NCBI GenBank assembly: GCA_029262315.1
Contig: JAJCZP010000248.1
Span: forward strand, 1-58,637
Reading direction: 5' to 3'
Source: Deltaproteobacteria bacterium
GTDB taxonomy: Bacteria; Desulfobacterota; Binatia; UTPRO1
DNA length: 58,637 nt
Made by a program: the position numbers and the translations under genes. Positions 1-58,637 of the stretch are shown here, piece by piece. Position 1 is the stretch's first letter, and every line of letters starts with the position of its first letter. The notes beneath the pieces are model-generated. The model ran no database searches. It saw only the letters and a program-made list of their open reading frames with translations, and was not told the DNA's origin.

Positions 1-2491
1 CGCGCTCCAGCGTGGTGAGCTGCCCACGGGCCCGTTCTACCCCCGACTCGGGCATCCCCGCCAGTCTTGCGACCTCGACGCCGTAGCTTCTGCTGGCCGG
101 TCCGGCCACGATACGCCGCAGGAACACGATGGAATCCTGCCATTCCCGTACTGCCACAGAGTAGTTCCTGAGTCGGGGGCGCTCCTCGGCCAAGGCCGTA
201 AGTTCGTAAAAGTGCGTGGCAAAGAGGGTTTTTGCCCCGGGACCCTGGTCGTGCAGATACTCGGTGACGGCCCAGGCGATCGCAATGCCGTCGTACGTAC
301 TGGTTCCGCGGCCGATCTCGTCGAGCAGAACCAGGCTTCGGTCGGTCAGCTCACGCAGGATATTCGCGGTTTCTCGCATTTCGACCATGAAGGTCGAGTC
401 CCCGGCAGTCAGATCATCCGACGCACCAACCCGCGTAAAGATGCGGTCCACAATCCCGATCTCCGCGCTAGCCGCCGGAACGAAGCTCCCCGCCTGCGCC
501 AACAGGACGATGAGGCCCACCTGCCGAAGGTAGGTGGACTTACCCGCCATGTTCGGCCCGGTGATCAGCATGATCTGCTGTGAGTCATCGAGCGTGCAGT
601 CATTGGGAACGAAGGGTTCGGCCGAATGCATTGCCTCCAAGACTGGATGGCGACCCTCTTGGACGATGATGGCGTTCCCCTCGCCGATCTGCGGTCGGAC
701 GTAGCCGCGATCGTGGGCAAGTTCGGCGAGTCCGCCCATCGCATCCAAGCCGCCGAGCGCCGTGGCGTTGGCACCAAGCGCCCTCTGAAACGCCGCGGCC
801 TCCTCGACCAACTCGGAGAAAATCTCCCCTTCGAGCTGTCGCAACCGCTCCTCCGCACCAAGAAGTCGGCGCTCTTGCTCCTTCAGCTCGGTCGTCACGA
901 AGCGCTCGGCACCGGCGAGCGTCTGCTTCCGGACATAGTCCTCGGGAACGGAGGCGAGGTTCGCCTTCGTGACTTCGATCGCGTAGCCGGAGACGCGATT
1001 GTATTTCACTTTGAGCGAGCCGATACCCGTCCGCGTCCGCTCGCGGGCCTCCAACGCCACCACCCATCCCTTGCCGTCTCGCGCCAGCTCGCGCAGCTCA
1101 TCGACCTCTGCATGGCAGCCGGTACGCACGACGGGCCCCGCGCGCACTGTCGCTGGTGGGTCGTCGACCAGGGTCGCTTCGATCCGTCCGACGAGGTCCT
1201 GCAATGGATCGAGGGAACAGGCGAGGTCCCCCAGAAGTCCCGTCGCCGAGCTGGCACGCTCGCGCACATTCTTGATGCGCGTGAGCGCCGTCGCGAGGCG
1301 TGCGAGGTCGCGTGGGCTCGCGCGCCGAGCCCCGATGCGTCCGGCGAGTCGCTCCACGTCGCCCATGCCGGCGAGGGCCTCGCGTATATCGGCGCGCAGC
1401 CCCACATCCTCCACGAGAACCTCGACGGCGTCGAGCCTCCGGGCGATGGCATGACAGGAGGTGAGCGGACTCAGCAACCAGCGTCGCACGGTGCGACTTC
1501 CCATCGGGGTCACTCCACGATCGACGAGACCGAGCAGCGATCCACGACGCTCGCCGTGTGGGCCGTACACGACATTGAGATTCATCCGCGTCACTTCATC
1601 GAGCGCCAAGGTGTCTCTCGGGTGACAGATCTCCGGCGCCCGAAGATGGCCGAGTGTTCCGCGATACGTCTCACGTAGATAGCTCCGCAGGCCACCAAGG
1701 GCAGCGTGCCCCGCCGAGCCGATCGTACCGGCCGTGTCGGCGTCCACCGTGGCCAACCACTGGAGTGCGTCGTCGGCATCGCACCAGGAGCGTGGCATGC
1801 GACTCTTGAAGATCCGAGGCGTGCGATCGAGCAGATGCTGCAGCTCAGGCGCGTCGTTGGGGAGAACCAACTCGCGTACGCCGAGGCGGTTGATCTCCTC
1901 CGCCAAGGCATCCAGCGTCTCACGCCGTGCCAGCTGGTCGGCGTCGGCGACGTCTGGAGACTGCGCATACTCGAAAATTCGCAGCTCCCCCGTCGAGACG
2001 TCCGTCACCGCGAGACCGAAACCAGCTTCGCTTTCCCCGAGCACCGCCAGAAAGCTCGGCGTTCGTGGGTCCAGATTTTCTTCCTCGAGCACGGTTCCGG
2101 GCGTGATGACGCGTACGACCTCGCGCTCGACTAGCCCCTTCGCTCCGCGCGGATCCTCGACCTGCTCGCAGATGGCAACCTTCAGCCCGGCGGCCAGGAG
2201 CTTCTGAATGTAGGGCTCGACGGCGTGATGAGGAACGCCGCACAACGGGATGGGCTGCGGGTCGTTCTTGTTGCGAGAGGTCAACGTGATGTCGAGGATC
2301 GCTGCCGCGCGCTCGGCGTCCTCGAAGAACATTTCGTAGAAGTCTCCGAGGCGAAACATGAGGATGGCATCGTGATGGGCATCCTTGAGTCTCAGGTATT
2401 GGCTCAACATCGGCGTCAACTTGGGACCGGGCTTACGCGTCGCCTTGGATGCGGCCCCCTCCACCCCCGCCATGCCCTGCTCCTCGCTCAC
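1..2491 (-). CDS. mutS: DNA mismatch repair ATPase MutS (3' end cut by window edge)
   Basis: Recognises mismatches and small loops and recruits MutL. About 830 codons are visible and the C-terminus runs off the window, so only the last few tens of residues are missing. Seen: the N-terminal mismatch-reading motif GDFYEMF (Phe-x-Glu), the connector and lever domains, Walker A GPNMAGKST, Walker B LLDEIGRGTS and the switch sequence FATHFYEL. The GTG start at 2491 overlaps the upstream VWA gene's stop by four bases (GTGA), which suggests translational coupling. An in-frame ATG at 2473 is an alternative. It is the distal gene of the unit headed by mutL, so both mismatch-repair partners lie on the same strand with 13 genes between them. 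Confidence 0.97.
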   Translation of the reverse strand, partial: MSEEQGMAGVEGAASKATRKPGPKLTPMLSQYLRLKDAHHDAILMFRLGDFYEMFFEDAERAAAILDITLTSRNKNDPQPIPLCGVPHHAVEPYIQKLLAAGLKVAICEQVEDPRGAKGLVEREVVRVITPGTVLEEENLDPRTPSFLAVLGESEAGFGLAVTDVSTGELRIFEYAQSPDVADADQLARRETLDALAEEINRLGVRELVLPNDAPELQHLLDRTPRIFKSRMPRSWCDADDALQWLATVDADTAGTIGSAGHAALGGLRSYLRETYRGTLGHLRAPEICHPRDTLALDEVTRMNLNVVYGPHGERRGSLLGLVDRGVTPMGSRTVRRWLLSPLTSCHAIARRLDAVEVLVEDVGLRADIREALAGMGDVERLAGRIGARRASPRDLARLATALTRIKNVRERASSATGLLGDLACSLDPLQDLVGRIEATLVDDPPATVRAGPVVRTGCHAEVDELRELARDGKGWVVALEARERTRTGIGSLKVKYNRVSGYAIEVTKANLASVPEDYVRKQTLAGAERFVTTELKEQERRLLGAEERLRQLEGEIFSELVEEAAAFQRALGANATALGGLDAMGGLAELAHDRGYVRPQIGEGNAIIVQEGRHPVLEAMHSAEPFVPNDCTLDDSQQIMLITGPNMAGKSTYLRQVGLIVLLAQAGSFVPAASAEIGIVDRIFTRVGASDDLTAGDSTFMVEMRETANILRELTDRSLVLLDEIGRGTSTYDGIAIAWAVTEYLHDQGPGAKTLFATHFYELTALAEERPRLRNYSVAVREWQDSIVFLRRIVAGPASRSYGVEVARLAGMPESGVERARGQLTTLER

Positions 2492-4080
2492 AGTCGCTTA
2501 CGTTTGCGATCGATGTAGTCGACGAGAAGATACTCACCGAGCGTGTCGGGTCGCGTGTACAAGGCGCGGCCTCGATTGATGCTCGTCATCCGCTCGACGA
2601 AGGCGCGGAGGCTGGGACTGTCGTCGAGCATGAAAGTGTTGATGACGATGCCCATGCGCGTCACCCGCTCGACCTCCCGCAGCGTCTCCCGTGCCGCGCG
2701 CAGACTGATGCCGCCGAAGCTGAGCGGCCACTCGCAGTAGAGCCTCCCCTGCTGAAAGTAAGCCGTGGGCTGTCCGTCGGTGACAACGATCATGTGGCGG
2801 TTGCGGGCGGGCCGGCGCGACAGCAGCTCGCTCGCCAGGCGCAGTCCGTCCTGCAGGTTCGTGAAGGGATCGCCCATGTTCCAGGTGGCCTCGGGAAGGT
2901 CGCGAAGCTTGAGCTCGACCGCACGGGTGTAAAATCCGACGATCGCGAAGTAGTCGCGTGGATACCGCGATCGAATCAGGCTTTCCATGGCCAAGGCGAC
3001 TTTCTTCGCGGCGATGAATCGCCCGTCCCAGCTCATCGACCAGCTCATGTCGAGGAGGAGCACCGTCGAGGCGGTCGTGACCGCATCGGCCTCGTGTACG
3101 CGGAAGTCGCTGGGCAGCAGAGAGAGCGGCGCCCCAGCTCGGCGCGTCAACGACTGCTTGAGGGTGCCGACCAGATCAAGATGCATCGGGTCACCGTACA
3201 CGTACGGCTTGGTGGCCTCGGGCCGCAGGGTCACCGCACCCTGACGTCCGAGGTCGTGACCGCCTGGTCGATCGCGGCATAGGCTCTGGTAAATATCGCG
3301 CAGTGCCAGTTGACCGATCTTGCGAACACCTTTCGGGGACAGCACCGTTTGCCCATCGCTCTCGGTCAGATAGCTCGACTCCCGGAGGACCTGCATCATG
3401 CGCTGCAGACGCTCGAACCCATCGGCCGCCTCGTCTCCGAGCAGCTGACGGAGCTCCTCGATGGAGATCGCCGCCATATCGCCAGACGTGAGCGCCTGCT
3501 CCAAGTTGCCGAGCCGTTCGAGTTCACGCAGCAGCTCGAGCGCTTCCTCGTAGCCGAGTGATCGCGGCCCTTGGAAGATCCCGCGACTGCGTTGCTGGAA
3601 ATTTTCGAGATCGCGAATGTCATCCAGGTCTTCGACGAGATGGTCGAGTTCCGACTCGGCGATCGGCTCGATGAATCCGTGCGCCGCCGCGTGCCGGCGA
3701 AGCGCCTCGATCGCGTCGGCCAGCCCGGGCGGGAGCTGGTCGAAACGCCGTCGCGCATCCGCCGCACCGGAGGCGTCGCCGATCGCCTCCTGTTCGATAT
3801 CGAGGAGTTCGTCGAGCTTCCGTTGCTTCTCCGCAAGCGCTGAATCGATATTGACGTCCCGGGATCGTTCCTGAATCTGGCTGCGAACGCGATCGAGGAG
3901 CTCGTCGAGTCCCATGACCGGCTCGCCCCCAAGGTCCGTCCCGCGGCGCAGGAGCCAGTCCAACGCCTGTCGCAGATCGTCGGTCCGCGATAGATGCTCT
4001 CCGAGTTTCGAGAACACTTCGTCGGCATCGAAACGTATCGCCTGCCGTCCGTCCCAAACCGTGTATCGATGGATGAGCAT
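2488..4080 (-). CDS. VWA-domain protein, partner of the upstream AAA+ ATPase (ChlD/CoxE-like)
   Basis: 530 residues. The first 330 or so are mostly charged and helical. The C-terminal third is a von Willebrand A domain with a MIDAS metal site: DMSWS at 344-348, the Thr of DPFTNLQDG and the Asp of VVTDGQP. The gene lies 8 bp after the AAA+ gene, as in MoxR/ChlI-type ATPase plus VWA pairs. Those pairs usually act as metal-insertion or protein-remodelling chaperones; the substrate here is unknown. No signal peptide or membrane segment is seen, so it is probably cytosolic. Real magnesium chelatase is unlikely because no other chlorophyll or cobalamin genes are nearby. The ATG start at 4080 has only a weak ribosome site. 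Confidence 0.88.
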   Translation of the reverse strand: MLIHRYTVWDGRQAIRFDADEVFSKLGEHLSRTDDLRQALDWLLRRGTDLGGEPVMGLDELLDRVRSQIQERSRDVNIDSALAEKQRKLDELLDIEQEAIGDASGAADARRRFDQLPPGLADAIEALRRHAAAHGFIEPIAESELDHLVEDLDDIRDLENFQQRSRGIFQGPRSLGYEEALELLRELERLGNLEQALTSGDMAAISIEELRQLLGDEAADGFERLQRMMQVLRESSYLTESDGQTVLSPKGVRKIGQLALRDIYQSLCRDRPGGHDLGRQGAVTLRPEATKPYVYGDPMHLDLVGTLKQSLTRRAGAPLSLLPSDFRVHEADAVTTASTVLLLDMSWSMSWDGRFIAAKKVALAMESLIRSRYPRDYFAIVGFYTRAVELKLRDLPEATWNMGDPFTNLQDGLRLASELLSRRPARNRHMIVVTDGQPTAYFQQGRLYCEWPLSFGGISLRAARETLREVERVTRMGIVINTFMLDDSPSLRAFVERMTSINRGRALYTRPDTLGEYLLVDYIDRKRKRL

Positions 4081-4088
4081 GCCCGGCG

Positions 4089-5489
4089 TCAGTTACGATA
4101 GGAGTAGCGCCCGCCCTCGCGGTCTTTGTTGAGCTTGCCGTGTACGTGGCAGCCCTCGAGAATGAACTCGGTGGCGGCTGCGACCAGGGCCGGACTCTCG
4201 AATGGCCCGAGCGCGGTAATGGCCTCACGCAGTCCGGGGATGCCGCGCACCCCCTCCAGATAGTCGGCCGCAGGCATGCGATCGGACACCTCGACGCCAC
4301 CGCCGCCACTGAAATACTCGACGATGCTCCCCAGCGCTCCGATGTCGACCGCCCGATCGAACACTTTGAGCACCGCGCGGTTCATCAGTCGATCGATGAG
4401 ATCGTCCTCCCGCTTGTCTTCGCCGGCGTATTCAAGCTCGATCTTGCCCGCCATCGAGGGCAGGATCGCGTGCAGGTCGGTCATCCGCGGCACGATCTCG
4501 GACTCGCGACAGCGCACGGCCCGCTTCTCGGCATTCGAGACCACGCTCTCGTAATTGTTGATACTGGCACGCACGCTGACACCCGAGGCCTGATTGATTT
4601 CGTCCGAAGCCCTGGCCTCCATGGTAAGCTGCGCGAGTAACTCTTTGATGAATTCCGGCACCCGAAGCGGCCGCCCATCGCGATCGCTCGCGGGCACTTC
4701 CAGATCCACGATGGCCATCTCATCGGCGATCGTCCGTGGGTAGTGCGTTCTGATCTGGACGTCGAAGCGATCCTTCAATGGCGTGATGATGCGCCCACGG
4801 CTCGTGTAGTCCTCGGGATTGGCCGTGGCTAGGAGCACGACGTCGAGGGGCAGCCGGATCTTGTAGCCTTTGATCTGGATGTCCTTCTCCTCCATCAGAT
4901 TGAAGAGTCCGACCTGCACCTTCTCGGTGAGATCGGGCAACTCGTTGATGGCAAAGATGCCTCGGTTGGTTCGAGGGACGAGGCCATAGTGTATCGTCTC
5001 CTCATCGGCGAGGTAGCGGCCCTCCGCGACTTTGATGGGATCGATCTCGCCAATAAGATCGGCCATGGAAGCGTCAGGCGTAGCCAACTTCTCACCGTAG
5101 CGACGTTCGCGAGAAATCCACTCGACGGGAACGGCGTCGCCTGACTCCGCGATCTTGCCTCGACAGGCTTTGCAGAGCGGACGGAAGGGGTCGTCGTTGA
5201 TCTCGCACCCTGCAATAGCTGGGACGGTCTCGTCGAGCAGGCTCATCAAGCCGCGCATGATCCGGGACTTCCCCTGCCCACGCTCGCCGAGGAACACGAT
5301 GTGATGGCCGGCGAGAACGGCGTTCTCGATGTCCGGAACGACCGTGTCACCGTAGCCCACGATCTTGTCGAGGATCGGTTCCCCCGCGGCAAGGCGCGCC
5401 ATCAGGTTCCGGCGCATCTCTTCGCGCACGGACACGACCTCGTAGCCTGTCGCTCTCAGCTCGCCAATCGTCCGACTGTGTTCGTGCAC
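4089..5489 (-). CDS. AAA+ ATPase of the MoxR/magnesium-chelatase ChlI type with a Cys insertion
   Basis: About 466 residues. Seen: Walker A GERGQGKS, an acidic Walker B-like stretch in FAINELPDL, sensor-1 LLATANPEDY and the arginine-finger region RGRIITPLKDRFD, as in ChlI/MoxR ATPases. Between Walker A and B is an insertion containing GCEIN and CKACRGK, which could bind zinc. It probably remodels a target together with the VWA protein encoded 8 bp downstream; the target is unknown. The GTG at 5489 has a good ribosome site (GGGAGG, 6-base spacer). The longer ATG start at 5513 lacks one and overlaps a TATAAT sequence, so I prefer 5489. The annotation sigma-54 interacting often given to such proteins is not supported here. 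Confidence 0.88.
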   Translation of the reverse strand: MHEHSRTIGELRATGYEVVSVREEMRRNLMARLAAGEPILDKIVGYGDTVVPDIENAVLAGHHIVFLGERGQGKSRIMRGLMSLLDETVPAIAGCEINDDPFRPLCKACRGKIAESGDAVPVEWISRERRYGEKLATPDASMADLIGEIDPIKVAEGRYLADEETIHYGLVPRTNRGIFAINELPDLTEKVQVGLFNLMEEKDIQIKGYKIRLPLDVVLLATANPEDYTSRGRIITPLKDRFDVQIRTHYPRTIADEMAIVDLEVPASDRDGRPLRVPEFIKELLAQLTMEARASDEINQASGVSVRASINNYESVVSNAEKRAVRCRESEIVPRMTDLHAILPSMAGKIELEYAGEDKREDDLIDRLMNRAVLKVFDRAVDIGALGSIVEYFSGGGGVEVSDRMPAADYLEGVRGIPGLREAITALGPFESPALVAAATEFILEGCHVHGKLNKDREGGRYSYRN

Positions 5490-5511
5490 GTCAGGCCTCC
5501 CGATGCCGGTC

Positions 5512-5517
5512 ATTATA
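5512..5517 (-). promoter_or_regulatory. possible -10 element before the AAA+/VWA/mutS genes
   Basis: A perfect TATAAT lies just upstream of the preferred GTG start of the AAA+ gene and within the 58-bp gap after the HIT gene. No convincing -35 box is seen 16 to 18 bases upstream, so this is a weak candidate for an internal promoter. Confidence 0.25.
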
Positions 5518-5571
5518 GGCGGGCCGGTCGCATGGAGGGAAGCGCGCGACCAGACACCCGGCGGGAGGCGT

Positions 5572-6069
5572 TCAGGCGAAGAGCGGCTGCAATCGGTCGA
5601 ACGTGGCGTCCAGATGCTCGGACATCACTTTCACCTCCGCGACGACTGGCATGAAGTTCGTGTCGCCGTTCCATCGGGGCAAGAGATGCCAATGGCAATG
5701 GTCCTCGACGCCCGCACCAGCCGCGCGCCCGAGATTCATACCGATATTCATGCCTTCCGGCTGAAACGCACTCCACAAGACCCGCGCGGTGTGGCGTACC
5801 GCATGCTGCAAGCCGTCGTAATCCGCATCCGACAGCTGGTCCGGACGCGCCACATGCTGGGCAGGCGCCACGAGCAGATGACCGTGGCCATAGGGATACT
5901 TGTTGAGCATCACCACGGCGGAGGACGTTCGGGCAACCGTCAAGTGCCTGCGGTGCTCAGTACTATCGAGCGCGGCGCAAAAGAAGCATTCCGAAGAGGA
6001 GTCCTCGGTCCGCCCTTTGACCGCCTCGTCGATATACGTCATCCGCCACGGAGCCCACAGCCGCTTCAC
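5572..6069 (-). CDS. HIT-family nucleotide hydrolase/transferase
   Basis: 165 residues with the histidine-triad motif HCHWHLL near residue 120. This is the active site used by HIT enzymes to cleave or transfer nucleoside phosphates (Ap4A or AMP-lysine type substrates). A CFFC pair at about residues 28-31 matches the zinc-binding pair of bacterial Ap4A phosphorylase-like HIT proteins. Cytosolic; the exact substrate cannot be read from sequence. The GTG start at 6069 has a strong ribosome site (GGAGGG). The gene lies in 49- and 58-bp gaps between ihfB and the AAA+ gene on the same strand. Confidence 0.92.
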   Translation of the reverse strand: MKRLWAPWRMTYIDEAVKGRTEDSSSECFFCAALDSTEHRRHLTVARTSSAVVMLNKYPYGHGHLLVAPAQHVARPDQLSDADYDGLQHAVRHTARVLWSAFQPEGMNIGMNLGRAAGAGVEDHCHWHLLPRWNGDTNFMPVVAEVKVMSEHLDATFDRLQPLFA

Positions 6070-6118
6070 GCGTCGCCCTCCGAGGCAGGAGGATTTACGG
6101 GAGCGATGCCACCCCGCC

Positions 6119-6472
6119 TCAGACAGTGTCTCCGGGCGAAGGCGCTGGATCCGCCGGCCCCTTACCGTCGACCCGGAGCTTCAACTCCTTGCCGACCTTG
6201 AAAAATGGGACACGTTTGGCCGCGACGGGAACGATGGCTCCGGTCTTCGGGTTGCGCCCCTCGCGGGCCTTCCGATGCTTGACGACGAAGCTGCCGAAGC
6301 CCCGGATCTCGATACGCTCGCCACGAGCCAGCGCCTCGGTCATGCTATCGAACACGGCGTTCACGATGACCTCCGCGTCCCGTCCGGAGAATCGTGGATA
6401 GACGCGAATGACCTCGTCGATCAGGTCCCGCTTGGTCATGGAGCCGCCGTCCGACGCTGGATTCGTGATCAT
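6119..6472 (-). CDS. ihfB: Integration host factor beta-type DNA-bending protein
   Basis: HU/IHF-family nucleoid protein that bends DNA. The core starts MTKRDLID and contains GERIEIRGFGSF and the DNA-arm signature GRNPKTG, with the intercalating Pro retained. The sequence and the position after rpsA-sppA both match IHF beta rather than HU. I chose the ATG at 6472 (117 aa) because it has a strong purine-rich ribosome site. The family-length start at 6439 (106 aa) has none, so translation probably adds an 11-residue tail (MITNPASDGGS). The C-terminal tail after KELKLRV is Pro/Asp-rich and about 14 residues longer than in E. coli. The unit is continuous with sppA (16-bp gap). Confidence 0.93.
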   Translation of the reverse strand: MITNPASDGGSMTKRDLIDEVIRVYPRFSGRDAEVIVNAVFDSMTEALARGERIEIRGFGSFVVKHRKAREGRNPKTGAIVPVAAKRVPFFKVGKELKLRVDGKGPADPAPSPGDTV

Positions 6473-6488
6473 GCCCTCTCCCTCACGG

Positions 6489-7424
6489 TCACCGAAGCAG
6501 TGGTCCGCCGTACAAGAGTTGGAGTCCCGATACCGGCGGGCCATTAACGAGGCCACGCTCGAGTCCCAGCGCCAGGCCTTGCGCAAGCCCTCCCGGTGCG
6601 AGATCGAACAGCATCCCCCACCACCACGGAAAGTCACGCGACCGCGCATGGCTGACGCGGGGCTCGCCTTCGATCCCCCCGCGCTCGGCCGCCATCGCGA
6701 TGGCGTCTTCGAGTCCGCCAAGTGCGTCGACCAATCCGGCCTCGTGCGCCTGCTCACCCGAGTAGATCCGCCCGTCGGCCAGCTCTCGCACACGCGTGGC
6801 GTCCATGTCACGCCCACTCGCAACCGCGTTCACGAACTGCGTGTGGACACTGTCGATCATCTCCTGAAACAGCCGACGCTCCTCATCGGTGAGCGGACGT
6901 GTGGGTGAACCCATGTCCTTGTGTGCACCCGACTTGATGGTCTCGGGAGCAACGCCGACCTTCTCGAGCAGCCCCTCGAGATTGCCGAGTTCCATGATGA
7001 CGCCGATCGAGCCCGTGATGGTTCCTGGATTGGCGACGATCGTGTCGCACGCGCTCGCGATATAGTACCCGCCCGAGGCGGCCACGCCCCCGAAGGACGC
7101 AATCACTGGCTTGACCTCGCGCAGGTTGAGGATGGCCGCGTAAATTTCCTGCGATGGCGCGACGCCGCCCCCAGGCGACTCGACGCGAATCACAACGGCC
7201 TTCACTGCTGGGGAGCGCTCGAACTCCCGCAGCGCGTCGACGATGGCGTCACTTTCGGAAATGACGCCCTTGACCTCGACGACGCCGACCTTATCGCCGA
7301 ACGCCAGAGCCGAGGCGAGATCGCCGTCCGAGCCAACAGTCAGCAGGAACGCCGCGGCAAAGAATACGACGACAATGAAAGAAAGAACCGCGATGCCCCG
7401 CGCAATGGGATGCGCTCTCGCCAC
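6489..7424 (-). CDS. sppA: Signal peptide peptidase SppA (short, S49 family)
   Basis: A 311-residue membrane-anchored serine protease that digests leftover signal peptides. One N-terminal transmembrane helix (about residues 10-30) is followed by a single S49 protease domain. The nucleophile is Ser117 in AASGGYY and the general base is Lys169 in GAHKDMGS, the Ser/Lys dyad of the short SppA form. The GTG start lies 17 bp after rpsA. Adjacent to rpsA and ihfB, an arrangement also found in Deltaproteobacteria. The C-terminus ends in a hydrophobic stretch that may lie at the membrane surface. Confidence 0.95.
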   Translation of the reverse strand: MARAHPIARGIAVLSFIVVVFFAAAFLLTVGSDGDLASALAFGDKVGVVEVKGVISESDAIVDALREFERSPAVKAVVIRVESPGGGVAPSQEIYAAILNLREVKPVIASFGGVAASGGYYIASACDTIVANPGTITGSIGVIMELGNLEGLLEKVGVAPETIKSGAHKDMGSPTRPLTDEERRLFQEMIDSVHTQFVNAVASGRDMDATRVRELADGRIYSGEQAHEAGLVDALGGLEDAIAMAAERGGIEGEPRVSHARSRDFPWWWGMLFDLAPGGLAQGLALGLERGLVNGPPVSGLQLLYGGPLLR

Positions 7425-7441
7425 GTACCACCACCCGTCCG

Positions 7442-9190
7442 CTACTTGTCGACCTCGCCTTTCGCCTTGGCTGGCAGGTCCCCTTCGTCACGATCCAGTC
7501 GCGCGCCGCTGAGAATGTCCTCGAAAGAGAACTTGGAACTCTCGCGCTCGCGCTCGAGATAGCTGTCGACCTCTTCGCGTTCCTCGCTTCGCCGAAGCGC
7601 CTTGATGCTGAGGCCGATCCTGCGCTCGCGTGGCTCGACGTTGGTCACCTCGGCTTCGACAGAGGCCCCGACCTCGAAGAGCTGCCCGGGGCGCTCGACG
7701 CGCTCCGTCGACAGTTGGCTGACGTGGATCAGACCCTCGAGCCCTTCCTCGAGCTCGACGAACACACCGAAGTCGGTCACGCTCGTGACGACGCCATGCA
7801 CACGCCGGCCTACAGGATAGCGCTGCGGCATGGCATTCCAGGGGTCTTCGTCGAGCTGCTTCACTCCAAGCGAAATACGTTCGTTGTCGACATCGATGGC
7901 GAGCACGACGGCCTCGACCTCGTCGCCCTTCTTGTACATCTCGGAGGGGTGCTTGACCTTCTTGGTCCAGTGCAGGTCGGAGATGTGAACCAGCCCGTCG
8001 ATACCATCGTCGATCCCGACGAAGATGCCAAAGTCGGTCACGCTCTTCACGACGCCTTTGACGCGATCACCCACGGGATGATTGATCCGGACCATCTCCC
8101 ATGGATTGGGAGCGATCTGCTTCAGGCCGAGCGAAACACGACGATTGCCTGGATCGACTTCGAGCACGACGACCTCGACTTCGTCTCCAGCGTTCAGCAC
8201 CTTGGACGGATGACTGACGCGACGAGTCCAGGACATTTCGGAGACGTGAATCAGACCCTCGACGCCCTTCTCGAGTTCGATGAACGCGCCGTAGTCGGTC
8301 AAGCTGACGACCGTACCCTTGACGCGCATGTTCGTGGCATAGCGTTCGGCAACTGTTGCCCAAGGATCCGGGAGGATCTGCTTCATGCCGAGCGAGACAC
8401 GCTCGCGCTCCGGATCGTACTTGAGCACGACGACCTTCACCTTGTCAGCGACGTTCAGCACCTCGGACGGATGTCCGATGCGTCCCCACGACATGTCGGT
8501 GATGTGGAGCAGGCCATCGATGCCGCCAAGATCCACGAAGGCACCGTAGTCGGTGATGTTCTTCACGGTCCCTTCGAGGATGACACCCTCCTCGAGAACC
8601 TTCAGCGTTTCGTCCTTCAGCGACGCACGCTCACGCTCCATGACGGCGCGCCGCGAGACCACGACATTGCCGCGTGAGCGATTGAACTTGAGGATCGAGA
8701 AGCGGCCGCGCTGTCCGATGAAACGATCGAGATTGCGCGCGGGCCGGAGGTCGGCGTGCGAGCCGGGCAAGAACGCGGGCACACCGATGTCGACTTTCAG
8801 TCCACCCTTGACCTTACCGACGACCGTCCCTTCGATGGCGCCCTGCGCTTCGAACGCCTCTTCGATATCGCGCCACACACGGAACTGTTCCGCCTTCTGT
8901 CGCGAGAGGATGATCCCGCCGTCCTCTGAGTCCGAACTCTCGAAGTAGACGTCGATCTCGTCGCCTTCTTTGATCGAGACCGTTCCATCACGATCACGGA
9001 ACTCCTGGACGCCAATCTGTCCTTCTGATTTGTAGCCGATGTCGACGGTAATGTGATCGCGGCCAACCATGACGACGCGACCGCGGACGACCTCGCCTGG
9101 GCGAACGGACCGCAGGCTCTGCTCGAAGAGCATTCCGAAGTCCTCGACCCCGGCCTCCTCGAGCTGGTCGTGTTTTTCCTCACTAGACAA
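7442..9190 (-). CDS. rpsA: 30S ribosomal protein S1 (six S1 domains)
   Basis: 582 residues. Binds mRNA leaders and brings them to the 30S subunit. Six consecutive S1 (OB-fold) repeats are visible. The first two are divergent ribosome-binding repeats (GEVVRGRVVMVG and GAIEGTVVGKVKGG). The last four have the classic pattern DYGAFVDL/DFGIFVGI ... GLLHITD/GLVHISD ... RVSLGMKQ. The best start is a TTG at 9190, which reads LSSEEKHDQ and has a GGGGGT ribosome site six bases upstream. A longer ORF starting with TTG at 9274 overlaps the cmk stop but adds 28 residues of low-quality sequence, so I reject it. Followed 17 bp later by sppA. Confidence 0.96.
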   Translation of the reverse strand: MSSEEKHDQLEEAGVEDFGMLFEQSLRSVRPGEVVRGRVVMVGRDHITVDIGYKSEGQIGVQEFRDRDGTVSIKEGDEIDVYFESSDSEDGGIILSRQKAEQFRVWRDIEEAFEAQGAIEGTVVGKVKGGLKVDIGVPAFLPGSHADLRPARNLDRFIGQRGRFSILKFNRSRGNVVVSRRAVMERERASLKDETLKVLEEGVILEGTVKNITDYGAFVDLGGIDGLLHITDMSWGRIGHPSEVLNVADKVKVVVLKYDPERERVSLGMKQILPDPWATVAERYATNMRVKGTVVSLTDYGAFIELEKGVEGLIHVSEMSWTRRVSHPSKVLNAGDEVEVVVLEVDPGNRRVSLGLKQIAPNPWEMVRINHPVGDRVKGVVKSVTDFGIFVGIDDGIDGLVHISDLHWTKKVKHPSEMYKKGDEVEAVVLAIDVDNERISLGVKQLDEDPWNAMPQRYPVGRRVHGVVTSVTDFGVFVELEEGLEGLIHVSQLSTERVERPGQLFEVGASVEAEVTNVEPRERRIGLSIKALRRSEEREEVDSYLERERESSKFSFEDILSGARLDRDEGDLPAKAKGEVDK

Positions 9191-9270
9191 ACGTACACCC
9201 CCTGGGCATTGAGATCCCCGCCAGGCCAACGCCTCGGGACGCCTCTCATTAGCTCTCCGGCCTTGGAAGT

Positions 9271-9939
9271 TCAAGGCCTTGGGGGTCTGCGCACCTTGAG
9301 GGCGAGGACATCGACGACCTCGGCGAGGCTGAGGCCGGTGGTATCGACGACCTCGGCATCGGGCGCCGCCCGGAGCGGGGCAACCGCCCGCCCCTCATCT
9401 CGCCTATCCCGCTCGACGATTGCGACCCGAATGGCCTCTAGCGCCTCCTCGGGATGCTCGGCATGGCGGCGCCTGGCACGCTCGTCGACGCTGGCGGTGA
9501 CGAAAAACTTATGCTCCGCATCGGGAAGTACGACCGTACCGATATCGCGCCCCTCCATGACGATGCCGCCGCGGGCAGCGTACGCCCGCTGCCGGGCGAT
9601 GAGGGCCGTACGCACGGCGGGAAGCACCGCCAGCCGCGAAGCCCGCTCTCCGGCCTCGGGCGTCCGAATGGCGCGCGTCACATCCCGGCCGTCCAGCAGT
9701 ACCCGCTGCCCGGAGGCTCCCTCGGAAACGTCGATCTCCAGGGACGCGACCATGGCCGCCGCGGCCTCCGGGTCGGTCCCATCGACCCCGCGCTCCTGGG
9801 CGGCCAGGCCCACGACGCGGTACAGGGCCCCACTGTCGACGTACTCGTAGGCGAGTTCGGCGGCGAGTTTCCGGGCGGCCGTGCTCTTCCCGGCACCGGC
9901 AGGACCATCAATGGCGATCGTGGATCGCCGCGTCGTCAT
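9271..9939 (-). CDS. cmk: Cytidylate kinase
   Basis: 222 residues. Phosphorylates CMP and dCMP. P-loop DGPAGAGKST at the N-terminus, then YVDSGALYR, the signature GRDIGTVVLPDA and a C-terminal nucleoside-binding section ending TTGLSLAEVV. The ATG at 9939 overlaps the aroA stop (ATGA). A longer ORF to 10278 runs antiparallel over aroA and is not used. The position between aroA and rpsA is a widely conserved arrangement. Confidence 0.96.
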   Translation of the reverse strand: MTTRRSTIAIDGPAGAGKSTAARKLAAELAYEYVDSGALYRVVGLAAQERGVDGTDPEAAAAMVASLEIDVSEGASGQRVLLDGRDVTRAIRTPEAGERASRLAVLPAVRTALIARQRAYAARGGIVMEGRDIGTVVLPDAEHKFFVTASVDERARRRHAEHPEEALEAIRVAIVERDRRDEGRAVAPLRAAPDAEVVDTTGLSLAEVVDVLALKVRRPPRP

Positions 9940-11243
9940 GTCGGCTCCGCACCGGCCGTCAGGCGGGCGACGGTATCGTAGAACCCCGGGAACGAGACGT
10001 CGGCGCATGCGGCGTCTTCGATGGTGACGCCCGTGCGACTGATCAACCCAGCCACCGTCGCCGCCATGGCGACACGGTGATCTCCTCCGGACGCGATCCG
10101 CCCGCCACCGAACCCGACTGGTCCCTCGACGATCAACCCATCGGGGCGCTCTTCGACCGATGCGCCCAACGTTCGCAGGACCTCCGTCATGGTCGCAATG
10201 CGATCGCTCTCCTTCACGCGCAGTTCGGCCGCGTCCGCGAACTCGGTCCGTCCGGTCGCGCAGGCTGCCGCGATGCACAAGATCGGAAACTCATCGATCG
10301 CCCGCACGAGCATCTCTCCGGCGATCCGCGTTCCACGCAGCGCCGCGCTCCGAACCCGGATCGTGCCGCGCGGTTCGTCGCTGCCCGCCGCGGGCGTGTG
10401 GGACACCTCGAGATCCGCACCCATCGCAGCCAGCACATCGAGGATCCCGGTTCGCGTCGGATTGAGCCCGACGCTACGCAGTTCCAGATCCGATCCGGGG
10501 ACAACGAGCGCCGCCACGATGAGAAACGCCGCCGACGACAGATCGCCAGGCAGGACCACGCTCGTACCGCGAAGTTGCTGCGGTCCGAACACCGCGACGC
10601 GCTGCCCCTGCACCTCCAATCGTCCGCCGAATGCGCGGATCATCCGCTCGGTGTGATCGCGCGATCGTGCGGGTTCGGCGATGATGGTCTCGCCCTCGGC
10701 CTGTAGGGCCGCCAGGATCAAGGCCGACTTCACCTGTGCACTCGCCACGGCCAACTCGTGAGTGGCGGGATGGAGGACTCCCCCGTCGATCGCGAGGGGT
10801 GCGCTCCCTGCCGCTCCCTCTGCTCGGATGTTCGCTCCCATCTTGCCGAGTGGATCCAGCACCCGGCGCATGGGACGGTGGCGAAGCGAGGCATCGCCAT
10901 CGAGCCGACTCGCGAACGGCCGTCCAGCCAACAAACCCGCCAGCAATCGCATCGTGGTTCCGGAGTTGCCGCAGTCGAGCGTCCTCGTCGGCTGCGCCAC
11001 GCCCCGCCATCCGCGGCCGTGGATGCGGATCTCGCTTCCGCGCTCGTCGATCTGAACACCGAGCTGACGGCATGCCGCGAGCGTGGCCAGGTTGTCGGCG
11101 CCGCCGGGAAAGCCGTGGAGTATCGTGTCGCCGTCCGCAATGCTGCCGAGCATCAACGCGCGATGCGCAATGGACTTGTCACCGGGCACTTCGACCGCCC
11201 CGCGAAGGCCCGCGCCCGCACGCGCGATGCGCACCGAACTCAT
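9936..11243 (-). CDS. aroA: 3-phosphoshikimate 1-carboxyvinyltransferase (EPSP synthase)
   Basis: 435 residues. Joins shikimate 3-phosphate and PEP in the shikimate pathway. Motifs: VPGDKSIAHRALML near the N-terminus, LDCGNSGTTMRLLAG (PEP-binding), PGDLSSAAFL, RVKESDR and GDHRVAM, the usual two-lobed inside-out barrel. The ATG at 11243 overlaps the tyrA stop (ATGA), and its own stop overlaps cmk. Its place after tyrA fits a block that makes chorismate and then Phe and Tyr. The GNSGT motif carries Ser where many plant-type enzymes have Ala (GNAGT). Confidence 0.96.
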   Translation of the reverse strand: MSSVRIARAGAGLRGAVEVPGDKSIAHRALMLGSIADGDTILHGFPGGADNLATLAACRQLGVQIDERGSEIRIHGRGWRGVAQPTRTLDCGNSGTTMRLLAGLLAGRPFASRLDGDASLRHRPMRRVLDPLGKMGANIRAEGAAGSAPLAIDGGVLHPATHELAVASAQVKSALILAALQAEGETIIAEPARSRDHTERMIRAFGGRLEVQGQRVAVFGPQQLRGTSVVLPGDLSSAAFLIVAALVVPGSDLELRSVGLNPTRTGILDVLAAMGADLEVSHTPAAGSDEPRGTIRVRSAALRGTRIAGEMLVRAIDEFPILCIAAACATGRTEFADAAELRVKESDRIATMTEVLRTLGASVEERPDGLIVEGPVGFGGGRIASGGDHRVAMAATVAGLISRTGVTIEDAACADVSFPGFYDTVARLTAGAEPT

Positions 11244-12139
11244 GGGCGACGCCTGCGTGCGGAAGCGTGGCCCGGCGACGACAGCCGCCGCCGGACGCGC
11301 TGTGCATCGGCGAGCGCGGCCTCGAGGGCCTCTCGATCCTCGGCGGCGATGGCATTCCGGAGCCGCGTGCAACTACCGACGAACTGGTCGATGGCTTTCG
11401 TGACCGCCCGGCGGTTGGCGAGGAAAATGTCCGCCCACATCTCCGGCGAGCTACCGGCAACGCGGGTCCCATCGCGGAAGCCCCCCGCCGCGTACGTGAG
11501 CGCGCGCGAAGCGCTGCCGGCGTCCGCCACCGTTTGGACCAGAGCGAATGCCGCGATGTGTGGCAGGTGGCTCACCAACGCGAAGATCGGATCGTGCTCG
11601 GCCGCCGGCAGCGTTTCGACGCGCATACCAGCTCCGGCCCACAGCGCACGGGTACGCCGCACCGTCGTCCGACTCGTCCGCGGAGTCGGGGTGAGTACGC
11701 AGCGCTCGGCCTCGAGTAGCGTCGCCGTGGCCGCCGCGGCCCCGGAATTTTCCGTACCGGCGATCGGGTGCGCGCCACAGAAGCGGGACGCACTGGCCCC
11801 GAGCGTTCGTTCGACCGCGCCGACGACCGGGCCTTTGACACTCCCCGCGTCGGTAATGACGGCACGCTCGGGCAGATGCGGAGCGAGACCTGCTACGACC
11901 GCCGCGATGGCCCCGACGGGAACCGCAACGACCACCAAATCGACGCCCTCTGCCGCTCGCGCCGGATCACGTTCGACGCGATCGATGATGCCGCGCTCGA
12001 GTGCGACACGCATGTTGCGCCGCGATCGACCAAGACCAACGATCTCACCAACCAGACCGCGTTGGCGCAGGGCCAACGCCAGCGACCCGCCGATGAGACC
12101 GACGCCAGCGATCAGCAGTCGGTCGGCGACTCGCTTCAC
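11240..12139 (-). CDS. tyrA: Prephenate/arogenate dehydrogenase
   Basis: 299 residues. NAD-dependent oxidative decarboxylation toward tyrosine. Rossmann motif IAGVGLIGGSLA at the N-terminus, then VVVAVPVGA, ITDAGSVKG and the catalytic-region motifs GAHPIAGTENSG and VSHLPHIAA. No chorismate mutase or ACT domain is fused; those activities sit in pheA. The GTG start at 12139 overlaps the hisC stop by four bases (GTGA). Whether prephenate or arogenate is preferred cannot be told from the sequence. Confidence 0.95.
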   Translation of the reverse strand: MKRVADRLLIAGVGLIGGSLALALRQRGLVGEIVGLGRSRRNMRVALERGIIDRVERDPARAAEGVDLVVVAVPVGAIAAVVAGLAPHLPERAVITDAGSVKGPVVGAVERTLGASASRFCGAHPIAGTENSGAAAATATLLEAERCVLTPTPRTSRTTVRRTRALWAGAGMRVETLPAAEHDPIFALVSHLPHIAAFALVQTVADAGSASRALTYAAGGFRDGTRVAGSSPEMWADIFLANRRAVTKAIDQFVGSCTRLRNAIAAEDREALEAALADAQRVRRRLSSPGHASARRRRP

Positions 12140-13248
12140 GGCGTGGCCGATCCCGGAGCCTCCAGGACCTCTTGAAGCGACGCCAGGAACCGCTCGTTCT
12201 CCGCCGGAAGCCCCACTGTTACTCGCAGATGGTGTGGCATGCCGTACACGTCCATCGGACGCACGATCACCCCGCGTCGCAGCAGGGCCTCGTAGACCCG
12301 CGCCCCGTCGCCAACATCGATCAGCAGGAAATTCGCCCAACTCGGGACGGCGGGCCGGCCCAATCGCTCGCACCCGGCCCGTAGATACGCCAGGCCCTCT
12401 TTGTTGTTCGCCCGGGTGCGTGAGACGTGCTCCGTGTCTTCGATCGCCGCGAGCGCTGCCGCCTGCGCGAGCGCGTTCACGTTGAACGGTTGCCGGATCC
12501 GGTTGAGCACCTCGATCAACGGTAACGGGCCGACGCCGTATCCAATCCGCAAACCCGCCAGACCGTGTATCTTCGAGAAGGTTCGCAGGGTCAGGAGCAA
12601 CCGATCGCGACGATGATACGATAATGAGTCGGGATAGTCTGGATCGTCGACGTAGTCGGCATACGCGTCATCCGCGACAATCAAAACCGTCGGCGGCACG
12701 CTCGCGAGAAAGTCCTCCCACTCGTCACGTTTGTAGATCGTCCCTGTTGGATTGTTGGGGTTGGCCAGAAAGACCAGCCGCGTGGCGGGCGTAATCGCCG
12801 CCGCGATCGCATCCAGGTCGTGGGTGTAGCGCTTGAGCGGAATCGGACGCGGCACGGCACCGGCGGCTTGAACGACCATCCGATAGATGACGAAGGCCTG
12901 ATCCGCCATGACGGCGTCGTCCCCAGGCCGGAGAAAGGCACGGGTCGCCAGCTCGATGATCTCGTTCGAACCGTTGCCGAGAATGATCGCGTCGGTCGAG
13001 ACGCCAAACCGTTCCGCCAGGACCCGCCGGAGGTAGAAGCCGCTTCCATCCGGATAGCGATGCAGGGACGGCAGCACGTCCGCGATCGCCCGCAGGGCGT
13101 GCGGCGACGGTCCGAACGGGTTCTCGTTCGAGGCGAGCTTGATCGAATCGGTGAGGCCGTACTCGCGCTCGAGCTCCTCGAGCGGCATCCCCGGTGGATA
13201 GGCGGCCAGCTGCTGAATCCACTCCGGAATCAGGTCTTTCAAATCCAC
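12136..13248 (-). CDS. hisC: Histidinol-phosphate/aromatic aminotransferase (HisC type)
   Basis: 370 residues, fold-type I PLP aminotransferase. Motifs: KLASNENPFGPSP, YPDGSGFYLR, FLANPNNPTG, ADDAYADYV and the PLP-binding Lys in TFSKIHGLAGLRIGYG, followed by the Arg in LRVTVG. No other his genes are nearby; the flanking genes are pheA and tyrA. It may therefore mainly transaminate phenylpyruvate, hydroxyphenylpyruvate or prephenate, as reported for HisC2-type enzymes (inference). Start GTG at 13248, with GAGGAT upstream; longer in-frame extensions look non-coding. Confidence 0.93.
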   Translation of the reverse strand: MDLKDLIPEWIQQLAAYPPGMPLEELEREYGLTDSIKLASNENPFGPSPHALRAIADVLPSLHRYPDGSGFYLRRVLAERFGVSTDAIILGNGSNEIIELATRAFLRPGDDAVMADQAFVIYRMVVQAAGAVPRPIPLKRYTHDLDAIAAAITPATRLVFLANPNNPTGTIYKRDEWEDFLASVPPTVLIVADDAYADYVDDPDYPDSLSYHRRDRLLLTLRTFSKIHGLAGLRIGYGVGPLPLIEVLNRIRQPFNVNALAQAAALAAIEDTEHVSRTRANNKEGLAYLRAGCERLGRPAVPSWANFLLIDVGDGARVYEALLRRGVIVRPMDVYGMPHHLRVTVGLPAENERFLASLQEVLEAPGSATP

Positions 13249-13295
13249 AGTATCCTCACGCACCCCATGCACATCTGCCGAGCGCCCTCCCCCGC

Positions 13296-14405
13296 TCACG
13301 TACTCACCGGATACGAACCGAGCACTTTCATGAGTGTCGTCATCGGCGCCATATCGGCCAACGCGCGTTTGACGCGCGCCTCTGCGCGATGGCCACGGAG
13401 ATCGAGGAAGAAGAGATACTCCCACGGACGCCCACGCAACGGTCGCGATTCGATCTTGTGGACGCTGACGTGGGCACGTGCCAGCGGCGCCAGCAACTTC
13501 GCGAGGATGCCTACCTCGTCCTTCACCGTACACACCACCGACGTCTTGTCGTTTCCCGACGGCAGCTCGGCATCCCGTGCGCCCAAGACGAAGAATCGGG
13601 TCATGTTGGCAGCCTCGTCCTGGATGTCCGCGGCCAGCACCTTGAGCCCATGATGCTCCGCTGCGAGCCGACTCGCGATGGCACCGATCGTCGGCCGCTC
13701 GCGTGCCAACGTTGCCGCGTGGCTCGTGCTGGCCACCGGCTCGAGGGTGGCCTTCGGGAGGTGCTGGCTGATCCAACGCCGACATTGCGCAAGCGCTTGC
13801 GGGTGCGACAGGACACGACGCACGCCTGCCAGCGAACGCGCCGCGCCGAGCAAGCAGTGTCGAATGTCGAGCAGGATCTCGGCGGTAATCCGGAGCGGTG
13901 ACTCGACGAGGAGGTCGAGCGTCGATGTCACGGCGCCTTCCGTCGAGTTTTCGACCGGGACCACACCAAACTCGGCGCGCCCCTGTTCAACGTCAGCGAA
14001 GACTTCAGCAACCGAGCCCGCGGGGGTGAAGAGGACACCCGACCCGAACTGCCCACGGGCCGCCGCGTGCGTAAACGTCCCCTCCGGCCCGAGGTACGCG
14101 ATTCTCAGCGGCGCTTCGATGGCACGCGAGGCGGAGATGATCTCCCGAAAGATGTTCCGGACGACGTCGTCTCCGAGCGGGCCGCGGTTCAGCTCGAGCA
14201 GGCGGGCGAAGATCCGTCGCTCGCGGCTCGGCACCCAGAACTGCGCCGGGCTGCGGCCGGCACCCGCTTTTTGGCGCCCGATGCGCTGCGCAATACGCGC
14301 GCGCTGATTTACGAGCGTCAAGATACGCTCGTCCAGGCGATCGATCTTGGCTCGTTCCTGATCGACCGCCCGATCTGAAGCGCCCTTGCGTGACACGTGG
14401 CCCAC
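13296..14405 (-). CDS. pheA: Bifunctional chorismate mutase/prephenate dehydratase (P-protein)
   Basis: 369 residues and three domains in order. The first is an AroQ-type chorismate mutase (about residues 12-95, with an Arg-rich helix and LVNQRARIAQRIG). The second is prephenate dehydratase (about 97-275, starting IAYLGPEGTFTHAA, with ENSTEGAV and the TRF motif in NMTRFFVLG). The third is an ACT domain for Phe feedback (about 285-365, with the ESRP motif in HKIESRPLRG). Makes phenylpyruvate from chorismate. The start is a GTG at 14405; a GTG nine bases downstream is possible. It is 71 bp after accA and 47 bp before hisC on the same strand. Confidence 0.96.
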   Translation of the reverse strand: MGHVSRKGASDRAVDQERAKIDRLDERILTLVNQRARIAQRIGRQKAGAGRSPAQFWVPSRERRIFARLLELNRGPLGDDVVRNIFREIISASRAIEAPLRIAYLGPEGTFTHAAARGQFGSGVLFTPAGSVAEVFADVEQGRAEFGVVPVENSTEGAVTSTLDLLVESPLRITAEILLDIRHCLLGAARSLAGVRRVLSHPQALAQCRRWISQHLPKATLEPVASTSHAATLARERPTIGAIASRLAAEHHGLKVLAADIQDEAANMTRFFVLGARDAELPSGNDKTSVVCTVKDEVGILAKLLAPLARAHVSVHKIESRPLRGRPWEYLFFLDLRGHRAEARVKRALADMAPMTTLMKVLGSYPVST

Positions 14406-14476
14406 GTCCCCCGGGAGTTGCCCTCGACGTCAGCTACCCCAGCCCTCGGTGCATTGCAATCTCGTTCCAGCGCACC

Positions 14477-15421
14477 TCAGGTCGTATGCGCGCCGATCTC
14501 CCGGTAACGCGCGTGACGCTTCCCGAGCAGATCCCGCACGCGCTGGCCCGCCAGATCGTGGAGGTGCCACCGGACCCGTTCCGAGACCTTGGCGATCGCG
14601 CGGGCCGGTCGTCGATGCGCGCCGCCCATCGGCTCCGGTACTAGTTCGTCGACCAAGGCGGCCCGGAGCAGATCTTGCGCCGTCAGCCGGAGGGCTTCCG
14701 CCGCGCGCGCCACGTCCTTACGGCCTTGGTTGTGGTAGAGAATGCCGGCCGCTCCTTCGGGCGAGATCACGGAGTAACACGCGTACTCCTGCATCAGGAC
14801 CCGATCGGCCAGGCCGAGGGCCAGCGCGCCGCCGCTCCCGCCTTCCCCGATGACGACCGTCACGATCGGTACACGCAAGGTCGCCATCGTCTGGAGACTA
14901 CGCGCGATCGATTCAGCCAAGCCGCGCTCTTCGGCGCCGACACCTGGATACGCGCCCTGCGTATCCACGAACGTCACGACCGGCATCCCGAGGCGCTCCG
15001 CGAGTTCGAACGCCCGCACCGCCTTTCGATACCCCTCCGGACTCGCCATTCCGAAGCTCCGCCGGACACGATCGCGCGTCCCATGACCTCGTTGATGGCC
15101 GACGATGACGAGAGGGCCCTGCGGAGTCTTGCCAACGCCCGCTACGACGGCGGGGTCGTCGCGAAACGCCCGATCGCCGTGCAGCTCGAAGAAGTCGTCA
15201 CAGAAGCCTTCCACGTACTCGAGCGTCTGTGGTCGATCCACATGCCGCGCCAGTTGCACCCGTTGCCATGCGGTCAGGCCGGCCGCGACCCGACGTGCCA
15301 GACGTCGTCGCTCCGCCTCGGTGCGACGCTGCTCCGCGGTGTCTCCGCCGCGAGCGAGCGTCTCGATCCGAGCGTCTAGCGCGGCGAGTGGGCGTTCGAA
15401 GTCGAGATAGGTGCGCGCCAT
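14477..15421 (-). CDS. accA: Acetyl-CoA carboxylase carboxyltransferase subunit alpha
   Basis: 314 residues. Half of the carboxyltransferase that makes malonyl-CoA. Typical AccA start (YLDFERPLAALDARIE), then crotonase-fold signatures GHQRGHGTRDR, FGMASPEGYRKA, FVDTQGAYPG, GEGGSGGALALG and ISPEGAAGILY. The partner accD is not in the window. The ATG start at 15421 is the family start and lies inside the 3' end of miaA (46-base overlap, different frame). This is unusual next to the four-base overlaps seen elsewhere, but both reading frames look genuine. Confidence 0.95.
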   Translation of the reverse strand: MARTYLDFERPLAALDARIETLARGGDTAEQRRTEAERRRLARRVAAGLTAWQRVQLARHVDRPQTLEYVEGFCDDFFELHGDRAFRDDPAVVAGVGKTPQGPLVIVGHQRGHGTRDRVRRSFGMASPEGYRKAVRAFELAERLGMPVVTFVDTQGAYPGVGAEERGLAESIARSLQTMATLRVPIVTVVIGEGGSGGALALGLADRVLMQEYACYSVISPEGAAGILYHNQGRKDVARAAEALRLTAQDLLRAALVDELVPEPMGGAHRRPARAIAKVSERVRWHLHDLAGQRVRDLLGKRHARYREIGAHTT

Positions 15422-16344
15422 GAGTGATCGAACCAAGTGCGAGCGGCGTCGCGGATGTCGCCGCGGTCGCGGTCGGGGTGGAACCAGCGAGCATCCGTTT
15501 GCCCGTGGAACCACGTTCGTTGTCGTTTCGCCAATCGCATCGTCGCGCGAACGAAATCTTCGAAAGCGGAATCGAACGCGACCCCGCCACGAAGCAGACG
15601 GCCCATCTCGAGGTAGCCAACGCTGCGCAGCGCCGGCAGCGCCGGACTGAATCCCGCGGACCACAATCCTTCGATCTCGGTCAGCAATCCCGCCTCGAGC
15701 ATCGCACGACAGCGCGCCTCGACGCGGACCGCCAACTCCTCACGCGGCCGTTCACAACCGATGATGACCGCGTCGAGCAGGCGCTCGCGAAATCCGTGCT
15801 CGCGCTGCCACGCGCTCATCGGGCGCCCCGTCAATCGTCCGACTTCGAGCGCCCGCACGATCCGGAACAGGTCGTGGGGATGCAGGCGGGTCGCCGTCGT
15901 GGGATCTTCAGCGGCCAGGAGCGCGTGCAACGTTCCGCGCCCCTCGGACTCCTCGCGGGCCAGAAACTCAGCGCGTAGGGTCGGCGAGGGCGGTGCGCCT
16001 TCGAGGAGCCCTTCCACGAGCGCTCGCAGGTAGAGTCCGGTACCGCCGCACACGATCGGCACGCGTCCCCGACGGATGACGTCGTCGATCGCCGCTCGCG
16101 CCATGTGGCCGAAACGTGACGCATCGAACACCTCATCCGGCTCCGCAACATCGATCAGATGATGCGGAACTCTTGCCAACTCGTCGCCGCTCGGTTTCGC
16201 GGTGCCGATGTCGAGATGTCGATAGATCTGCCGCGAATCGGCGCTGATGATCTCGCCGTCGAGCATGTCGGCGAGTTCCAGTGCTACCTCGGTCTTGCCG
16301 ACGCCCGTCGCGCCGACAATGGCTAGGACCGGGGGTACCCTCAT
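15376..16344 (-). CDS. miaA: tRNA dimethylallyltransferase
   Basis: 322 residues. Adds the dimethylallyl group to A37 of tRNAs reading UNN codons. Walker A GATGVGKT, then ISADSRQIYR, IGTAKPSG, GGTGLYLRAL and the C-terminal LAKRQRTWFHGQ motif are all present. The ATG start overlaps the mutL stop (ATGA), the mutL-miaA adjacency also known from enterics. The last 15 residues, coded over the accA start, are likely a free tail. Confidence 0.96.
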   Translation of the reverse strand: MRVPPVLAIVGATGVGKTEVALELADMLDGEIISADSRQIYRHLDIGTAKPSGDELARVPHHLIDVAEPDEVFDASRFGHMARAAIDDVIRRGRVPIVCGGTGLYLRALVEGLLEGAPPSPTLRAEFLAREESEGRGTLHALLAAEDPTTATRLHPHDLFRIVRALEVGRLTGRPMSAWQREHGFRERLLDAVIIGCERPREELAVRVEARCRAMLEAGLLTEIEGLWSAGFSPALPALRSVGYLEMGRLLRGGVAFDSAFEDFVRATMRLAKRQRTWFHGQTDARWFHPDRDRGDIRDAARTWFDHSWRAPISTSNAHSPR

Positions 16345-18107
16345 CGTCCGAACATACGTTCGATCTGGCTCCGGGAAAACTCCACCGACACCGGTCGGCC
16401 GTGAGCACAGCTGCTCCCGTGCGACAACTGATCTAGATCGCCGAGCAGGCCCGCGACCTCCGCGGGCTGTAGCGTTCGTCCCACACGGATGACGCTATGG
16501 CAGGCGATCCGACCCAGAATCCCTTCGGCGGTCTCCCCAGCGGCCGCGTGCGAGCCGAGTTCGCCGAGACCGTCAGCCACATCCTCGACGACTAGCGCGG
16601 GATCCGCGTCTCCCAAGAGTGCCGGCATCGCGCGAACCAACACCGTCGCATCCCCGAAGGGTTCTATGTCGAACCCGAGCGTCCGCAGCTCGTCGACTGC
16701 CGCGACCAGGGCCTCGAGCCGTCCCGTGCCCAGTTCGACCGTTGCCGGAATCAAGAGCGTCTGGCGCTCGATCGCACCAGCCCGCCGCTCGGCAAGTAAG
16801 CGGTCGAGCGCAATGCGCTCGTGCGCCGCATGCTGGTCGACCAACACCAAGCGATCCCGCCCCTCACACACGAGATACCCGCGAAAGATCTGTCCGACGA
16901 AGGTCAAGTCCGCGAGTTTGCCGGCCACGGGCGCCGGACGCTCGGGCATGCGCACGAGCGGACTCTGTCGCGGAACGACACTCGGAGGTGCGGCAAGCGG
17001 CAACCGCGCCTCCGGGGCCGGCTTGCTGGCGACGTAGCGCCCGAGCGCCTCGGCGACTGCCGCGGTGCGCGGCGGCGCGACTTCGTCGCCGCTGGCGATT
17101 GCGGCACGAATGACCCCGACCACCGCATCGTGCACGACGCGGGCTACACGGAAGCGGACCTCCCGCTTGGCCGGGTGAACGTTGACGTCGACGTCAGCCG
17201 GCGGCACGCGGACGCACACGACCGCGCCCGGCCATCGGCCACGTGGAATCAGACTCCCGTACCCCTGCGACACCGCGTGCAGCAGCCCGCGATCGCGAAT
17301 CGGCCGCCCGTTGACGAACGTCTGTAGGTAGCGGCCACTCGCGAACGATGTCTGGGGCGAGAATGCGAAACCCTCGATACGCATGCCCAGCCGCTCGTCC
17401 GCGAAGGCCCGACCGCCGCGTACCCGCTCCGCACCGAACACCTGCCGGGCGCGCTCCTCGATCGTCTTCACTGCTGGATACGTTGCGACCTCGCGCCCCT
17501 GGTGCACGAGCCGGAAGTGCACACCGAGAGTCGCAAGCGCCTGGTGCGCCACCAGATCCGCCACATGCCCAAGCTCTGTCGCTGGTGTCTTCAGGAACTT
17601 CCGACGCGCCGGAACTGGACCGAACAGATCCCGGACGGTCACGACCGTGCCCACGGGCGCCCCGGCGGCGCGCACCTCGACCACAGCGCCTGCCTCGGTC
17701 CGGACATGGACGCCGGCGACCGCGCCCGGCACCCGACTGGTCAGCTCGACCGTCGCCACGGCGGCGACGCTCGGAAGCGCCTCCCCACGAAACCCCAGGG
17801 TGGCGATGCGTTCCAGATCCTCAGCCTGCCGCAACTTGCTGGTGGCATGACGGGTGAACGCGAGGACGGCGTCGCGCTCCACCATTCCACACCCGTCGTC
17901 GCTGACGCGGATCAGGCGGACCCCGCCCTCTTCCAGCTCGATCGAGATCCGGCGCGCACCGGCGTCGAGCGCATTCTCGACGAGCTCCTTCACGACGGAG
18001 ACTGGGCGCTCGACGACCTCCCCGGCCGCGACCTTCGCGGCGACGCCCTCGGGAAGCACGCGGATCTCGGGGCGGGCGGCAGGCGCCTGCGTGGCAGCGT
18101 CCGTCAT
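16341..18107 (-). CDS. mutL: DNA mismatch repair protein MutL (endonuclease-type)
   Basis: 588 residues. Links MutS mismatch binding to strand incision. N-terminal GHKL ATPase: VVKELVENALDAG, DDGCGM, TRHATSK and GFRGEAL. C-terminal dimer/nuclease domain with DQHAAHE at 424-430, then ACHSVIR and SSCAHGRP. This is the metal-dependent nicking type found in bacteria without MutH. In the consensus DQHA-x2-E-x4-E the last Glu is Asp here (ERIALD). No mutH is seen in the window. First gene of the minus-strand housekeeping unit. Confidence 0.96.
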   Translation of the reverse strand: MTDAATQAPAARPEIRVLPEGVAAKVAAGEVVERPVSVVKELVENALDAGARRISIELEEGGVRLIRVSDDGCGMVERDAVLAFTRHATSKLRQAEDLERIATLGFRGEALPSVAAVATVELTSRVPGAVAGVHVRTEAGAVVEVRAAGAPVGTVVTVRDLFGPVPARRKFLKTPATELGHVADLVAHQALATLGVHFRLVHQGREVATYPAVKTIEERARQVFGAERVRGGRAFADERLGMRIEGFAFSPQTSFASGRYLQTFVNGRPIRDRGLLHAVSQGYGSLIPRGRWPGAVVCVRVPPADVDVNVHPAKREVRFRVARVVHDAVVGVIRAAIASGDEVAPPRTAAVAEALGRYVASKPAPEARLPLAAPPSVVPRQSPLVRMPERPAPVAGKLADLTFVGQIFRGYLVCEGRDRLVLVDQHAAHERIALDRLLAERRAGAIERQTLLIPATVELGTGRLEALVAAVDELRTLGFDIEPFGDATVLVRAMPALLGDADPALVVEDVADGLGELGSHAAAGETAEGILGRIACHSVIRVGRTLQPAEVAGLLGDLDQLSHGSSCAHGRPVSVEFSRSQIERMFGR

Positions 18108-18115
18108 CGCGGCGC

Positions 18116-18144
18116 GTCTAACATGCGGTGGCGGGGGATGACAA
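18116..18144 (-). promoter_or_regulatory. candidate promoter of the mutL unit
   Basis: Reading the minus strand, TTGTCA (18144-18139) and TTAGAC (18121-18116) are separated by 17 bases. The -10 box ends only 8 bases before the mutL ATG, and no ribosome site is seen, so the transcript may start at or next to the ATG. The -10 match is weak. Confidence 0.35.
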
Positions 18145-18313
18145 TTGAAACACGATCGTCACCCGATCTTTGCCCCGCGCGCGTTCACACGCCCGCGGAG
18201 CGAGGAGCGAAGCCGGCAGGCTACCTTCGGACGCGACTGGCGCCGACGGCTCGGAACGGGCGCGAGCGCGCGGCCCGTAGCTCGCGCTGCCAACTGGGGC
18301 CATCCGCCCCCCC

Positions 18314-18338
18314 GGGGAAGGGAGGGGCGGTGGGAGGG
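18314..18338 (+). other. G-quadruplex-type G tract
   Basis: Five runs of three to four G separated by 1 to 4 bases lie on the plus strand, fitting the four-stranded G-quadruplex pattern. The tract runs straight into the hairpin at 18328-18378, so the two structures would compete. Confidence 0.5.
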
Positions 18339-18385
18339 TACGGGGTGGGTCAAGCCCCGATGGTGCACCCTCCCACCGTTTTGCT
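18328..18385 (+). terminator. nested GC-rich hairpin followed by a short T tract
   Basis: A perfect 12-bp inverted repeat, CGGTGGGAGGGT (18328-18339) with its complement at 18367-18378, encloses a second 5-bp stem (18341-18345 with 18355-18359). TTTTGCTT follows on the plus strand, as in an intrinsic terminator. No gene upstream on the plus strand would use it, so it may end a small RNA or act as an attenuator in the hldE2 leader. Confidence 0.45.
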
Positions 18386-18650
18386 TCGCGCCCATCGTCG
18401 GGGGGGGTGGTATGCGATCGGCGGAGTGTGGGGACTCGCGCGCGTCAGGAGAGCTGTGTCTCGTGACGCACCCGATCGTTCGAACCGACGTTGTGCGCAG
18501 CACTAGCATCAGCCAGAAGCATGCCAGGAAACGTTCCGCTTCTAGGCAGTTTGTCAGCAGGGGGACCTGGCAGAGATGCCCGATCGGCCGATGGGGTAGC
18601 AACCACGCATGGTGCGCATGGACAACGCTGTGGCGGCGCGGAGGCCCCCC

Positions 18651-18659
18651 TGCTAGAAA
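18651..18659 (+). promoter_or_regulatory. possible extended -10 of hldE2
   Basis: TGCTAGAAA resembles an extended -10 (TGn followed by TAGAAA) and ends 7 bases before the hldE2 ATG. No good -35 or ribosome site is seen, so this would give a leaderless message. Confidence 0.25.
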
Positions 18660-18666
18660 TGCCGCT

Positions 18667-19155
18667 ATGCGTTATCGAGAGAAGATCGTGGCTTTCGACG
18701 CCCTCGTCGCTATCGCGCGCCGCTCGCACGAGGCTGGGAAACGCCTCGTCTTTACGAATGGCTGCTTCGACCTTCTCCACATCGGGCATGTTCGTTCCCT
18801 GGAAACCGCGCGCGCGGCCGGCGATCTTCTGGTGGTGGGCGTAAATAGCGACGCGTCTGTCTCGCGCCTCAAGGGCCCGACTCGCCCTCTCGTGCCGGAG
18901 GACGCTCGTGCCGAGGTCCTCGCCGCCCTCGAGTCGGTCAGCCACGTAACCATCTTCGATGACGACACCCCAGCGCGCTTGATCTCAGCCCTCGAGCCCG
19001 ACGTCCTCGTCAAAGGGGGCGACTGGGCAGCCGAGGACGTCGTAGGCCGCGATGTGGTCGAGCATACCGGGGGACGTGTCCTCATCGTCCCGCTCACCGA
19101 GGGCTTTTCCACGACCGAACTCCTGGAGCGGGCCCGGAGCGGCTCCAAGCACTGA
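18667..19155 (+). CDS. hldE2: D-glycero-beta-D-manno-heptose 1-phosphate adenylyltransferase
   Basis: 162 residues. Transfers AMP to heptose 1-phosphate, forming the ADP-activated heptose for LPS core. Cytidylyltransferase-like fold with [14 protein letters not shown] (the HxGH nucleotide site), [14 protein letters not shown], the [11 protein letters not shown]-like motif ([12 protein letters not shown]) and a C-terminal FSTTELLER. Equivalent to the C-terminal half of E. coli HldE; the kinase half is a separate gene at 23537-24526 on the other strand. Also called rfaE2. Start ATG at 18667 gives the family length for stand-alone enzymes; a longer in-frame ORF upstream looks non-coding. Confidence 0.94.
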
Positions 19156-19177
19156 CCCGAACAGCAGGACCCCGTAT

Positions 19178-19206
19178 TTGCCGCCGTTTCGATGCTGTGG
19201 TACGGA
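19178..19206 (+). promoter_or_regulatory. candidate promoter of rpmB
   Basis: TTGCCG (19178-19183) and TACGGA (19201-19206) are 17 bases apart and sit just upstream of the rpmB ribosome site. The -35 is fair and the -10 is weak, so rpmB could instead be read through from hldE2. Confidence 0.3.
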
Positions 19207-19227
19207 TGCTCCGCACACGAGGAACCT

Positions 19228-19419
19228 ATGGCACGAATTTGTGAAATTTGCGGCAAGCACCCGTCCACCGGCAACATGGTGAGTCACGCCAACAATCGGA
19301 CTCGACGCCGTTGGAAACCGAATCTGCAACGCGTCCGCGCCAAGATGGATTCGAGCGTACGACGAATTCTCGCGTGCACCCGCTGCATCCGTAGCGGCAA
19401 GATCGTCAAAGCCGCGTAG
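19228..19419 (+). CDS. rpmB: 50S ribosomal protein L28 (zinc-binding form)
   Basis: 63 residues. Starts [10 protein letters not shown], contains [16 protein letters not shown] and ends with a second cysteine pair (CTRC). The two CxxC pairs mark the zinc-binding version of L28. Start ATG at 19228, with GAGGA six bases upstream; a longer ORF from 19192 is rejected. Its 3' end and stop codon lie within a 44-bp direct repeat. Convergent with ridA. Confidence 0.96.
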
Positions 19420-19490
19420 CAAGCGCCCGGCGATCTAGACCCGAAAGATCGTCAAATTCCCGTAGCAAGCGCGCGGCGATCTAGACCCGA
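19401..19490. repeat. 44-bp imperfect tandem repeat across the rpmB/ridA convergent junction
   Basis: Copy 1 is 19401-19444 and copy 2 is 19447-19490. Both begin GATCGTCAAA and end GGCGATCTAGACCCGA, and they differ at only four positions. Copy 1 includes the last codons of rpmB and copy 2 the last codons of ridA. CGATCT and AGATCG within the repeat can form a 6-bp hairpin with a 9-base loop, a weak candidate for a shared transcription end. Confidence 0.85.
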
Positions 19491-19861
19491 CGGGCGATCG
19501 CGTCGATCTCGATGCGGGCCCCGCGTGGCAACGCTGCCACCCCGACCGTTGCGCGTGCCGGAAACGGCGTCGTGAAGAAGTCCGCGTAGGCCTGATTCAC
19601 CCGTGGGAAATCTCCCAGGTCCGTCAGATAGATGGTTGTCCGGACGACCGCGTCGAGCGTAAGGCCGGCCGCCGTCAGGATGGCGCCGAGATTCTTCAGT
19701 ACCTGGCACGTCTCCGCCTCCACGCTCTCGCCGACGAGTCGACCGGTGGCGGGATCGAGCGCGATCTGACCGGAGACGAAGATGAGATCGCCGCTCTCGA
19801 TCGCCTGCGAGTAGGGGCCGAGCGCGTCGGGGGCGGTCTCGGTGGCAATCTCGCGCTTCAT
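19481..19861 (-). CDS. ridA: RidA-family reactive intermediate (enamine/imine) deaminase
   Basis: 126 residues, the normal family length. Hydrolyses reactive enamines/imines produced by PLP enzymes. Motifs: APDALGPYSQAI, IFVSGQIALDP, VVRTTIYLTDL and the C-terminal LPRGARIEIDAIA, which holds the conserved substrate-binding Arg. ATG overlaps the rel stop (ATGA). Last gene of the 34-kb minus-strand block; its 3' end lies in the direct repeat shared with rpmB. Confidence 0.96.
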   Translation of the reverse strand: MKREIATETAPDALGPYSQAIESGDLIFVSGQIALDPATGRLVGESVEAETCQVLKNLGAILTAAGLTLDAVVRTTIYLTDLGDFPRVNQAYADFFTTPFPARATVGVAALPRGARIEIDAIARRV

Positions 19862-22008
19862 CCCCGCACCCGCTGCACGCGCATGACGCCCCGCACCTTG
19901 CCGAGTCCACGGATCACGCGGTTCAGCGCGTCCAGGCTGTCGACCATCACTTCGAACGTGTTGAGCGCCTTTTTGTCAGTCAGCGTTCGCACCTGTGCCT
20001 TGCTGATGTTCGCCCCCGCCGAGGTAATGGCCTTGCTGAGCGCCGCGAGCAGCCCCTGCTGGTCGACGCACATGACCTCGATGAGTACTGGTCGGAAATT
20101 GCCAGTCGAGCCGTCCCACGAGACTTCCACGCGACGCTGCGGGTCGCTCTCCATGACGCGTGAACAATCGGCGGCGTGCACCGTGACTCCACGACCGCGG
20201 GTAATGAACCCGAGAATACGTTCGCCCGGAAGCGGATTGCAGCACCGGCCGAACCGCATCATGACGTCCTCGACTCCACTCACGCGGACGCCGCCCTTGC
20301 CATGCCGTCCGACGAGCCGAAACAATCGCTGGAGGGCGCCCTCTTCCTTCTCCCCTTCCGGTTCGATCTCAGCGGCGGGCACGAGCTTGGCGAGGACGCT
20401 CTGTGTCGCGACCCGGCCATATCCGATGGCGGCGATCAGCGACTCTTCGTCCGCGAAACCGAGATCGCGCGCGATCTCGTCGAGCCGCCCAGCTTTCCTG
20501 AGCTTCTGAATCTCCAACCGATGCCGCTTGAGATCGCGCGTGAGCAACTCGGTCCCGATCTCGAGACTCCGACGCCGCTGCTGATTCTTCATCCAGCTGC
20601 GGATGCGCTCTTTGGCGCGACTCGTCTTGACGAGCTTCAACCAATCCCGGCTGGGTGTTTGCCGGGTCGTGGTGATGATCTCGACCGTGTCGCCGCTTTC
20701 CAGCTGGTATCGCAGCGGCACGAGCCGCCCATTCACGCGCGCGCCAGCGCATCGTTCTCCGACCTGGGAATGCACGCGATAGGCGAAGTCGATCACGGTG
20801 GCGCCTTGGGGAAAGCTGAAGAGATCACCCTTGGGCGTGAACGCGAAGACCTCCTCATCGAAGAGATCCTCTTTGATCGAGCGCATGAATTCCTGCGGAT
20901 CTTCCAACTGCTGCTGCCAGTGCAGCAACTGCCGCAGCCAGGAGAAGCGCTCGACTTCGGCGGGGCTGCCGGCTTCGTTCTGGCCCTTGTACCGCCAGTG
21001 TGCGGCGACACCCGCCTCGGCCACCTTGTGCATCTGGGCGGTCCGGATCTGCACTTCCATGCGTTCGCCGAACGGGCCAATGACGGTCGTGTGCAGCGAC
21101 TGATACATGTTGCCCTTCGGCATCGCGATATAATCGCGAAACCGTCCCGGGACCGGACGCCAGTTGGCGTGCACGATGCCGAGCGTCTCGTAGCACTCGC
21201 GGGTGGAGTCGGGGATGACGCGAAAGGCGACCAGATCGTGGATCTGGTCGTACACGAGATGCTGACTCTGCATCTTCTGGTAGATCGAATAAAAGTGCTT
21301 CGGACGTCCCGTGACCGACGCTTCGAGCCCCGCCTCCTCGAGTGTGCGCCCCAGCACCTCACGAACCTGCTCGATGTAGCGCTCGCGCTCCACCCGCTTC
21401 TTCGCGACGTTTCGTTTCAGCTGATAGTAAATTTCCGGGTGCAGGTGACGGAGCGCGTTGTCCTCGAGTTCGCTCTTGATCCAGTAGATGCCGAGGCGGT
21501 GCGAGAGCGGGGCGTAGATGTCGAGTGTCTCCTGCGCGATATCCGTCTGTCGCTCGGGGGGGAGGTGCGACAGCGTCCGCATATTGTGGGTGCGGTCGGC
21601 CAGCTTGATGAGGATCACCCGGATATCGCGCGCCATGGCCAGGAGCATCTTCCGAAAGTTCTCGGCCTGATGCTCGGCTTTGCTCTGGAAGTTCAGCTGG
21701 CCAATCTTGGTGACCCCATCGACCAGTCGGGCAATCTCGGCGCCGAACGTACTCTCGATCTGCCCGAGGGTGGTGAGCGTATCCTCGACCGTGTCGTGGA
21801 GCAGTCCGGTCGCGATGCTCGGAACGTCGAGACGCAGGTCAGCGATCAGGCCTGCGACCTCGAGCGGATGCACGAGATACGGCTCACCCGACTTTCGACG
21901 CTGACCGCGATGCATCTCGGCGGAGAACTCGTAGGCGCGGCGCAGCGTGGTCACATCCGCAGCTGGATTGAAGTCGACGACTTTCCCCAGGAGATCACTG
22001 AGATTCAT
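19858..22008 (-). CDS. rel: Bifunctional (p)ppGpp synthetase/hydrolase (Rel/SpoT)
   Basis: 716 residues. Makes and degrades the stringent alarmone. Domains in order: HD hydrolase (HPLEV and HD at 71-72 in LLHDTVEDT), synthetase (RPKHFYSIYQKM, GRFRDYIAMPK, YQSLHTTV and EVQIRT), TGS (FTPKGDLFSFPQGATVIDFAY), a Cys-rich helical zone (RFGRCCNPLPGE) and a C-terminal ACT domain. An intact HD site and a basic RxRD motif in the synthetase loop (RxKD class) indicate a bifunctional Rel rather than a RelA. Four-base overlaps join it to gmk upstream and ridA downstream, with no rpoZ between gmk and rel. Confidence 0.96.
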   Translation of the reverse strand: MNLSDLLGKVVDFNPAADVTTLRRAYEFSAEMHRGQRRKSGEPYLVHPLEVAGLIADLRLDVPSIATGLLHDTVEDTLTTLGQIESTFGAEIARLVDGVTKIGQLNFQSKAEHQAENFRKMLLAMARDIRVILIKLADRTHNMRTLSHLPPERQTDIAQETLDIYAPLSHRLGIYWIKSELEDNALRHLHPEIYYQLKRNVAKKRVERERYIEQVREVLGRTLEEAGLEASVTGRPKHFYSIYQKMQSQHLVYDQIHDLVAFRVIPDSTRECYETLGIVHANWRPVPGRFRDYIAMPKGNMYQSLHTTVIGPFGERMEVQIRTAQMHKVAEAGVAAHWRYKGQNEAGSPAEVERFSWLRQLLHWQQQLEDPQEFMRSIKEDLFDEEVFAFTPKGDLFSFPQGATVIDFAYRVHSQVGERCAGARVNGRLVPLRYQLESGDTVEIITTTRQTPSRDWLKLVKTSRAKERIRSWMKNQQRRRSLEIGTELLTRDLKRHRLEIQKLRKAGRLDEIARDLGFADEESLIAAIGYGRVATQSVLAKLVPAAEIEPEGEKEEGALQRLFRLVGRHGKGGVRVSGVEDVMMRFGRCCNPLPGERILGFITRGRGVTVHAADCSRVMESDPQRRVEVSWDGSTGNFRPVLIEVMCVDQQGLLAALSKAITSAGANISKAQVRTLTDKKALNTFEVMVDSLDALNRVIRGLGKVRGVMRVQRVRG

Positions 22009-22634
22009 GACTTCATCCTACTGACTCGCGCGCGCTCGGCTCGGACAATCGCATCGAGGGTCGCAATCGCGTCTGCGCGATCGGCATTGACGATCCAGTA
22101 GTCATAGCTGCCGAGCGCCTCGGCTTCGCCGCGGGCGCGCGCCAGGCGCCGCTCGATGACCTCGGGAGTCTCAGTTCGGCGCTCGGTCAATCGACGCGCG
22201 AGTTCTTCCCACGATGGCGGCAATACCATGACCGCAACGGCCGCGTCCGTGTATGCCGCCTTCAGCTGACGTGCCCCCTGGACATCGATATCCAGTAGCA
22301 TGTCGAGCCCCAACCCGACGGCTTCGTCCAACGATGCCCGCGCGGTGCCGTACAGTGCGTCGTGGACCTCGGCCCACTCGGCGAACTCCCCGCGGTCGCG
22401 GCGCGCCTCGAAGTCCGAGCGCGGTACGAACTGATATTCCCTCCCCTGCTCCTCGCCGGCCCGCGGCTCGCGTGTCGTGTACGAGATGGACAAGGTCAGA
22501 TCGGTGTGCCGGGCGAGCATCGCTTCCACGAGCGTACTCTTCCCCGTACCGGAGGGTCCGGAGACGATGAAGATGATCCCATGGCGATCAAATCGCAGGT
22601 CGCGGGTGCCCACGGTTCGATTGTACGGAATCAC
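22005..22634 (-). CDS. gmk: Guanylate kinase
   Basis: 209 residues. GMP to GDP. P-loop VSGPSGTGKSTL, the GMP-binding SISYTTREPRAGE and REYQFV, then LLDIDVQGARQL. The GTG start at 22634 overlaps the yicC stop (GTGA) and gives a 17-residue N-terminal extension before the core strand; no better internal start is seen. Neighbours yicC and rel form a common bacterial block. Confidence 0.95.
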   Translation of the reverse strand: MIPYNRTVGTRDLRFDRHGIIFIVSGPSGTGKSTLVEAMLARHTDLTLSISYTTREPRAGEEQGREYQFVPRSDFEARRDRGEFAEWAEVHDALYGTARASLDEAVGLGLDMLLDIDVQGARQLKAAYTDAAVAVMVLPPSWEELARRLTERRTETPEVIERRLARARGEAEALGSYDYWIVNADRADAIATLDAIVRAERARVSRMKS

Positions 22635-23530
22635 TCGACGTTCTGCACCTGCTCCCTGAGTTTCTCTACCTCCCCTTTCGCCTCGACCACCAGGCGGGTC
22701 ACTTCGAGATTGTTGACCTTGGAGCCGATCGTATTGATCTCGCGATGGACCTCCTGGAGCAGGAACTCGAACTGCTTGCCGACGGCTCCCCGCCCATCGA
22801 GCAGGCGGCCAAGCTCCTGCAGGTGGCTGCGCAGGCGGACCCGCTCCTCGGTAATGTCACTGCGTTCGGCCAGATAGGCGGCTTCCTGGGCGATCCGGCC
22901 ACCGTCCACCGGGGCTCCCTTGAGCAACTTCTGCATGCGTTCGGTCACCTTGGCTTGAATCGTGACCAACGCATTTGCCGTGTGCTTGCGCACGGCACGC
23001 TCGATCGCCGTCAAACGCCGAACCCGCGCGCGCATGTCGCGCTGGAGATTGGAGCCTTCCCGGCGCCGCTCGCGATCGAGCAGGCCGAGCGCGCGTTCCA
23101 GCGCGCGGCTCGCGACCGGGAACTCACCTCGGACATCCCCCGCAAGCTCAACCGTCTGAAACACGTCGGGAACCCGCAAGAGCGCGGGGTCGAGTTCACC
23201 CGGCAAGTGCAGCTCACGCCGCAGCCGTCGCCACGCCGTGGCATGCGCTCGCGCCGCCGCCATATTCACGACGACGCGCGTTCGTGAGCTGGAAGGTGCG
23301 TTCCGCCCGACGTGGACCTCGAGCCGCCCACGTTCGACGTGCCGCCGCACAATATCACGAGCCACGCTCTCCCAGGCGGCGTACTCGCGCGGGGCGCTAA
23401 CACGTACATCGAGGAAACGCTGGTTCACGCTTCGAACTTCGACCGTCACCCGGCCCGCCGGCACGGCTACCGTGGCGCTTCCGTAGCCAGTCATCGATTT
23501 CAGACCTCGAGTCTTAGTCTTAGTTGCCAT
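22631..23530 (-). CDS. yicC: YicC/YloC-family endoribonuclease-like protein
   Basis: 299 residues, normal for the family. Conserved start LKSMTGYGSA, the motif VNQRFLDVRV and the conserved C-terminal DUF1732 region with EAAYLAERSDITEE, KQFEFLLQEVHREINTIGSK. E. coli YicC has been linked to RNA turnover. ATG at 23530 has an AGGAG only two bases upstream; the internal ATG at 23494 (MTGYG) is a fair alternative with better spacing. Lies 6 bp after hldE1. Confidence 0.94.
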   Translation of the reverse strand: MATKTKTRGLKSMTGYGSATVAVPAGRVTVEVRSVNQRFLDVRVSAPREYAAWESVARDIVRRHVERGRLEVHVGRNAPSSSRTRVVVNMAAARAHATAWRRLRRELHLPGELDPALLRVPDVFQTVELAGDVRGEFPVASRALERALGLLDRERRREGSNLQRDMRARVRRLTAIERAVRKHTANALVTIQAKVTERMQKLLKGAPVDGGRIAQEAAYLAERSDITEERVRLRSHLQELGRLLDGRGAVGKQFEFLLQEVHREINTIGSKVNNLEVTRLVVEAKGEVEKLREQVQNVE

Positions 23531-23536
23531 ATCTCC

Positions 23537-24526
23537 TCACGTGACGGCGCGTAACGAGCGCACGAGTTCCGAGCCGCTCGCGGTTGCGGTTCCGACCTTG
23601 CCAACGACAATGCCCGCTGCGAGGTTGGCAAGCGTCGCGGCCTCCTCGAGGCTCCCGCCGGCGCCAAGAGCCAGGGCGCACGTGGCGAGCACCGTATCGC
23701 CGGCGCCCGTCACGTCGTAGACCTGATGTGCCGCGGTGGGAAAGTGTCGTGCCCGCGTCCGCGGACGAATCAGCGACATGCCCTGCTCGCTCCGCGAGAT
23801 CAGGACGGCTTCCGCTTCCCAGCGCTCGAGCAGACGACGGCCCGCCTCGTCGAGGCTCGCGGTGTCCACGATCTCCATCCCAGCGGCATCACTGGCCTCG
23901 GCGACGTTGGGCTTGACCAGGCTCGCACCCCGGTAGTGGGCGAAGTTTGGACGCTTCGGGTCGATGACGTACGCGAAACCGTAGCGCTTCCGCAGGCCCT
24001 CGAGCTCCCGCAACAGATCCGGCGTAATGACCCCCTTGCCGTAGTCGGAGACGACGACCACGGGAAACCGTTGCACGTTGTCGCGCACCCAATTGGTCAC
24101 GCGTCCGAGCGGCTTGGTCGCTGCCTGCGTGCCGATCGGATCGTGATCGAAACGGACGACCTGTTGGCCGTGGGCGATCACGCGGGTTTTGGCCGTCGTC
24201 GGGAGGATGGTGCTCGTCACGACGCCGGTCAGGGTTCCACCCGCGGTGCGCAAGCCAGCAAGAAGCGCCTTGCCGGTCGCGTCGTGACCGACCAGTCCAC
24301 ATGCCGTCGCGTCGCCACTGAGCGCCTGCACATTGGCGACCACATTGCCGGCGCCCCCCGCGCGCGCTTCTTCACGCCGCACCTGTACGATGGGCACCGG
24401 TGCTTCGGGGGAGATGCGGCTGACATCGCCCCAGACGAAGCGGTCGAGCATCAGGTCTCCGATGACGAGCACCCGAACGCTCCGAAAGCGTCGAACGAGG
24501 CTACGAAGCCGGCGCGCCGTGTCCAT
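23537..24526 (-). CDS. hldE1: D-glycero-beta-D-manno-heptose-7-phosphate kinase (HldE kinase half)
   Basis: 329 residues, PfkB/ribokinase family. Phosphorylates heptose 7-phosphate at C1. Motifs: VIGDLMLDRFVWGDV, ISPEAPVPIV, GGAGNVVANV, VVSDYGKG and the anion-hole/catalytic DVTGAGDTVLA. Corresponds to the N-terminal half of E. coli HldE; the adenylyltransferase half is the separate plus-strand gene at 18667. Also called rfaE1. Starts inside the 3' end of the upstream glycosyltransferase gene (26-base overlap). Confidence 0.95.
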   Translation of the reverse strand: MDTARRLRSLVRRFRSVRVLVIGDLMLDRFVWGDVSRISPEAPVPIVQVRREEARAGGAGNVVANVQALSGDATACGLVGHDATGKALLAGLRTAGGTLTGVVTSTILPTTAKTRVIAHGQQVVRFDHDPIGTQAATKPLGRVTNWVRDNVQRFPVVVVSDYGKGVITPDLLRELEGLRKRYGFAYVIDPKRPNFAHYRGASLVKPNVAEASDAAGMEIVDTASLDEAGRRLLERWEAEAVLISRSEQGMSLIRPRTRARHFPTAAHQVYDVTGAGDTVLATCALALGAGGSLEEAATLANLAAGIVVGKVGTATASGSELVRSLRAVT

Positions 24527-25622
24527 CCGTCTCCGCCATCACCCGGTGGTATACGCCGACCATTGCCTGCGCGACACCCGCCATTGCGAACCCTGCACGT
24601 ACACGTGCACGGGCGGCGATCCCCAACCGTGCGCTGCGCTCGCCGTCGCGCAGCACGTCTTGCAACGCGGCACGCAGCGCCTGGACGTCTTCCGCGCGCA
24701 CCAGAATTCCCGCGTCCGGTCCCAGGGCTTCGGGCAGTCCCCCAACGTCGCTTGCCACCACTGGTCGTCCAGCCGCCATCGCCTCGAGTGCCGCGACGCC
24801 CAACCCCTCGTGCCGCGACGGCATCGCGACGACGTCGGCGGCCGCCAGAAGGGGACGAACGTCGTCGACACGACCGAGGAATGTGACACGGTCGCCGAGC
24901 CCGAGATCGTCGGCACGTGTTCGCAGGGCCTGCGCGCGTGCCCCCTCACCGGCGAAGCACAGGTGGACCGGTGGCTGCGCAATTCCTGCCGCCGCCTCCA
25001 AAAGCACGTCGTGGCCCTTGCGGTACTCCAGCGCGGCGATGACGGCGATCATGCCCACGCCGTCATCCAAACCGAGCGCGGCGCGTGCGGAGGCGCGCGC
25101 GTGGTCCGTCTCAGCGAAGTCGTCGACCTCGACTCCACTGCGAATGACCTCGATTCTCGTCGGATCGACTCCGCCCGACACCAACACCGCTCGCACCCCT
25201 TCCGAGATCGCCACCACGGCATCCACCCCTCGATTGTAGAGCCATCGTGCGTACCATCCGCCACGCAGCGGGTAGTCCATCCGCCGCGTGACCACACGAC
25301 ATGGGTGGTGCTTGATGCGTAAGAACGCGACGAGCGCGTGCGCACGGGCCGTGTGGAAATGCACAATGTCATAGGGCTCGGAGGCCAGCAAACGCGCCAG
25401 CCGACGGCCTGCGAGCACATCCGCGTGGTTGCGGACGCGCAATGCTCGGGTGCCGATACCGAGTTTGGCGGCCTCGTCCACCAGCCGCCCGCCGGGGTCG
25501 CACGCAACCGCCTGGCGATGGCCGGCGGCGGCCAAGTGCCGCATCAGGCCGAGCACCTGGCGCTCTCCGCCTCCGAGCCCGCGTTCAGGATCGACGTGCA
25601 GGATACTGAGGTGCCCGCTCAT
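24501..25622 (-). CDS. GT4-family glycosyltransferase
   Basis: 373 residues, GT-B fold. N-terminal HVDPERGLGGGERQVLGL loop, C-terminal donor site with RKGHDVLLEA, FLGRVDDV and PSRHEGLGVAALEAMAAGRPVVAS (the E-x7-E type motif of GT4). Probably adds a sugar to the LPS core, because it sits among core genes. Donor and acceptor are not readable. ATG overlaps the upstream GT2 stop (ATGA). Cytosolic, membrane-associated by family habit. Confidence 0.9.
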   Translation of the reverse strand: MSGHLSILHVDPERGLGGGERQVLGLMRHLAAAGHRQAVACDPGGRLVDEAAKLGIGTRALRVRNHADVLAGRRLARLLASEPYDIVHFHTARAHALVAFLRIKHHPCRVVTRRMDYPLRGGWYARWLYNRGVDAVVAISEGVRAVLVSGGVDPTRIEVIRSGVEVDDFAETDHARASARAALGLDDGVGMIAVIAALEYRKGHDVLLEAAAGIAQPPVHLCFAGEGARAQALRTRADDLGLGDRVTFLGRVDDVRPLLAAADVVAMPSRHEGLGVAALEAMAAGRPVVASDVGGLPEALGPDAGILVRAEDVQALRAALQDVLRDGERSARLGIAARARVRAGFAMAGVAQAMVGVYHRVMAETDGHGAPAS

Positions 25623-26398
25623 GCGCCCGGTTCCTCCCGGGCATTCCGGTGCGACTCCCAGAGCTTGGCGTATTTGGTAAAGACGTAGAAGGCGGCTGTC
25701 TGGGCCACGAAGAGCCCGGCAATGCCCTCGAGAAACCCGCGGCGCAGGACGTAGAATCGGAAAAAGCGCCATGTGGGCCGCACGATCAGGTCGCGCATCG
25801 ACGCCTTCCGCCCACGCAAGCGAAGTTCACGAACCGCGACACCGGTGAACGTGTTGATCGTCGCGATGTGGGCTGCCGTGTCTCGATAGGTAAAATGCAA
25901 CAGCGGCCCCCGGAGCCGTAGCGTTCGACCGCGCAGGACAACCTTCTCGTGCGGGTCCATCCCACCCCACACGGCATGATCCCGTCGGAACAACCGAAGC
26001 CGATAGTCCGGGTACCATCCGCCACGCCACCACCACCTGCCGAGATAGTAGACGAGACGCGGCACGTAGTACCCATCCGCTTGCGGATCACCAAGGGCGG
26101 TTTCGGCCTCACTGCGAAGGGCCGGCGAAACACGCTCGTCGGCATCCAGGTTCAGCACCCAAGGCGTCGTGACCTGCGAGAGCGCGAAGGCCTTCTGCTC
26201 CACGAATCCCGGCCACTCCCGCTGGAAGACTCGGTCGGTATACTCGCGACAGATCTCGACGGTACGGTCGGTCGAGAACGAATCCACCACGACGATCTCG
26301 TCGCACCACTTCACGCTTTCGAGAGCCTCGCGAATCGTGGCCTCTTCGTTGAAGCAAATGATCGTCGCCGACACCCGCTCGGTCCGTTCCAGGCTCAT
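25619..26398 (-). CDS. WaaE/KdtX-like GT2 glycosyltransferase
   Basis: 259 residues, GT-A fold. N-terminal VSATIICFNEEATIREAL, the metal-binding DADE at 85-88, then WYPDYRLRLFRR and DPHEKVVL, as in LPS core beta-1,4-glucosyltransferases of the WaaE type. A C-terminal hydrophobic/aromatic amphipathic part (IVRPTWRFFRFYVLRRGF) probably sits on the membrane. Start ATG at 26398 overlaps the kinase stop (ATGA); upstream extension is not coding. The KdkA-like fusion at 31366-32754 carries what looks like a decayed copy of this domain. Confidence 0.9.
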   Translation of the reverse strand: MSLERTERVSATIICFNEEATIREALESVKWCDEIVVVDSFSTDRTVEICREYTDRVFQREWPGFVEQKAFALSQVTTPWVLNLDADERVSPALRSEAETALGDPQADGYYVPRLVYYLGRWWWRGGWYPDYRLRLFRRDHAVWGGMDPHEKVVLRGRTLRLRGPLLHFTYRDTAAHIATINTFTGVAVRELRLRGRKASMRDLIVRPTWRFFRFYVLRRGFLEGIAGLFVAQTAAFYVFTKYAKLWESHRNAREEPGA

Positions 26399-27177
26399 GG
26401 GGACCCCTCGCGCGCGTGCGGAGCGCGCGGCGTCTCGCCCCGCCGCCGTGCGTATTCGGCGTCCTTCTCCTGGCCGAGCGTGAGAATCTCCGAAGCGTAT
26501 CGCCGTAGCTGCCCTCGCGAAGGTGCGTCGAGGTAGCGTCTCAGGAACCGTAGGCGCTCGGTCGCTGACGCTCGCCGCCCAACGGAGCGCAGCACCTGCA
26601 CGATGTTCTTCTTCCGGCGCTCCCATGACAGCGAAGAGTAGCGCCGCACGCGATCCAGATCGACGAGCACGAACCGCGCGGGCTCGACGGACGCAACGAG
26701 CAGGTTCGCGGCCCGGAGATCCTGCGGATAGAAGCCCGCACCGTGCAACCGGCCGAGATAATCCGCGAAGGCGCGTGTGAGACGCCACCGTGCCTCGCCG
26801 CTCTGCGCCGCCCACACTTCTTCGAGCGATCCGCCTTGGACCCGTCGCGCGATCGTGCAGCTCCACCTCACCAGGCCAAGGACCCGACGCTCGAGCACCG
26901 CGCGCATTTCGGGAACCGGCAAGCCGGCGGCGTGAAGACGCGCCGCCGCGTCCCATACTTGCCCCGCGCTCGAACCGAAAAGCAGCACCTTCCACGCCCG
27001 CTCACGGAACCGTTTCACAACCCACTCGTCGCCGTCGAGTCGCACGGCGGCTACCGTCGCTCGATCCCCACGCTGCAGCACCTCGATCTCTGGCCTCGCG
27101 AGCAGCGCGTCGACGTCCAATACCGCCGGTGGAACCGGTCCCGCGGCAACCCGCACCGTGTAGGCGCGGCTACCCAT
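26395..27177 (-). CDS. LPS core kinase of the Kdo/WaaP family (paralogue 1)
   Basis: 260 residues, small eukaryotic-like kinase fold. An ATP-site Lys in DEWVVKRF, then HGAGFYPQDLRAANLLV (catalytic loop, with PQD where HxD is usual) and the metal-binding DLDR. Family members phosphorylate Kdo or heptose in the inner core. Sits between two glycosyltransferases and overlaps GT4 upstream by eight bases. One of three such kinases in 6.4 kb. The Arg-rich C-terminal tail has low complexity. Confidence 0.85.
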   Translation of the reverse strand: MGSRAYTVRVAAGPVPPAVLDVDALLARPEIEVLQRGDRATVAAVRLDGDEWVVKRFRERAWKVLLFGSSAGQVWDAAARLHAAGLPVPEMRAVLERRVLGLVRWSCTIARRVQGGSLEEVWAAQSGEARWRLTRAFADYLGRLHGAGFYPQDLRAANLLVASVEPARFVLVDLDRVRRYSSLSWERRKKNIVQVLRSVGRRASATERLRFLRRYLDAPSRGQLRRYASEILTLGQEKDAEYARRRGETPRAPHAREGSP

Positions 27178-28321
27178 TCGCGCTCCGTGTCACCCCGGCC
27201 AGGAGTTCGCAGCAGCGCTCCAGATCGTCGACCGCCGCATCGATACTGCGCGCGGACGCGGCCCGATGCGCGGCCTCGGCCAGGCGCTCCCGCACCGTCG
27301 GATCCAACGCCCGCTCGAGTGCCGCGTGGAGGGACGGGCCGTCGCGTGGATCCTCGACGACGAGTTCCGCGAGTGGACCTTTGAGCACCTCGGAGGCACC
27401 AACCATTCGCGAGGTCACCACCGGCAGCCCCGAAGCCAACGCTTCCAACACCACCATACCAAAAGCATCCTGGATGGAAGCGAGGACGAACGCGTCCGCC
27501 GCGGCATAGAGGCGTTCGATGTCGCGACGCGGGCCCGTGAAGACGACGGGTCCCGGAAGCTCCCGTGCCGCCCGTCGCCATGCCGCCAGTCGCTGATCAT
27601 TGCCGACCACGACCAACGCGGCACCCCGAGGCGCATCCCAACGCCACAGCTCCAACAGCAGATCGATGCCCTTGCGTCGGAAGCCGGTCCCCACGGTGAT
27701 GACGAGCGGCACATCGGCGGGGAGTTCGAGCTCGCGTCGGAGGTCGGTGCGGGCTTGTGCCCGATCGACCGACCGAAAGCGAGCGGCATCGACGCCGTAG
27801 GGCAGCACCTCGACGGCGGCGGGCGACAACCCTGGATACGTGGCGAGGAGTTCGTTGCGAGCGAGCGATGAGACGGTGAGCACTTTCCGACTCGCACCCT
27901 GGCGATACTGCCGGCGCTCGATCGCGAGCATCGCGCACTCGTACAGGCTCACCCGCTGTCGCCACGCTTCCCGGGCGCCACGGTCCGTGGCGAGATCGGC
28001 CAGATACCGCCGATGGCACCCCCCACTCGCTCGCATGATGTCCTGGCCGATCGTACGTCCGAACCCGATCACGACATCCGCCCCAAGGCTCCGCCAGACG
28101 CGGGGCGCCGCGGCCGCGAAGCTGAGCAACTTGGCGATTTGCCCGATGCGCACCACAGGCACTTTGTGCACCGTGACCCCTTCGGGAGGCGGGGCCCGGC
28201 ACTGCCCCACGACGAGGTGAACATCATGGCCACGCGCCGCAAGCCTCTGGGTGGTCTCGTAGCAATCCCATTCGGCGCCACCCAGACGATCGAAGCGTTT
28301 GTGGACCAGGGCCAGTCTCAT
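27170..28321 (-). CDS. GT4-family glycosyltransferase (WaaG-like)
   Basis: 383 residues. N-terminal LVHKRFDRLGGAEWDCYET (acceptor-side Gly-Gly loop), middle LPYGVDAARF and ITVGTGFRRKGIDLLLELW, and C-terminal IQDAFGMVVLEALASGLPVVTS. The overall pattern resembles WaaG, which adds the first glucose to heptose II; specificity is an inference. ATG at 28321 overlaps the stop of the sulfatase-like gene (ATGA). Confidence 0.9.
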   Translation of the reverse strand: MRLALVHKRFDRLGGAEWDCYETTQRLAARGHDVHLVVGQCRAPPPEGVTVHKVPVVRIGQIAKLLSFAAAAPRVWRSLGADVVIGFGRTIGQDIMRASGGCHRRYLADLATDRGAREAWRQRVSLYECAMLAIERRQYRQGASRKVLTVSSLARNELLATYPGLSPAAVEVLPYGVDAARFRSVDRAQARTDLRRELELPADVPLVITVGTGFRRKGIDLLLELWRWDAPRGAALVVVGNDQRLAAWRRAARELPGPVVFTGPRRDIERLYAAADAFVLASIQDAFGMVVLEALASGLPVVTSRMVGASEVLKGPLAELVVEDPRDGPSLHAALERALDPTVRERLAEAAHRAASARSIDAAVDDLERCCELLAGVTRSANG

Positions 28322-29538
28322 TCCAGGTAGCCGAGATCACGTAGTCGTTGCTCGACGATGGCTTGCTCGTCCGCCGACAAGGTCTCCGGGGCCGCCGCCC
28401 TCGCCTCGACATCCGAGACGCGTGAGCGAAGTTTGGCGAGCATCTCCGGATGTGCGGCCGCAACATTGGACCGCTCCTCCGGGTCCTGCTCCAAGTCGTA
28501 GAGCTCTTCGGGGAGATCTGGCGCAAAGGGCGCCGCGATGTATTTCCAGTGTGGGGTTCTCCACCCGTGGCGACGTTCCGTCGGCTTGCCGTACACCCGA
28601 CCGCAGGCTTCGACGAAAGCCTCGAGCTCGAGGTCCACGCCCGCGAAGGCCGCGGGCACGAGGCTCACGCCGTCGAGATCGGGCGGTACCGGATGATCGA
28701 GCAGGTCGAGCAGGGTCGCCATGATGTCGATCTGACGAACGAGTTGGCCAACCCGGGTCCCAGCCGGCATGCGCTCGGGGGCAACGACGAGCAGGGGGAC
28801 GCGGATGAGCACCTCGTAGACGTCACTCTCGTGCCCCTCGCGTTTCTGTACCCGCCCGGGTCCGAGAAGATCCCGCTGTAGGCGGTACCAGCGATATGCA
28901 AAGTAGCCATCGATCAGGCGCTCTCCGTGATCGCCATGCACGACCATGACGCTATCGTCCGGAACGGCCGCGATCAGAGGCGCCAACGTGGTGTCGAGAC
29001 TCGCGAGAGCCCGATTGTACCGATTGCCACCGTGGTCACGCCCCTGATGAGCGGCGCTGACCTTGCGCGGAGTGTGCAGTTCCCAGAGGTGAAGGAAGAG
29101 AAACCACGGCTCCGGAAGCTCACGCTGTCTCACACGCCGAATCAGCTCCTGCCCCCACTCGTCCGAGAGGTAGACCGAGGCCGGGCGCACGTTGTACTCG
29201 ACGAATCCGCGATCGACGCCGCTCTCGGGCCCGAGTGGTCCAGTGACCTCGGCGATCGTATGGTACCCGGCATCGCGCAGGAGCTCCGGGAGCGTTGCGA
29301 GGGTCGGATGAAGCCGCTCGCCGCCGATCGAGCGCACGCCATGCCGTGGAGAATATGTGCCGGTCAGCATCGACGCGACACAGGGCGTCGTTGTCGATGT
29401 CGACGCGATGGCCTGCTCGAAGCGCACTCCGCGCGCACGCAGAGAGTCCAGCGTCGGAGTCTCCACGTCGCGACCGCCGAGCGCGTCCGCACGCATGCAG
29501 TCGACCAGGAGCAGCAGGACGTTCGGCATCTGGCTCAC
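28318..29538 (-). CDS. Sulfatase-superfamily protein without the formylglycine motif
   Basis: 406 residues, alkaline phosphatase/sulfatase fold. Metal-binding LLVDCMRADAL near the N-terminus (Asp13; Asp-Asp of sulfatases is Asp-Cys here) and HGDHGER in the middle. Where sulfatases have C/S-x-P-x-R, this protein has T50-T-P-C-V followed by ASMLTG. The formylglycine cysteine is replaced by Thr and the Arg by Val. Thr is the nucleophile in phosphoethanolamine and phosphoglycerol transferases, so a phosphotransfer role on LPS is possible (inference). No signal peptide or membrane helix is seen. Start GTG 29538 overlaps the kinase stop; ATG at 29529 is an alternative. Confidence 0.85.
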   Translation of the reverse strand: MSQMPNVLLLLVDCMRADALGGRDVETPTLDSLRARGVRFEQAIASTSTTTPCVASMLTGTYSPRHGVRSIGGERLHPTLATLPELLRDAGYHTIAEVTGPLGPESGVDRGFVEYNVRPASVYLSDEWGQELIRRVRQRELPEPWFLFLHLWELHTPRKVSAAHQGRDHGGNRYNRALASLDTTLAPLIAAVPDDSVMVVHGDHGERLIDGYFAYRWYRLQRDLLGPGRVQKREGHESDVYEVLIRVPLLVVAPERMPAGTRVGQLVRQIDIMATLLDLLDHPVPPDLDGVSLVPAAFAGVDLELEAFVEACGRVYGKPTERRHGWRTPHWKYIAAPFAPDLPEELYDLEQDPEERSNVAAAHPEMLAKLRSRVSDVEARAAAPETLSADEQAIVEQRLRDLGYLE

Positions 29539-30362
29539 GAAGCGGGCCCCCCGGTCGAGGCGCGCATCAGCTCGCGAAAGCTGACGCGCGTGGCGTAGTC
29601 ACGGGGTACGCCATCGAAGCGCTGCCGACGTTGAATGGTCTTTCGTACGACCCACCCGAGCCGGCGCCGCGCGAGCGTGGCATCCCAATCGCGCGCCCGC
29701 GTGTATGCCCGGTACACGCGCAATCGGTCGGTGACCGACACCCCAGGAAGCACATGCCGATTCAACTGCACGAGATTTCGGCGCACTCGCCACCATGAAG
29801 ACGCCCAGTGCCCGGCTACCGTGCGGTCGAGATCGAGAAACACGACCCGCCCCTCGTCTACCCACACGTTGCTCGGCACGAGATCGCCGGCGGTAAAGTT
29901 GGCCTGATGCAGCCGGGCGACTGCCGTTCCGAGCGCCCGGAGCGTGGCACGCTTCGTGTCGAGTTGCCGATCAGTCCGCGCGAGCTCGACGGCCACCGGC
30001 GTCCCGGTGAGGGCTGCGGTCGCCACCCACGCACCACGGAGGAATGGACCGCATCGTCGCTCGCCAATCGCCAACACCTCGGGCACGACGAAGCTCTCTG
30101 CCGCCAATCGAGCGCTGATCCGCTGGACGTGCCGCGCCTTCGACGGACGCAGGCAGTCCTTCAGCATGGTGAGCCGACCATACGAGTGGTAGTTCTTGAC
30201 ATAGACATCGCGTCCCCCCGACGACCAGTGATGCGTCGTGGCATGCTTCGACCCGTGCACGGGCGACGTTGCACGGGCCTCGCCAACCACGGCCGTCCAT
30301 CTCTCCGGGCTCCACGGATCCCCCCTCCGAACGAACACGCGCCACTTCCCGTCCGGTGTCAC
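29535..30362 (-). CDS. LPS core kinase of the Kdo/WaaP family (paralogue 2)
   Basis: 275 residues. Contains GRDVYVKNYHSYGR (Lys of the ATP site), LHQANFTAGDLVPSNVWV (catalytic loop with AGD in place of HxD; Asp and Asn kept) and the metal-binding LDLDR. The C-terminal third is basic and aromatic, consistent with binding at the inner membrane. Likely phosphorylates an inner-core sugar. Start GTG at 30362 overlaps the heptosyltransferase stop (GTGA); the longer ORF to 30470 is antiparallel noise. Confidence 0.82.
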   Translation of the reverse strand: MTPDGKWRVFVRRGDPWSPERWTAVVGEARATSPVHGSKHATTHHWSSGGRDVYVKNYHSYGRLTMLKDCLRPSKARHVQRISARLAAESFVVPEVLAIGERRCGPFLRGAWVATAALTGTPVAVELARTDRQLDTKRATLRALGTAVARLHQANFTAGDLVPSNVWVDEGRVVFLDLDRTVAGHWASSWWRVRRNLVQLNRHVLPGVSVTDRLRVYRAYTRARDWDATLARRRLGWVVRKTIQRRQRFDGVPRDYATRVSFRELMRASTGGPAS

Positions 30363-31369
30363 CGCCGCCCCTCGAGTACCGCATCGATCCGTCCGAGCAC
30401 ACGCTGTGCGGTAATGGCCGTCATGCAGCGCCGACCGATCGGACAGTGGCGGAGATAGCACGGGGCGCACGGAACACGTCCGACCACCACCAGATCCTCC
30501 GAGCCCGCTGGCGCCGAGCGTGCCGGCGTAGTGGCTCCCCAGAGCGACACTACGGGAGTCTCGGCCGCCGCGGCCAAGTGCATAGGTCCCGAATCGGGAC
30601 CGACGGCCAGCCGCGCCCGCTCCAGGATGCCGTACGATTCACGGAGATTCGTCCGCCCGACGAGGTTTGTCACGGGCACGAGTCGCGCTACTTCCGCCGC
30701 GATTCCTGCCACATCCTGGCCACCCAGAAGCACGGTATCGAGCCCACGATCGGCTAACCCGCCGGCGACCGCGGCGAAGCGGTCCGCAAACCAGAGGCGG
30801 CTCGCCCATGTCGAGCCGAGAAAGAGCGCTCCGAAGGGTCGCGCCAGCGGGCGCACGATTTCCTCGACACGGCTACGCTCGGCGGCGGTCAGCGTCAGCC
30901 CGAACGTCACGGGAGTTGGAGGAAGCTCGAGCCAGTCGCCGAAGCGTTGGTACTGTTCGAGCTTCCAGCCTCGTGCGGCAACACGTTCGATGTGGTGCGT
31001 GTTCCACATCCAATTGAACTCTTTCGCGTTGCGGCGATGAAAGCCGAGGCGAATCGGTGCCCGCGACGCGAAGCTCACCAATCCGCTCTTTGCATGCCTC
31101 TGGAGATCCAGTGTCAGGTCCGCCCCGTAGGCCCGCACCGCGCCGAGAAAGCGGCTGAACGCGCGCAGCCCCAGTCCTCGCTCGAACACCAGACGCGTGT
31201 CGATCGCGGGGTGATGTTCCAAGAGCGGCGCTGCCACGGGTTCGACTGCCCACGCAATATGCGCGTGCGGATGGCTCGCGCGTAGCCGCTGCGCCAAAGG
31301 AAGCGCACGCACGACATCGCCGATCGCACCGAGCAGTACGATGAGAATCCGCTCCGCGGTCGGCTTCAT
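30359..31369 (-). CDS. LPS heptosyltransferase (GT9)
   Basis: 336 residues. Transfers heptose from ADP-heptose to the Kdo/heptose core. GT9 signatures: LLGAIGDVVRALPLAQRLR at the N-terminus, FLGSTWASRLWFADRF in the middle and VGPDSGPMHLAAAAETPVVSLWGAT near the C-terminus. A Cys-rich tail (CAPCYLRHCPIGRRCM) is common in this family. May act as heptosyltransferase I or III; waaF lies 1.4 kb upstream in the same unit. ATG start at 31369 overlaps the KdkA-like stop. Confidence 0.92.
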   Translation of the reverse strand: MKPTAERILIVLLGAIGDVVRALPLAQRLRASHPHAHIAWAVEPVAAPLLEHHPAIDTRLVFERGLGLRAFSRFLGAVRAYGADLTLDLQRHAKSGLVSFASRAPIRLGFHRRNAKEFNWMWNTHHIERVAARGWKLEQYQRFGDWLELPPTPVTFGLTLTAAERSRVEEIVRPLARPFGALFLGSTWASRLWFADRFAAVAGGLADRGLDTVLLGGQDVAGIAAEVARLVPVTNLVGRTNLRESYGILERARLAVGPDSGPMHLAAAAETPVVSLWGATTPARSAPAGSEDLVVVGRVPCAPCYLRHCPIGRRCMTAITAQRVLGRIDAVLEGRR

Positions 31370-32754
31370 CCCTTCTCCCAGTAGACCCGGGGTACGATGG
31401 CACGCACCTCGGCGTCCATCCCGGCGACACGAGCCAAGGAGCGGTCGAGGCGCCGCAAGGCCCGGCGGCGCTCTGCGGAGGAGACCGGCGCGCCGATTCG
31501 CGCGCGATCGAGATCGAGAATAAACGCCTCCAGCTCGTCTCCGCGCGGAACCAGCAGGATGTTGCTCGCGTTCAGATCACGATGATGAAGCCCGCGGTCG
31601 TGCATCAGACGCACGACGTGCGCGGTCGTGCGCAGGAGCCGCTCGCGCATGGGGCCGGTCGACTTCACGAGGCACCGGTCGAGCACATTCCCGCCCTCGA
31701 TCTCGCGCGTCACGATCGCTCCTCGATACCGGCCGACTCCGACGCGGTCCACCCGAACGGCGAGCACTTCTGGTACGGGGATACCGCTGGCCCTGGCCCC
31801 CTCGGTCACGGTCAACTCGCGGAGGGGGCGCGGCAAGCCGCCGGCCACAAAGGTGTCACGCGTAACCCGGCTCGGTAGTCCACCGCGCCGGTACCAGCGC
31901 AGCATCGCGGGGGGCGTATCAGCAGTGCGAAGCGCCCAGGTCGATCCACGACCTCCGTCGAGGAGACGGCCGCCTTCGACCTCGTCGGGCGATGCTGCGA
32001 GCAGGACGCGCTCCAGATCGGGCCCTATGTCATCGCGAAGGACGATGGCACCATCGGGCGTCTCCCGACGTCGAAAGCACGGTGGCACTGCGGCACGAGA
32101 GCGGAGGTTGTCGGCGGCCTCCCAGATCTTTCCGGCGGTCAGCACCTCTTCATAGGACTCGATCACGGAGAGAATGAACCCGGGAACGCCGTCGGACCGG
32201 CGCCGCCACAGACGGCGGACGAACGCCTGTGCCGGCCGCCACACGAAGTCTGCCGCTGAGACCTCGACACGCGCCATCGCCGCGCGTCGCGCCCGGTCGT
32301 CGAGAACGGCAATCACGCTATGGAGATCCGCGAATCGGACCAGGACACCTCCCCGGCACGCGACAACCGGTCCGACCGTGTCGGGATCGCCATCCCACGC
32401 GAACACCACGGGCGCACTCGCGAGACGCCGCCCCAGTAGCTCAACCGACATCGGTGCCCGGAAGGACCGGGCGCCGCCATGCTCGGCGTGGTCCCGAAGC
32501 TCGCTCAGCAGTTCGGCGGAGAGCGACTCGCCAGCCTCCAGGATCACGATTCGACCGTCGGGACACTCCGCGCGCAACCTTCGCGCCGCATCGACGCGAT
32601 CCCCTGCCAGCACAGACAGCACCTGGACTCCAGAAGGCACCTGCGCCGTGCAGTCCGCCGGACGGAGCAAGTATGTGGGAATTCCCGCCGCACTCGCGAC
32701 CGAAACCGCCGGGTCGACAGCAGGATCCGCCTGCATGACTCCTACCGCGCGCAT
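31366..32754 (-). CDS. KdkA-like Kdo kinase fused to a degenerate GT2 (WaaE-like) domain
   Basis: 462 residues, two parts. Residues about 265-440 are a Kdo kinase: WYRRGG, YRGAIVTREI, catalytic HHRDLNASNILL (391-398) and metal-binding DLDR (414-417); the motifs match KdkA better than WaaP. Residues 1-220 parallel the GT2 protein at 25619-26398: ILEAGESLSAELLSEL against NLDADERVSPALRSEA, and RPAQAFVRRLW ... AGKIWE against RPTWRFFRFYV ... YAKLWE. The GT2 metal motif DxD has become EAG and the nucleotide-binding start is lost, so this half is probably not catalytic. I chose ATG 32754 (GAGG eight bases upstream); GTG 32760 is possible. Confidence 0.85.
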   Translation of the reverse strand: MRAVGVMQADPAVDPAVSVASAAGIPTYLLRPADCTAQVPSGVQVLSVLAGDRVDAARRLRAECPDGRIVILEAGESLSAELLSELRDHAEHGGARSFRAPMSVELLGRRLASAPVVFAWDGDPDTVGPVVACRGGVLVRFADLHSVIAVLDDRARRAAMARVEVSAADFVWRPAQAFVRRLWRRRSDGVPGFILSVIESYEEVLTAGKIWEAADNLRSRAAVPPCFRRRETPDGAIVLRDDIGPDLERVLLAASPDEVEGGRLLDGGRGSTWALRTADTPPAMLRWYRRGGLPSRVTRDTFVAGGLPRPLRELTVTEGARASGIPVPEVLAVRVDRVGVGRYRGAIVTREIEGGNVLDRCLVKSTGPMRERLLRTTAHVVRLMHDRGLHHRDLNASNILLVPRGDELEAFILDLDRARIGAPVSSAERRRALRRLDRSLARVAGMDAEVRAIVPRVYWEKG

Positions 32755-32769
32755 CGGCACGGCCTCGCG

Positions 32770-33807
32770 TCAGGCGGCCAGCGCGCGTGCACGCTCGACC
32801 GCGACCGCGACGTCCTCGACGCGAATGAGCTCCATGCAGTCATCCGTCCCTCGCGGGCAACGCTCGGCCCCATGCCGCCCACACGGCCGGCATTCGAGAT
32901 CCGTCTGCGCGATCTGCGCATGCTCACTGCGTGGCCCGTAGCCCTGCTCGGGAACGGTGGCGCAGAAAATCGCGACCTGCGGCACACCGACGGCGGTCGC
33001 CAAGTGCATCGGCGCGCTGTCGTTGCTCACCACGACGCTCATCTCGGCCAATACGGCGGCCAGTACGGTAAGATCTGTCGCCCCGCCAAGATCGAGGCCT
33101 CGGCCGTCGGCGCGTTCGTGGACGAGGCGGGTCAGTTCTCGTTCGTCCGGCGATCCCAACAGGACACAAGCGTAGCCCGCGGCCTCGAGGCGTCGTACGA
33201 GCTCGGCATAGGCTGACGCGGGCCATCGCTTGGTCCGCCACACCGAACCGGGGCAGATGCCGGCCAACGGGCGCCCGGTGGCCCGTGCGGGCGCCAGCAA
33301 GGCGTGCGCCTGGCGGCACGCCTCCTGGTCGAGCGCGAGCGATGGCTGCGGGGTCGTCCCCAACGCGCCGAACGGGCGCATCAGTTGGAGCAGGCGCTCA
33401 CAATCGTGCAGAGCCAACGGCCGCGGCACACGCTCCGTGTAGAGGCTCGCCGCCGGGGCGCCCGCGAACCCGACTCGACGCGGTATTCCCGCCAGCAGCA
33501 GAAGGGCCCCCGTGCGCCATGACTTGTGAGCCGCCAGCGCCAGCGCGTAGCGCCGCCGCCGCAATCGACGGCCGAGCGCCAGCATGCCGCGCAGGCCGCG
33601 ATCGGCACCGCGCTTGTCGTCGATCTCCACCCGATCGACGGCTGGGTGATGGGCCATCAGCGGGGCCGCGGCCGGCGTGACCAGCAGCGTGACCTCCGCC
33701 TCCGGGAATCGTTGGCGCAGCACCTGGAGAAGCGGGGTCGTGAGCACCACGTCGCCGAGAAACCCGGTCTGGACGACCAGGATGCACTCGCCCGACGGCG
33801 CGCTCAC
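32770..33807 (-). CDS. waaF: LPS heptosyltransferase II-type (GT9)
   Basis: 345 residues. N-terminal VVQTGFLGDVVLTTPLLQVLR, donor-site CPGSVWRTKRWP and SNDSAPMHLATAVGVPQVAIF, and a Cys-bearing C-terminus (ECRPCGRHGAERCPRGTDDC). This set fits heptosyltransferase II, which adds the second heptose. Start GTG at 33807 overlaps the Trm112-like stop (GTGA). The gene symbol is by family likeness; I or II cannot be fixed by eye. Confidence 0.9.
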   Translation of the reverse strand: MSAPSGECILVVQTGFLGDVVLTTPLLQVLRQRFPEAEVTLLVTPAAAPLMAHHPAVDRVEIDDKRGADRGLRGMLALGRRLRRRRYALALAAHKSWRTGALLLLAGIPRRVGFAGAPAASLYTERVPRPLALHDCERLLQLMRPFGALGTTPQPSLALDQEACRQAHALLAPARATGRPLAGICPGSVWRTKRWPASAYAELVRRLEAAGYACVLLGSPDERELTRLVHERADGRGLDLGGATDLTVLAAVLAEMSVVVSNDSAPMHLATAVGVPQVAIFCATVPEQGYGPRSEHAQIAQTDLECRPCGRHGAERCPRGTDDCMELIRVEDVAVAVERARALAA

Positions 33808-33974
33808 TCCAGTTTCCGAGCCTCGTCGATCAACATGACCGGGATGTCGTCCACGATCGGGTATTCCAAACGACAGCCCTCACAGGCAAGCGCATCGGCG
33901 GCTGCGTTCAGCTTCACCGGCTGCTTGCACTTCGGACATGCGAGTATGTCGAGCAGTTCCTGACTGACGGCCAT
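33804..33974 (-). CDS. Trm112-family small zinc-ribbon protein
   Basis: 56 residues. Two cysteine pairs (CPKC near residue 13, CEGC further on) form a zinc ribbon, followed by EYPIVDDIPVML, the conserved end of the Trm112/UPF0434 family. In bacteria this gene often sits beside lpxK, as here (YcaR in E. coli). Excellent ribosome site (AGGAGGTGAAA before ATG at 33974); the longer ORF from 34022 is rejected. Biochemical role in bacteria is not settled. Confidence 0.92.
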   Translation of the reverse strand: MAVSQELLDILACPKCKQPVKLNAAADALACEGCRLEYPIVDDIPVMLIDEARKLE

Positions 33975-33976
33975 TT

Positions 33977-34603
33977 TCACCTCCTGCGGCGGAACCGCTG
34001 GCGCGCGTCGTCTATAATCCACTCTGCGGCAGTACGAAAGCTCGTGACAATTCGATCTGCTCGAAGGCCCTGCCCCTCCGGGTCCAGCGCCCTAGCCGTC
34101 CGCCGCCCGTGGCCCGTGAGGACGAGGACGCCGCGGGCGCCGACCGTTGCCGCCAACCCGAGATCGGCGGCACTATCTCCCACGACATAGCTCGCCTGGA
34201 GATCCAGCCCTAGCTCACGGACCGCGCGCCGGACGAGGCCACTGCCCGGTTTCCGGCACCGGCACGTGCCCGTCCAGTCGGGGTGGTGCGGGCAGGCGTA
34301 GATCCCGTCCAGGAGGGCCCCCTGCCGGGCCAGACGGGAGCTCAAGACGCGGTGGATCTGCTCGAGACCGGGGAGATCGAGCAGGCCGCGAGCCACGGCG
34401 GACTGATTCGTCACCATGACGACCGCGAATCCGGCGCGGCGAAGCCTCCGCACCCCCTCGGCTGCCCCGCGGATGAGCCGGAGATCGCGGACCCGCCTCA
34501 GATAGTGCACCTCACGATTCAGGGTACCGTCACGGTCGACGAACACCGCGGGCCGTCGGGGTCCACGCCCGCCACGCCCTGCCGCGAGCGCCCGACGCCT
34601 CAC
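33977..34603 (-). CDS. gmhB: D-glycero-D-manno-heptose 1,7-bisphosphate phosphatase
   Basis: 208 residues, HAD superfamily. Removes the C7 phosphate in ADP-heptose synthesis, between the two HldE activities. Motif I FVDRDGTLNRE, motif II VTNQSA, the zinc loop CPHHPDWTGTCRCRKP typical of GmhB, and motif IV VVGDSAADLGLA. Start GTG at 34603 overlaps the lpxK stop; the 18 basic residues before the first motif may be partly untranslated. Confidence 0.94.
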   Translation of the reverse strand: MRRRALAAGRGGRGPRRPAVFVDRDGTLNREVHYLRRVRDLRLIRGAAEGVRRLRRAGFAVVMVTNQSAVARGLLDLPGLEQIHRVLSSRLARQGALLDGIYACPHHPDWTGTCRCRKPGSGLVRRAVRELGLDLQASYVVGDSAADLGLAATVGARGVLVLTGHGRRTARALDPEGQGLRADRIVTSFRTAAEWIIDDARQRFRRRR

Positions 34604-35661
34604 GACTGCACCCCGAGCACGTGGTCTACGAGCTCGTCGGCACGATCCACCAGGACGCCGAGCCGAATCGCGACCAGCGCGTCACGCGCGAACGGAAACT
34701 CCTCGAGCTTCACGAGATCCTTCTCGGTCGTCACGACCAGATCGAGGTCGCGCGCCCGATGGGAGATCTCCTTCCAATCGCGCGTGTCGTAGACATGGTG
34801 GTCGGGGTACTCCAGCACGTCCGCCAACGACGCATTCCATCGATTCAGCGTATCGTACATCGGCGCGGGTCGTGCGACACCGGTCACGGCCAGCACTTGC
34901 TTCTCGGCCAGCAACCCGAGCGGGCGCTCCTGCCATCCATCAGGACCAGGGACGACCAGAGAGATCGGAGCGAATCCGATCCGCCGCTCCGCTCCGGTGG
35001 CAGCCTCGGCGAGCGCATCGGCATCCGACTCGCGGTGAAGGACCACGTCGGCCCGCCGCACGCCGGCCAGTGGCTCACGAAGTGGTCCAGCCGGTAGAAC
35101 CCGGGCAAGGCCACCGCGTTCCTCGGCGTCAACCACGACCACGTCGAGATCGCGCTCGAGCCTCCGATGCTGAAACGCGTCATCGCACAAGAGCAACCGC
35201 GCCTCGAAGGTGTCGACCGCGAGGCGCGCCGCCGCGACCCGATCGCGGCCGGCGACGACTGGCACGCCGCTCGTCCGGGCCAGCATCACGGCCTCGTCGC
35301 CGGACGCGGCCACATCACTGCGGACCCGAACCCCATCGCCGACAACGTGCGCCGTACGCTCCGTGCCACCGTACCCACGACTCACGATGACGACCCGCGC
35401 CCCCCGTCGCCGCGTCTCCATCGCCAACCAGCGAGTCAGCGGCGTCTTGCCCGTGCCCCCGACCCGCACGTTGCCAATGCTGACCGTGCGCGCCGGCACG
35501 ACCCGCGCGCCGAGGAGCCCCGCACCGTACGCGGCGTTGCGTACCATCACGACCGAGCCGTACACTGCCGCCGCGGGGGTCAGGCAGGCGCGGAGTGCGC
35601 GCCATCCCGTACCGGGATCGTCCCACACCCGCGCCGCGAACTCGGCGGTGGTCCGTTTCAT
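34600..35661 (-). CDS. lpxK: Tetraacyldisaccharide 4'-kinase
   Basis: 353 residues. Phosphorylates the 4' position to give lipid IVA. An N-terminal hydrophobic membrane segment (around TPAAAVYGSVVMVRNAAYGAGLL), then Walker A GNVRVGGTGKTPL, IVSRGYGG, DEAVMLAR and the catalytic LCDDAFQHRRLERD. ATG overlaps the waaA stop, and the gene's own stop overlaps gmhB; both are four-base overlaps. Confidence 0.96.
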   Translation of the reverse strand: MKRTTAEFAARVWDDPGTGWRALRACLTPAAAVYGSVVMVRNAAYGAGLLGARVVPARTVSIGNVRVGGTGKTPLTRWLAMETRRRGARVVIVSRGYGGTERTAHVVGDGVRVRSDVAASGDEAVMLARTSGVPVVAGRDRVAAARLAVDTFEARLLLCDDAFQHRRLERDLDVVVVDAEERGGLARVLPAGPLREPLAGVRRADVVLHRESDADALAEAATGAERRIGFAPISLVVPGPDGWQERPLGLLAEKQVLAVTGVARPAPMYDTLNRWNASLADVLEYPDHHVYDTRDWKEISHRARDLDLVVTTEKDLVKLEEFPFARDALVAIRLGVLVDRADELVDHVLGVQS

Positions 35662-36971
35662 GATCGGAGGGTCTCCGTTCGGTCGAGCATGCTTCGTACG
35701 AGCGCCATGGTCACCATCAACGCTCCGGAACTGCTGGGCGCTACGGCTGCGGCCGCCTCGCCACGGCGAGCAGCGGCTGCTCCATCCTCGACGAGTTCGT
35801 GCATGAGGTGGCCGAGCTCGCGGGCATCACGCACCTGAACGCCCCCGCCGCTGGCCTGCAGCTGATCAGCCTCGTCGCGCACGTTGTCGAGATACGGACC
35901 GAACGCCACCGGCACTTCGTAGATGGCTGCCTCCAGGAGGTTGTGCCCCCCAACCGGCACCAACGTGCCGCCGATGAACGCCATGCGGGCCCCATGATAC
36001 AAGCCCCGGAGTTCGCCGACGGTATCGAGGAGCAGAATCGGCGTATCCGAAGGCCAGCCTGCCGGACCGAGTTCGGAGCGCCGTACGAAATGATGTCCTC
36101 GCTTTGCCAGCAACCCCGCGACATCGTCGAAACGGGCCGGATGACGCGGAGCGATCACCAGCCGCGCCCCAGGAGCGTGCGCCGCCACCTCGGCCCAGGC
36201 GTCGAGCACCGTCGACTCTTCCCCCGCATGGGTACTGCCGGCCACCACGACCGGCCGTGTCTCGACCCCCAGTGTGCGTAGCGACAGACCATCGTCCGCG
36301 CCGGCACCGTGCCCGTGTTTGAGACTTCCCGTTACTACGATCCTCTGCGCCGAAGCACCCAGCGCGACGAGTCGACGCGCCGTGGGCATCGATTGGACCC
36401 CGAACCACCGCACACTCGCCAAGGTCGCCGCGAACAGCCCCTGCCAGCGTCGATAGCGGAGGAACGCCGGTGCGCTCAGGCGCCCACTCACCATGGCGGC
36501 CGGAATACCGCGGCGGTCGAGTGCGGCCAGGAATCCCGGCCAGAGTTCCGTCTCGGAAAACACGACGACTCGTGGGCGCACCGCGTCGATCGCCCGAGCC
36601 ACGCAGAAGGGAACATCGAACGGCAGGAATATGCAGGCGTCAGCGTCCCGGACGCGCGCCTTGGCGACCTCGCGACCGGTGGCGGTCAGCGTCGAGAGGA
36701 CCAGCCGATGGTCGGGAAACTCCCCGCGCAACGCACCCACGAGGGGCGCGAGGGCAGCGACCTCCCCTACGGAGGCGGCGTGAACCCAGATTGCAGGCTG
36801 CCCAGGGGGAGTGCGTGTGCTGAAACCGAGACGTTCGGTGAGGCCGTTCCACCACTCGCGCCGGACGAGAAGGACCAGGAACGCCAATGGTGCGATGCCT
36901 ACCGCCACGATGGTGACGATGACTTCGTAAACCCGGACGAGTCGCCTCCTCGCCCCCCCGCTCAGCGTCAA
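35658..36971 (-). CDS. waaA: Kdo transferase
   Basis: 437 residues. Adds Kdo to lipid IVA at the inner membrane. One N-terminal membrane helix (VIVTIVAVGIAPLAFLVLLV), then WVHAASVGEV, FSETELWPGFL, VTGSLKHGH, GSTHAGEES, APRHPARF and GGTLVPVGGHNLLEAA. Also called kdtA. The start is not clear: a TTG at 36971 overlaps the stop of the preceding gene (TTGA) and gives MTLSGGARR; an AGGAGG further in has no start codon at a useful distance. A GTG inside the helix would truncate it. Number of Kdo residues added is unknown. Confidence 0.93.
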   Translation of the reverse strand: MTLSGGARRRLVRVYEVIVTIVAVGIAPLAFLVLLVRREWWNGLTERLGFSTRTPPGQPAIWVHAASVGEVAALAPLVGALRGEFPDHRLVLSTLTATGREVAKARVRDADACIFLPFDVPFCVARAIDAVRPRVVVFSETELWPGFLAALDRRGIPAAMVSGRLSAPAFLRYRRWQGLFAATLASVRWFGVQSMPTARRLVALGASAQRIVVTGSLKHGHGAGADDGLSLRTLGVETRPVVVAGSTHAGEESTVLDAWAEVAAHAPGARLVIAPRHPARFDDVAGLLAKRGHHFVRRSELGPAGWPSDTPILLLDTVGELRGLYHGARMAFIGGTLVPVGGHNLLEAAIYEVPVAFGPYLDNVRDEADQLQASGGGVQVRDARELGHLMHELVEDGAAAARRGEAAAAVAPSSSGALMVTMALVRSMLDRTETLRS

Positions 36972-37429
36972 TATTGCCAGCGGCCGTCGGCGAATCGGAA
37001 GATCTCGGTCACGTCGAAGCGCTCCACGACCTTCCCCGGTACCGCCAACGCCGCGTCGGGAGTCGCACCACGGCGCTGATAGCGCACTTCGCGGTACGTG
37101 ATCTTGCCGATGGGCTCCTTCCCCGGATCGGTGCGCGTCACACAGGTGCGGCTTTCGCCGTAGTCGACATGTTCGCCGACGACGTCGTCGCCCTCGTTCG
37201 TCCACTTGATGCGCCCGCGATTGAACGATGCACGGTCTTGGAGCTTCTGCATCCAAATGTCGCAAAACAGGTTGAACTTCTTGGCATTCCCACCAGGGGC
37301 CACGGCCGGTGGCGTTGCCGGCGCCGCGGCTGCCTCCTCCGCCGGCGCCATATCCCCGCCAGCGCGTACCGGCGCAACTAGCACGGCTAGGCACAGCATC
37401 CCGATGACCCATCCTACCCCGACCCGCAT
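36968..37429 (-). CDS. exported protein of unknown function inside the LPS block
   Basis: 153 residues. A clear signal peptide (VGVGWVIGMLCLAVLVAPVRA), then an Ala/Pro-rich linker and a compact domain with two cysteines (in FCDIWM and RTCVTR) that could form a disulfide. Likely periplasmic. Not a family I recognise. It lies between the acyltransferase (9 bp upstream) and waaA (four-base TTGA overlap), so it is probably translated with waaA and may serve lipid A or core handling. ATG 37429 has AAGGGG five bases upstream; GTG 37435 is less likely. Confidence 0.85.
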   Translation of the reverse strand: MRVGVGWVIGMLCLAVLVAPVRAGGDMAPAEEAAAAPATPPAVAPGGNAKKFNLFCDIWMQKLQDRASFNRGRIKWTNEGDDVVGEHVDYGESRTCVTRTDPGKEPIGKITYREVRYQRRGATPDAALAVPGKVVERFDVTEIFRFADGRWQY

Positions 37430-37438
37430 AGCCACCCC

Positions 37439-38149
37439 TTATACGGGACCACCCGTAGCTCGCGCAATTCGGCGACCCATCACTCTAATCTGGAGCGCGG
37501 AACTCGCCTGGGATTGCAGCGCCAGCAGCGATTGCTCGAGGCGAGCCCGTGCGCGCTCGATCTCGGCCTCGTCCGCGTCACGACTGACCGTCATCGGCTC
37601 GCCCACGGCGTAGACCACTCGGCTCCACGGCATCGGAACGATCAAGCGATCCCAACTGCGTGCGCGGACGTGCCAGGCCGCGACCGGTGCCACAGGAAAA
37701 ATGCGTGCGCCCGTCGCGCGTGCCATCTGAATAACGCCCGATTTCACGACGTAGGGTGGCCCGTGGGGACCGTCCGGGGCAAAGGCAAGATCCGAGCCCG
37801 CACGATACGCCCGAATCATATCCTTGAGCCCGCCCACCCAGCCGCGGGTCGACGAGCCGCGGGTCGCCTCGATACGAAACTGCCTCAGGGCTTGGGCGAT
37901 CATCTCCCCATCAGGATGATGGCTGACCATGATGCAGGCACGCTTCCCGCTGTAGAGGAACGGCATCATCACGAGCCCCTCGTGCCAGAACGCGACGAGC
38001 ACGTGCTCTCCGCGCCGCCAGGCAGCTGCGAGCTCTTGGTCCAACCCGATGCCACGGCGACGAATCGTGAGGGCCAGGAACCCGAGGACGCCGGTCACGA
38101 GACGACCGACGAACCGGAGCAGTAAGCGCCGTCGATTCGAGTGCGGCAT
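37439..38149 (-). CDS. Lysophospholipid acyltransferase-like protein (DUF374)
   Basis: 236 residues. DUF374 signatures: AFWHEGLVMMPFL, VSHHPDGEMIA, RGSSTRGWVGGLKDM and FAPDGPHGPPYVVKSG. An N-terminal basic/hydrophobic anchor is present. The family is related to LPLAT acyltransferases, and its His motif differs from the classic HX4D. It lies between msbA and waaA, so a role in lipid A or phospholipid acylation is likely but unproven. The start overlaps the msbA stop by one base (TGATG). Confidence 0.9.
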   Translation of the reverse strand: MPHSNRRRLLLRFVGRLVTGVLGFLALTIRRRGIGLDQELAAAWRRGEHVLVAFWHEGLVMMPFLYSGKRACIMVSHHPDGEMIAQALRQFRIEATRGSSTRGWVGGLKDMIRAYRAGSDLAFAPDGPHGPPYVVKSGVIQMARATGARIFPVAPVAAWHVRARSWDRLIVPMPWSRVVYAVGEPMTVSRDADEAEIERARARLEQSLLALQSQASSALQIRVMGRRIARATGGPV

Positions 38150-39954
38150 CAGTGCAGCAAGCGACCCGCGTCCTGGGGAGTCGTCTTGTCGTGGAACTGC
38201 AAGTCGTGCAGCTTGCGATACTCGCCATCGAGCGCCAGGAGCTCCTCGTGGGTACCCTCCTCGACGATGCCGCCACGTACCACGACCACGATCCGATCGG
38301 CCCGTCGGATGGTGGAGAATCGATGCGCAATGACGAGCGAGGTGCGATTCACCATCAAGCGCTCGATCGCCTGCTGCACGAGCCGCTCGGACTCGCTATC
38401 GAGTGCCGATGTCGCTTCGTCCAGAACCAGAATGGGCGCGTCCTTCAGCAACGCCCGCGCGATTGCCAACCGCTGACGTTGCCCGCCGGACAACGTCACG
38501 CCGAGCTCCCCGATCTTGGTTTCGTAGCGCTCCGGCAACGCCAGGATGAACTCGTGCGCGTTGGCCGCCTGGGCCGCCACCACGACGTCGTCCATCGAGC
38601 GACTCGGATCGCCGTAGGCGATATTGGCCCGCACGGTGTCGTTGAACAGAAACGTGAACTGCGTCACGAGCGCGATCTGTGCGCGTAGCGAGCGCAGGGT
38701 ATAATCGCGGATGTCGACATCGTCGATCGCGATCCGCCCTTCCGTCACGTCGTAGAAGCGCGGAATCAGATCGGCAATCGTGCTCTTCCCTCCCCCGCTC
38801 ATGCCCACCAGCGCGACCATCTCGCCAGCACGAATCGTGAGCGAGACGTCCTGCAAGACGGGATCGACCCCGTACCGGAACCCGACCTTCTCGAACTCGA
38901 TCCCGCGACGCATCGTCGTCAGCGGCCGCGCCCCGGGACGATCGGCCACCTCGGGCTCGGTGTCCAGAAGCTCGAAGATCCGCTCCGCGCCCGCCACGCC
39001 CTGCTGAATGACGTTGTTGGACTTCGTCAACCGCTTGAAGGGCTCGTACAACAAGAACACTGCGGTCATGAATGCGAGAAACGACCCCTGACTCCGCCCG
39101 CCGGTGATGACGCTGTTGCCGCCGTACCACACCACGCCCGCGATACCGAATGCAGCCAGGATCTCCGTCATCGGGCTCGTGAACGCGCGAATCAAGGTCG
39201 CCTTCATATAGAGGCGGTAGAGGCGCCGGTTCTCTCGGGCGAAACGCTCGCGCTCGTACTCCTCCATCCCGAACGCCTTGACGACCCGGTTGCCCTGCAC
39301 TGTCTCCTGCAGAAGCGCGGTCAGGAGGCCGAGTGCACGCTGGCCACGTTTGCTGAAGCGTCGCAAACGTTGCGACAATCTAACGATGGGAAGGATCGAT
39401 GCCGGAAACACGAGGAACGCGATGACCGCGAGCACGGGGTCTTTGTAGAAGGCAACGCAGACCAGGAAGATGAGCGACGTTGCGTCGCGCATGATCGAGG
39501 CCACCGCGCCGGTGAGCGCCGAGCGGACCATGGCGACGTCATTGCCAACGCGCGAGAGGATGTCACCAGTCGGCGTGCGGTGAAAGTATGCCAGCGAGAG
39601 GCGCTGAATGTGCTGGTTCAGCTCGTCACGCAGGTCGCACACGATGCGTTGCCCCACGAGCTCGACGAGATACGTCTGCGCGAAGCTCGCGAGGCCTCGA
39701 AACACGAAGACCAGCACCACCATCGCCGGAAGAACCCGAAGGGCCGCCGCGTTCTGATTCCCGAAGATGTCGTCGAAAACGCGTTCGACCACGAGTGGCA
39801 GCATCCCCGTCGACGCGCTGAACACCAACATCGACACCATGGCGCCCAGAAACCACGGCCACACATAGGGGCGGAGGTAGCGCAGCAATCGCGCGTAGGT
39901 CACCCCCGCGCCTCGCTCGGTGACTCGCGAGCCCTGGCTGTCGCGTCCACTCAC
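38149..39954 (-). CDS. msbA: Lipid A-type ABC exporter MsbA
   Basis: 601 residues. Flips core-lipid A across the inner membrane. N-terminal six-helix exporter domain (about residues 20-315) and a C-terminal ATPase: Walker A VGMSGGGKST, signature LSGGQRQRLAIARAL, Walker B LVLDEATSALD and the H-loop VIAHRFST. The A-loop is carried by VGFRYGVD. GTG at 39954 overlaps the lpxB stop (GTGA). Confidence 0.95.
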   Translation of the reverse strand: MSGRDSQGSRVTERGAGVTYARLLRYLRPYVWPWFLGAMVSMLVFSASTGMLPLVVERVFDDIFGNQNAAALRVLPAMVVLVFVFRGLASFAQTYLVELVGQRIVCDLRDELNQHIQRLSLAYFHRTPTGDILSRVGNDVAMVRSALTGAVASIMRDATSLIFLVCVAFYKDPVLAVIAFLVFPASILPIVRLSQRLRRFSKRGQRALGLLTALLQETVQGNRVVKAFGMEEYERERFARENRRLYRLYMKATLIRAFTSPMTEILAAFGIAGVVWYGGNSVITGGRSQGSFLAFMTAVFLLYEPFKRLTKSNNVIQQGVAGAERIFELLDTEPEVADRPGARPLTTMRRGIEFEKVGFRYGVDPVLQDVSLTIRAGEMVALVGMSGGGKSTIADLIPRFYDVTEGRIAIDDVDIRDYTLRSLRAQIALVTQFTFLFNDTVRANIAYGDPSRSMDDVVVAAQAANAHEFILALPERYETKIGELGVTLSGGQRQRLAIARALLKDAPILVLDEATSALDSESERLVQQAIERLMVNRTSLVIAHRFSTIRRADRIVVVVRGGIVEEGTHEELLALDGEYRKLHDLQFHDKTTPQDAGRLLH

Positions 39955-41117
39955 GCCAGCATCTCCTCCGCGATGGCCGCCGCCCGGTCGGCGGCACCGC
40001 CTCCGCCCAGCGCCGGGCGCAGCGCTGCCAGCGCGGCACATGTGCGTGCGTGCAATTTCGCGTCATCGAGGAAGCGCGCCGCCTCCGCGGCCATTCGCAC
40101 GCCGGTGGCCTCGTCCTGAATGAGCTCCGGCACCACCAGCGCGCCGGCGATGAGATTCGGCATCCCGATGAACGGCACCGAAATGAGGCGTCGAGCCAAT
40201 GCGAAGGTCAATGGAGACATACGATACACGATCACCATGGGCCGCTCGAGGAGCGCGGTTTCGAGGGTCGCCGTTCCTGAGGCGACAAGCGCCACATCGC
40301 TCGCAGCAACCAATTCATAGGTATCACCCGCGACGATCTGGGCGGGCAGCTCCTCACCAGGAATGCTAGCGGGTACTTCGCTCTTGCTCAACGTATCCGC
40401 CAATGCCACGACACACTGGACGTCCCCGCGCAGAACGAGCCGCCGGGCGGCCTCCGCCATGGGTGGCATCAAGAACCGCAATTCCTTGGCCCGGCTGCCA
40501 GGGAGGAGCGTCACCAGGCGGCGGCTGGAATCCAGGCCGTGTCGAGCGAAGGTTGCCGCGCGATCGCCGCTGGCCTGCACACGGTCGAGCAGCGGATGTC
40601 CCACGAAATCTGGCCGCAACCCCGTGTCCGCGTAGAGGGGTGCTTCGAAGGGGAACACGACCGCCAGGCGGTCGACGCGCCGGGCGATCTTGTGCACCCG
40701 CCTCGCGCGCCACGCCCACACTTGCGGACTGATGTAGTAGAGCACGGGCACACCGTGGCGCTTCGCGACTGCCGCCAACGCCAGATTGAACTCGGGAAAA
40801 TCGATGACGATCAGCAGGTCCGGGGGGGCGTCGATCAGGATGCGACGTATTCGCCGATAGGCCCGCACGATCGCGCCGACCTTCTCCCGGGCCTCGAACA
40901 GGCCCATGGCGGCGATCTCGCCAGCATCGATCAGAGTGTCCATTCCCGCGGCGCGCAGTCGTGGGCCTCCGATGCCCTCGACACGAGCGTCCGGACATCG
41001 AGCGCGCAGCGCCCTCACCAGATCGCCCCCATGCATGTCACCCGAGGCCTCACCCGCGACCAACACCACTCGCCGTGAGGCGTGGGGCTGACTGCCTCCG
41101 GCGGGGGCGGCGGTCAT
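39951..41117 (-). CDS. lpxB: Lipid-A-disaccharide synthase
   Basis: 388 residues, GT19. Joins UDP-2,3-diacylglucosamine and lipid X. Motifs: LVAGEASGDMHGGDL, IGGPRLRAAG, VIDFPEFNLALA, YYISPQVWAWR, FVGHPLLD, LLPGSRAKELRFL and ASGTATLETALL. ATG overlaps the Gfo/Idh stop, and its own stop overlaps msbA. lpxI, whose product supplies lipid X, is 3.7 kb upstream in the same direction. Confidence 0.96.
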   Translation of the reverse strand: MTAAPAGGSQPHASRRVVLVAGEASGDMHGGDLVRALRARCPDARVEGIGGPRLRAAGMDTLIDAGEIAAMGLFEAREKVGAIVRAYRRIRRILIDAPPDLLIVIDFPEFNLALAAVAKRHGVPVLYYISPQVWAWRARRVHKIARRVDRLAVVFPFEAPLYADTGLRPDFVGHPLLDRVQASGDRAATFARHGLDSSRRLVTLLPGSRAKELRFLMPPMAEAARRLVLRGDVQCVVALADTLSKSEVPASIPGEELPAQIVAGDTYELVAASDVALVASGTATLETALLERPMVIVYRMSPLTFALARRLISVPFIGMPNLIAGALVVPELIQDEATGVRMAAEAARFLDDAKLHARTCAALAALRPALGGGGAADRAAAIAEEMLA

Positions 41118-42061
41118 CCTGCGGCGCCCTCGAGGCTGCCGACGATGCGCTCCGCGAGTTCCAGGGCCCGTAGCCCCGCCGCGCCTCCCACGACCGGCGC
41201 GCCACGGGTCGTCACGGCTTCGACGAAAGCGGCGATCTCGTCGCGGAGAGGATCGCCCTCGCCAGCGTCGTGTTCGTGCACCGTGATCTCCGGCAGCTCG
41301 CCAGGCCTGGGGGGGGCCACCCGGCGGCAAATACGTACCAGCCGCTGATCGTAGTCGACCGACACATAGGCGTCGTGCTGGAAAACGCGGAGCTTGCGCT
41401 CCCGCTTCAGCGATACTCGACTCGCCGTGACGTTGGCGATGCAACCGTTCGCGAAGCGCAGCCGAGCGTTCGCGATATCGACCGTTGGTGTCAGTACGGG
41501 TACTCCCACGCTCTCGACCTGCACGACCTCCGTGCCCACGAAGTGCTGAATCACGTCGAGATCGTGGATCATGAGGTCACGGATGACATCGACGTCGGTC
41601 CCCCGGTCGACGAACGGCGCCAGGCGGTGGCACTCCAGAAAACGCGGCTCGGTCACAACGGCCGCCGCGAGCTTGAGCGCGGGATTGAAGCGCTCGAGAT
41701 GTCCGACTTGCAGGATGCGCTTCCCCGCGTCCGCCAGCCCGATGAGCATCGCCCCTTCCGCTCGCGTCGAGGCAAGCGGCTTCTCGACCAGGACGTCGAC
41801 CCCGCCCGCAAGCAGATCGCCGGCCACGGCGGCATGCGCGTGGGTCGGAACCGCAACACTGGCGCAATCGACGACGCCCATCAGGGCACGATGGTCGTCA
41901 AAGACGCGCGCGCCCAATGGCGTGGCGATCTCCTCGGCTCGCGCCCGGTCGGAGTCGACGATGCCTACGAGCTCGACATCCGGGAGCGCAGCGTACTTCT
42001 CCGCATGAAAGCGGCCGAGGTGCCCGACCCCAACGACGGCTGCTCGTACCGGTTTCGTCAC
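41114..42061 (-). CDS. Gfo/Idh/MocA oxidoreductase next to lpxB
   Basis: 315 residues. N-terminal Rossmann motif VVGVGHLGRFHAEKY and the catalytic EKP in VLVEKPLAS, followed by GHLERFNPA. In Acidithiobacillus, gnnA (a Gfo/Idh dehydrogenase) and gnnB (an aminotransferase) lie between lpxA and lpxB and make the 3-amino sugar used for amide-linked lipid A. Only the dehydrogenase is seen here, so a GnnA role is possible but incomplete. The GTG start at 42061 follows a 106-bp gap after the response regulator. That gap contains a small hairpin (42079-42093), close enough to affect initiation. Confidence 0.88.
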   Translation of the reverse strand: MTKPVRAAVVGVGHLGRFHAEKYAALPDVELVGIVDSDRARAEEIATPLGARVFDDHRALMGVVDCASVAVPTHAHAAVAGDLLAGGVDVLVEKPLASTRAEGAMLIGLADAGKRILQVGHLERFNPALKLAAAVVTEPRFLECHRLAPFVDRGTDVDVIRDLMIHDLDVIQHFVGTEVVQVESVGVPVLTPTVDIANARLRFANGCIANVTASRVSLKRERKLRVFQHDAYVSVDYDQRLVRICRRVAPPRPGELPEITVHEHDAGEGDPLRDEIAAFVEAVTTRGAPVVGGAAGLRALELAERIVGSLEGAAG

Positions 42062-42167
42062 GTCCGCACTCCGCGGCGCGGCTCCGCGAGCCGTGGCGTG
42101 GCTACACGGTCCGTCGCATCCTTACGTCGCCGCAAGGGGGCACCGGTACCACGATCTGCCCGAGATG

Positions 42168-42842
42168 TCAGGTGGTGGCGGTGAGGCCGTGCCTGAGCGC
42201 ATACATCACGAGTCCGATCCGATCACGAACACCGAGCTTCTGAAATACGCTGGTCAGGTTCGTGCGGACGGTACGCTCGCTAATCGACAGCGTCGCTGCG
42301 ACGTCCTTGTTCTTCTTGCCGACCGCGATCAGCCGCACGATCTCTAGCTCACGCTCGGTGAGACCGTCGTCGCGCGACGCGCCGAACGTGTCATCATCTC
42401 CCCCGCTTCGACCGAGCTCCGCAACCAGGACTCCCCGCATGCGAGGATCCATCCAGACGTCACCACGACACACGGCGCTGATCGCCTGCATCAGGGTGTC
42501 TCGTGCCGAGTCCTTCAGCACCACGCCGCGGGCTCCGAGCTTGAACGCGCGCACATGCTCTTCCATCTCGTCGCACGCTGTCAGCACGAGCACCTGTGTC
42601 CCGGGATTGATCCGTACCACGGCCGGCACGGCATCCAACCCGCTGCCTTGCGGCATCCGAATGTCGAGCAGCAGCACGTCGGGCTTGTGTTGCCATACGA
42701 CCTCGACGACATCCTCGGCGCTCTCGAGATCGGCGACGACCTCGATATCGGGCTCCATCTGCAGAATCGTTTTCAGCCCCTCTCGAAAGAGAGTGTGGTC
42801 GTCGACGATGACGATTCTTCGCTTCCGTGGTTGCAAGGTCAC
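42168..42842 (-). CDS. NarL/FixJ-type response regulator
   Basis: 224 residues. Receiver domain with the acidic pair Asp14-Asp15, phospho-acceptor Asp60 in LLLDIRMP and the Lys in VVLKDS. C-terminal LuxR-type helix-turn-helix with LTERELEIVRLI and SERTVRTNL. Overlaps the sensor kinase stop by four bases (GTGA), so the two are a cognate pair. Targets unknown; the nearest are the Gfo/Idh-lpxB-msbA genes just downstream. It is not an NtrC-type activator, so it cannot itself drive the sigma-54 promoter upstream. Confidence 0.94.
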   Translation of the reverse strand: MTLQPRKRRIVIVDDHTLFREGLKTILQMEPDIEVVADLESAEDVVEVVWQHKPDVLLLDIRMPQGSGLDAVPAVVRINPGTQVLVLTACDEMEEHVRAFKLGARGVVLKDSARDTLMQAISAVCRGDVWMDPRMRGVLVAELGRSGGDDDTFGASRDDGLTERELEIVRLIAVGKKNKDVAATLSISERTVRTNLTSVFQKLGVRDRIGLVMYALRHGLTATT

Positions 42843-44626
42843 ATCTGCCTCCGCAGCGGTCTGGGCTCCTGCTCGGTTGATTCCCGATCACCGAGCGGAA
42901 TGCGAAGAACGATCTCGGCCCCGTGTCCTGGACGGCTCCGCACGCGCAATGCCGCGCCCAGCGCCGCAGCGCGCTCGCGGATCGACCATGGCACGGCAGC
43001 GCTCGACACCGCACCGTCGGTACGAAGCCCGCGCGCTCCCTGCGGGAAGCCACGCCCGTTGTCCCGGATGAACAGGGAGCAGTGCGAATCGTAAGCGCGG
43101 AGCTTCACCACGGCCTTGGTGGCTTCGCCATGCCGGACGGCGTTCTGCAATGCCTCGCGAACGATCTGACCGATCTCGTGGGTCGTCGAGTAGGGAAGAT
43201 CGAGGTCGCCCGGGGGAACGGTGAGGCGGACCTGCAAACGATCGCGAATGGTGAATTCCGCCGCAATCCGATCGAGCACGCCCTCGAGATCCCGCGACTG
43301 TCGGCTGGCGCCCCGCAGGACCTTCAGGTACGCGCGCACTTCGCGGTAACCACGATCGACGACATCTTGTAGATCTGCGAGTTCGGTCGAAACGCGGGTG
43401 GGATCGCGCTCGCACATTCTACGAGCGGCCTCGACCCGGAGGTCGATACCAGCAAGCGACTGGATAAATCCGTCGTGCAAATCGCGGGCGATACGCGCGC
43501 GCTCCTCGAGCACCGCGACCTCTTCGGCCTTCTCCTGCAAACGCGCCGCCTCGAAGCTCGCCGCGGCTTGACCGATGACGACCAGCAGAAACTCCAGATC
43601 GTCACGGGTAAAGGTCGGGCGGGCATCGCGAATGACGACCGCGCGTCCACGGAGCTCTCGTTGAACAATGATCGGGGCGACCAGGACCGAGTGCGGATGC
43701 GCATCGCCGGGAAAGCGCAGATCCGGCTCGACAGCCTTGCGCTGGATTGCGCCGCTGAAGACGTCGTAGCAGAGGGCCGTCCCGGATCCTGGTTGGAGGG
43801 AATTGACGAGCAGCGCCTCGGTGGAGCTCGCGAACGGAAGCGGCAAGGGATCGTCCTCGGAGATCCGCATCCCCAGTCGAACCTGCCCGTTGGCGCGCGT
43901 GACGTCCCAGGTGAAGTATCGGGTGCTATCCGGATCACGCAGCACGACGAGCGCGCGCGGGGCGTCGAAGTACGCCAGCACCCGGCGGATCATGCGCACC
44001 AGGTCGAGCGCCGACACCCGATCACGTCGGGACGCGTTGCTCAGCTCGAGCATGAAACGAAGCTTCCGTTTCGATCGGCGTTCGTGCTCGCCGAGATACC
44101 CGATCAGGTATCCGAGGACGATCAAGTACGCTGGGCGGAACAAGTGCACGCGATGAAACGTGAACTGCTCCGGACTGAACCAATGACTCGCGCAGAAGAT
44201 CAGCGCTGGATACAGGAACGCGACCAACATCGTGATCGGCGCCGCGGCGAGAAAGCCCCAGCGAACGCTGACGCTCGAGATCACGAACACGTTCAAGAGG
44301 AAGAACGGGGTGGCGCCACCTTCCGTCAGCAGCGTGATCAGCGCTCCCCAGACGACGTCACAGGCAACCGAGTACGGGCCTACCCGCTCCTGACGCACCC
44401 GTTCGCCACGAACCAGCACGAACAGCAGCGCGCTGAAGCCCACGTAGCCGCCGAGCACGGCATACGCGAGATTCGGCCACGGCGGTGGCTTTGCGGCCAC
44501 CATTTCCAGGACCAGGGTCGTGATGGCCAGCAGCAGACGACAAAAGGCGATCACCTTCTCGGTGTGGGAGATCGCGTCGAGCGATGCGCCGCGTCGTTTG
44601 CGGTAGTGAAGGAACTCGAGTGCCAT
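42839..44626 (-). CDS. Membrane sensor histidine kinase (HisKA_3/NarX-DesK class) with GAF domain
   Basis: 595 residues. About five to six transmembrane helices (residues 22-178), a GAF-like domain (about 200-355), then dimerisation/phospho-acceptor helix with His384 in ARIARDLHDGF, followed by a HATPase domain (REALQNAVRHG and DNGRGF). There is no large periplasmic sensor loop, so the signal is likely within the membrane or cytosolic. Start ATG at 44626, with the sigma-54 motif about 35-50 bases upstream. Inserted between lpxI and the Gfo/Idh-lpxB genes. Confidence 0.93.
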   Translation of the reverse strand: MALEFLHYRKRRGASLDAISHTEKVIAFCRLLLAITTLVLEMVAAKPPPWPNLAYAVLGGYVGFSALLFVLVRGERVRQERVGPYSVACDVVWGALITLLTEGGATPFFLLNVFVISSVSVRWGFLAAAPITMLVAFLYPALIFCASHWFSPEQFTFHRVHLFRPAYLIVLGYLIGYLGEHERRSKRKLRFMLELSNASRRDRVSALDLVRMIRRVLAYFDAPRALVVLRDPDSTRYFTWDVTRANGQVRLGMRISEDDPLPLPFASSTEALLVNSLQPGSGTALCYDVFSGAIQRKAVEPDLRFPGDAHPHSVLVAPIIVQRELRGRAVVIRDARPTFTRDDLEFLLVVIGQAAASFEAARLQEKAEEVAVLEERARIARDLHDGFIQSLAGIDLRVEAARRMCERDPTRVSTELADLQDVVDRGYREVRAYLKVLRGASRQSRDLEGVLDRIAAEFTIRDRLQVRLTVPPGDLDLPYSTTHEIGQIVREALQNAVRHGEATKAVVKLRAYDSHCSLFIRDNGRGFPQGARGLRTDGAVSSAAVPWSIRERAAALGAALRVRSRPGHGAEIVLRIPLGDRESTEQEPRPLRRQM

Positions 44627-44659
44627 GACCTAGACCGTAACTATCCGAATACGTGGCAG

Positions 44660-44675
44660 AGCAACTGATGTGCCA
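44660..44675 (-). promoter_or_regulatory. candidate sigma-54 promoter of the two-component genes
   Basis: On the minus strand TGGCACATCAGTTGCT has the GG (-24) and GC (-12) dinucleotides exactly 12 bases apart, a good match to TGGCAC-N5-TTGC. The predicted start lies about 24 bases before the sensor kinase ATG. It sits in a 201-bp gap, the largest break within the envelope block. No enhancer site or NtrC-type activator was identified in the window. Confidence 0.55.
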
Positions 44676-44827
44676 GAGCCCGCCGCGGTATGCCTGCATC
44701 TTCGCCACGCCACATGTCGCAAAAATGCACGAAGCGGAGATTCGGCAAGTCCAACCCAGCAACCTGCCACTCGGGCGCTATAGGCCTCCACCTCACCTTG
44801 GCATGCACGCCGAAAGACCGGCTAATG

Positions 44828-45646
44828 CTAGACGTCGCCCCGAACAGCCACAATGGACAGGCCTGCCTCATCTGCGGCGACAATGACCTCCTCACGATCG
44901 ATGATTATGCTCCGGTCGGCCTCGAGCGCCAGCACGCGGGCCCCGACTTCGCGCAATATCTCGATCGTGGTCAGCCCGATGGCGGGCACATCGAAGCGGA
45001 GATCCTGGCCCGGCTTGCTCACCTTGACCACGACGACCTCACCATGGCCGAGTTCCGCGCCGCGCCGAATCGCCGCATCGGTGCCCTCGATCCCCTCCAC
45101 CGCCAGGACGGCGCCGCGCTTCACGACGACGCTCTGACCGATGTCCCAGCGCCCCATGCCCTTCGCCACTTCGAGCCCGAAACGCACGTCTTCCGACTCC
45201 CGGGTACTGGGCGCCCGCTTCGTCAGCACGCCTTCTCCAGGAACCAACCCGCCCAGAAAGAGCGTCGATTCGACGATCGTAATGTCATCGCGTTCCAGGT
45301 CGGCAGCTATGCCACGGAGGAGCACGTCGTCCTTCAAACTGCGCGTGCGAGCGATGAACGCGGCGCCACGAAGATCGGGTCGAAAGCCTCCCAGCTGACG
45401 CGGCTTCTTGATCCCCCCCGCCATGACCGCGCGGCGAATTCCCGCCCGCTTGAACACCCGCACGATCTTACCGAGCTCTCCCACGCGCACCCACGTCACC
45501 GCGCGAACCAGATCCTCGATCTCGGCGGGGGTTTCGCCCCGATGGGCCACCGCCACGACGTCGACGCCCTGGCCACGCGCGGCCTCCGCGAAGAGGAGTG
45601 GGAAGCGGCCGTTCCCCGCGATCAGGCCGATCGTTTCAACCGCCAT
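44828..45646 (-). CDS. lpxI: UDP-2,3-diacylglucosamine pyrophosphatase LpxI
   Basis: 272 residues. Makes lipid X from UDP-2,3-diacylglucosamine; LpxI replaces LpxH in many lineages. Start ETIGLIAGNGRFPLLFAEAARGQG, then GELGKIVRVFKRAGI, VMAGGIKKP, the LTKRAPS motif and the C-terminal DLRFDVPAIGLTTIE, all family signatures. ATG at 45646 overlaps the fabZ-lpxA stop by 11 bases. Followed by the 201-bp gap and the two-component genes. Confidence 0.93.
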   Translation of the reverse strand: MAVETIGLIAGNGRFPLLFAEAARGQGVDVVAVAHRGETPAEIEDLVRAVTWVRVGELGKIVRVFKRAGIRRAVMAGGIKKPRQLGGFRPDLRGAAFIARTRSLKDDVLLRGIAADLERDDITIVESTLFLGGLVPGEGVLTKRAPSTRESEDVRFGLEVAKGMGRWDIGQSVVVKRGAVLAVEGIEGTDAAIRRGAELGHGEVVVVKVSKPGQDLRFDVPAIGLTTIEILREVGARVLALEADRSIIIDREEVIVAADEAGLSIVAVRGDV

Positions 45647-46892
45647 CGTCCTGCGCCCCAGCTGGGCTCACCCCGCGCTCCGAGGCATCGAGGAACGTCA
45701 GCAGTCGCGCCACGTCGGGATGCGCGCCGAGCTCGGTCGCACACCGGTCTCGCGCAGCCGCGAAGGCTTCCTTGCGCCTGAAGAGCAGGCGGTAGGCCTT
45801 CTTCAGGGCACGCACGCGCTCCACCTCGAAACCTCGCCGACGCAACCCGATCAGGTTCAGCCCGCGAATGCGGGCGCGATCGCCCGACGCGTTGCAGAAT
45901 GGAGGCACGTCGAGGATCACCATTGAGCCGCCACCGAGAAGTGCGGACTCGCCGACGCGCACGAACTGATGAATCGCGACCAGCCCACCGACGATCACCC
46001 AGTCCTCAAGCATCACGTGCCCAGCGAGTGTCGCACTGTTGGCGAGCACGCAGTGACTCCCGATGAGCGAGTCGTGCCCGACGTGGGCGTAGTTCATCAG
46101 GAGATTGTCGTTGCCGATGCGCGTAACCATCCCCCCGCCCTCGGTGCCGGGGTTGAGCGTCGCGAACTCGCGAACGGTGTTGCGATCTCCGATCTCGAGC
46201 CGACTGTCCTCGCCCGAGTACTTGAGATCCTGCGGCTCGGCCCCGACGCTCGCGAACTGAAAGATCCGGTTCTCTTCGCCAATGGTCGTCCGCCCCACGA
46301 TCACCGCATGCGGTCCGACGGTCGTCCGGGGGCCGATCGTGACGTGCGGGCCGATGACGGCATAGGGACCGACGATCACGCCCGCCCCGAGGACCGCACC
46401 GGACTCGACGACGGCCGTGGGGTGAATCGACGCGGGTCCCACCCCCTCCGAGAGCCAGAAATCCGCTTCCGCCGCGATCTGCTCGCCGACGCGAACTACG
46501 CCACGCAGACGCCAGCGGAAGCCGTCACGTGCTAGCACGTGTACCTGGAGATCGAGCCGATCCCCGGGCACGACCGGAAGCCGAAAGCGCGCGCGATCGA
46601 GGGCCGTCATCCGGAGACCGCACCGCGCAGCGCGCCCCGGCTCTTCGGCCACCAGCAGCGCTCCGACTTGCGTCAGCGCCTCGCACAGGAGCACTCCGGG
46701 CATGAGCGGCACGCCGGGAAAGTGGCCGGCGAAGAACGGCTCGCCGTTGGTCACCGTCTTCGTCGCGACGATCCGCTCGCTCGGCTCGATCCGCTCGACG
46801 CGGTCGACGAGCGGGAGCGGATAACGTCCGGGGAGCAGGTGTGTCAGTACGGTCCCGTCCACGCCGGACATCCCCGTCTCCGCGCGCGCCAT
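45636..46892 (-). CDS. lpxA: FabZ-LpxA fusion: 3-hydroxyacyl-ACP dehydratase plus UDP-GlcNAc acyltransferase
   Basis: 418 residues in one frame. Residues 1-148 are a complete FabZ hot-dog domain: LLPGRYPLPLVDRV, catalytic His57 in GHFPG and Glu71 in LCEALTQ. After a short linker, residues 154-418 are LpxA: left-handed helix hexapeptides from SIHPTAVVESG, DLKYSGEDSRLEIGDRN, and His273 (in YAHVGHD) matching the catalytic His125 of E. coli LpxA. FabZ and LpxA compete for 3-hydroxyacyl-ACP. They are normally separate genes, with lpxD just before fabZ; here lpxD is missing. ATG 46892, with an alternative ATG at 46871 that has better upstream GGAG. Confidence 0.92.
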   Translation of the reverse strand: MARAETGMSGVDGTVLTHLLPGRYPLPLVDRVERIEPSERIVATKTVTNGEPFFAGHFPGVPLMPGVLLCEALTQVGALLVAEEPGRAARCGLRMTALDRARFRLPVVPGDRLDLQVHVLARDGFRWRLRGVVRVGEQIAAEADFWLSEGVGPASIHPTAVVESGAVLGAGVIVGPYAVIGPHVTIGPRTTVGPHAVIVGRTTIGEENRIFQFASVGAEPQDLKYSGEDSRLEIGDRNTVREFATLNPGTEGGGMVTRIGNDNLLMNYAHVGHDSLIGSHCVLANSATLAGHVMLEDWVIVGGLVAIHQFVRVGESALLGGGSMVILDVPPFCNASGDRARIRGLNLIGLRRRGFEVERVRALKKAYRLLFRRKEAFAAARDRCATELGAHPDVARLLTFLDASERGVSPAGAQDDGG

Positions 46893-46900
46893 GCGCCCGG

Positions 46901-47425
46901 TCAGTTCTTGTCGTCGAAGGTTTTGATGACCTCTGCCGTCAGATCGATCGATTCCGAACCGTACAGGACCGAACTCGCAGAGTTCTCGAGAATGACAGTG
47001 TAGTCATCGCGGGAGCCGATCTCTTGAATCACGACGGCGAGCCGCCGCAGGATCTTCCCCGTCAGCTCCGAGTCCTTCTTGCGCAGGTCGGCATCCGAAT
47101 CCTCGAGCTTACGGCGCAAGCCACGCCGCTTGCGCTCGAACTCGTCAGCCAGCGACTGGCGCTGATCTTCCTTGAGGACCAAGCTCTTCTTCTCGAGCTC
47201 GTTCTTGAGCCGATCCAGCTCGTCCTTCTCACTCTTCAAAGACTCCTGGAGCCGCTCGAACTCGACTTTGAACTGTTCCTTCGCTTGCCGACCCGCCTTG
47301 GACTCGTTCAGCGCCCTCTGGAGATCGACGACGCCCAGCTTGAGCTCGGCTGCCGCGGCTACGGCCGTGGAGAGGAACAGGCCGAGCGCGACCGCGACGC
47401 CCACCCGAATGACGACTTGCTTCAT
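46901..47425 (-). CDS. skp: Skp/OmpH-family periplasmic chaperone
   Basis: 174 residues. Signal peptide (VVIRVGVAVALGLFLSTAVAAA), then a short strand (LGVVDLQRALNES) and a long charged coiled coil. This is the jellyfish-like Skp form that carries unfolded outer-membrane proteins. ATG at 47425 has a strong ribosome site (GAGGAG), so the longer ORF to 47452 is rejected. Sits just after bamA, its usual neighbour. The expected next gene, lpxD, is absent. Confidence 0.94.
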   Translation of the reverse strand: MKQVVIRVGVAVALGLFLSTAVAAAAELKLGVVDLQRALNESKAGRQAKEQFKVEFERLQESLKSEKDELDRLKNELEKKSLVLKEDQRQSLADEFERKRRGLRRKLEDSDADLRKKDSELTGKILRRLAVVIQEIGSRDDYTVILENSASSVLYGSESIDLTAEVIKTFDDKN

Positions 47426-47461
47426 GATTGTCTCCTCAAAACCAATTGCCATTCCAGACGC

Positions 47462-49838
47462 CTACAACGGCGCCCCAAACGAGAACATCACCGCGTTCGT
47501 CTTGTCCTCGCTCTTCTTGTTCAACGGAAACCCGAACTCAATGCGTACGGGCCCGAGTGGCGATAGCCAGCGCACCCCGGCGCCGACCGAGTAGCGGAGG
47601 TTGCCGAGATCCCACCCTTCAGAGTCGAGCCACGCATTCCCGGCATCGAAGAACAGGACCCCTTTGAGCCCCAGGGGCTCGACAATAGGAAAGATAAGCT
47701 CGTTGTTGACGATGATCTGCCGACTTCCCCCGATCGGGTCGGTATCCTCGACGCGTCCTTGCGCGTCGCGAATCTCCTCGCGAGGACCAAGCGTGCGCAC
47801 CTGGAACCCTCGAATGGAGTTGATGCCTCCCGGGAAATACCGCTCGAACAGAGGCAGCTCGTCGCCCCCCTGCCCTCGCTTCCCCTGCCCGAAACCGATC
47901 GTCCCTGCAAGAGAATAGACAAACGTGCCAAAACCGGGCGCCTTCAGGATGGGCCAAAAGAAACGGGTGCGCGCATCGAGCTTGAAAAACTCGCTCTGCC
48001 CCCCCAGGCCGGCAAGTTCAAACGAGATCTCCTGACTCGAGCCACGTGTCGGATCGAACCGGCTGTTCAGCGTGTTACGCGTGAGTAGGGGCCGGATACT
48101 GCTGGTGAGGCTTCGCCCCTCCTCGGCCACGATGCTTGGTGGTGATCGCCGGGCGATATCGGTGATGTCGGTTTCTTCGATGCGATACTCAGCCCCGATG
48201 CGCACCTCCTCGAGCGAGTAGCCGAAGATGTCCTCGTAGCCGAGATCAACCAGCGGATAGAGGAAGCGTAGCCCCGCCCCAGTCCCTTCGCGGGTAAAGT
48301 CGTCGAAGTCCAGACGCCAACGAAAGCCGTCCACGGTTGCGATGAGTGGAATGTCGAACAGCCATGGCTCCGTGAAGCTGACGATGAAATTTTGGCGCAC
48401 GGCGCCGAAGTCGGCGTTGATCACGCCGCGCTGGCCGCGGCCGAAAAGGTTGTTCTCGGTGATCCGCGCGTTGAAGAGCAGGCTGTCCGCCGAGCTGAAG
48501 CCAGCGCCCGCCGTCAGCGCCCCCGTCTGCCCCTCCTTCACATCGACCTGCAGATTGAGCTTGCTTTCGTCGGTACCCCGACGGGTCGTGAGATTGACCT
48601 CTTGAAAGAAGCCGAGTCGATTCAGAGCGTCGCGACTCTTCTTGAGATCGGATCCGGAGAATTGCTCCTGCTCGTGGACCTTCAGCTCGCGGCGGATGAC
48701 TTTGTCACGGGTCTTCGTGTTTCCGGTGATGATGATCTTGTCGATCATCACTTCGGGACCCTGATCAATCTGATACGTGACGTCGACCGTCTGGGCCGTT
48801 TGGCTAATCGACGTTTCGGGCTCGATGTTGACGAAGGCGTACCCGACGTCGCCGTACCGATCCGTGATCTTCAGAATGTCCTTGCGCAACCGACTCGATC
48901 GAAACACTTGCCCCGTGCGCAGACCGAGCCCCTCGCGCAGCTCGAGGTCGGCGCGAACATCGCCTGCGAACTGCACCTCGCCCACGACATACACGTCACC
49001 TTCGTCGACCTTGAAGGTGACGTACAAGCCGTCCGCGAGGCGCTCGACGCTCGGCTCGTCGACACGAACGGTGATATAGCCGTTGTCGTAGTAGTAGGCG
49101 GTCAAACGCTCAGTGTCGGTCTTGAGCGCTTCCCCGTGCAGGACTCCCGCGCCGGTGAACCGCGAGAGAATCGACTCCTCGCTGGTGGTAATCACGCCTT
49201 TCAAGCGCCGGTCGCTGAACGCCTCATTCCCCTCGAACTCGATGTCTTGGATACGGACGACCTCGCCCTCGACCACCGCATACCGTACGACGACTTGGTT
49301 CGGCGCCCCGGGAATCGGCTCGACCTCCGGCGTGATGTCGGCGTCGAGATACCCCTTCTCTTCGTAGAGCTTCTTGGCGTCCGCGATGCCGCGTCGTAGC
49401 TTCTGGGTGTCGAGGATGGCCCTGGGGTGGACCTTGAACGCCGCTTCGAGATCCTCGCTCTCAATGCGCTCGTTGCCCTCGATTTCGATCGAGCGAACGA
49501 GGGGGCGCTCGACGACGCGGTACACCAACACGATCCCTGGGTCACCCGCCGGATCGGCACGGCGCTCGACGGCGACGTCGACGAAAAACCCCATCCCGTA
49601 AATACTGCGGACGTCGGTGTCGACGGTCGCGGGGTCGATCTCGCGTCCGGCGCGACTCTCGATATGGATGCGAATCGCCTCCTCGTCGACGCGGGAATTC
49701 CCTTCGACGAGTACGCTTACGATCGGCTGGGCTGCCACCAGGGCCGTCGTGTAGGGCCGTCGTGCCAAGCAGCAACACTCCGAAAAGCGCCACGGCCAGG
49801 GTGCTCCACACCCGCCCCACACCTACCCTCATGATCAT
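47462..49838 (-). CDS. bamA: Outer-membrane assembly factor BamA, frameshifted within the signal peptide
   Basis: Inserts beta-barrel proteins in the outer membrane. About 780 residues. Five POTRA repeats (about residues 30-420) and a C-terminal Omp85 barrel with RGF (FNSIRGFQV-like) and a C-terminal aromatic-containing strand. From ATG 49838 (or 49832) the frame reads [18 protein letters not shown] as a signal peptide. A 13-bp duplication then shifts it, and the BamA frame continues as [11 protein letters not shown]. The uninterrupted ORF begins only with a GTG at 49822 and has no signal peptide ([11 protein letters not shown]). ATG 49838 overlaps the lolD stop (ATGA), supporting it as the intended start. 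Confidence 0.85.
49740..49765. repeat. 13-bp tandem duplication in the bamA signal peptide
   Basis: AGGGCCGTCGTG occurs twice in a row with a 13-base period: 49740-49751 and 49753-49764, each followed by one spacer base (T, C). Thirteen is not a multiple of three, so the second copy shifts the bamA frame. Deleting one copy gives a continuous frame from signal peptide through mature BamA. Confidence 0.92.
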
Positions 49839-50521
49839 ACCGCCTGGCGTGCGGGTTCCGGGTCGATTCGTCCCGTGGAGAGCCGCATGGTCCGGTCCAT
49901 CGCCCCCGCCAGCGCCGCGTTGTGGGTGACGACGACGAGCGTGACGTTCCGCTCCTGGTTCAACTCGATGAGCAACTGCTGGACACCTGCGCCCGTCGCC
50001 GGATCGAGATTGCCGGTCGGCTCATCGGCGAGAATGACCCGCGGTTCCTGGATCAGCGCCCGAGCGACGGCCACGCGCTGCTGCTCGCCTCCCGACAGTT
50101 CGCCCGGCTTGTGCTCCAGCCGCTCGGAGAGGCCGACCCGATCCAGGAGCGCACGCGCACGCTTCTCGGCGGCTTCGCGGGTCGCCCCACCTATCCGGGC
50201 TGGCATCGTCACGTTCTCGATCGCCGAGAAATCGGGCAACAGGTGGTGGAACTGGAAGATGAACCCGACCTCACGGTTGCGGAAGTGTGCCAATTCCCGA
50301 TCGGTCTTGGTCGCCAGATCCTCGCCATCAAACCACACCTCGCCTCGGCTTGGCCGGTCGAGCGTTCCTAGGATGTGCATCAAGGTGCTCTTCCCAACCC
50401 CTGATTCCCCTACAATCGCGATCCGCTCACCTTCGCCGATGTCGAGATCGAGATCGGTCAGAACGCGCACGACTCGCGATCCGTCGACATACTCCTTCGT
50501 GAGGCTGCGCAGCGCGATCAA
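49835..50521 (-). CDS. lolD: Lipoprotein-releasing ABC transporter ATPase LolD
   Basis: 228 residues. ATPase of the LolCDE system that moves lipoproteins out of the inner membrane. Walker [11 protein letters not shown]-loop [12 protein letters not shown], signature [15 protein letters not shown], Walker [11 protein letters not shown] and H-loop VTHNAAL. Starts with TTG at 50521, 6 bp after the lolC stop, with only a weak ribosome site. Its stop overlaps the bamA start (ATGA). Confidence 0.94.
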
Positions 50522-50527
50522 GGGCGC

Positions 50528-51805
50528 CTATTCGTACCGGATCACTTCTACGGGCGCCAGTCCCGCGGCCTGACGGGCGGGATAGATCGTCGCCAGCAAG
50601 CAGATGACCACCGACACCAGGGCTACCGTGGCGAAGTTCTCCGCGTCGATCCGTACCGGGAGGGTCGAAACGTAGAAGACGTCCTTGGGCAGCTCTATGA
50701 ATTGATACCGGCTCAGGAGGAGGCATCCCACGTACCCACCAACGACTCCGAGGCCGGTGCCGACGACCCCCACGATCAGCCCCTTCAGCATGAAGATGCG
50801 GGCGATACTACCGTTCGCGGCGCCCATGGACTTCAGAATGGCGATATCCTTACGCTTCTCCATCACGACCATGATCAGCGTGGCCACGATGTTGAAGGCC
50901 GCCACCAGGACGATCAGGGTGAGCACAATGAAGTACACGACCTTCTCGAGCCGAAAGGCCAGGAAAAGATTGCGATTGACCTCCATCCAATCTCGAGCAC
51001 GGAACGGTGTGCCGAGCACGCGCTCGATGTCCCGTGCGGTCACGTTCGAGCTGTGAATATCCGCCACCCGAACCTCCACCCCGGTGATACCGGCCCCCAA
51101 TCCAAAAAAGCGCTGCGCATCGGTCAGCCCCATATAAATGAGGGAGGCGTCGTACTCGAACATGCCGGAATCGAACGTCCCCGCGACGGCGTAGCGCTTG
51201 ACCTTCGGGACCATGCCCACCGGTGATGGGGTGCCGAGCGGCGACACCACGCTCACGGGATCGCCGATGCGCACCCCGAGTTGCTGCGCGAGTTCCTCAC
51301 CAAGAATGATCCCCGACAGGGTGATCGGCCGCCCGGTATCGGTATCGACCTTCCCGTGCTCGTCGATCGATACCTCGTGCGGCGCCCCCAGGCCCTCGAT
51401 CGTGCCCGAGACCAGGTGCTTGCGGAGGTCGACAGCAGCGTCGCCCATGTCGGGAGGCACACCGCGTACGATGACCCCCGACACACTGTGACCGGTGCTG
51501 AGCATGGCTTGCCCGTACACCAGCGGGGTAGCGGCCACGACGTCGTCACGCGCACGCACCACGCCGACGACCGTCTCGCCATCCTCGATGACCCCCGCGT
51601 ACGACACAACCATGATGTGGGGATTGAAACCCAGAATGCGATCGCGAAGATCCTCTTCGAAGCCTGTCATCACGGCGAGGACGATGTTCAGCGTCATGAC
51701 CCCGATCATCACGCCAAAGATCGAGATCATCGTGATGAGCGAAATGAACCCCTCTTTGCGCTTGGCACGAAGATAGCGCAGCCCGATCATGAGTTCGTAC
51801 GACAT
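50528..51805 (-). CDS. lolC: Lipoprotein-releasing ABC transporter permease LolC/LolE
   Basis: 425 residues. Four transmembrane helices: one near the N-terminus (SLITMISIFGVMIGVMTLNI) and three after about residue 270, with a large periplasmic domain between, as in LolC/LolE/MacB permeases. FALRYLRA-like start (MIGLRYLRAKRKEGF) and the C-terminal YPARQAAGLAPVEVIRYE are family marks. Only one permease is present, so the pump may use a homodimer (LolF-like) or a second permease may be elsewhere. Confidence 0.94.
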   Translation of the reverse strand: MSYELMIGLRYLRAKRKEGFISLITMISIFGVMIGVMTLNIVLAVMTGFEEDLRDRILGFNPHIMVVSYAGVIEDGETVVGVVRARDDVVAATPLVYGQAMLSTGHSVSGVIVRGVPPDMGDAAVDLRKHLVSGTIEGLGAPHEVSIDEHGKVDTDTGRPITLSGIILGEELAQQLGVRIGDPVSVVSPLGTPSPVGMVPKVKRYAVAGTFDSGMFEYDASLIYMGLTDAQRFFGLGAGITGVEVRVADIHSSNVTARDIERVLGTPFRARDWMEVNRNLFLAFRLEKVVYFIVLTLIVLVAAFNIVATLIMVVMEKRKDIAILKSMGAANGSIARIFMLKGLIVGVVGTGLGVVGGYVGCLLLSRYQFIELPKDVFYVSTLPVRIDAENFATVALVSVVICLLATIYPARQAAGLAPVEVIRYE

Positions 51806-51814
51806 CGGCGAGTC

Positions 51815-53296
51815 TCAGGGACGTTCCGGCCGCATCTGCGGAAAAAGGATGACATCCCGGATCGAAGCGGCGTTGGCCAGAAGCATGACCAACCGATCGA
51901 TACCAATTCCCTCGCCAGCGGTCGGTGGCATTCCGTACTCGAGCGCCCGCACGTAGTCCTCGTCCATCGCGTGCGCTTCGTCGTCCCCGCCCCGGCGAGC
52001 CTCCAACTGCGCCTCGAATCGTTGGCGCTGATCCGTAGGATCGTTCAACTCCGAAAAGCCGTTGGCGAGCTCCCGCCCGGCGATGAACAGCTCGAAGCGA
52101 TCCACGAGTGAAGGATCGTCGTCCGACAGGCGCGCCAGCGGCGAGACTTCGACGGGATACTCGACAATGAACGTCGGCTGAATCAGCGTGGCCTCGGTGG
52201 TCTTCTCGAAAATCTCGACGGCAACCTTGCCGTGCGGCATGCCAACCGTGACCGGAATCCCCTGCTCCTCGGCAAACGCCCGCAAGCGCACCGGATCGTC
52301 CACGGCGTCTCTGGCCAGCCCGGTCTGTTCCGCGATGGCGTCCTTCATCGAAACCCGGCGCCAGGGCGGCGTGAGGTCGATCTCGTGGTCTCCATACGGG
52401 ATACGGAGTGCGCCGACGACCTCGGTCGCGAGTTCGGCAACCAGCGTCTCGGTGAGCGCCATCATGTCCTCGTAGGTCGCGTAGGCCTGGTAGAACTCGA
52501 GCATCGTAAACTCGGGATTGTGTTGGGTCGAAACCCCTTCGTTCCGAAAGTTGCGATTGAGCTCGAAAACCCGATCGAGTCCGCCGACGACGAGCCGCTT
52601 CAAATAGAGCTCGGGTGCGATGCGGAGGTAGAGATCGATATCGAGGGCGTTGTGGTGCGTGACGAAAGGACGTGCCAGTGCGCCACCGGCGATCGCCTGC
52701 ATCATAGGCGTTTCGACCTCCAGAAACCCCCGAGCCGTGAAGAACAGCCGCACGGACTGCAACATCAACGCTCGCCGCTCGAAGACCCGGCGCACCTCTG
52801 GATTGACGAGAAGGTCGAGGGAGCGCTGGCGGTAGCGCAACTCGACATCCTGGAGGCCGTGCCACTTTTCGGGCAGCGGCCGCAGCGCCTTGGCTAGGTA
52901 ACACAGGCGCTCGACCAGAATCGTCAGCTCCCCGGTCCGCGTCCGAAAGAGCTTCCCCTCGACCCCGACAATGTCTCCGAGGTCGAGTTGACGAAACACG
53001 GCGAATTGATCCTCGCCACTATCGGCGCGCGTGACATAGATCTGCAAGCGCCCGGAACGGTCCTGCAGTTGGGCGAATGCGGCTTTGCCGAAGCTCCGGA
53101 TGGCCATCAAGCGGCCAGCAATCGACACCTGCGACGCGTCCGCCTCCAACACCTCCGCTGTGCTGTCGGCGTGCTTGGCGGCCACGTCAGCCGCTAGATC
53201 ACGCGGCTGAAAGTCGTTCGGGTAGGCACGACAGCCGAGGCGACGAAGCTCGGCGAGCTTATTCCGTCGCGCGGTAACCTGCTCGTGCTCTTCCAT
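51815..53296 (-). CDS. lysS: Lysyl-tRNA synthetase, class II
   Basis: 493 residues. N-terminal OB-fold anticodon domain (about residues 55-160), then the class II catalytic core with motif 2 FRNEGVSTQHNPEFTMLE and motif 3 GEGIGIDRLVMLL. Charges tRNA-Lys. First gene of the minus-strand envelope block, 9 bp before lolC. A weak promoter overlaps its very short leader. Confidence 0.96.
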   Translation of the reverse strand: MEEHEQVTARRNKLAELRRLGCRAYPNDFQPRDLAADVAAKHADSTAEVLEADASQVSIAGRLMAIRSFGKAAFAQLQDRSGRLQIYVTRADSGEDQFAVFRQLDLGDIVGVEGKLFRTRTGELTILVERLCYLAKALRPLPEKWHGLQDVELRYRQRSLDLLVNPEVRRVFERRALMLQSVRLFFTARGFLEVETPMMQAIAGGALARPFVTHHNALDIDLYLRIAPELYLKRLVVGGLDRVFELNRNFRNEGVSTQHNPEFTMLEFYQAYATYEDMMALTETLVAELATEVVGALRIPYGDHEIDLTPPWRRVSMKDAIAEQTGLARDAVDDPVRLRAFAEEQGIPVTVGMPHGKVAVEIFEKTTEATLIQPTFIVEYPVEVSPLARLSDDDPSLVDRFELFIAGRELANGFSELNDPTDQRQRFEAQLEARRGGDDEAHAMDEDYVRALEYGMPPTAGEGIGIDRLVMLLANAASIRDVILFPQMRPERP

Positions 53297-53302
53297 CGCC
53301 CA

Positions 53303-53331
53303 GATATGCGGTCCCCGGACGCGAAAGGCAA
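53303..53331 (-). promoter_or_regulatory. candidate promoter of the lysS-envelope block
   Basis: TTGCCT (53331-53326) and CATATC (53308-53303) are 17 bases apart on the minus strand. The -10 box ends 6 bases before the lysS ATG, so the transcript would have almost no leader. This is the only promoter-like sequence seen between the upstream terminator and lysS. Confidence 0.4.
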
Positions 53332-53332
53332 G

Positions 53333-53371
53333 GACGGCGGCGCGTGGCGGGAAGTGCCGCGCGCCGCCGTC
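53333..53371 (-). terminator. hairpin terminator after the alpha/beta-hydrolase gene
   Basis: A perfect 12-bp stem (53333-53344 with 53360-53371) with a 15-base loop lies just after the hydrolase stop. On the minus strand it is followed by CTTGCCTTTC, a poor T tract, so termination strength is uncertain. It separates the hydrolase from lysS. Confidence 0.55.
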
Positions 53372-53377
53372 TTCCGT

Positions 53378-56347
53378 CTAGGGTGTGTTCCGGACGAGGA
53401 AATCGTGCAGCGGGCCAAGAAGCGTGTTGTCGACATCGTCCTCGGAAGACACGACATCGATGTGCGCGTAGCCCTCGATCAGATGCACCTCGTAGCCGCC
53501 ATTCACCCCGCCAAAGATCGGGCTGACAGGAAGATCCGTGACCAGGCGTGGGGCGCCGGTACACGTCGTCGCCGTACAGGGGCCGACACTCTGCGCAAAA
53601 GCCCGGAAGTCCGATCCTGTCGGGGTAAGGCCATTGGTGCCGCCGAACGCGATGACCGGAATGTCGATGGCGGTGGCCTGGGTCAGGTTCTCGATGTCCG
53701 AACGTCCCCGCGTCACCGACAGCGCGGTCGAATCGAGGGCAGCGCCGAAGGTCCCAGAACCGTCGAGACCGTTGGTCGTCGAGAGCCCAGACGACGCGAA
53801 GTACGAGTCTCCAAAATTGGTTCCGGGAGACGAGAGCGCCGGGAAGAATCGATCGAGCCGTGAGATCTCCTTCTCTTGGCCCCACTCCTGACCCGCCACG
53901 AGTGGCAGGCCGTTATTGGGCACGGCCACTCCCGGCTGCGGCTCATCGACATTGATCCAGAGGCGGAAGGGATCCGTGGTCGAAGCCTGCGGAATCACCA
54001 GTCCGAGAAAGGGCGAATTGACCCCGTTGTCCGAGTAGCCGAAGGAGCCACGGAAGGCAGCCACCGGCGAGAACTCGTCATCGAGGAAGAATCCCGCTGC
54101 GGCCTCGGCGCTCGACGCGGGCAGTGCATCGAGAATGCCGAGCCCCGGTACGTTCACCACCGCGACGCCGCTACCGAAATCCTGCTGCACGAGAACGAGC
54201 CCCTGAGGGTCGACCTGCCCCTGGATGCCGGTGACGACACCCGCGGCCTGGATCTCAGGGTTGATGAAGGCGATGCCCGCGGTACTGGCACCCGTAAACG
54301 CCTCGACAGGGTCGACGCACTTGTTGGTGAGCGCGCCCGTCGGCAAGGTGACCGCCGCACAATCGGCGTCGCCCGTAACCGAGCAATCCGTCCCGTCGAC
54401 ACACCGGGGCGCCTGATCGCGCACCGCGTGAAAGAGGCCGCCATCCGCCTTGGCGATGATGAGATCGAGCGCGTCGTCCGTCGGTGGGGCACCCGGCAGC
54501 GCACCGCCTCCGCCCTCGAGCAGCACGAGCCCGTTCAGCTTGGCGTAGCCCGCGTCGACTCCCGCGCCGGCATCGAAGTCGGTGGAAGCATACAGTGCGG
54601 TGAAGGAGGTCCCGAGTGAATGACCACCCAGGAAGACCGCCGGCGAGCCGCTGAGCGCGAGGGCCTCTTCGACGACGGCATCGATATCACGCGCGAAGAC
54701 GTGACGCGAAAAGTTCGCGATGAACGGCACGTCGGCACCGGCGTGAAAGACCGCGCGGCGAGACAACTGCGGATCCAATGAGAGCCCGATCTCCGCCCCG
54801 AAGTACCAGTCGAGGGCGAGCAATGGATCGAGCTGAGCGGCGGCGAGATCTCCGCCCAACGAATCCTCGAGGAAATTCGTCCTGCGGTCGTACGCCCACA
54901 CCTCGAGGACGATCTGCCCCCCCGCCACCGCCCGTTGGAGCAGATGGCGCGCTACGACACTGAAGGAGCCCGAGCCACCGGCGAATCCCGGAATCAACAC
55001 CAATACGGCGTCCGGATCGCCCGCGCCGGCGACACGATAGCGCGTGTAGATCGCGCGGTTGAAATCGAAACTAGCGCCGAACTGCGTCGCGAGCGTCGTC
55101 CCCGGCGGCACCGCGATACCGCCGCCGTCAGGCGTATCTGCCGGCGTAGCGGAACTCGCCACGAAGAGCGTGTCACGCTCGATCGTCCCGACCGCGCAAG
55201 TATTCGTGCACTCGTCGAGCGACTCGGCGTTCCCGTCGTCGCAGGCCTCGGTGCCCTCGACCACGCCGTTCCCGCAGAATGGCACACAGACGTCCCCGAA
55301 TGCGCCGAGTTGCCCCGCCGCCTCGAGGAGCGCGCAGGAACGCGGGCTCACCGTCCCGAGAATGCGCTCGGTGCGAAACTCCAGCTCTGGCGTCAGGCAG
55401 GCCACGACATCGTTGATGTTCACCGCCGCGGGACAGATCGAGCGGAAACTCAAGCGGTCAAGCACGTCGTCGATGGCGAGGCCCCCACACTTGGCCACGA
55501 TCTTCTCGTCCCGCTTTGCCTCCTTCGACGTCAGACCAGGAAGCTTGCTGGCGCACTTGGCCCCGGCTTGCGCCCGACACGCGTCACGGTCCGCGATGGT
55601 CGACTCCGCCCGGTCGGCGGGCAAGTCGCACTTCAAGATCGACTCGACACACTTCTGCACCGTCTTCTCACGCGTCTGTTCGGCCACTGCGGATTTCTTG
55701 TCGATCTCTTTCTGGCACTTGATCAGATCTTTGACCGTGCTGGCGCCCGCCCCTACCACCGCACTCGCCCGGACGTCGATACAAGGAGCGTTGGCAACGA
55801 GACCGGCCGCATTCAACACCTCGTAGGCGCGCGGCAGGGTCTCTTCGACACGGTCGTCCGCGGCGCACGTCGCGGCTTGCGCCATGCAGGCGAGACCATC
55901 GGCAGTGGTGGCGGTCGACGCCGGGGGCGTCAGCGAGGCACACGCATCGCCCGATGCCGCGAATCCGAGTCCTCGTCCGGAGCGAAAGGTCAGATCGCCG
56001 ACGACGCCGTCACACTTGCCGGCGACTTTGGCGGAGAACTTGGCCGCCGCCTGCACCGATTTCGCAAAACCCTTCTCATTGCACTTTTCCGTCTCCGCCA
56101 TCTGACAGGCGCCGAGCGGCTCGCCATCGATCTCGGCCTCGAGCGTACAATCGAGGAGCGCGAGCACGCACTTCCCGACGTTCTTGACCCGGGTCTTGAT
56201 GAGCTTGGTGGCCTCCTTCTCGATCGTCTTCTGACATTTCAGCAGGTCTTTCGTAGTCTCGGCTGATGCCGGGGACGGCAAAGCGGCCATGCTGGTCAGT
56301 GCGAGAAGGGCAAGCGACGCGAGCCCTCGTGCGGTCAGGTTTGGCAT
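53378..56347 (-). CDS. large exported alpha/beta-hydrolase with duplicated Cys-rich N-terminal domains
   Basis: 989 residues. Signal peptide (1-29, ending ASA). Two related Cys-rich helical repeats (about 31-185 and 204-350), each beginning TKDLLKCQK/TVKDLIKCQK and carrying evenly spaced cysteines. A short Cys repeat (CGNGVVEGTEACDDGN and following, 358-384) is known from myxobacterial surface proteins. Then an alpha/beta-hydrolase: oxyanion strand VLIPGFAGGSGSF, nucleophile elbow GHSLG at 575-579 (Ser577) and a candidate His in IEGYAHIDVV near the C-terminus. Likely a lipase/esterase. ATG 56347 has a perfect AAGGAGG site; the longer ORF is rejected. Confidence 0.88.
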   Translation of the reverse strand: MPNLTARGLASLALLALTSMAALPSPASAETTKDLLKCQKTIEKEATKLIKTRVKNVGKCVLALLDCTLEAEIDGEPLGACQMAETEKCNEKGFAKSVQAAAKFSAKVAGKCDGVVGDLTFRSGRGLGFAASGDACASLTPPASTATTADGLACMAQAATCAADDRVEETLPRAYEVLNAAGLVANAPCIDVRASAVVGAGASTVKDLIKCQKEIDKKSAVAEQTREKTVQKCVESILKCDLPADRAESTIADRDACRAQAGAKCASKLPGLTSKEAKRDEKIVAKCGGLAIDDVLDRLSFRSICPAAVNINDVVACLTPELEFRTERILGTVSPRSCALLEAAGQLGAFGDVCVPFCGNGVVEGTEACDDGNAESLDECTNTCAVGTIERDTLFVASSATPADTPDGGGIAVPPGTTLATQFGASFDFNRAIYTRYRVAGAGDPDAVLVLIPGFAGGSGSFSVVARHLLQRAVAGGQIVLEVWAYDRRTNFLEDSLGGDLAAAQLDPLLALDWYFGAEIGLSLDPQLSRRAVFHAGADVPFIANFSRHVFARDIDAVVEEALALSGSPAVFLGGHSLGTSFTALYASTDFDAGAGVDAGYAKLNGLVLLEGGGGALPGAPPTDDALDLIIAKADGGLFHAVRDQAPRCVDGTDCSVTGDADCAAVTLPTGALTNKCVDPVEAFTGASTAGIAFINPEIQAAGVVTGIQGQVDPQGLVLVQQDFGSGVAVVNVPGLGILDALPASSAEAAAGFFLDDEFSPVAAFRGSFGYSDNGVNSPFLGLVIPQASTTDPFRLWINVDEPQPGVAVPNNGLPLVAGQEWGQEKEISRLDRFFPALSSPGTNFGDSYFASSGLSTTNGLDGSGTFGAALDSTALSVTRGRSDIENLTQATAIDIPVIAFGGTNGLTPTGSDFRAFAQSVGPCTATTCTGAPRLVTDLPVSPIFGGVNGGYEVHLIEGYAHIDVVSSEDDVDNTLLGPLHDFLVRNTP

Positions 56348-56431
56348 GAATCCCTCCTTGGGATGAGCGCTGCGAAGCGGCCGGCAACGTTCGGACGAAC
56401 GATTGCCATGCGACGGCACATACGACTTCGT

Positions 56432-56461
56432 ATTATGCCGGCATTGCCAAGCACGGGTCAA
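56432..56461 (-). promoter_or_regulatory. promoter of the alpha/beta-hydrolase gene
   Basis: TTGACC (56461-56456) and CATAAT (56437-56432) are separated by 18 bases; both match consensus at five of six positions. A leader of about 78 bases with a strong ribosome site follows. This is the best sigma-70 type promoter in the window. Confidence 0.6.
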
Positions 56462-56499
56462 TTTGAATCTGCCTAGAAGAGCGAAGCCTCCTACCTTGC

Positions 56500-56528
56500 T
56501 TGAACGGCTCCCCCCTTTGCCCTATAGG
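56500..56528 (+). promoter_or_regulatory. candidate promoter of gspC
   Basis: TTGAAC (56500-56505) and TATAGG (56523-56528) have 17 bases between them, each four of six to consensus. The predicted start lies 2-4 bases before the gspC ATG. It is divergent from the hydrolase promoter 40 bp away. Confidence 0.4.
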
Positions 56529-56537
56529 TCCGCGAGG

Positions 56538-57425
56538 ATGCTGAGCGCCTCATGGCGACCGGCGGTGATCGCACTCAACCTCGCCCTCCTGGCGATGATC
56601 GCGTATTTCGGCGCGCGTATTGCGAATACGCTCGTCGCAGCGAGACTCGATATCGCGCCGAGTCCAGCGCGGATCGTCGCCCGGCTTCGGCCGCAGCCCG
56701 AACGGGTCGAGCCCCTCGCCGCCTACTCCGCTATCTACGAGCGTGATGTCTTCAACGCGACCGGCACGGGCACCACGGCGGGCGGTCCCACGAGCCCGAG
56801 CGACACGACCGCGGCCAAGCAGACCGACTTGAACGTGAAGCTCCTCGGCACCGCGGTGGCCACCGACCCCGCCCGATCCTACGCCATCATCGAGGATTTA
56901 GCCGCGCGAGAGCAGACGCTGTACCACGTGGGTGACAGCATTCTCGACGCGGCGACCCTGCTGCGCGTCGAGTGGGACCGCGTCGTCCTCTCCCGGAACG
57001 GCGTCGAAGAGGTCCTGGACCTCTCGCTCGTGCGTACCCCGCGCGGCCAGGTGGCGACCCGCGCGGTTGCCGCCGCGGGCCCCGGACGCATTCGAAAGAC
57101 CGCCGACAACAAGTACGTGATCGACCGCCGAGAGGTCGAAGACACGGTCAAGAATCTCAACGAGGTGTTCACGCAGGCACGCGCCGTCCCTTTCTTCCGC
57201 GAGGGCAAGACCGTCGGCTTCCGCGTCTTCGCGATCAAGCCCGGGTCGGTCTTCGAGCGTATCGGCCTGAAGAACGGGGATATCGTCCGGCGGGTCAATG
57301 GGGTGGAATTGACCGATCCGACCAAGGCGATCACACTGTTTACGGAGCTACAGAACGAGGGGCATATCGCGGTCGATCTCGACCGGAGCCAGAAGGCTCA
57401 GAGCTTTTCGTACGAGATTCGCTGA
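56538..57425 (+). CDS. gspC: Type II secretion system protein GspC
   Basis: 295 residues. Inner-membrane link between the T2SS platform and the secretin. One transmembrane helix (about residues 10-28, VIALNLALLAMIAYFGARIA), a periplasmic homology region (DLNVKLLGTAVATDPARSYAII ... VEWDRVVLSRNGVEEVL) that would bind GspD N0, and a C-terminal PDZ domain (about 220-290, AIKPGSVFERIGLKNGDIV). ATG 56538 puts the helix at the N-terminus; the longer ORF from 56403 overlaps the divergent promoter and is rejected. gspD follows after 28 bp. Confidence 0.93.
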   Translation: MLSASWRPAVIALNLALLAMIAYFGARIANTLVAARLDIAPSPARIVARLRPQPERVEPLAAYSAIYERDVFNATGTGTTAGGPTSPSDTTAAKQTDLNVKLLGTAVATDPARSYAIIEDLAAREQTLYHVGDSILDAATLLRVEWDRVVLSRNGVEEVLDLSLVRTPRGQVATRAVAAAGPGRIRKTADNKYVIDRREVEDTVKNLNEVFTQARAVPFFREGKTVGFRVFAIKPGSVFERIGLKNGDIVRRVNGVELTDPTKAITLFTELQNEGHIAVDLDRSQKAQSFSYEIR

Positions 57426-57453
57426 GCGCGCACGTGGTGGGGGGGATAGCTGG

Positions 57454-58637
57454 GTGCAGGAAGCGCGACAAAGCTACAACGCGACATTCATGACATGGGC
57501 CACGCTTGGCGCCAGTCTGACCCTCGCGGTCGGTGTGGCGTACGGGCAGCCTACCGGGGCACCCGAGGCCGACGCGGCGTCAGCCGGCCCCGCGATCGTC
57601 GAGACCGACGACGAGCGCTACATCACGATGGATTTCCAGCGCGTCGAGCTGGCGGTGCTCGTCAAGTTCATTGGCGAGATCACGGGCAAGAACTTCGTCA
57701 TGGACGAGCGCGTTCAGGGCCAGGTCACGGTGGTTTCTCCTACGCGGGTCACCCCCGAAGAGGCCTACCAGCTCTTCCAAGCAGTCCTGCAGGTCAAGGG
57801 ATTCACGACGGTGCCAAGTGGCGCCGCGATCCGGATCATCCCTACGAAGGACGCCAAGGGCACGAGCCTCCGCACCCTCACCGACGGGGCCACGACCATT
57901 CCGAGCGAGGAATACATTACGCGGGTCGTGCCCCTGGTCGAGGTCGATGCCGCCGATCTGGTCAATGTCCTCCAGCCACTCGTCTCGCCGGACGGTTTAA
58001 TCACGGCATCGCCGCACACCAACTCCCTGATCATGATCGACGCCTCTGCCAACATCAGCCGCCTCATGACGCTCATCGACGAGCTCGATGTCGCGAGTTC
58101 GCGCCGCAAAACCGCTCTCATCCCGGTCAAGCACACCGTCGCCAGCGAGCTCGCTGAGATGCTCAAGCTCGTGCTCGAAGAGCAGGCCCCCGGAGGCGTC
58201 GCCAAAGGCGGGAAGCCCATCGTGCGGATCCACGCCTTCCGGATCATCCCCGATGACCGTACGAACACACTGATCGTCCAGGCGCCCGCCGAGCAGATGC
58301 GGCAGATCAAGGCACTGACTGCGAGCCTCGACGTGACGCTGCCAGCCGGCTCGGGCCGGATCCATGTCTACTATCTCAAGTTCGCCAACGCCGAGGACCT
58401 GCTACCCGTCCTGCTCGACGTCATCGGCGCCCAGGGCGGCGGTCGTCGTCCCGGACAACGCGCGCAACCCACCGGCAGCAGTCTACAACGCGCGGGACAG
58501 CGAGCGGGGCGACCCCAGGCCCCGAGGAACCAACCCGCCCGCGGGGGCCAAGCCGGACCCGGCGCCGTCGAATTCGCCAGCGACGTACGGATCACCGCCG
58601 ATCCCGCGACAAATTCGCTGATCGTCACGGCGGCACC
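57454..58637 (+). CDS. gspD: Type II secretion system secretin GspD (3' end cut by window edge)
   Basis: Outer-membrane channel of the T2SS. 394 codons visible, so the secretin barrel itself lies beyond the window. Signal sequence (TWATLGASLTLAVGVAYG), then N0 (YITMDFQRVELAVLVKFI), N1 (VVPLVEVDAADLVNVL), N2 (LIPVKHTVASELAEML) and part of N3 (HVYYLKFANAEDLLPVL). A Gly/Arg/Gln/Pro-rich low-complexity loop of about 50 residues sits within N3. GTG 57454 has GGGGGGA eight bases upstream; ATG 57490 has no ribosome site. Confidence 0.93.
   Translation, partial: MQEARQSYNATFMTWATLGASLTLAVGVAYGQPTGAPEADAASAGPAIVETDDERYITMDFQRVELAVLVKFIGEITGKNFVMDERVQGQVTVVSPTRVTPEEAYQLFQAVLQVKGFTTVPSGAAIRIIPTKDAKGTSLRTLTDGATTIPSEEYITRVVPLVEVDAADLVNVLQPLVSPDGLITASPHTNSLIMIDASANISRLMTLIDELDVASSRRKTALIPVKHTVASELAEMLKLVLEEQAPGGVAKGGKPIVRIHAFRIIPDDRTNTLIVQAPAEQMRQIKALTASLDVTLPAGSGRIHVYYLKFANAEDLLPVLLDVIGAQGGGRRPGQRAQPTGSSLQRAGQRAGRPQAPRNQPARGGQAGPGAVEFASDVRITADPATNSLIVTAA

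Follow-up and report, generated by a model that had tools for sequence, protein, structure and literature searches.

Local assembly errors are documented in metagenome-assembled genomes, in which overlaps at joins may be duplicated and the copy number of a local repeat may be wrong (Chen et al. 2020, PMC7111523). Genuine changes of repeat number are also described in living bacteria: PMC4022640, citing Waite (2001, 2003), reports pneumococcal capsule genes that are switched off by a spontaneous short tandem duplication and that revert, and M. tuberculosis promoters undergo phase variation by tandem-repeat number (PMC12817950). The bamA locus analysed here lies in a stretch of DNA of 58,637 nt (the window, meaning the whole of that stretch) and shares features with each of these systems: as in the assembly errors, a short duplicated overlap or wrong repeat number breaks a coding gene on an otherwise sound contig; as in the capsule genes of S. 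pneumoniae, a tandem duplication in a coding frame means off and loss of a copy can restore the gene; and as in the M. tuberculosis promoters, the copy number of a short unit changes in a way that is easily missed or misreported by assembly. The differences are as marked. The capsule genes are dispensable, whereas bamA is essential and its duplication is unclean, one base differing between the units; the M. tuberculosis repeats sit in promoters, tune expression and appear in both states in reads; and, in contrast both to those repeats and to the documented assembly errors, the bamA break is seen in assembled sequence, in which no Ns mark a join.

As assembled, bamA is a frame of 786 aa with a GTG start (47462–49822, on the minus strand like the other features of this locus). 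Translation and domain searches show five POTRA stretches and one Omp85 stretch, the barrel, all intact; the frame carries no signal peptide, and the first 30 residues from GTG 49822 do not resemble one. A separate frame of 98 aa (49542–49838) opens at an ATG with a signal-peptide start, recognized by translation and by scoring of its hydrophobic core, leaves the BamA frame at the repeat described below, and continues as Arg-rich sequence to its end at 49542. The first-pass annotation had described this departure and had stated that removing 13 bases would rejoin the two parts; both points hold, as removal of the 13-base unit fuses the signal-peptide and BamA frames into a single open stretch of 848 codons. 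The ATG at 49838 overlaps the stop codon of lolD (49835–50521, assigned from sequence and domain match) in an ATGA, an arrangement that fits a coupled start and supports this ATG as the true start of bamA.

Downstream of bamA lies a skp/ompH-like gene (46901–47452, assigned by domain match), followed by a 418-aa single frame (45636–46892, minus strand) that fuses a FabZ-like dehydratase domain to LpxA; lpxD is absent between the two. The fusion forms a single frame in each of three same-family genomes used for comparison (65–67% identity) and in some more distant genomes (L039, L051), and two frames in others.

The identity of the gene is clear: its product matches the BamA model TIGR03303 at 640 bits, compared with a curated cut-off of 297, over positions 3–739 of 741. 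The assembled gene does not join a cleavable signal peptide to the mature protein in one frame; it remains a bamA, and the missing leader constitutes the anomaly. Differences by codon position between this bamA and those of three same-family genomes are about 0.21/0.14/0.48, a pattern expected of purifying selection on the mature part, which is intact and open throughout. A null of long standing would have decayed.

Comparison with related genomes, a check proposed in the first-pass annotation, placed the leader in frame and found the repeat absent in all five same-family genomes. At 48% identity or above we found 32 loci besides the window's own, two of which (L034 and L005) represent one position in a single genome, leaving 31 relatives; a hydrophobic stretch is present in the BamA frame in every one of these 31 same-class relatives (48–73% identity), if weakly in L010 and L016. 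In the window, the hydrophobic core sits outside the BamA frame (2.96 vs. 0.62). Because the leader test examined 75 codons upstream, it is unreliable below 38% identity, and we drew nothing from such loci. In two of the same-family genomes, G002 (C102/C21) and G004 (C27/C36), the bamA sequence is interrupted at a common point and continues on a second contig, and the two pieces share about 25 residues (375–400).

These comparisons bear on translational rescue, according to which the sequence would be correct and the protein would be made either through a +1 shift of the ribosome where the two frames overlap (49822–49542) or from an internal GTG or TTG start as leaderless BamA. In principle a shift could occur, because the signal-peptide frame remains open for ~70 codons beyond the break. 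However, inspection reveals neither a homopolymer nor a stop-associated shift site near the junction, RNA folding is no better than that of shuffles (z = 0.15), the same-class relatives examined are all in frame, and leaderless BamA would remain cytoplasmic. We consider rescue very unlikely.

The break coincides with two 12-base copies of AGGGCCGTCGTG at 49740–49751 and 49753–49764, spaced by 13 bases; a sequence search finds no third occurrence in the 58,637-nt window. On the gene strand the order is ...CTGCTTGG CACGACGGCCCT A CACGACGGCCCT GGTGGCAGCC..., in which copy 1 (49753–49764) and copy 2 (49740–49751) both read CACGACGGCCCT and are separated by the unmatched A at 49752. The array has a period of 13 bp with 12 positions identical, the 13th base differing between the units. 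The 13-bp tandem duplication originally described is thus accurate as to its two copies and its period, and inexact because of the single A between them. Omission of this A gives a perfect, in-frame 12-bp tandem pair encoding TTAL twice, and the array can also be read, on its letters, as such a pair plus one extra base. By a first-order Markov simulation, a near-complete tandem pair with a period of 10–40 should occur 0.16 times per window, and one is observed; chance does not explain well an array that is sited inside the signal peptide and at the frame break.

Several routes could lead to this structure. It may have arisen in two steps, either by duplication of 12 bp in frame and gain of one base or by duplication of 13 bp and a substitution; or it may have arisen in one step, for example by the joining of overlapping pieces end to end with one wrong base; the sequence by itself cannot choose between the two-step and one-step origins. 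A further route is excision of a mobile element that left a 12-bp target duplication and one leftover base. The 12-bp direct copies with their 1-bp spacer fit the shape of such a scar, but no element ends remain, and the essentiality of bamA poses the same problem here as for the other readings in which the break is real. Excision in bacteria, moreover, tends to restore a single copy or to leave a longer residue, which also counts against a scar. We regard this origin as highly improbable.

The structure of the array also weighs on the proposal of a reversible slipped-strand switch, in which bamA would be turned on and off by loss and gain of a 13-bp unit. Loss of one unit does restore the frame. 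But none of the 13-bp duplications of the one-copy string, all of which we tested, regenerates the observed string, so simple slippage could delete a copy but could not toggle. In addition, the array has two copies only, the repeat is neither a conserved nor a variable site in the five same-family genomes, from which it is absent, no same-class relative among those examined has a disrupted leader, and bamA is essential. A search of the literature on bamA, phase variation and tandem repeats returned nothing bearing on such a case, as judged by title and abstract. A reversible switch at this site is very unlikely. Were the break real, its mechanism would be one already known, and the target alone would be new.

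The assembly as a whole (5.9 Mb in 298 contigs, 99.96% complete) contains a single bamA. The second intact copy that the first-pass annotation had advised looking for is not present in it; the remaining two Omp85 matches, both weak, lack a match to the BamA model. A one-copy version of the site is found neither on the other contigs of the assembly nor in viral contigs.

It is possible, although unlikely, that a real frame-broken bamA allele was carried by some of the sampled cells (for example, cells that were non-growing or that held another copy) and was captured by the assembler. Short tandem duplications arise spontaneously, and the array is improbable by chance, both of which agree with a mixed population. 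Set against this, a null allele of an essential gene should not reach the majority sequence, the assembly offers neither an intact second bamA nor a one-copy variant, and the unmatched base requires at least two simple mutational steps. A more specific form, a subpopulation in which the duplication-disrupted bamA reverts one-way by slippage and which would thereby pass through a transient outer-membrane-assembly-off state, is in our judgment very improbable.

Our search for comparable lesions covered both the window and the genome. Alignment of 34.7 kb of the window to the proteins of relatives revealed no genuine frame break; the bamA leader is too divergent to align in this comparison, and the only flag, an alternative-frame match over lolD, was rejected. 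A codon-usage frame-switch scan, applied to 0.95 Mb of this genome's coding sequence, detected 104 of the 166 13-bp duplications that had been planted in it (63%) and yielded no other convincing internal frame break. By eye, its six flags look like junctions between genes, segments at contig edges or tails of biased composition, none of them with a tandem repeat; with zero flags accepted, breaks would number at most about 5 per Mb of coding sequence at the 95% upper limit (3/(0.95 × 0.63)). The scan did not flag bamA itself, the leader of which is too short. N gaps are absent from the assembly sample examined. The bamA lesion stands alone, in a gene and a genome that are otherwise intact and constrained.

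The genome also contains perfect tandem pairs with periods of 10–27, among them periods that are not a multiple of three; pairs with periods of the latter kind and runs of at least 14 number 9 in 1.07 Mb of this genome vs. 0 in 0.44 Mb of the related G005. We rejected a genome-wide excess of frame-breaking tandem duplications: the pairs inspected are mostly intergenic, at gene edges or in frames already open, and a few are ambiguous. Perfect or near-perfect pairs of 22–26 bp, most of them outside obvious genes, occur at L143:6764–6815, L187:7279–7326, L193:4292–4338, L165:7610–7653 and L169:2812–2853. That at L143:6764–6815 is a perfect 26-bp tandem duplication over the start codon of a FAD-dependent oxidase-like gene (MSAPRVAIVGAGVAG...), in which copy 2 gives an intact start. 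Within the window, a 46-bp tandem pair (19399–19490, plus strand) with copies 91% alike repeats the last codons and the stop of an apparent rpmB (ribosomal protein L28); its divergence suggests an old, real duplication.

We infer that the frame break probably reflects a local error in assembly or consensus, the bamA beneath it being functional and in frame. Almost certainly, the BamA that the organism produces is an ordinary one whose signal peptide is in frame. The error could have taken either of two forms: two overlapping pieces may have been joined end to end, which would have doubled a 12-bp overlap with one wrong base between the copies; or a genuine in-frame 12-bp pair (TTAL twice) may have received a single overcalled base. 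Several lines of evidence point to an error: the single bamA in a 99.96% complete genome, its intact and constrained mature part, and the in-frame leaders of relatives; the overlap of the ATG with the lolD stop, the unclean 12+1+12 structure, and the lack of other convincing breaks; and the consideration that errors hit genes regardless of their function, whereas a real bamA null would be removed by selection. De Bruijn assemblers, on the other hand, seldom create such a duplication away from a join, which counts against an error, as do two observations: the rest of the assembly is clean, with no N gaps in the sample and no other breaks, so such errors are rare here; and the assembly elsewhere holds no one-copy version. 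That errors of this type are documented in metagenome-assembled genomes lends the explanation further support (PMC7111523). Between an error and a minority allele, its main rival, our choice is made by inference. Among the three options initially offered for the duplication, an error has the most support, a mixed population is a possibility, and a reversible switch is contradicted by the sequence and by relatives whose leaders are in frame.

The case is mainly one of caution: a lone frame break in an essential gene on a metagenome-derived contig should be read first as a local sequence error. Should reads show the broken sequence to be genuine and frequent, this lineage would have an essential envelope assembly factor that can be dispensed with or switched, a result that would surprise specialists.
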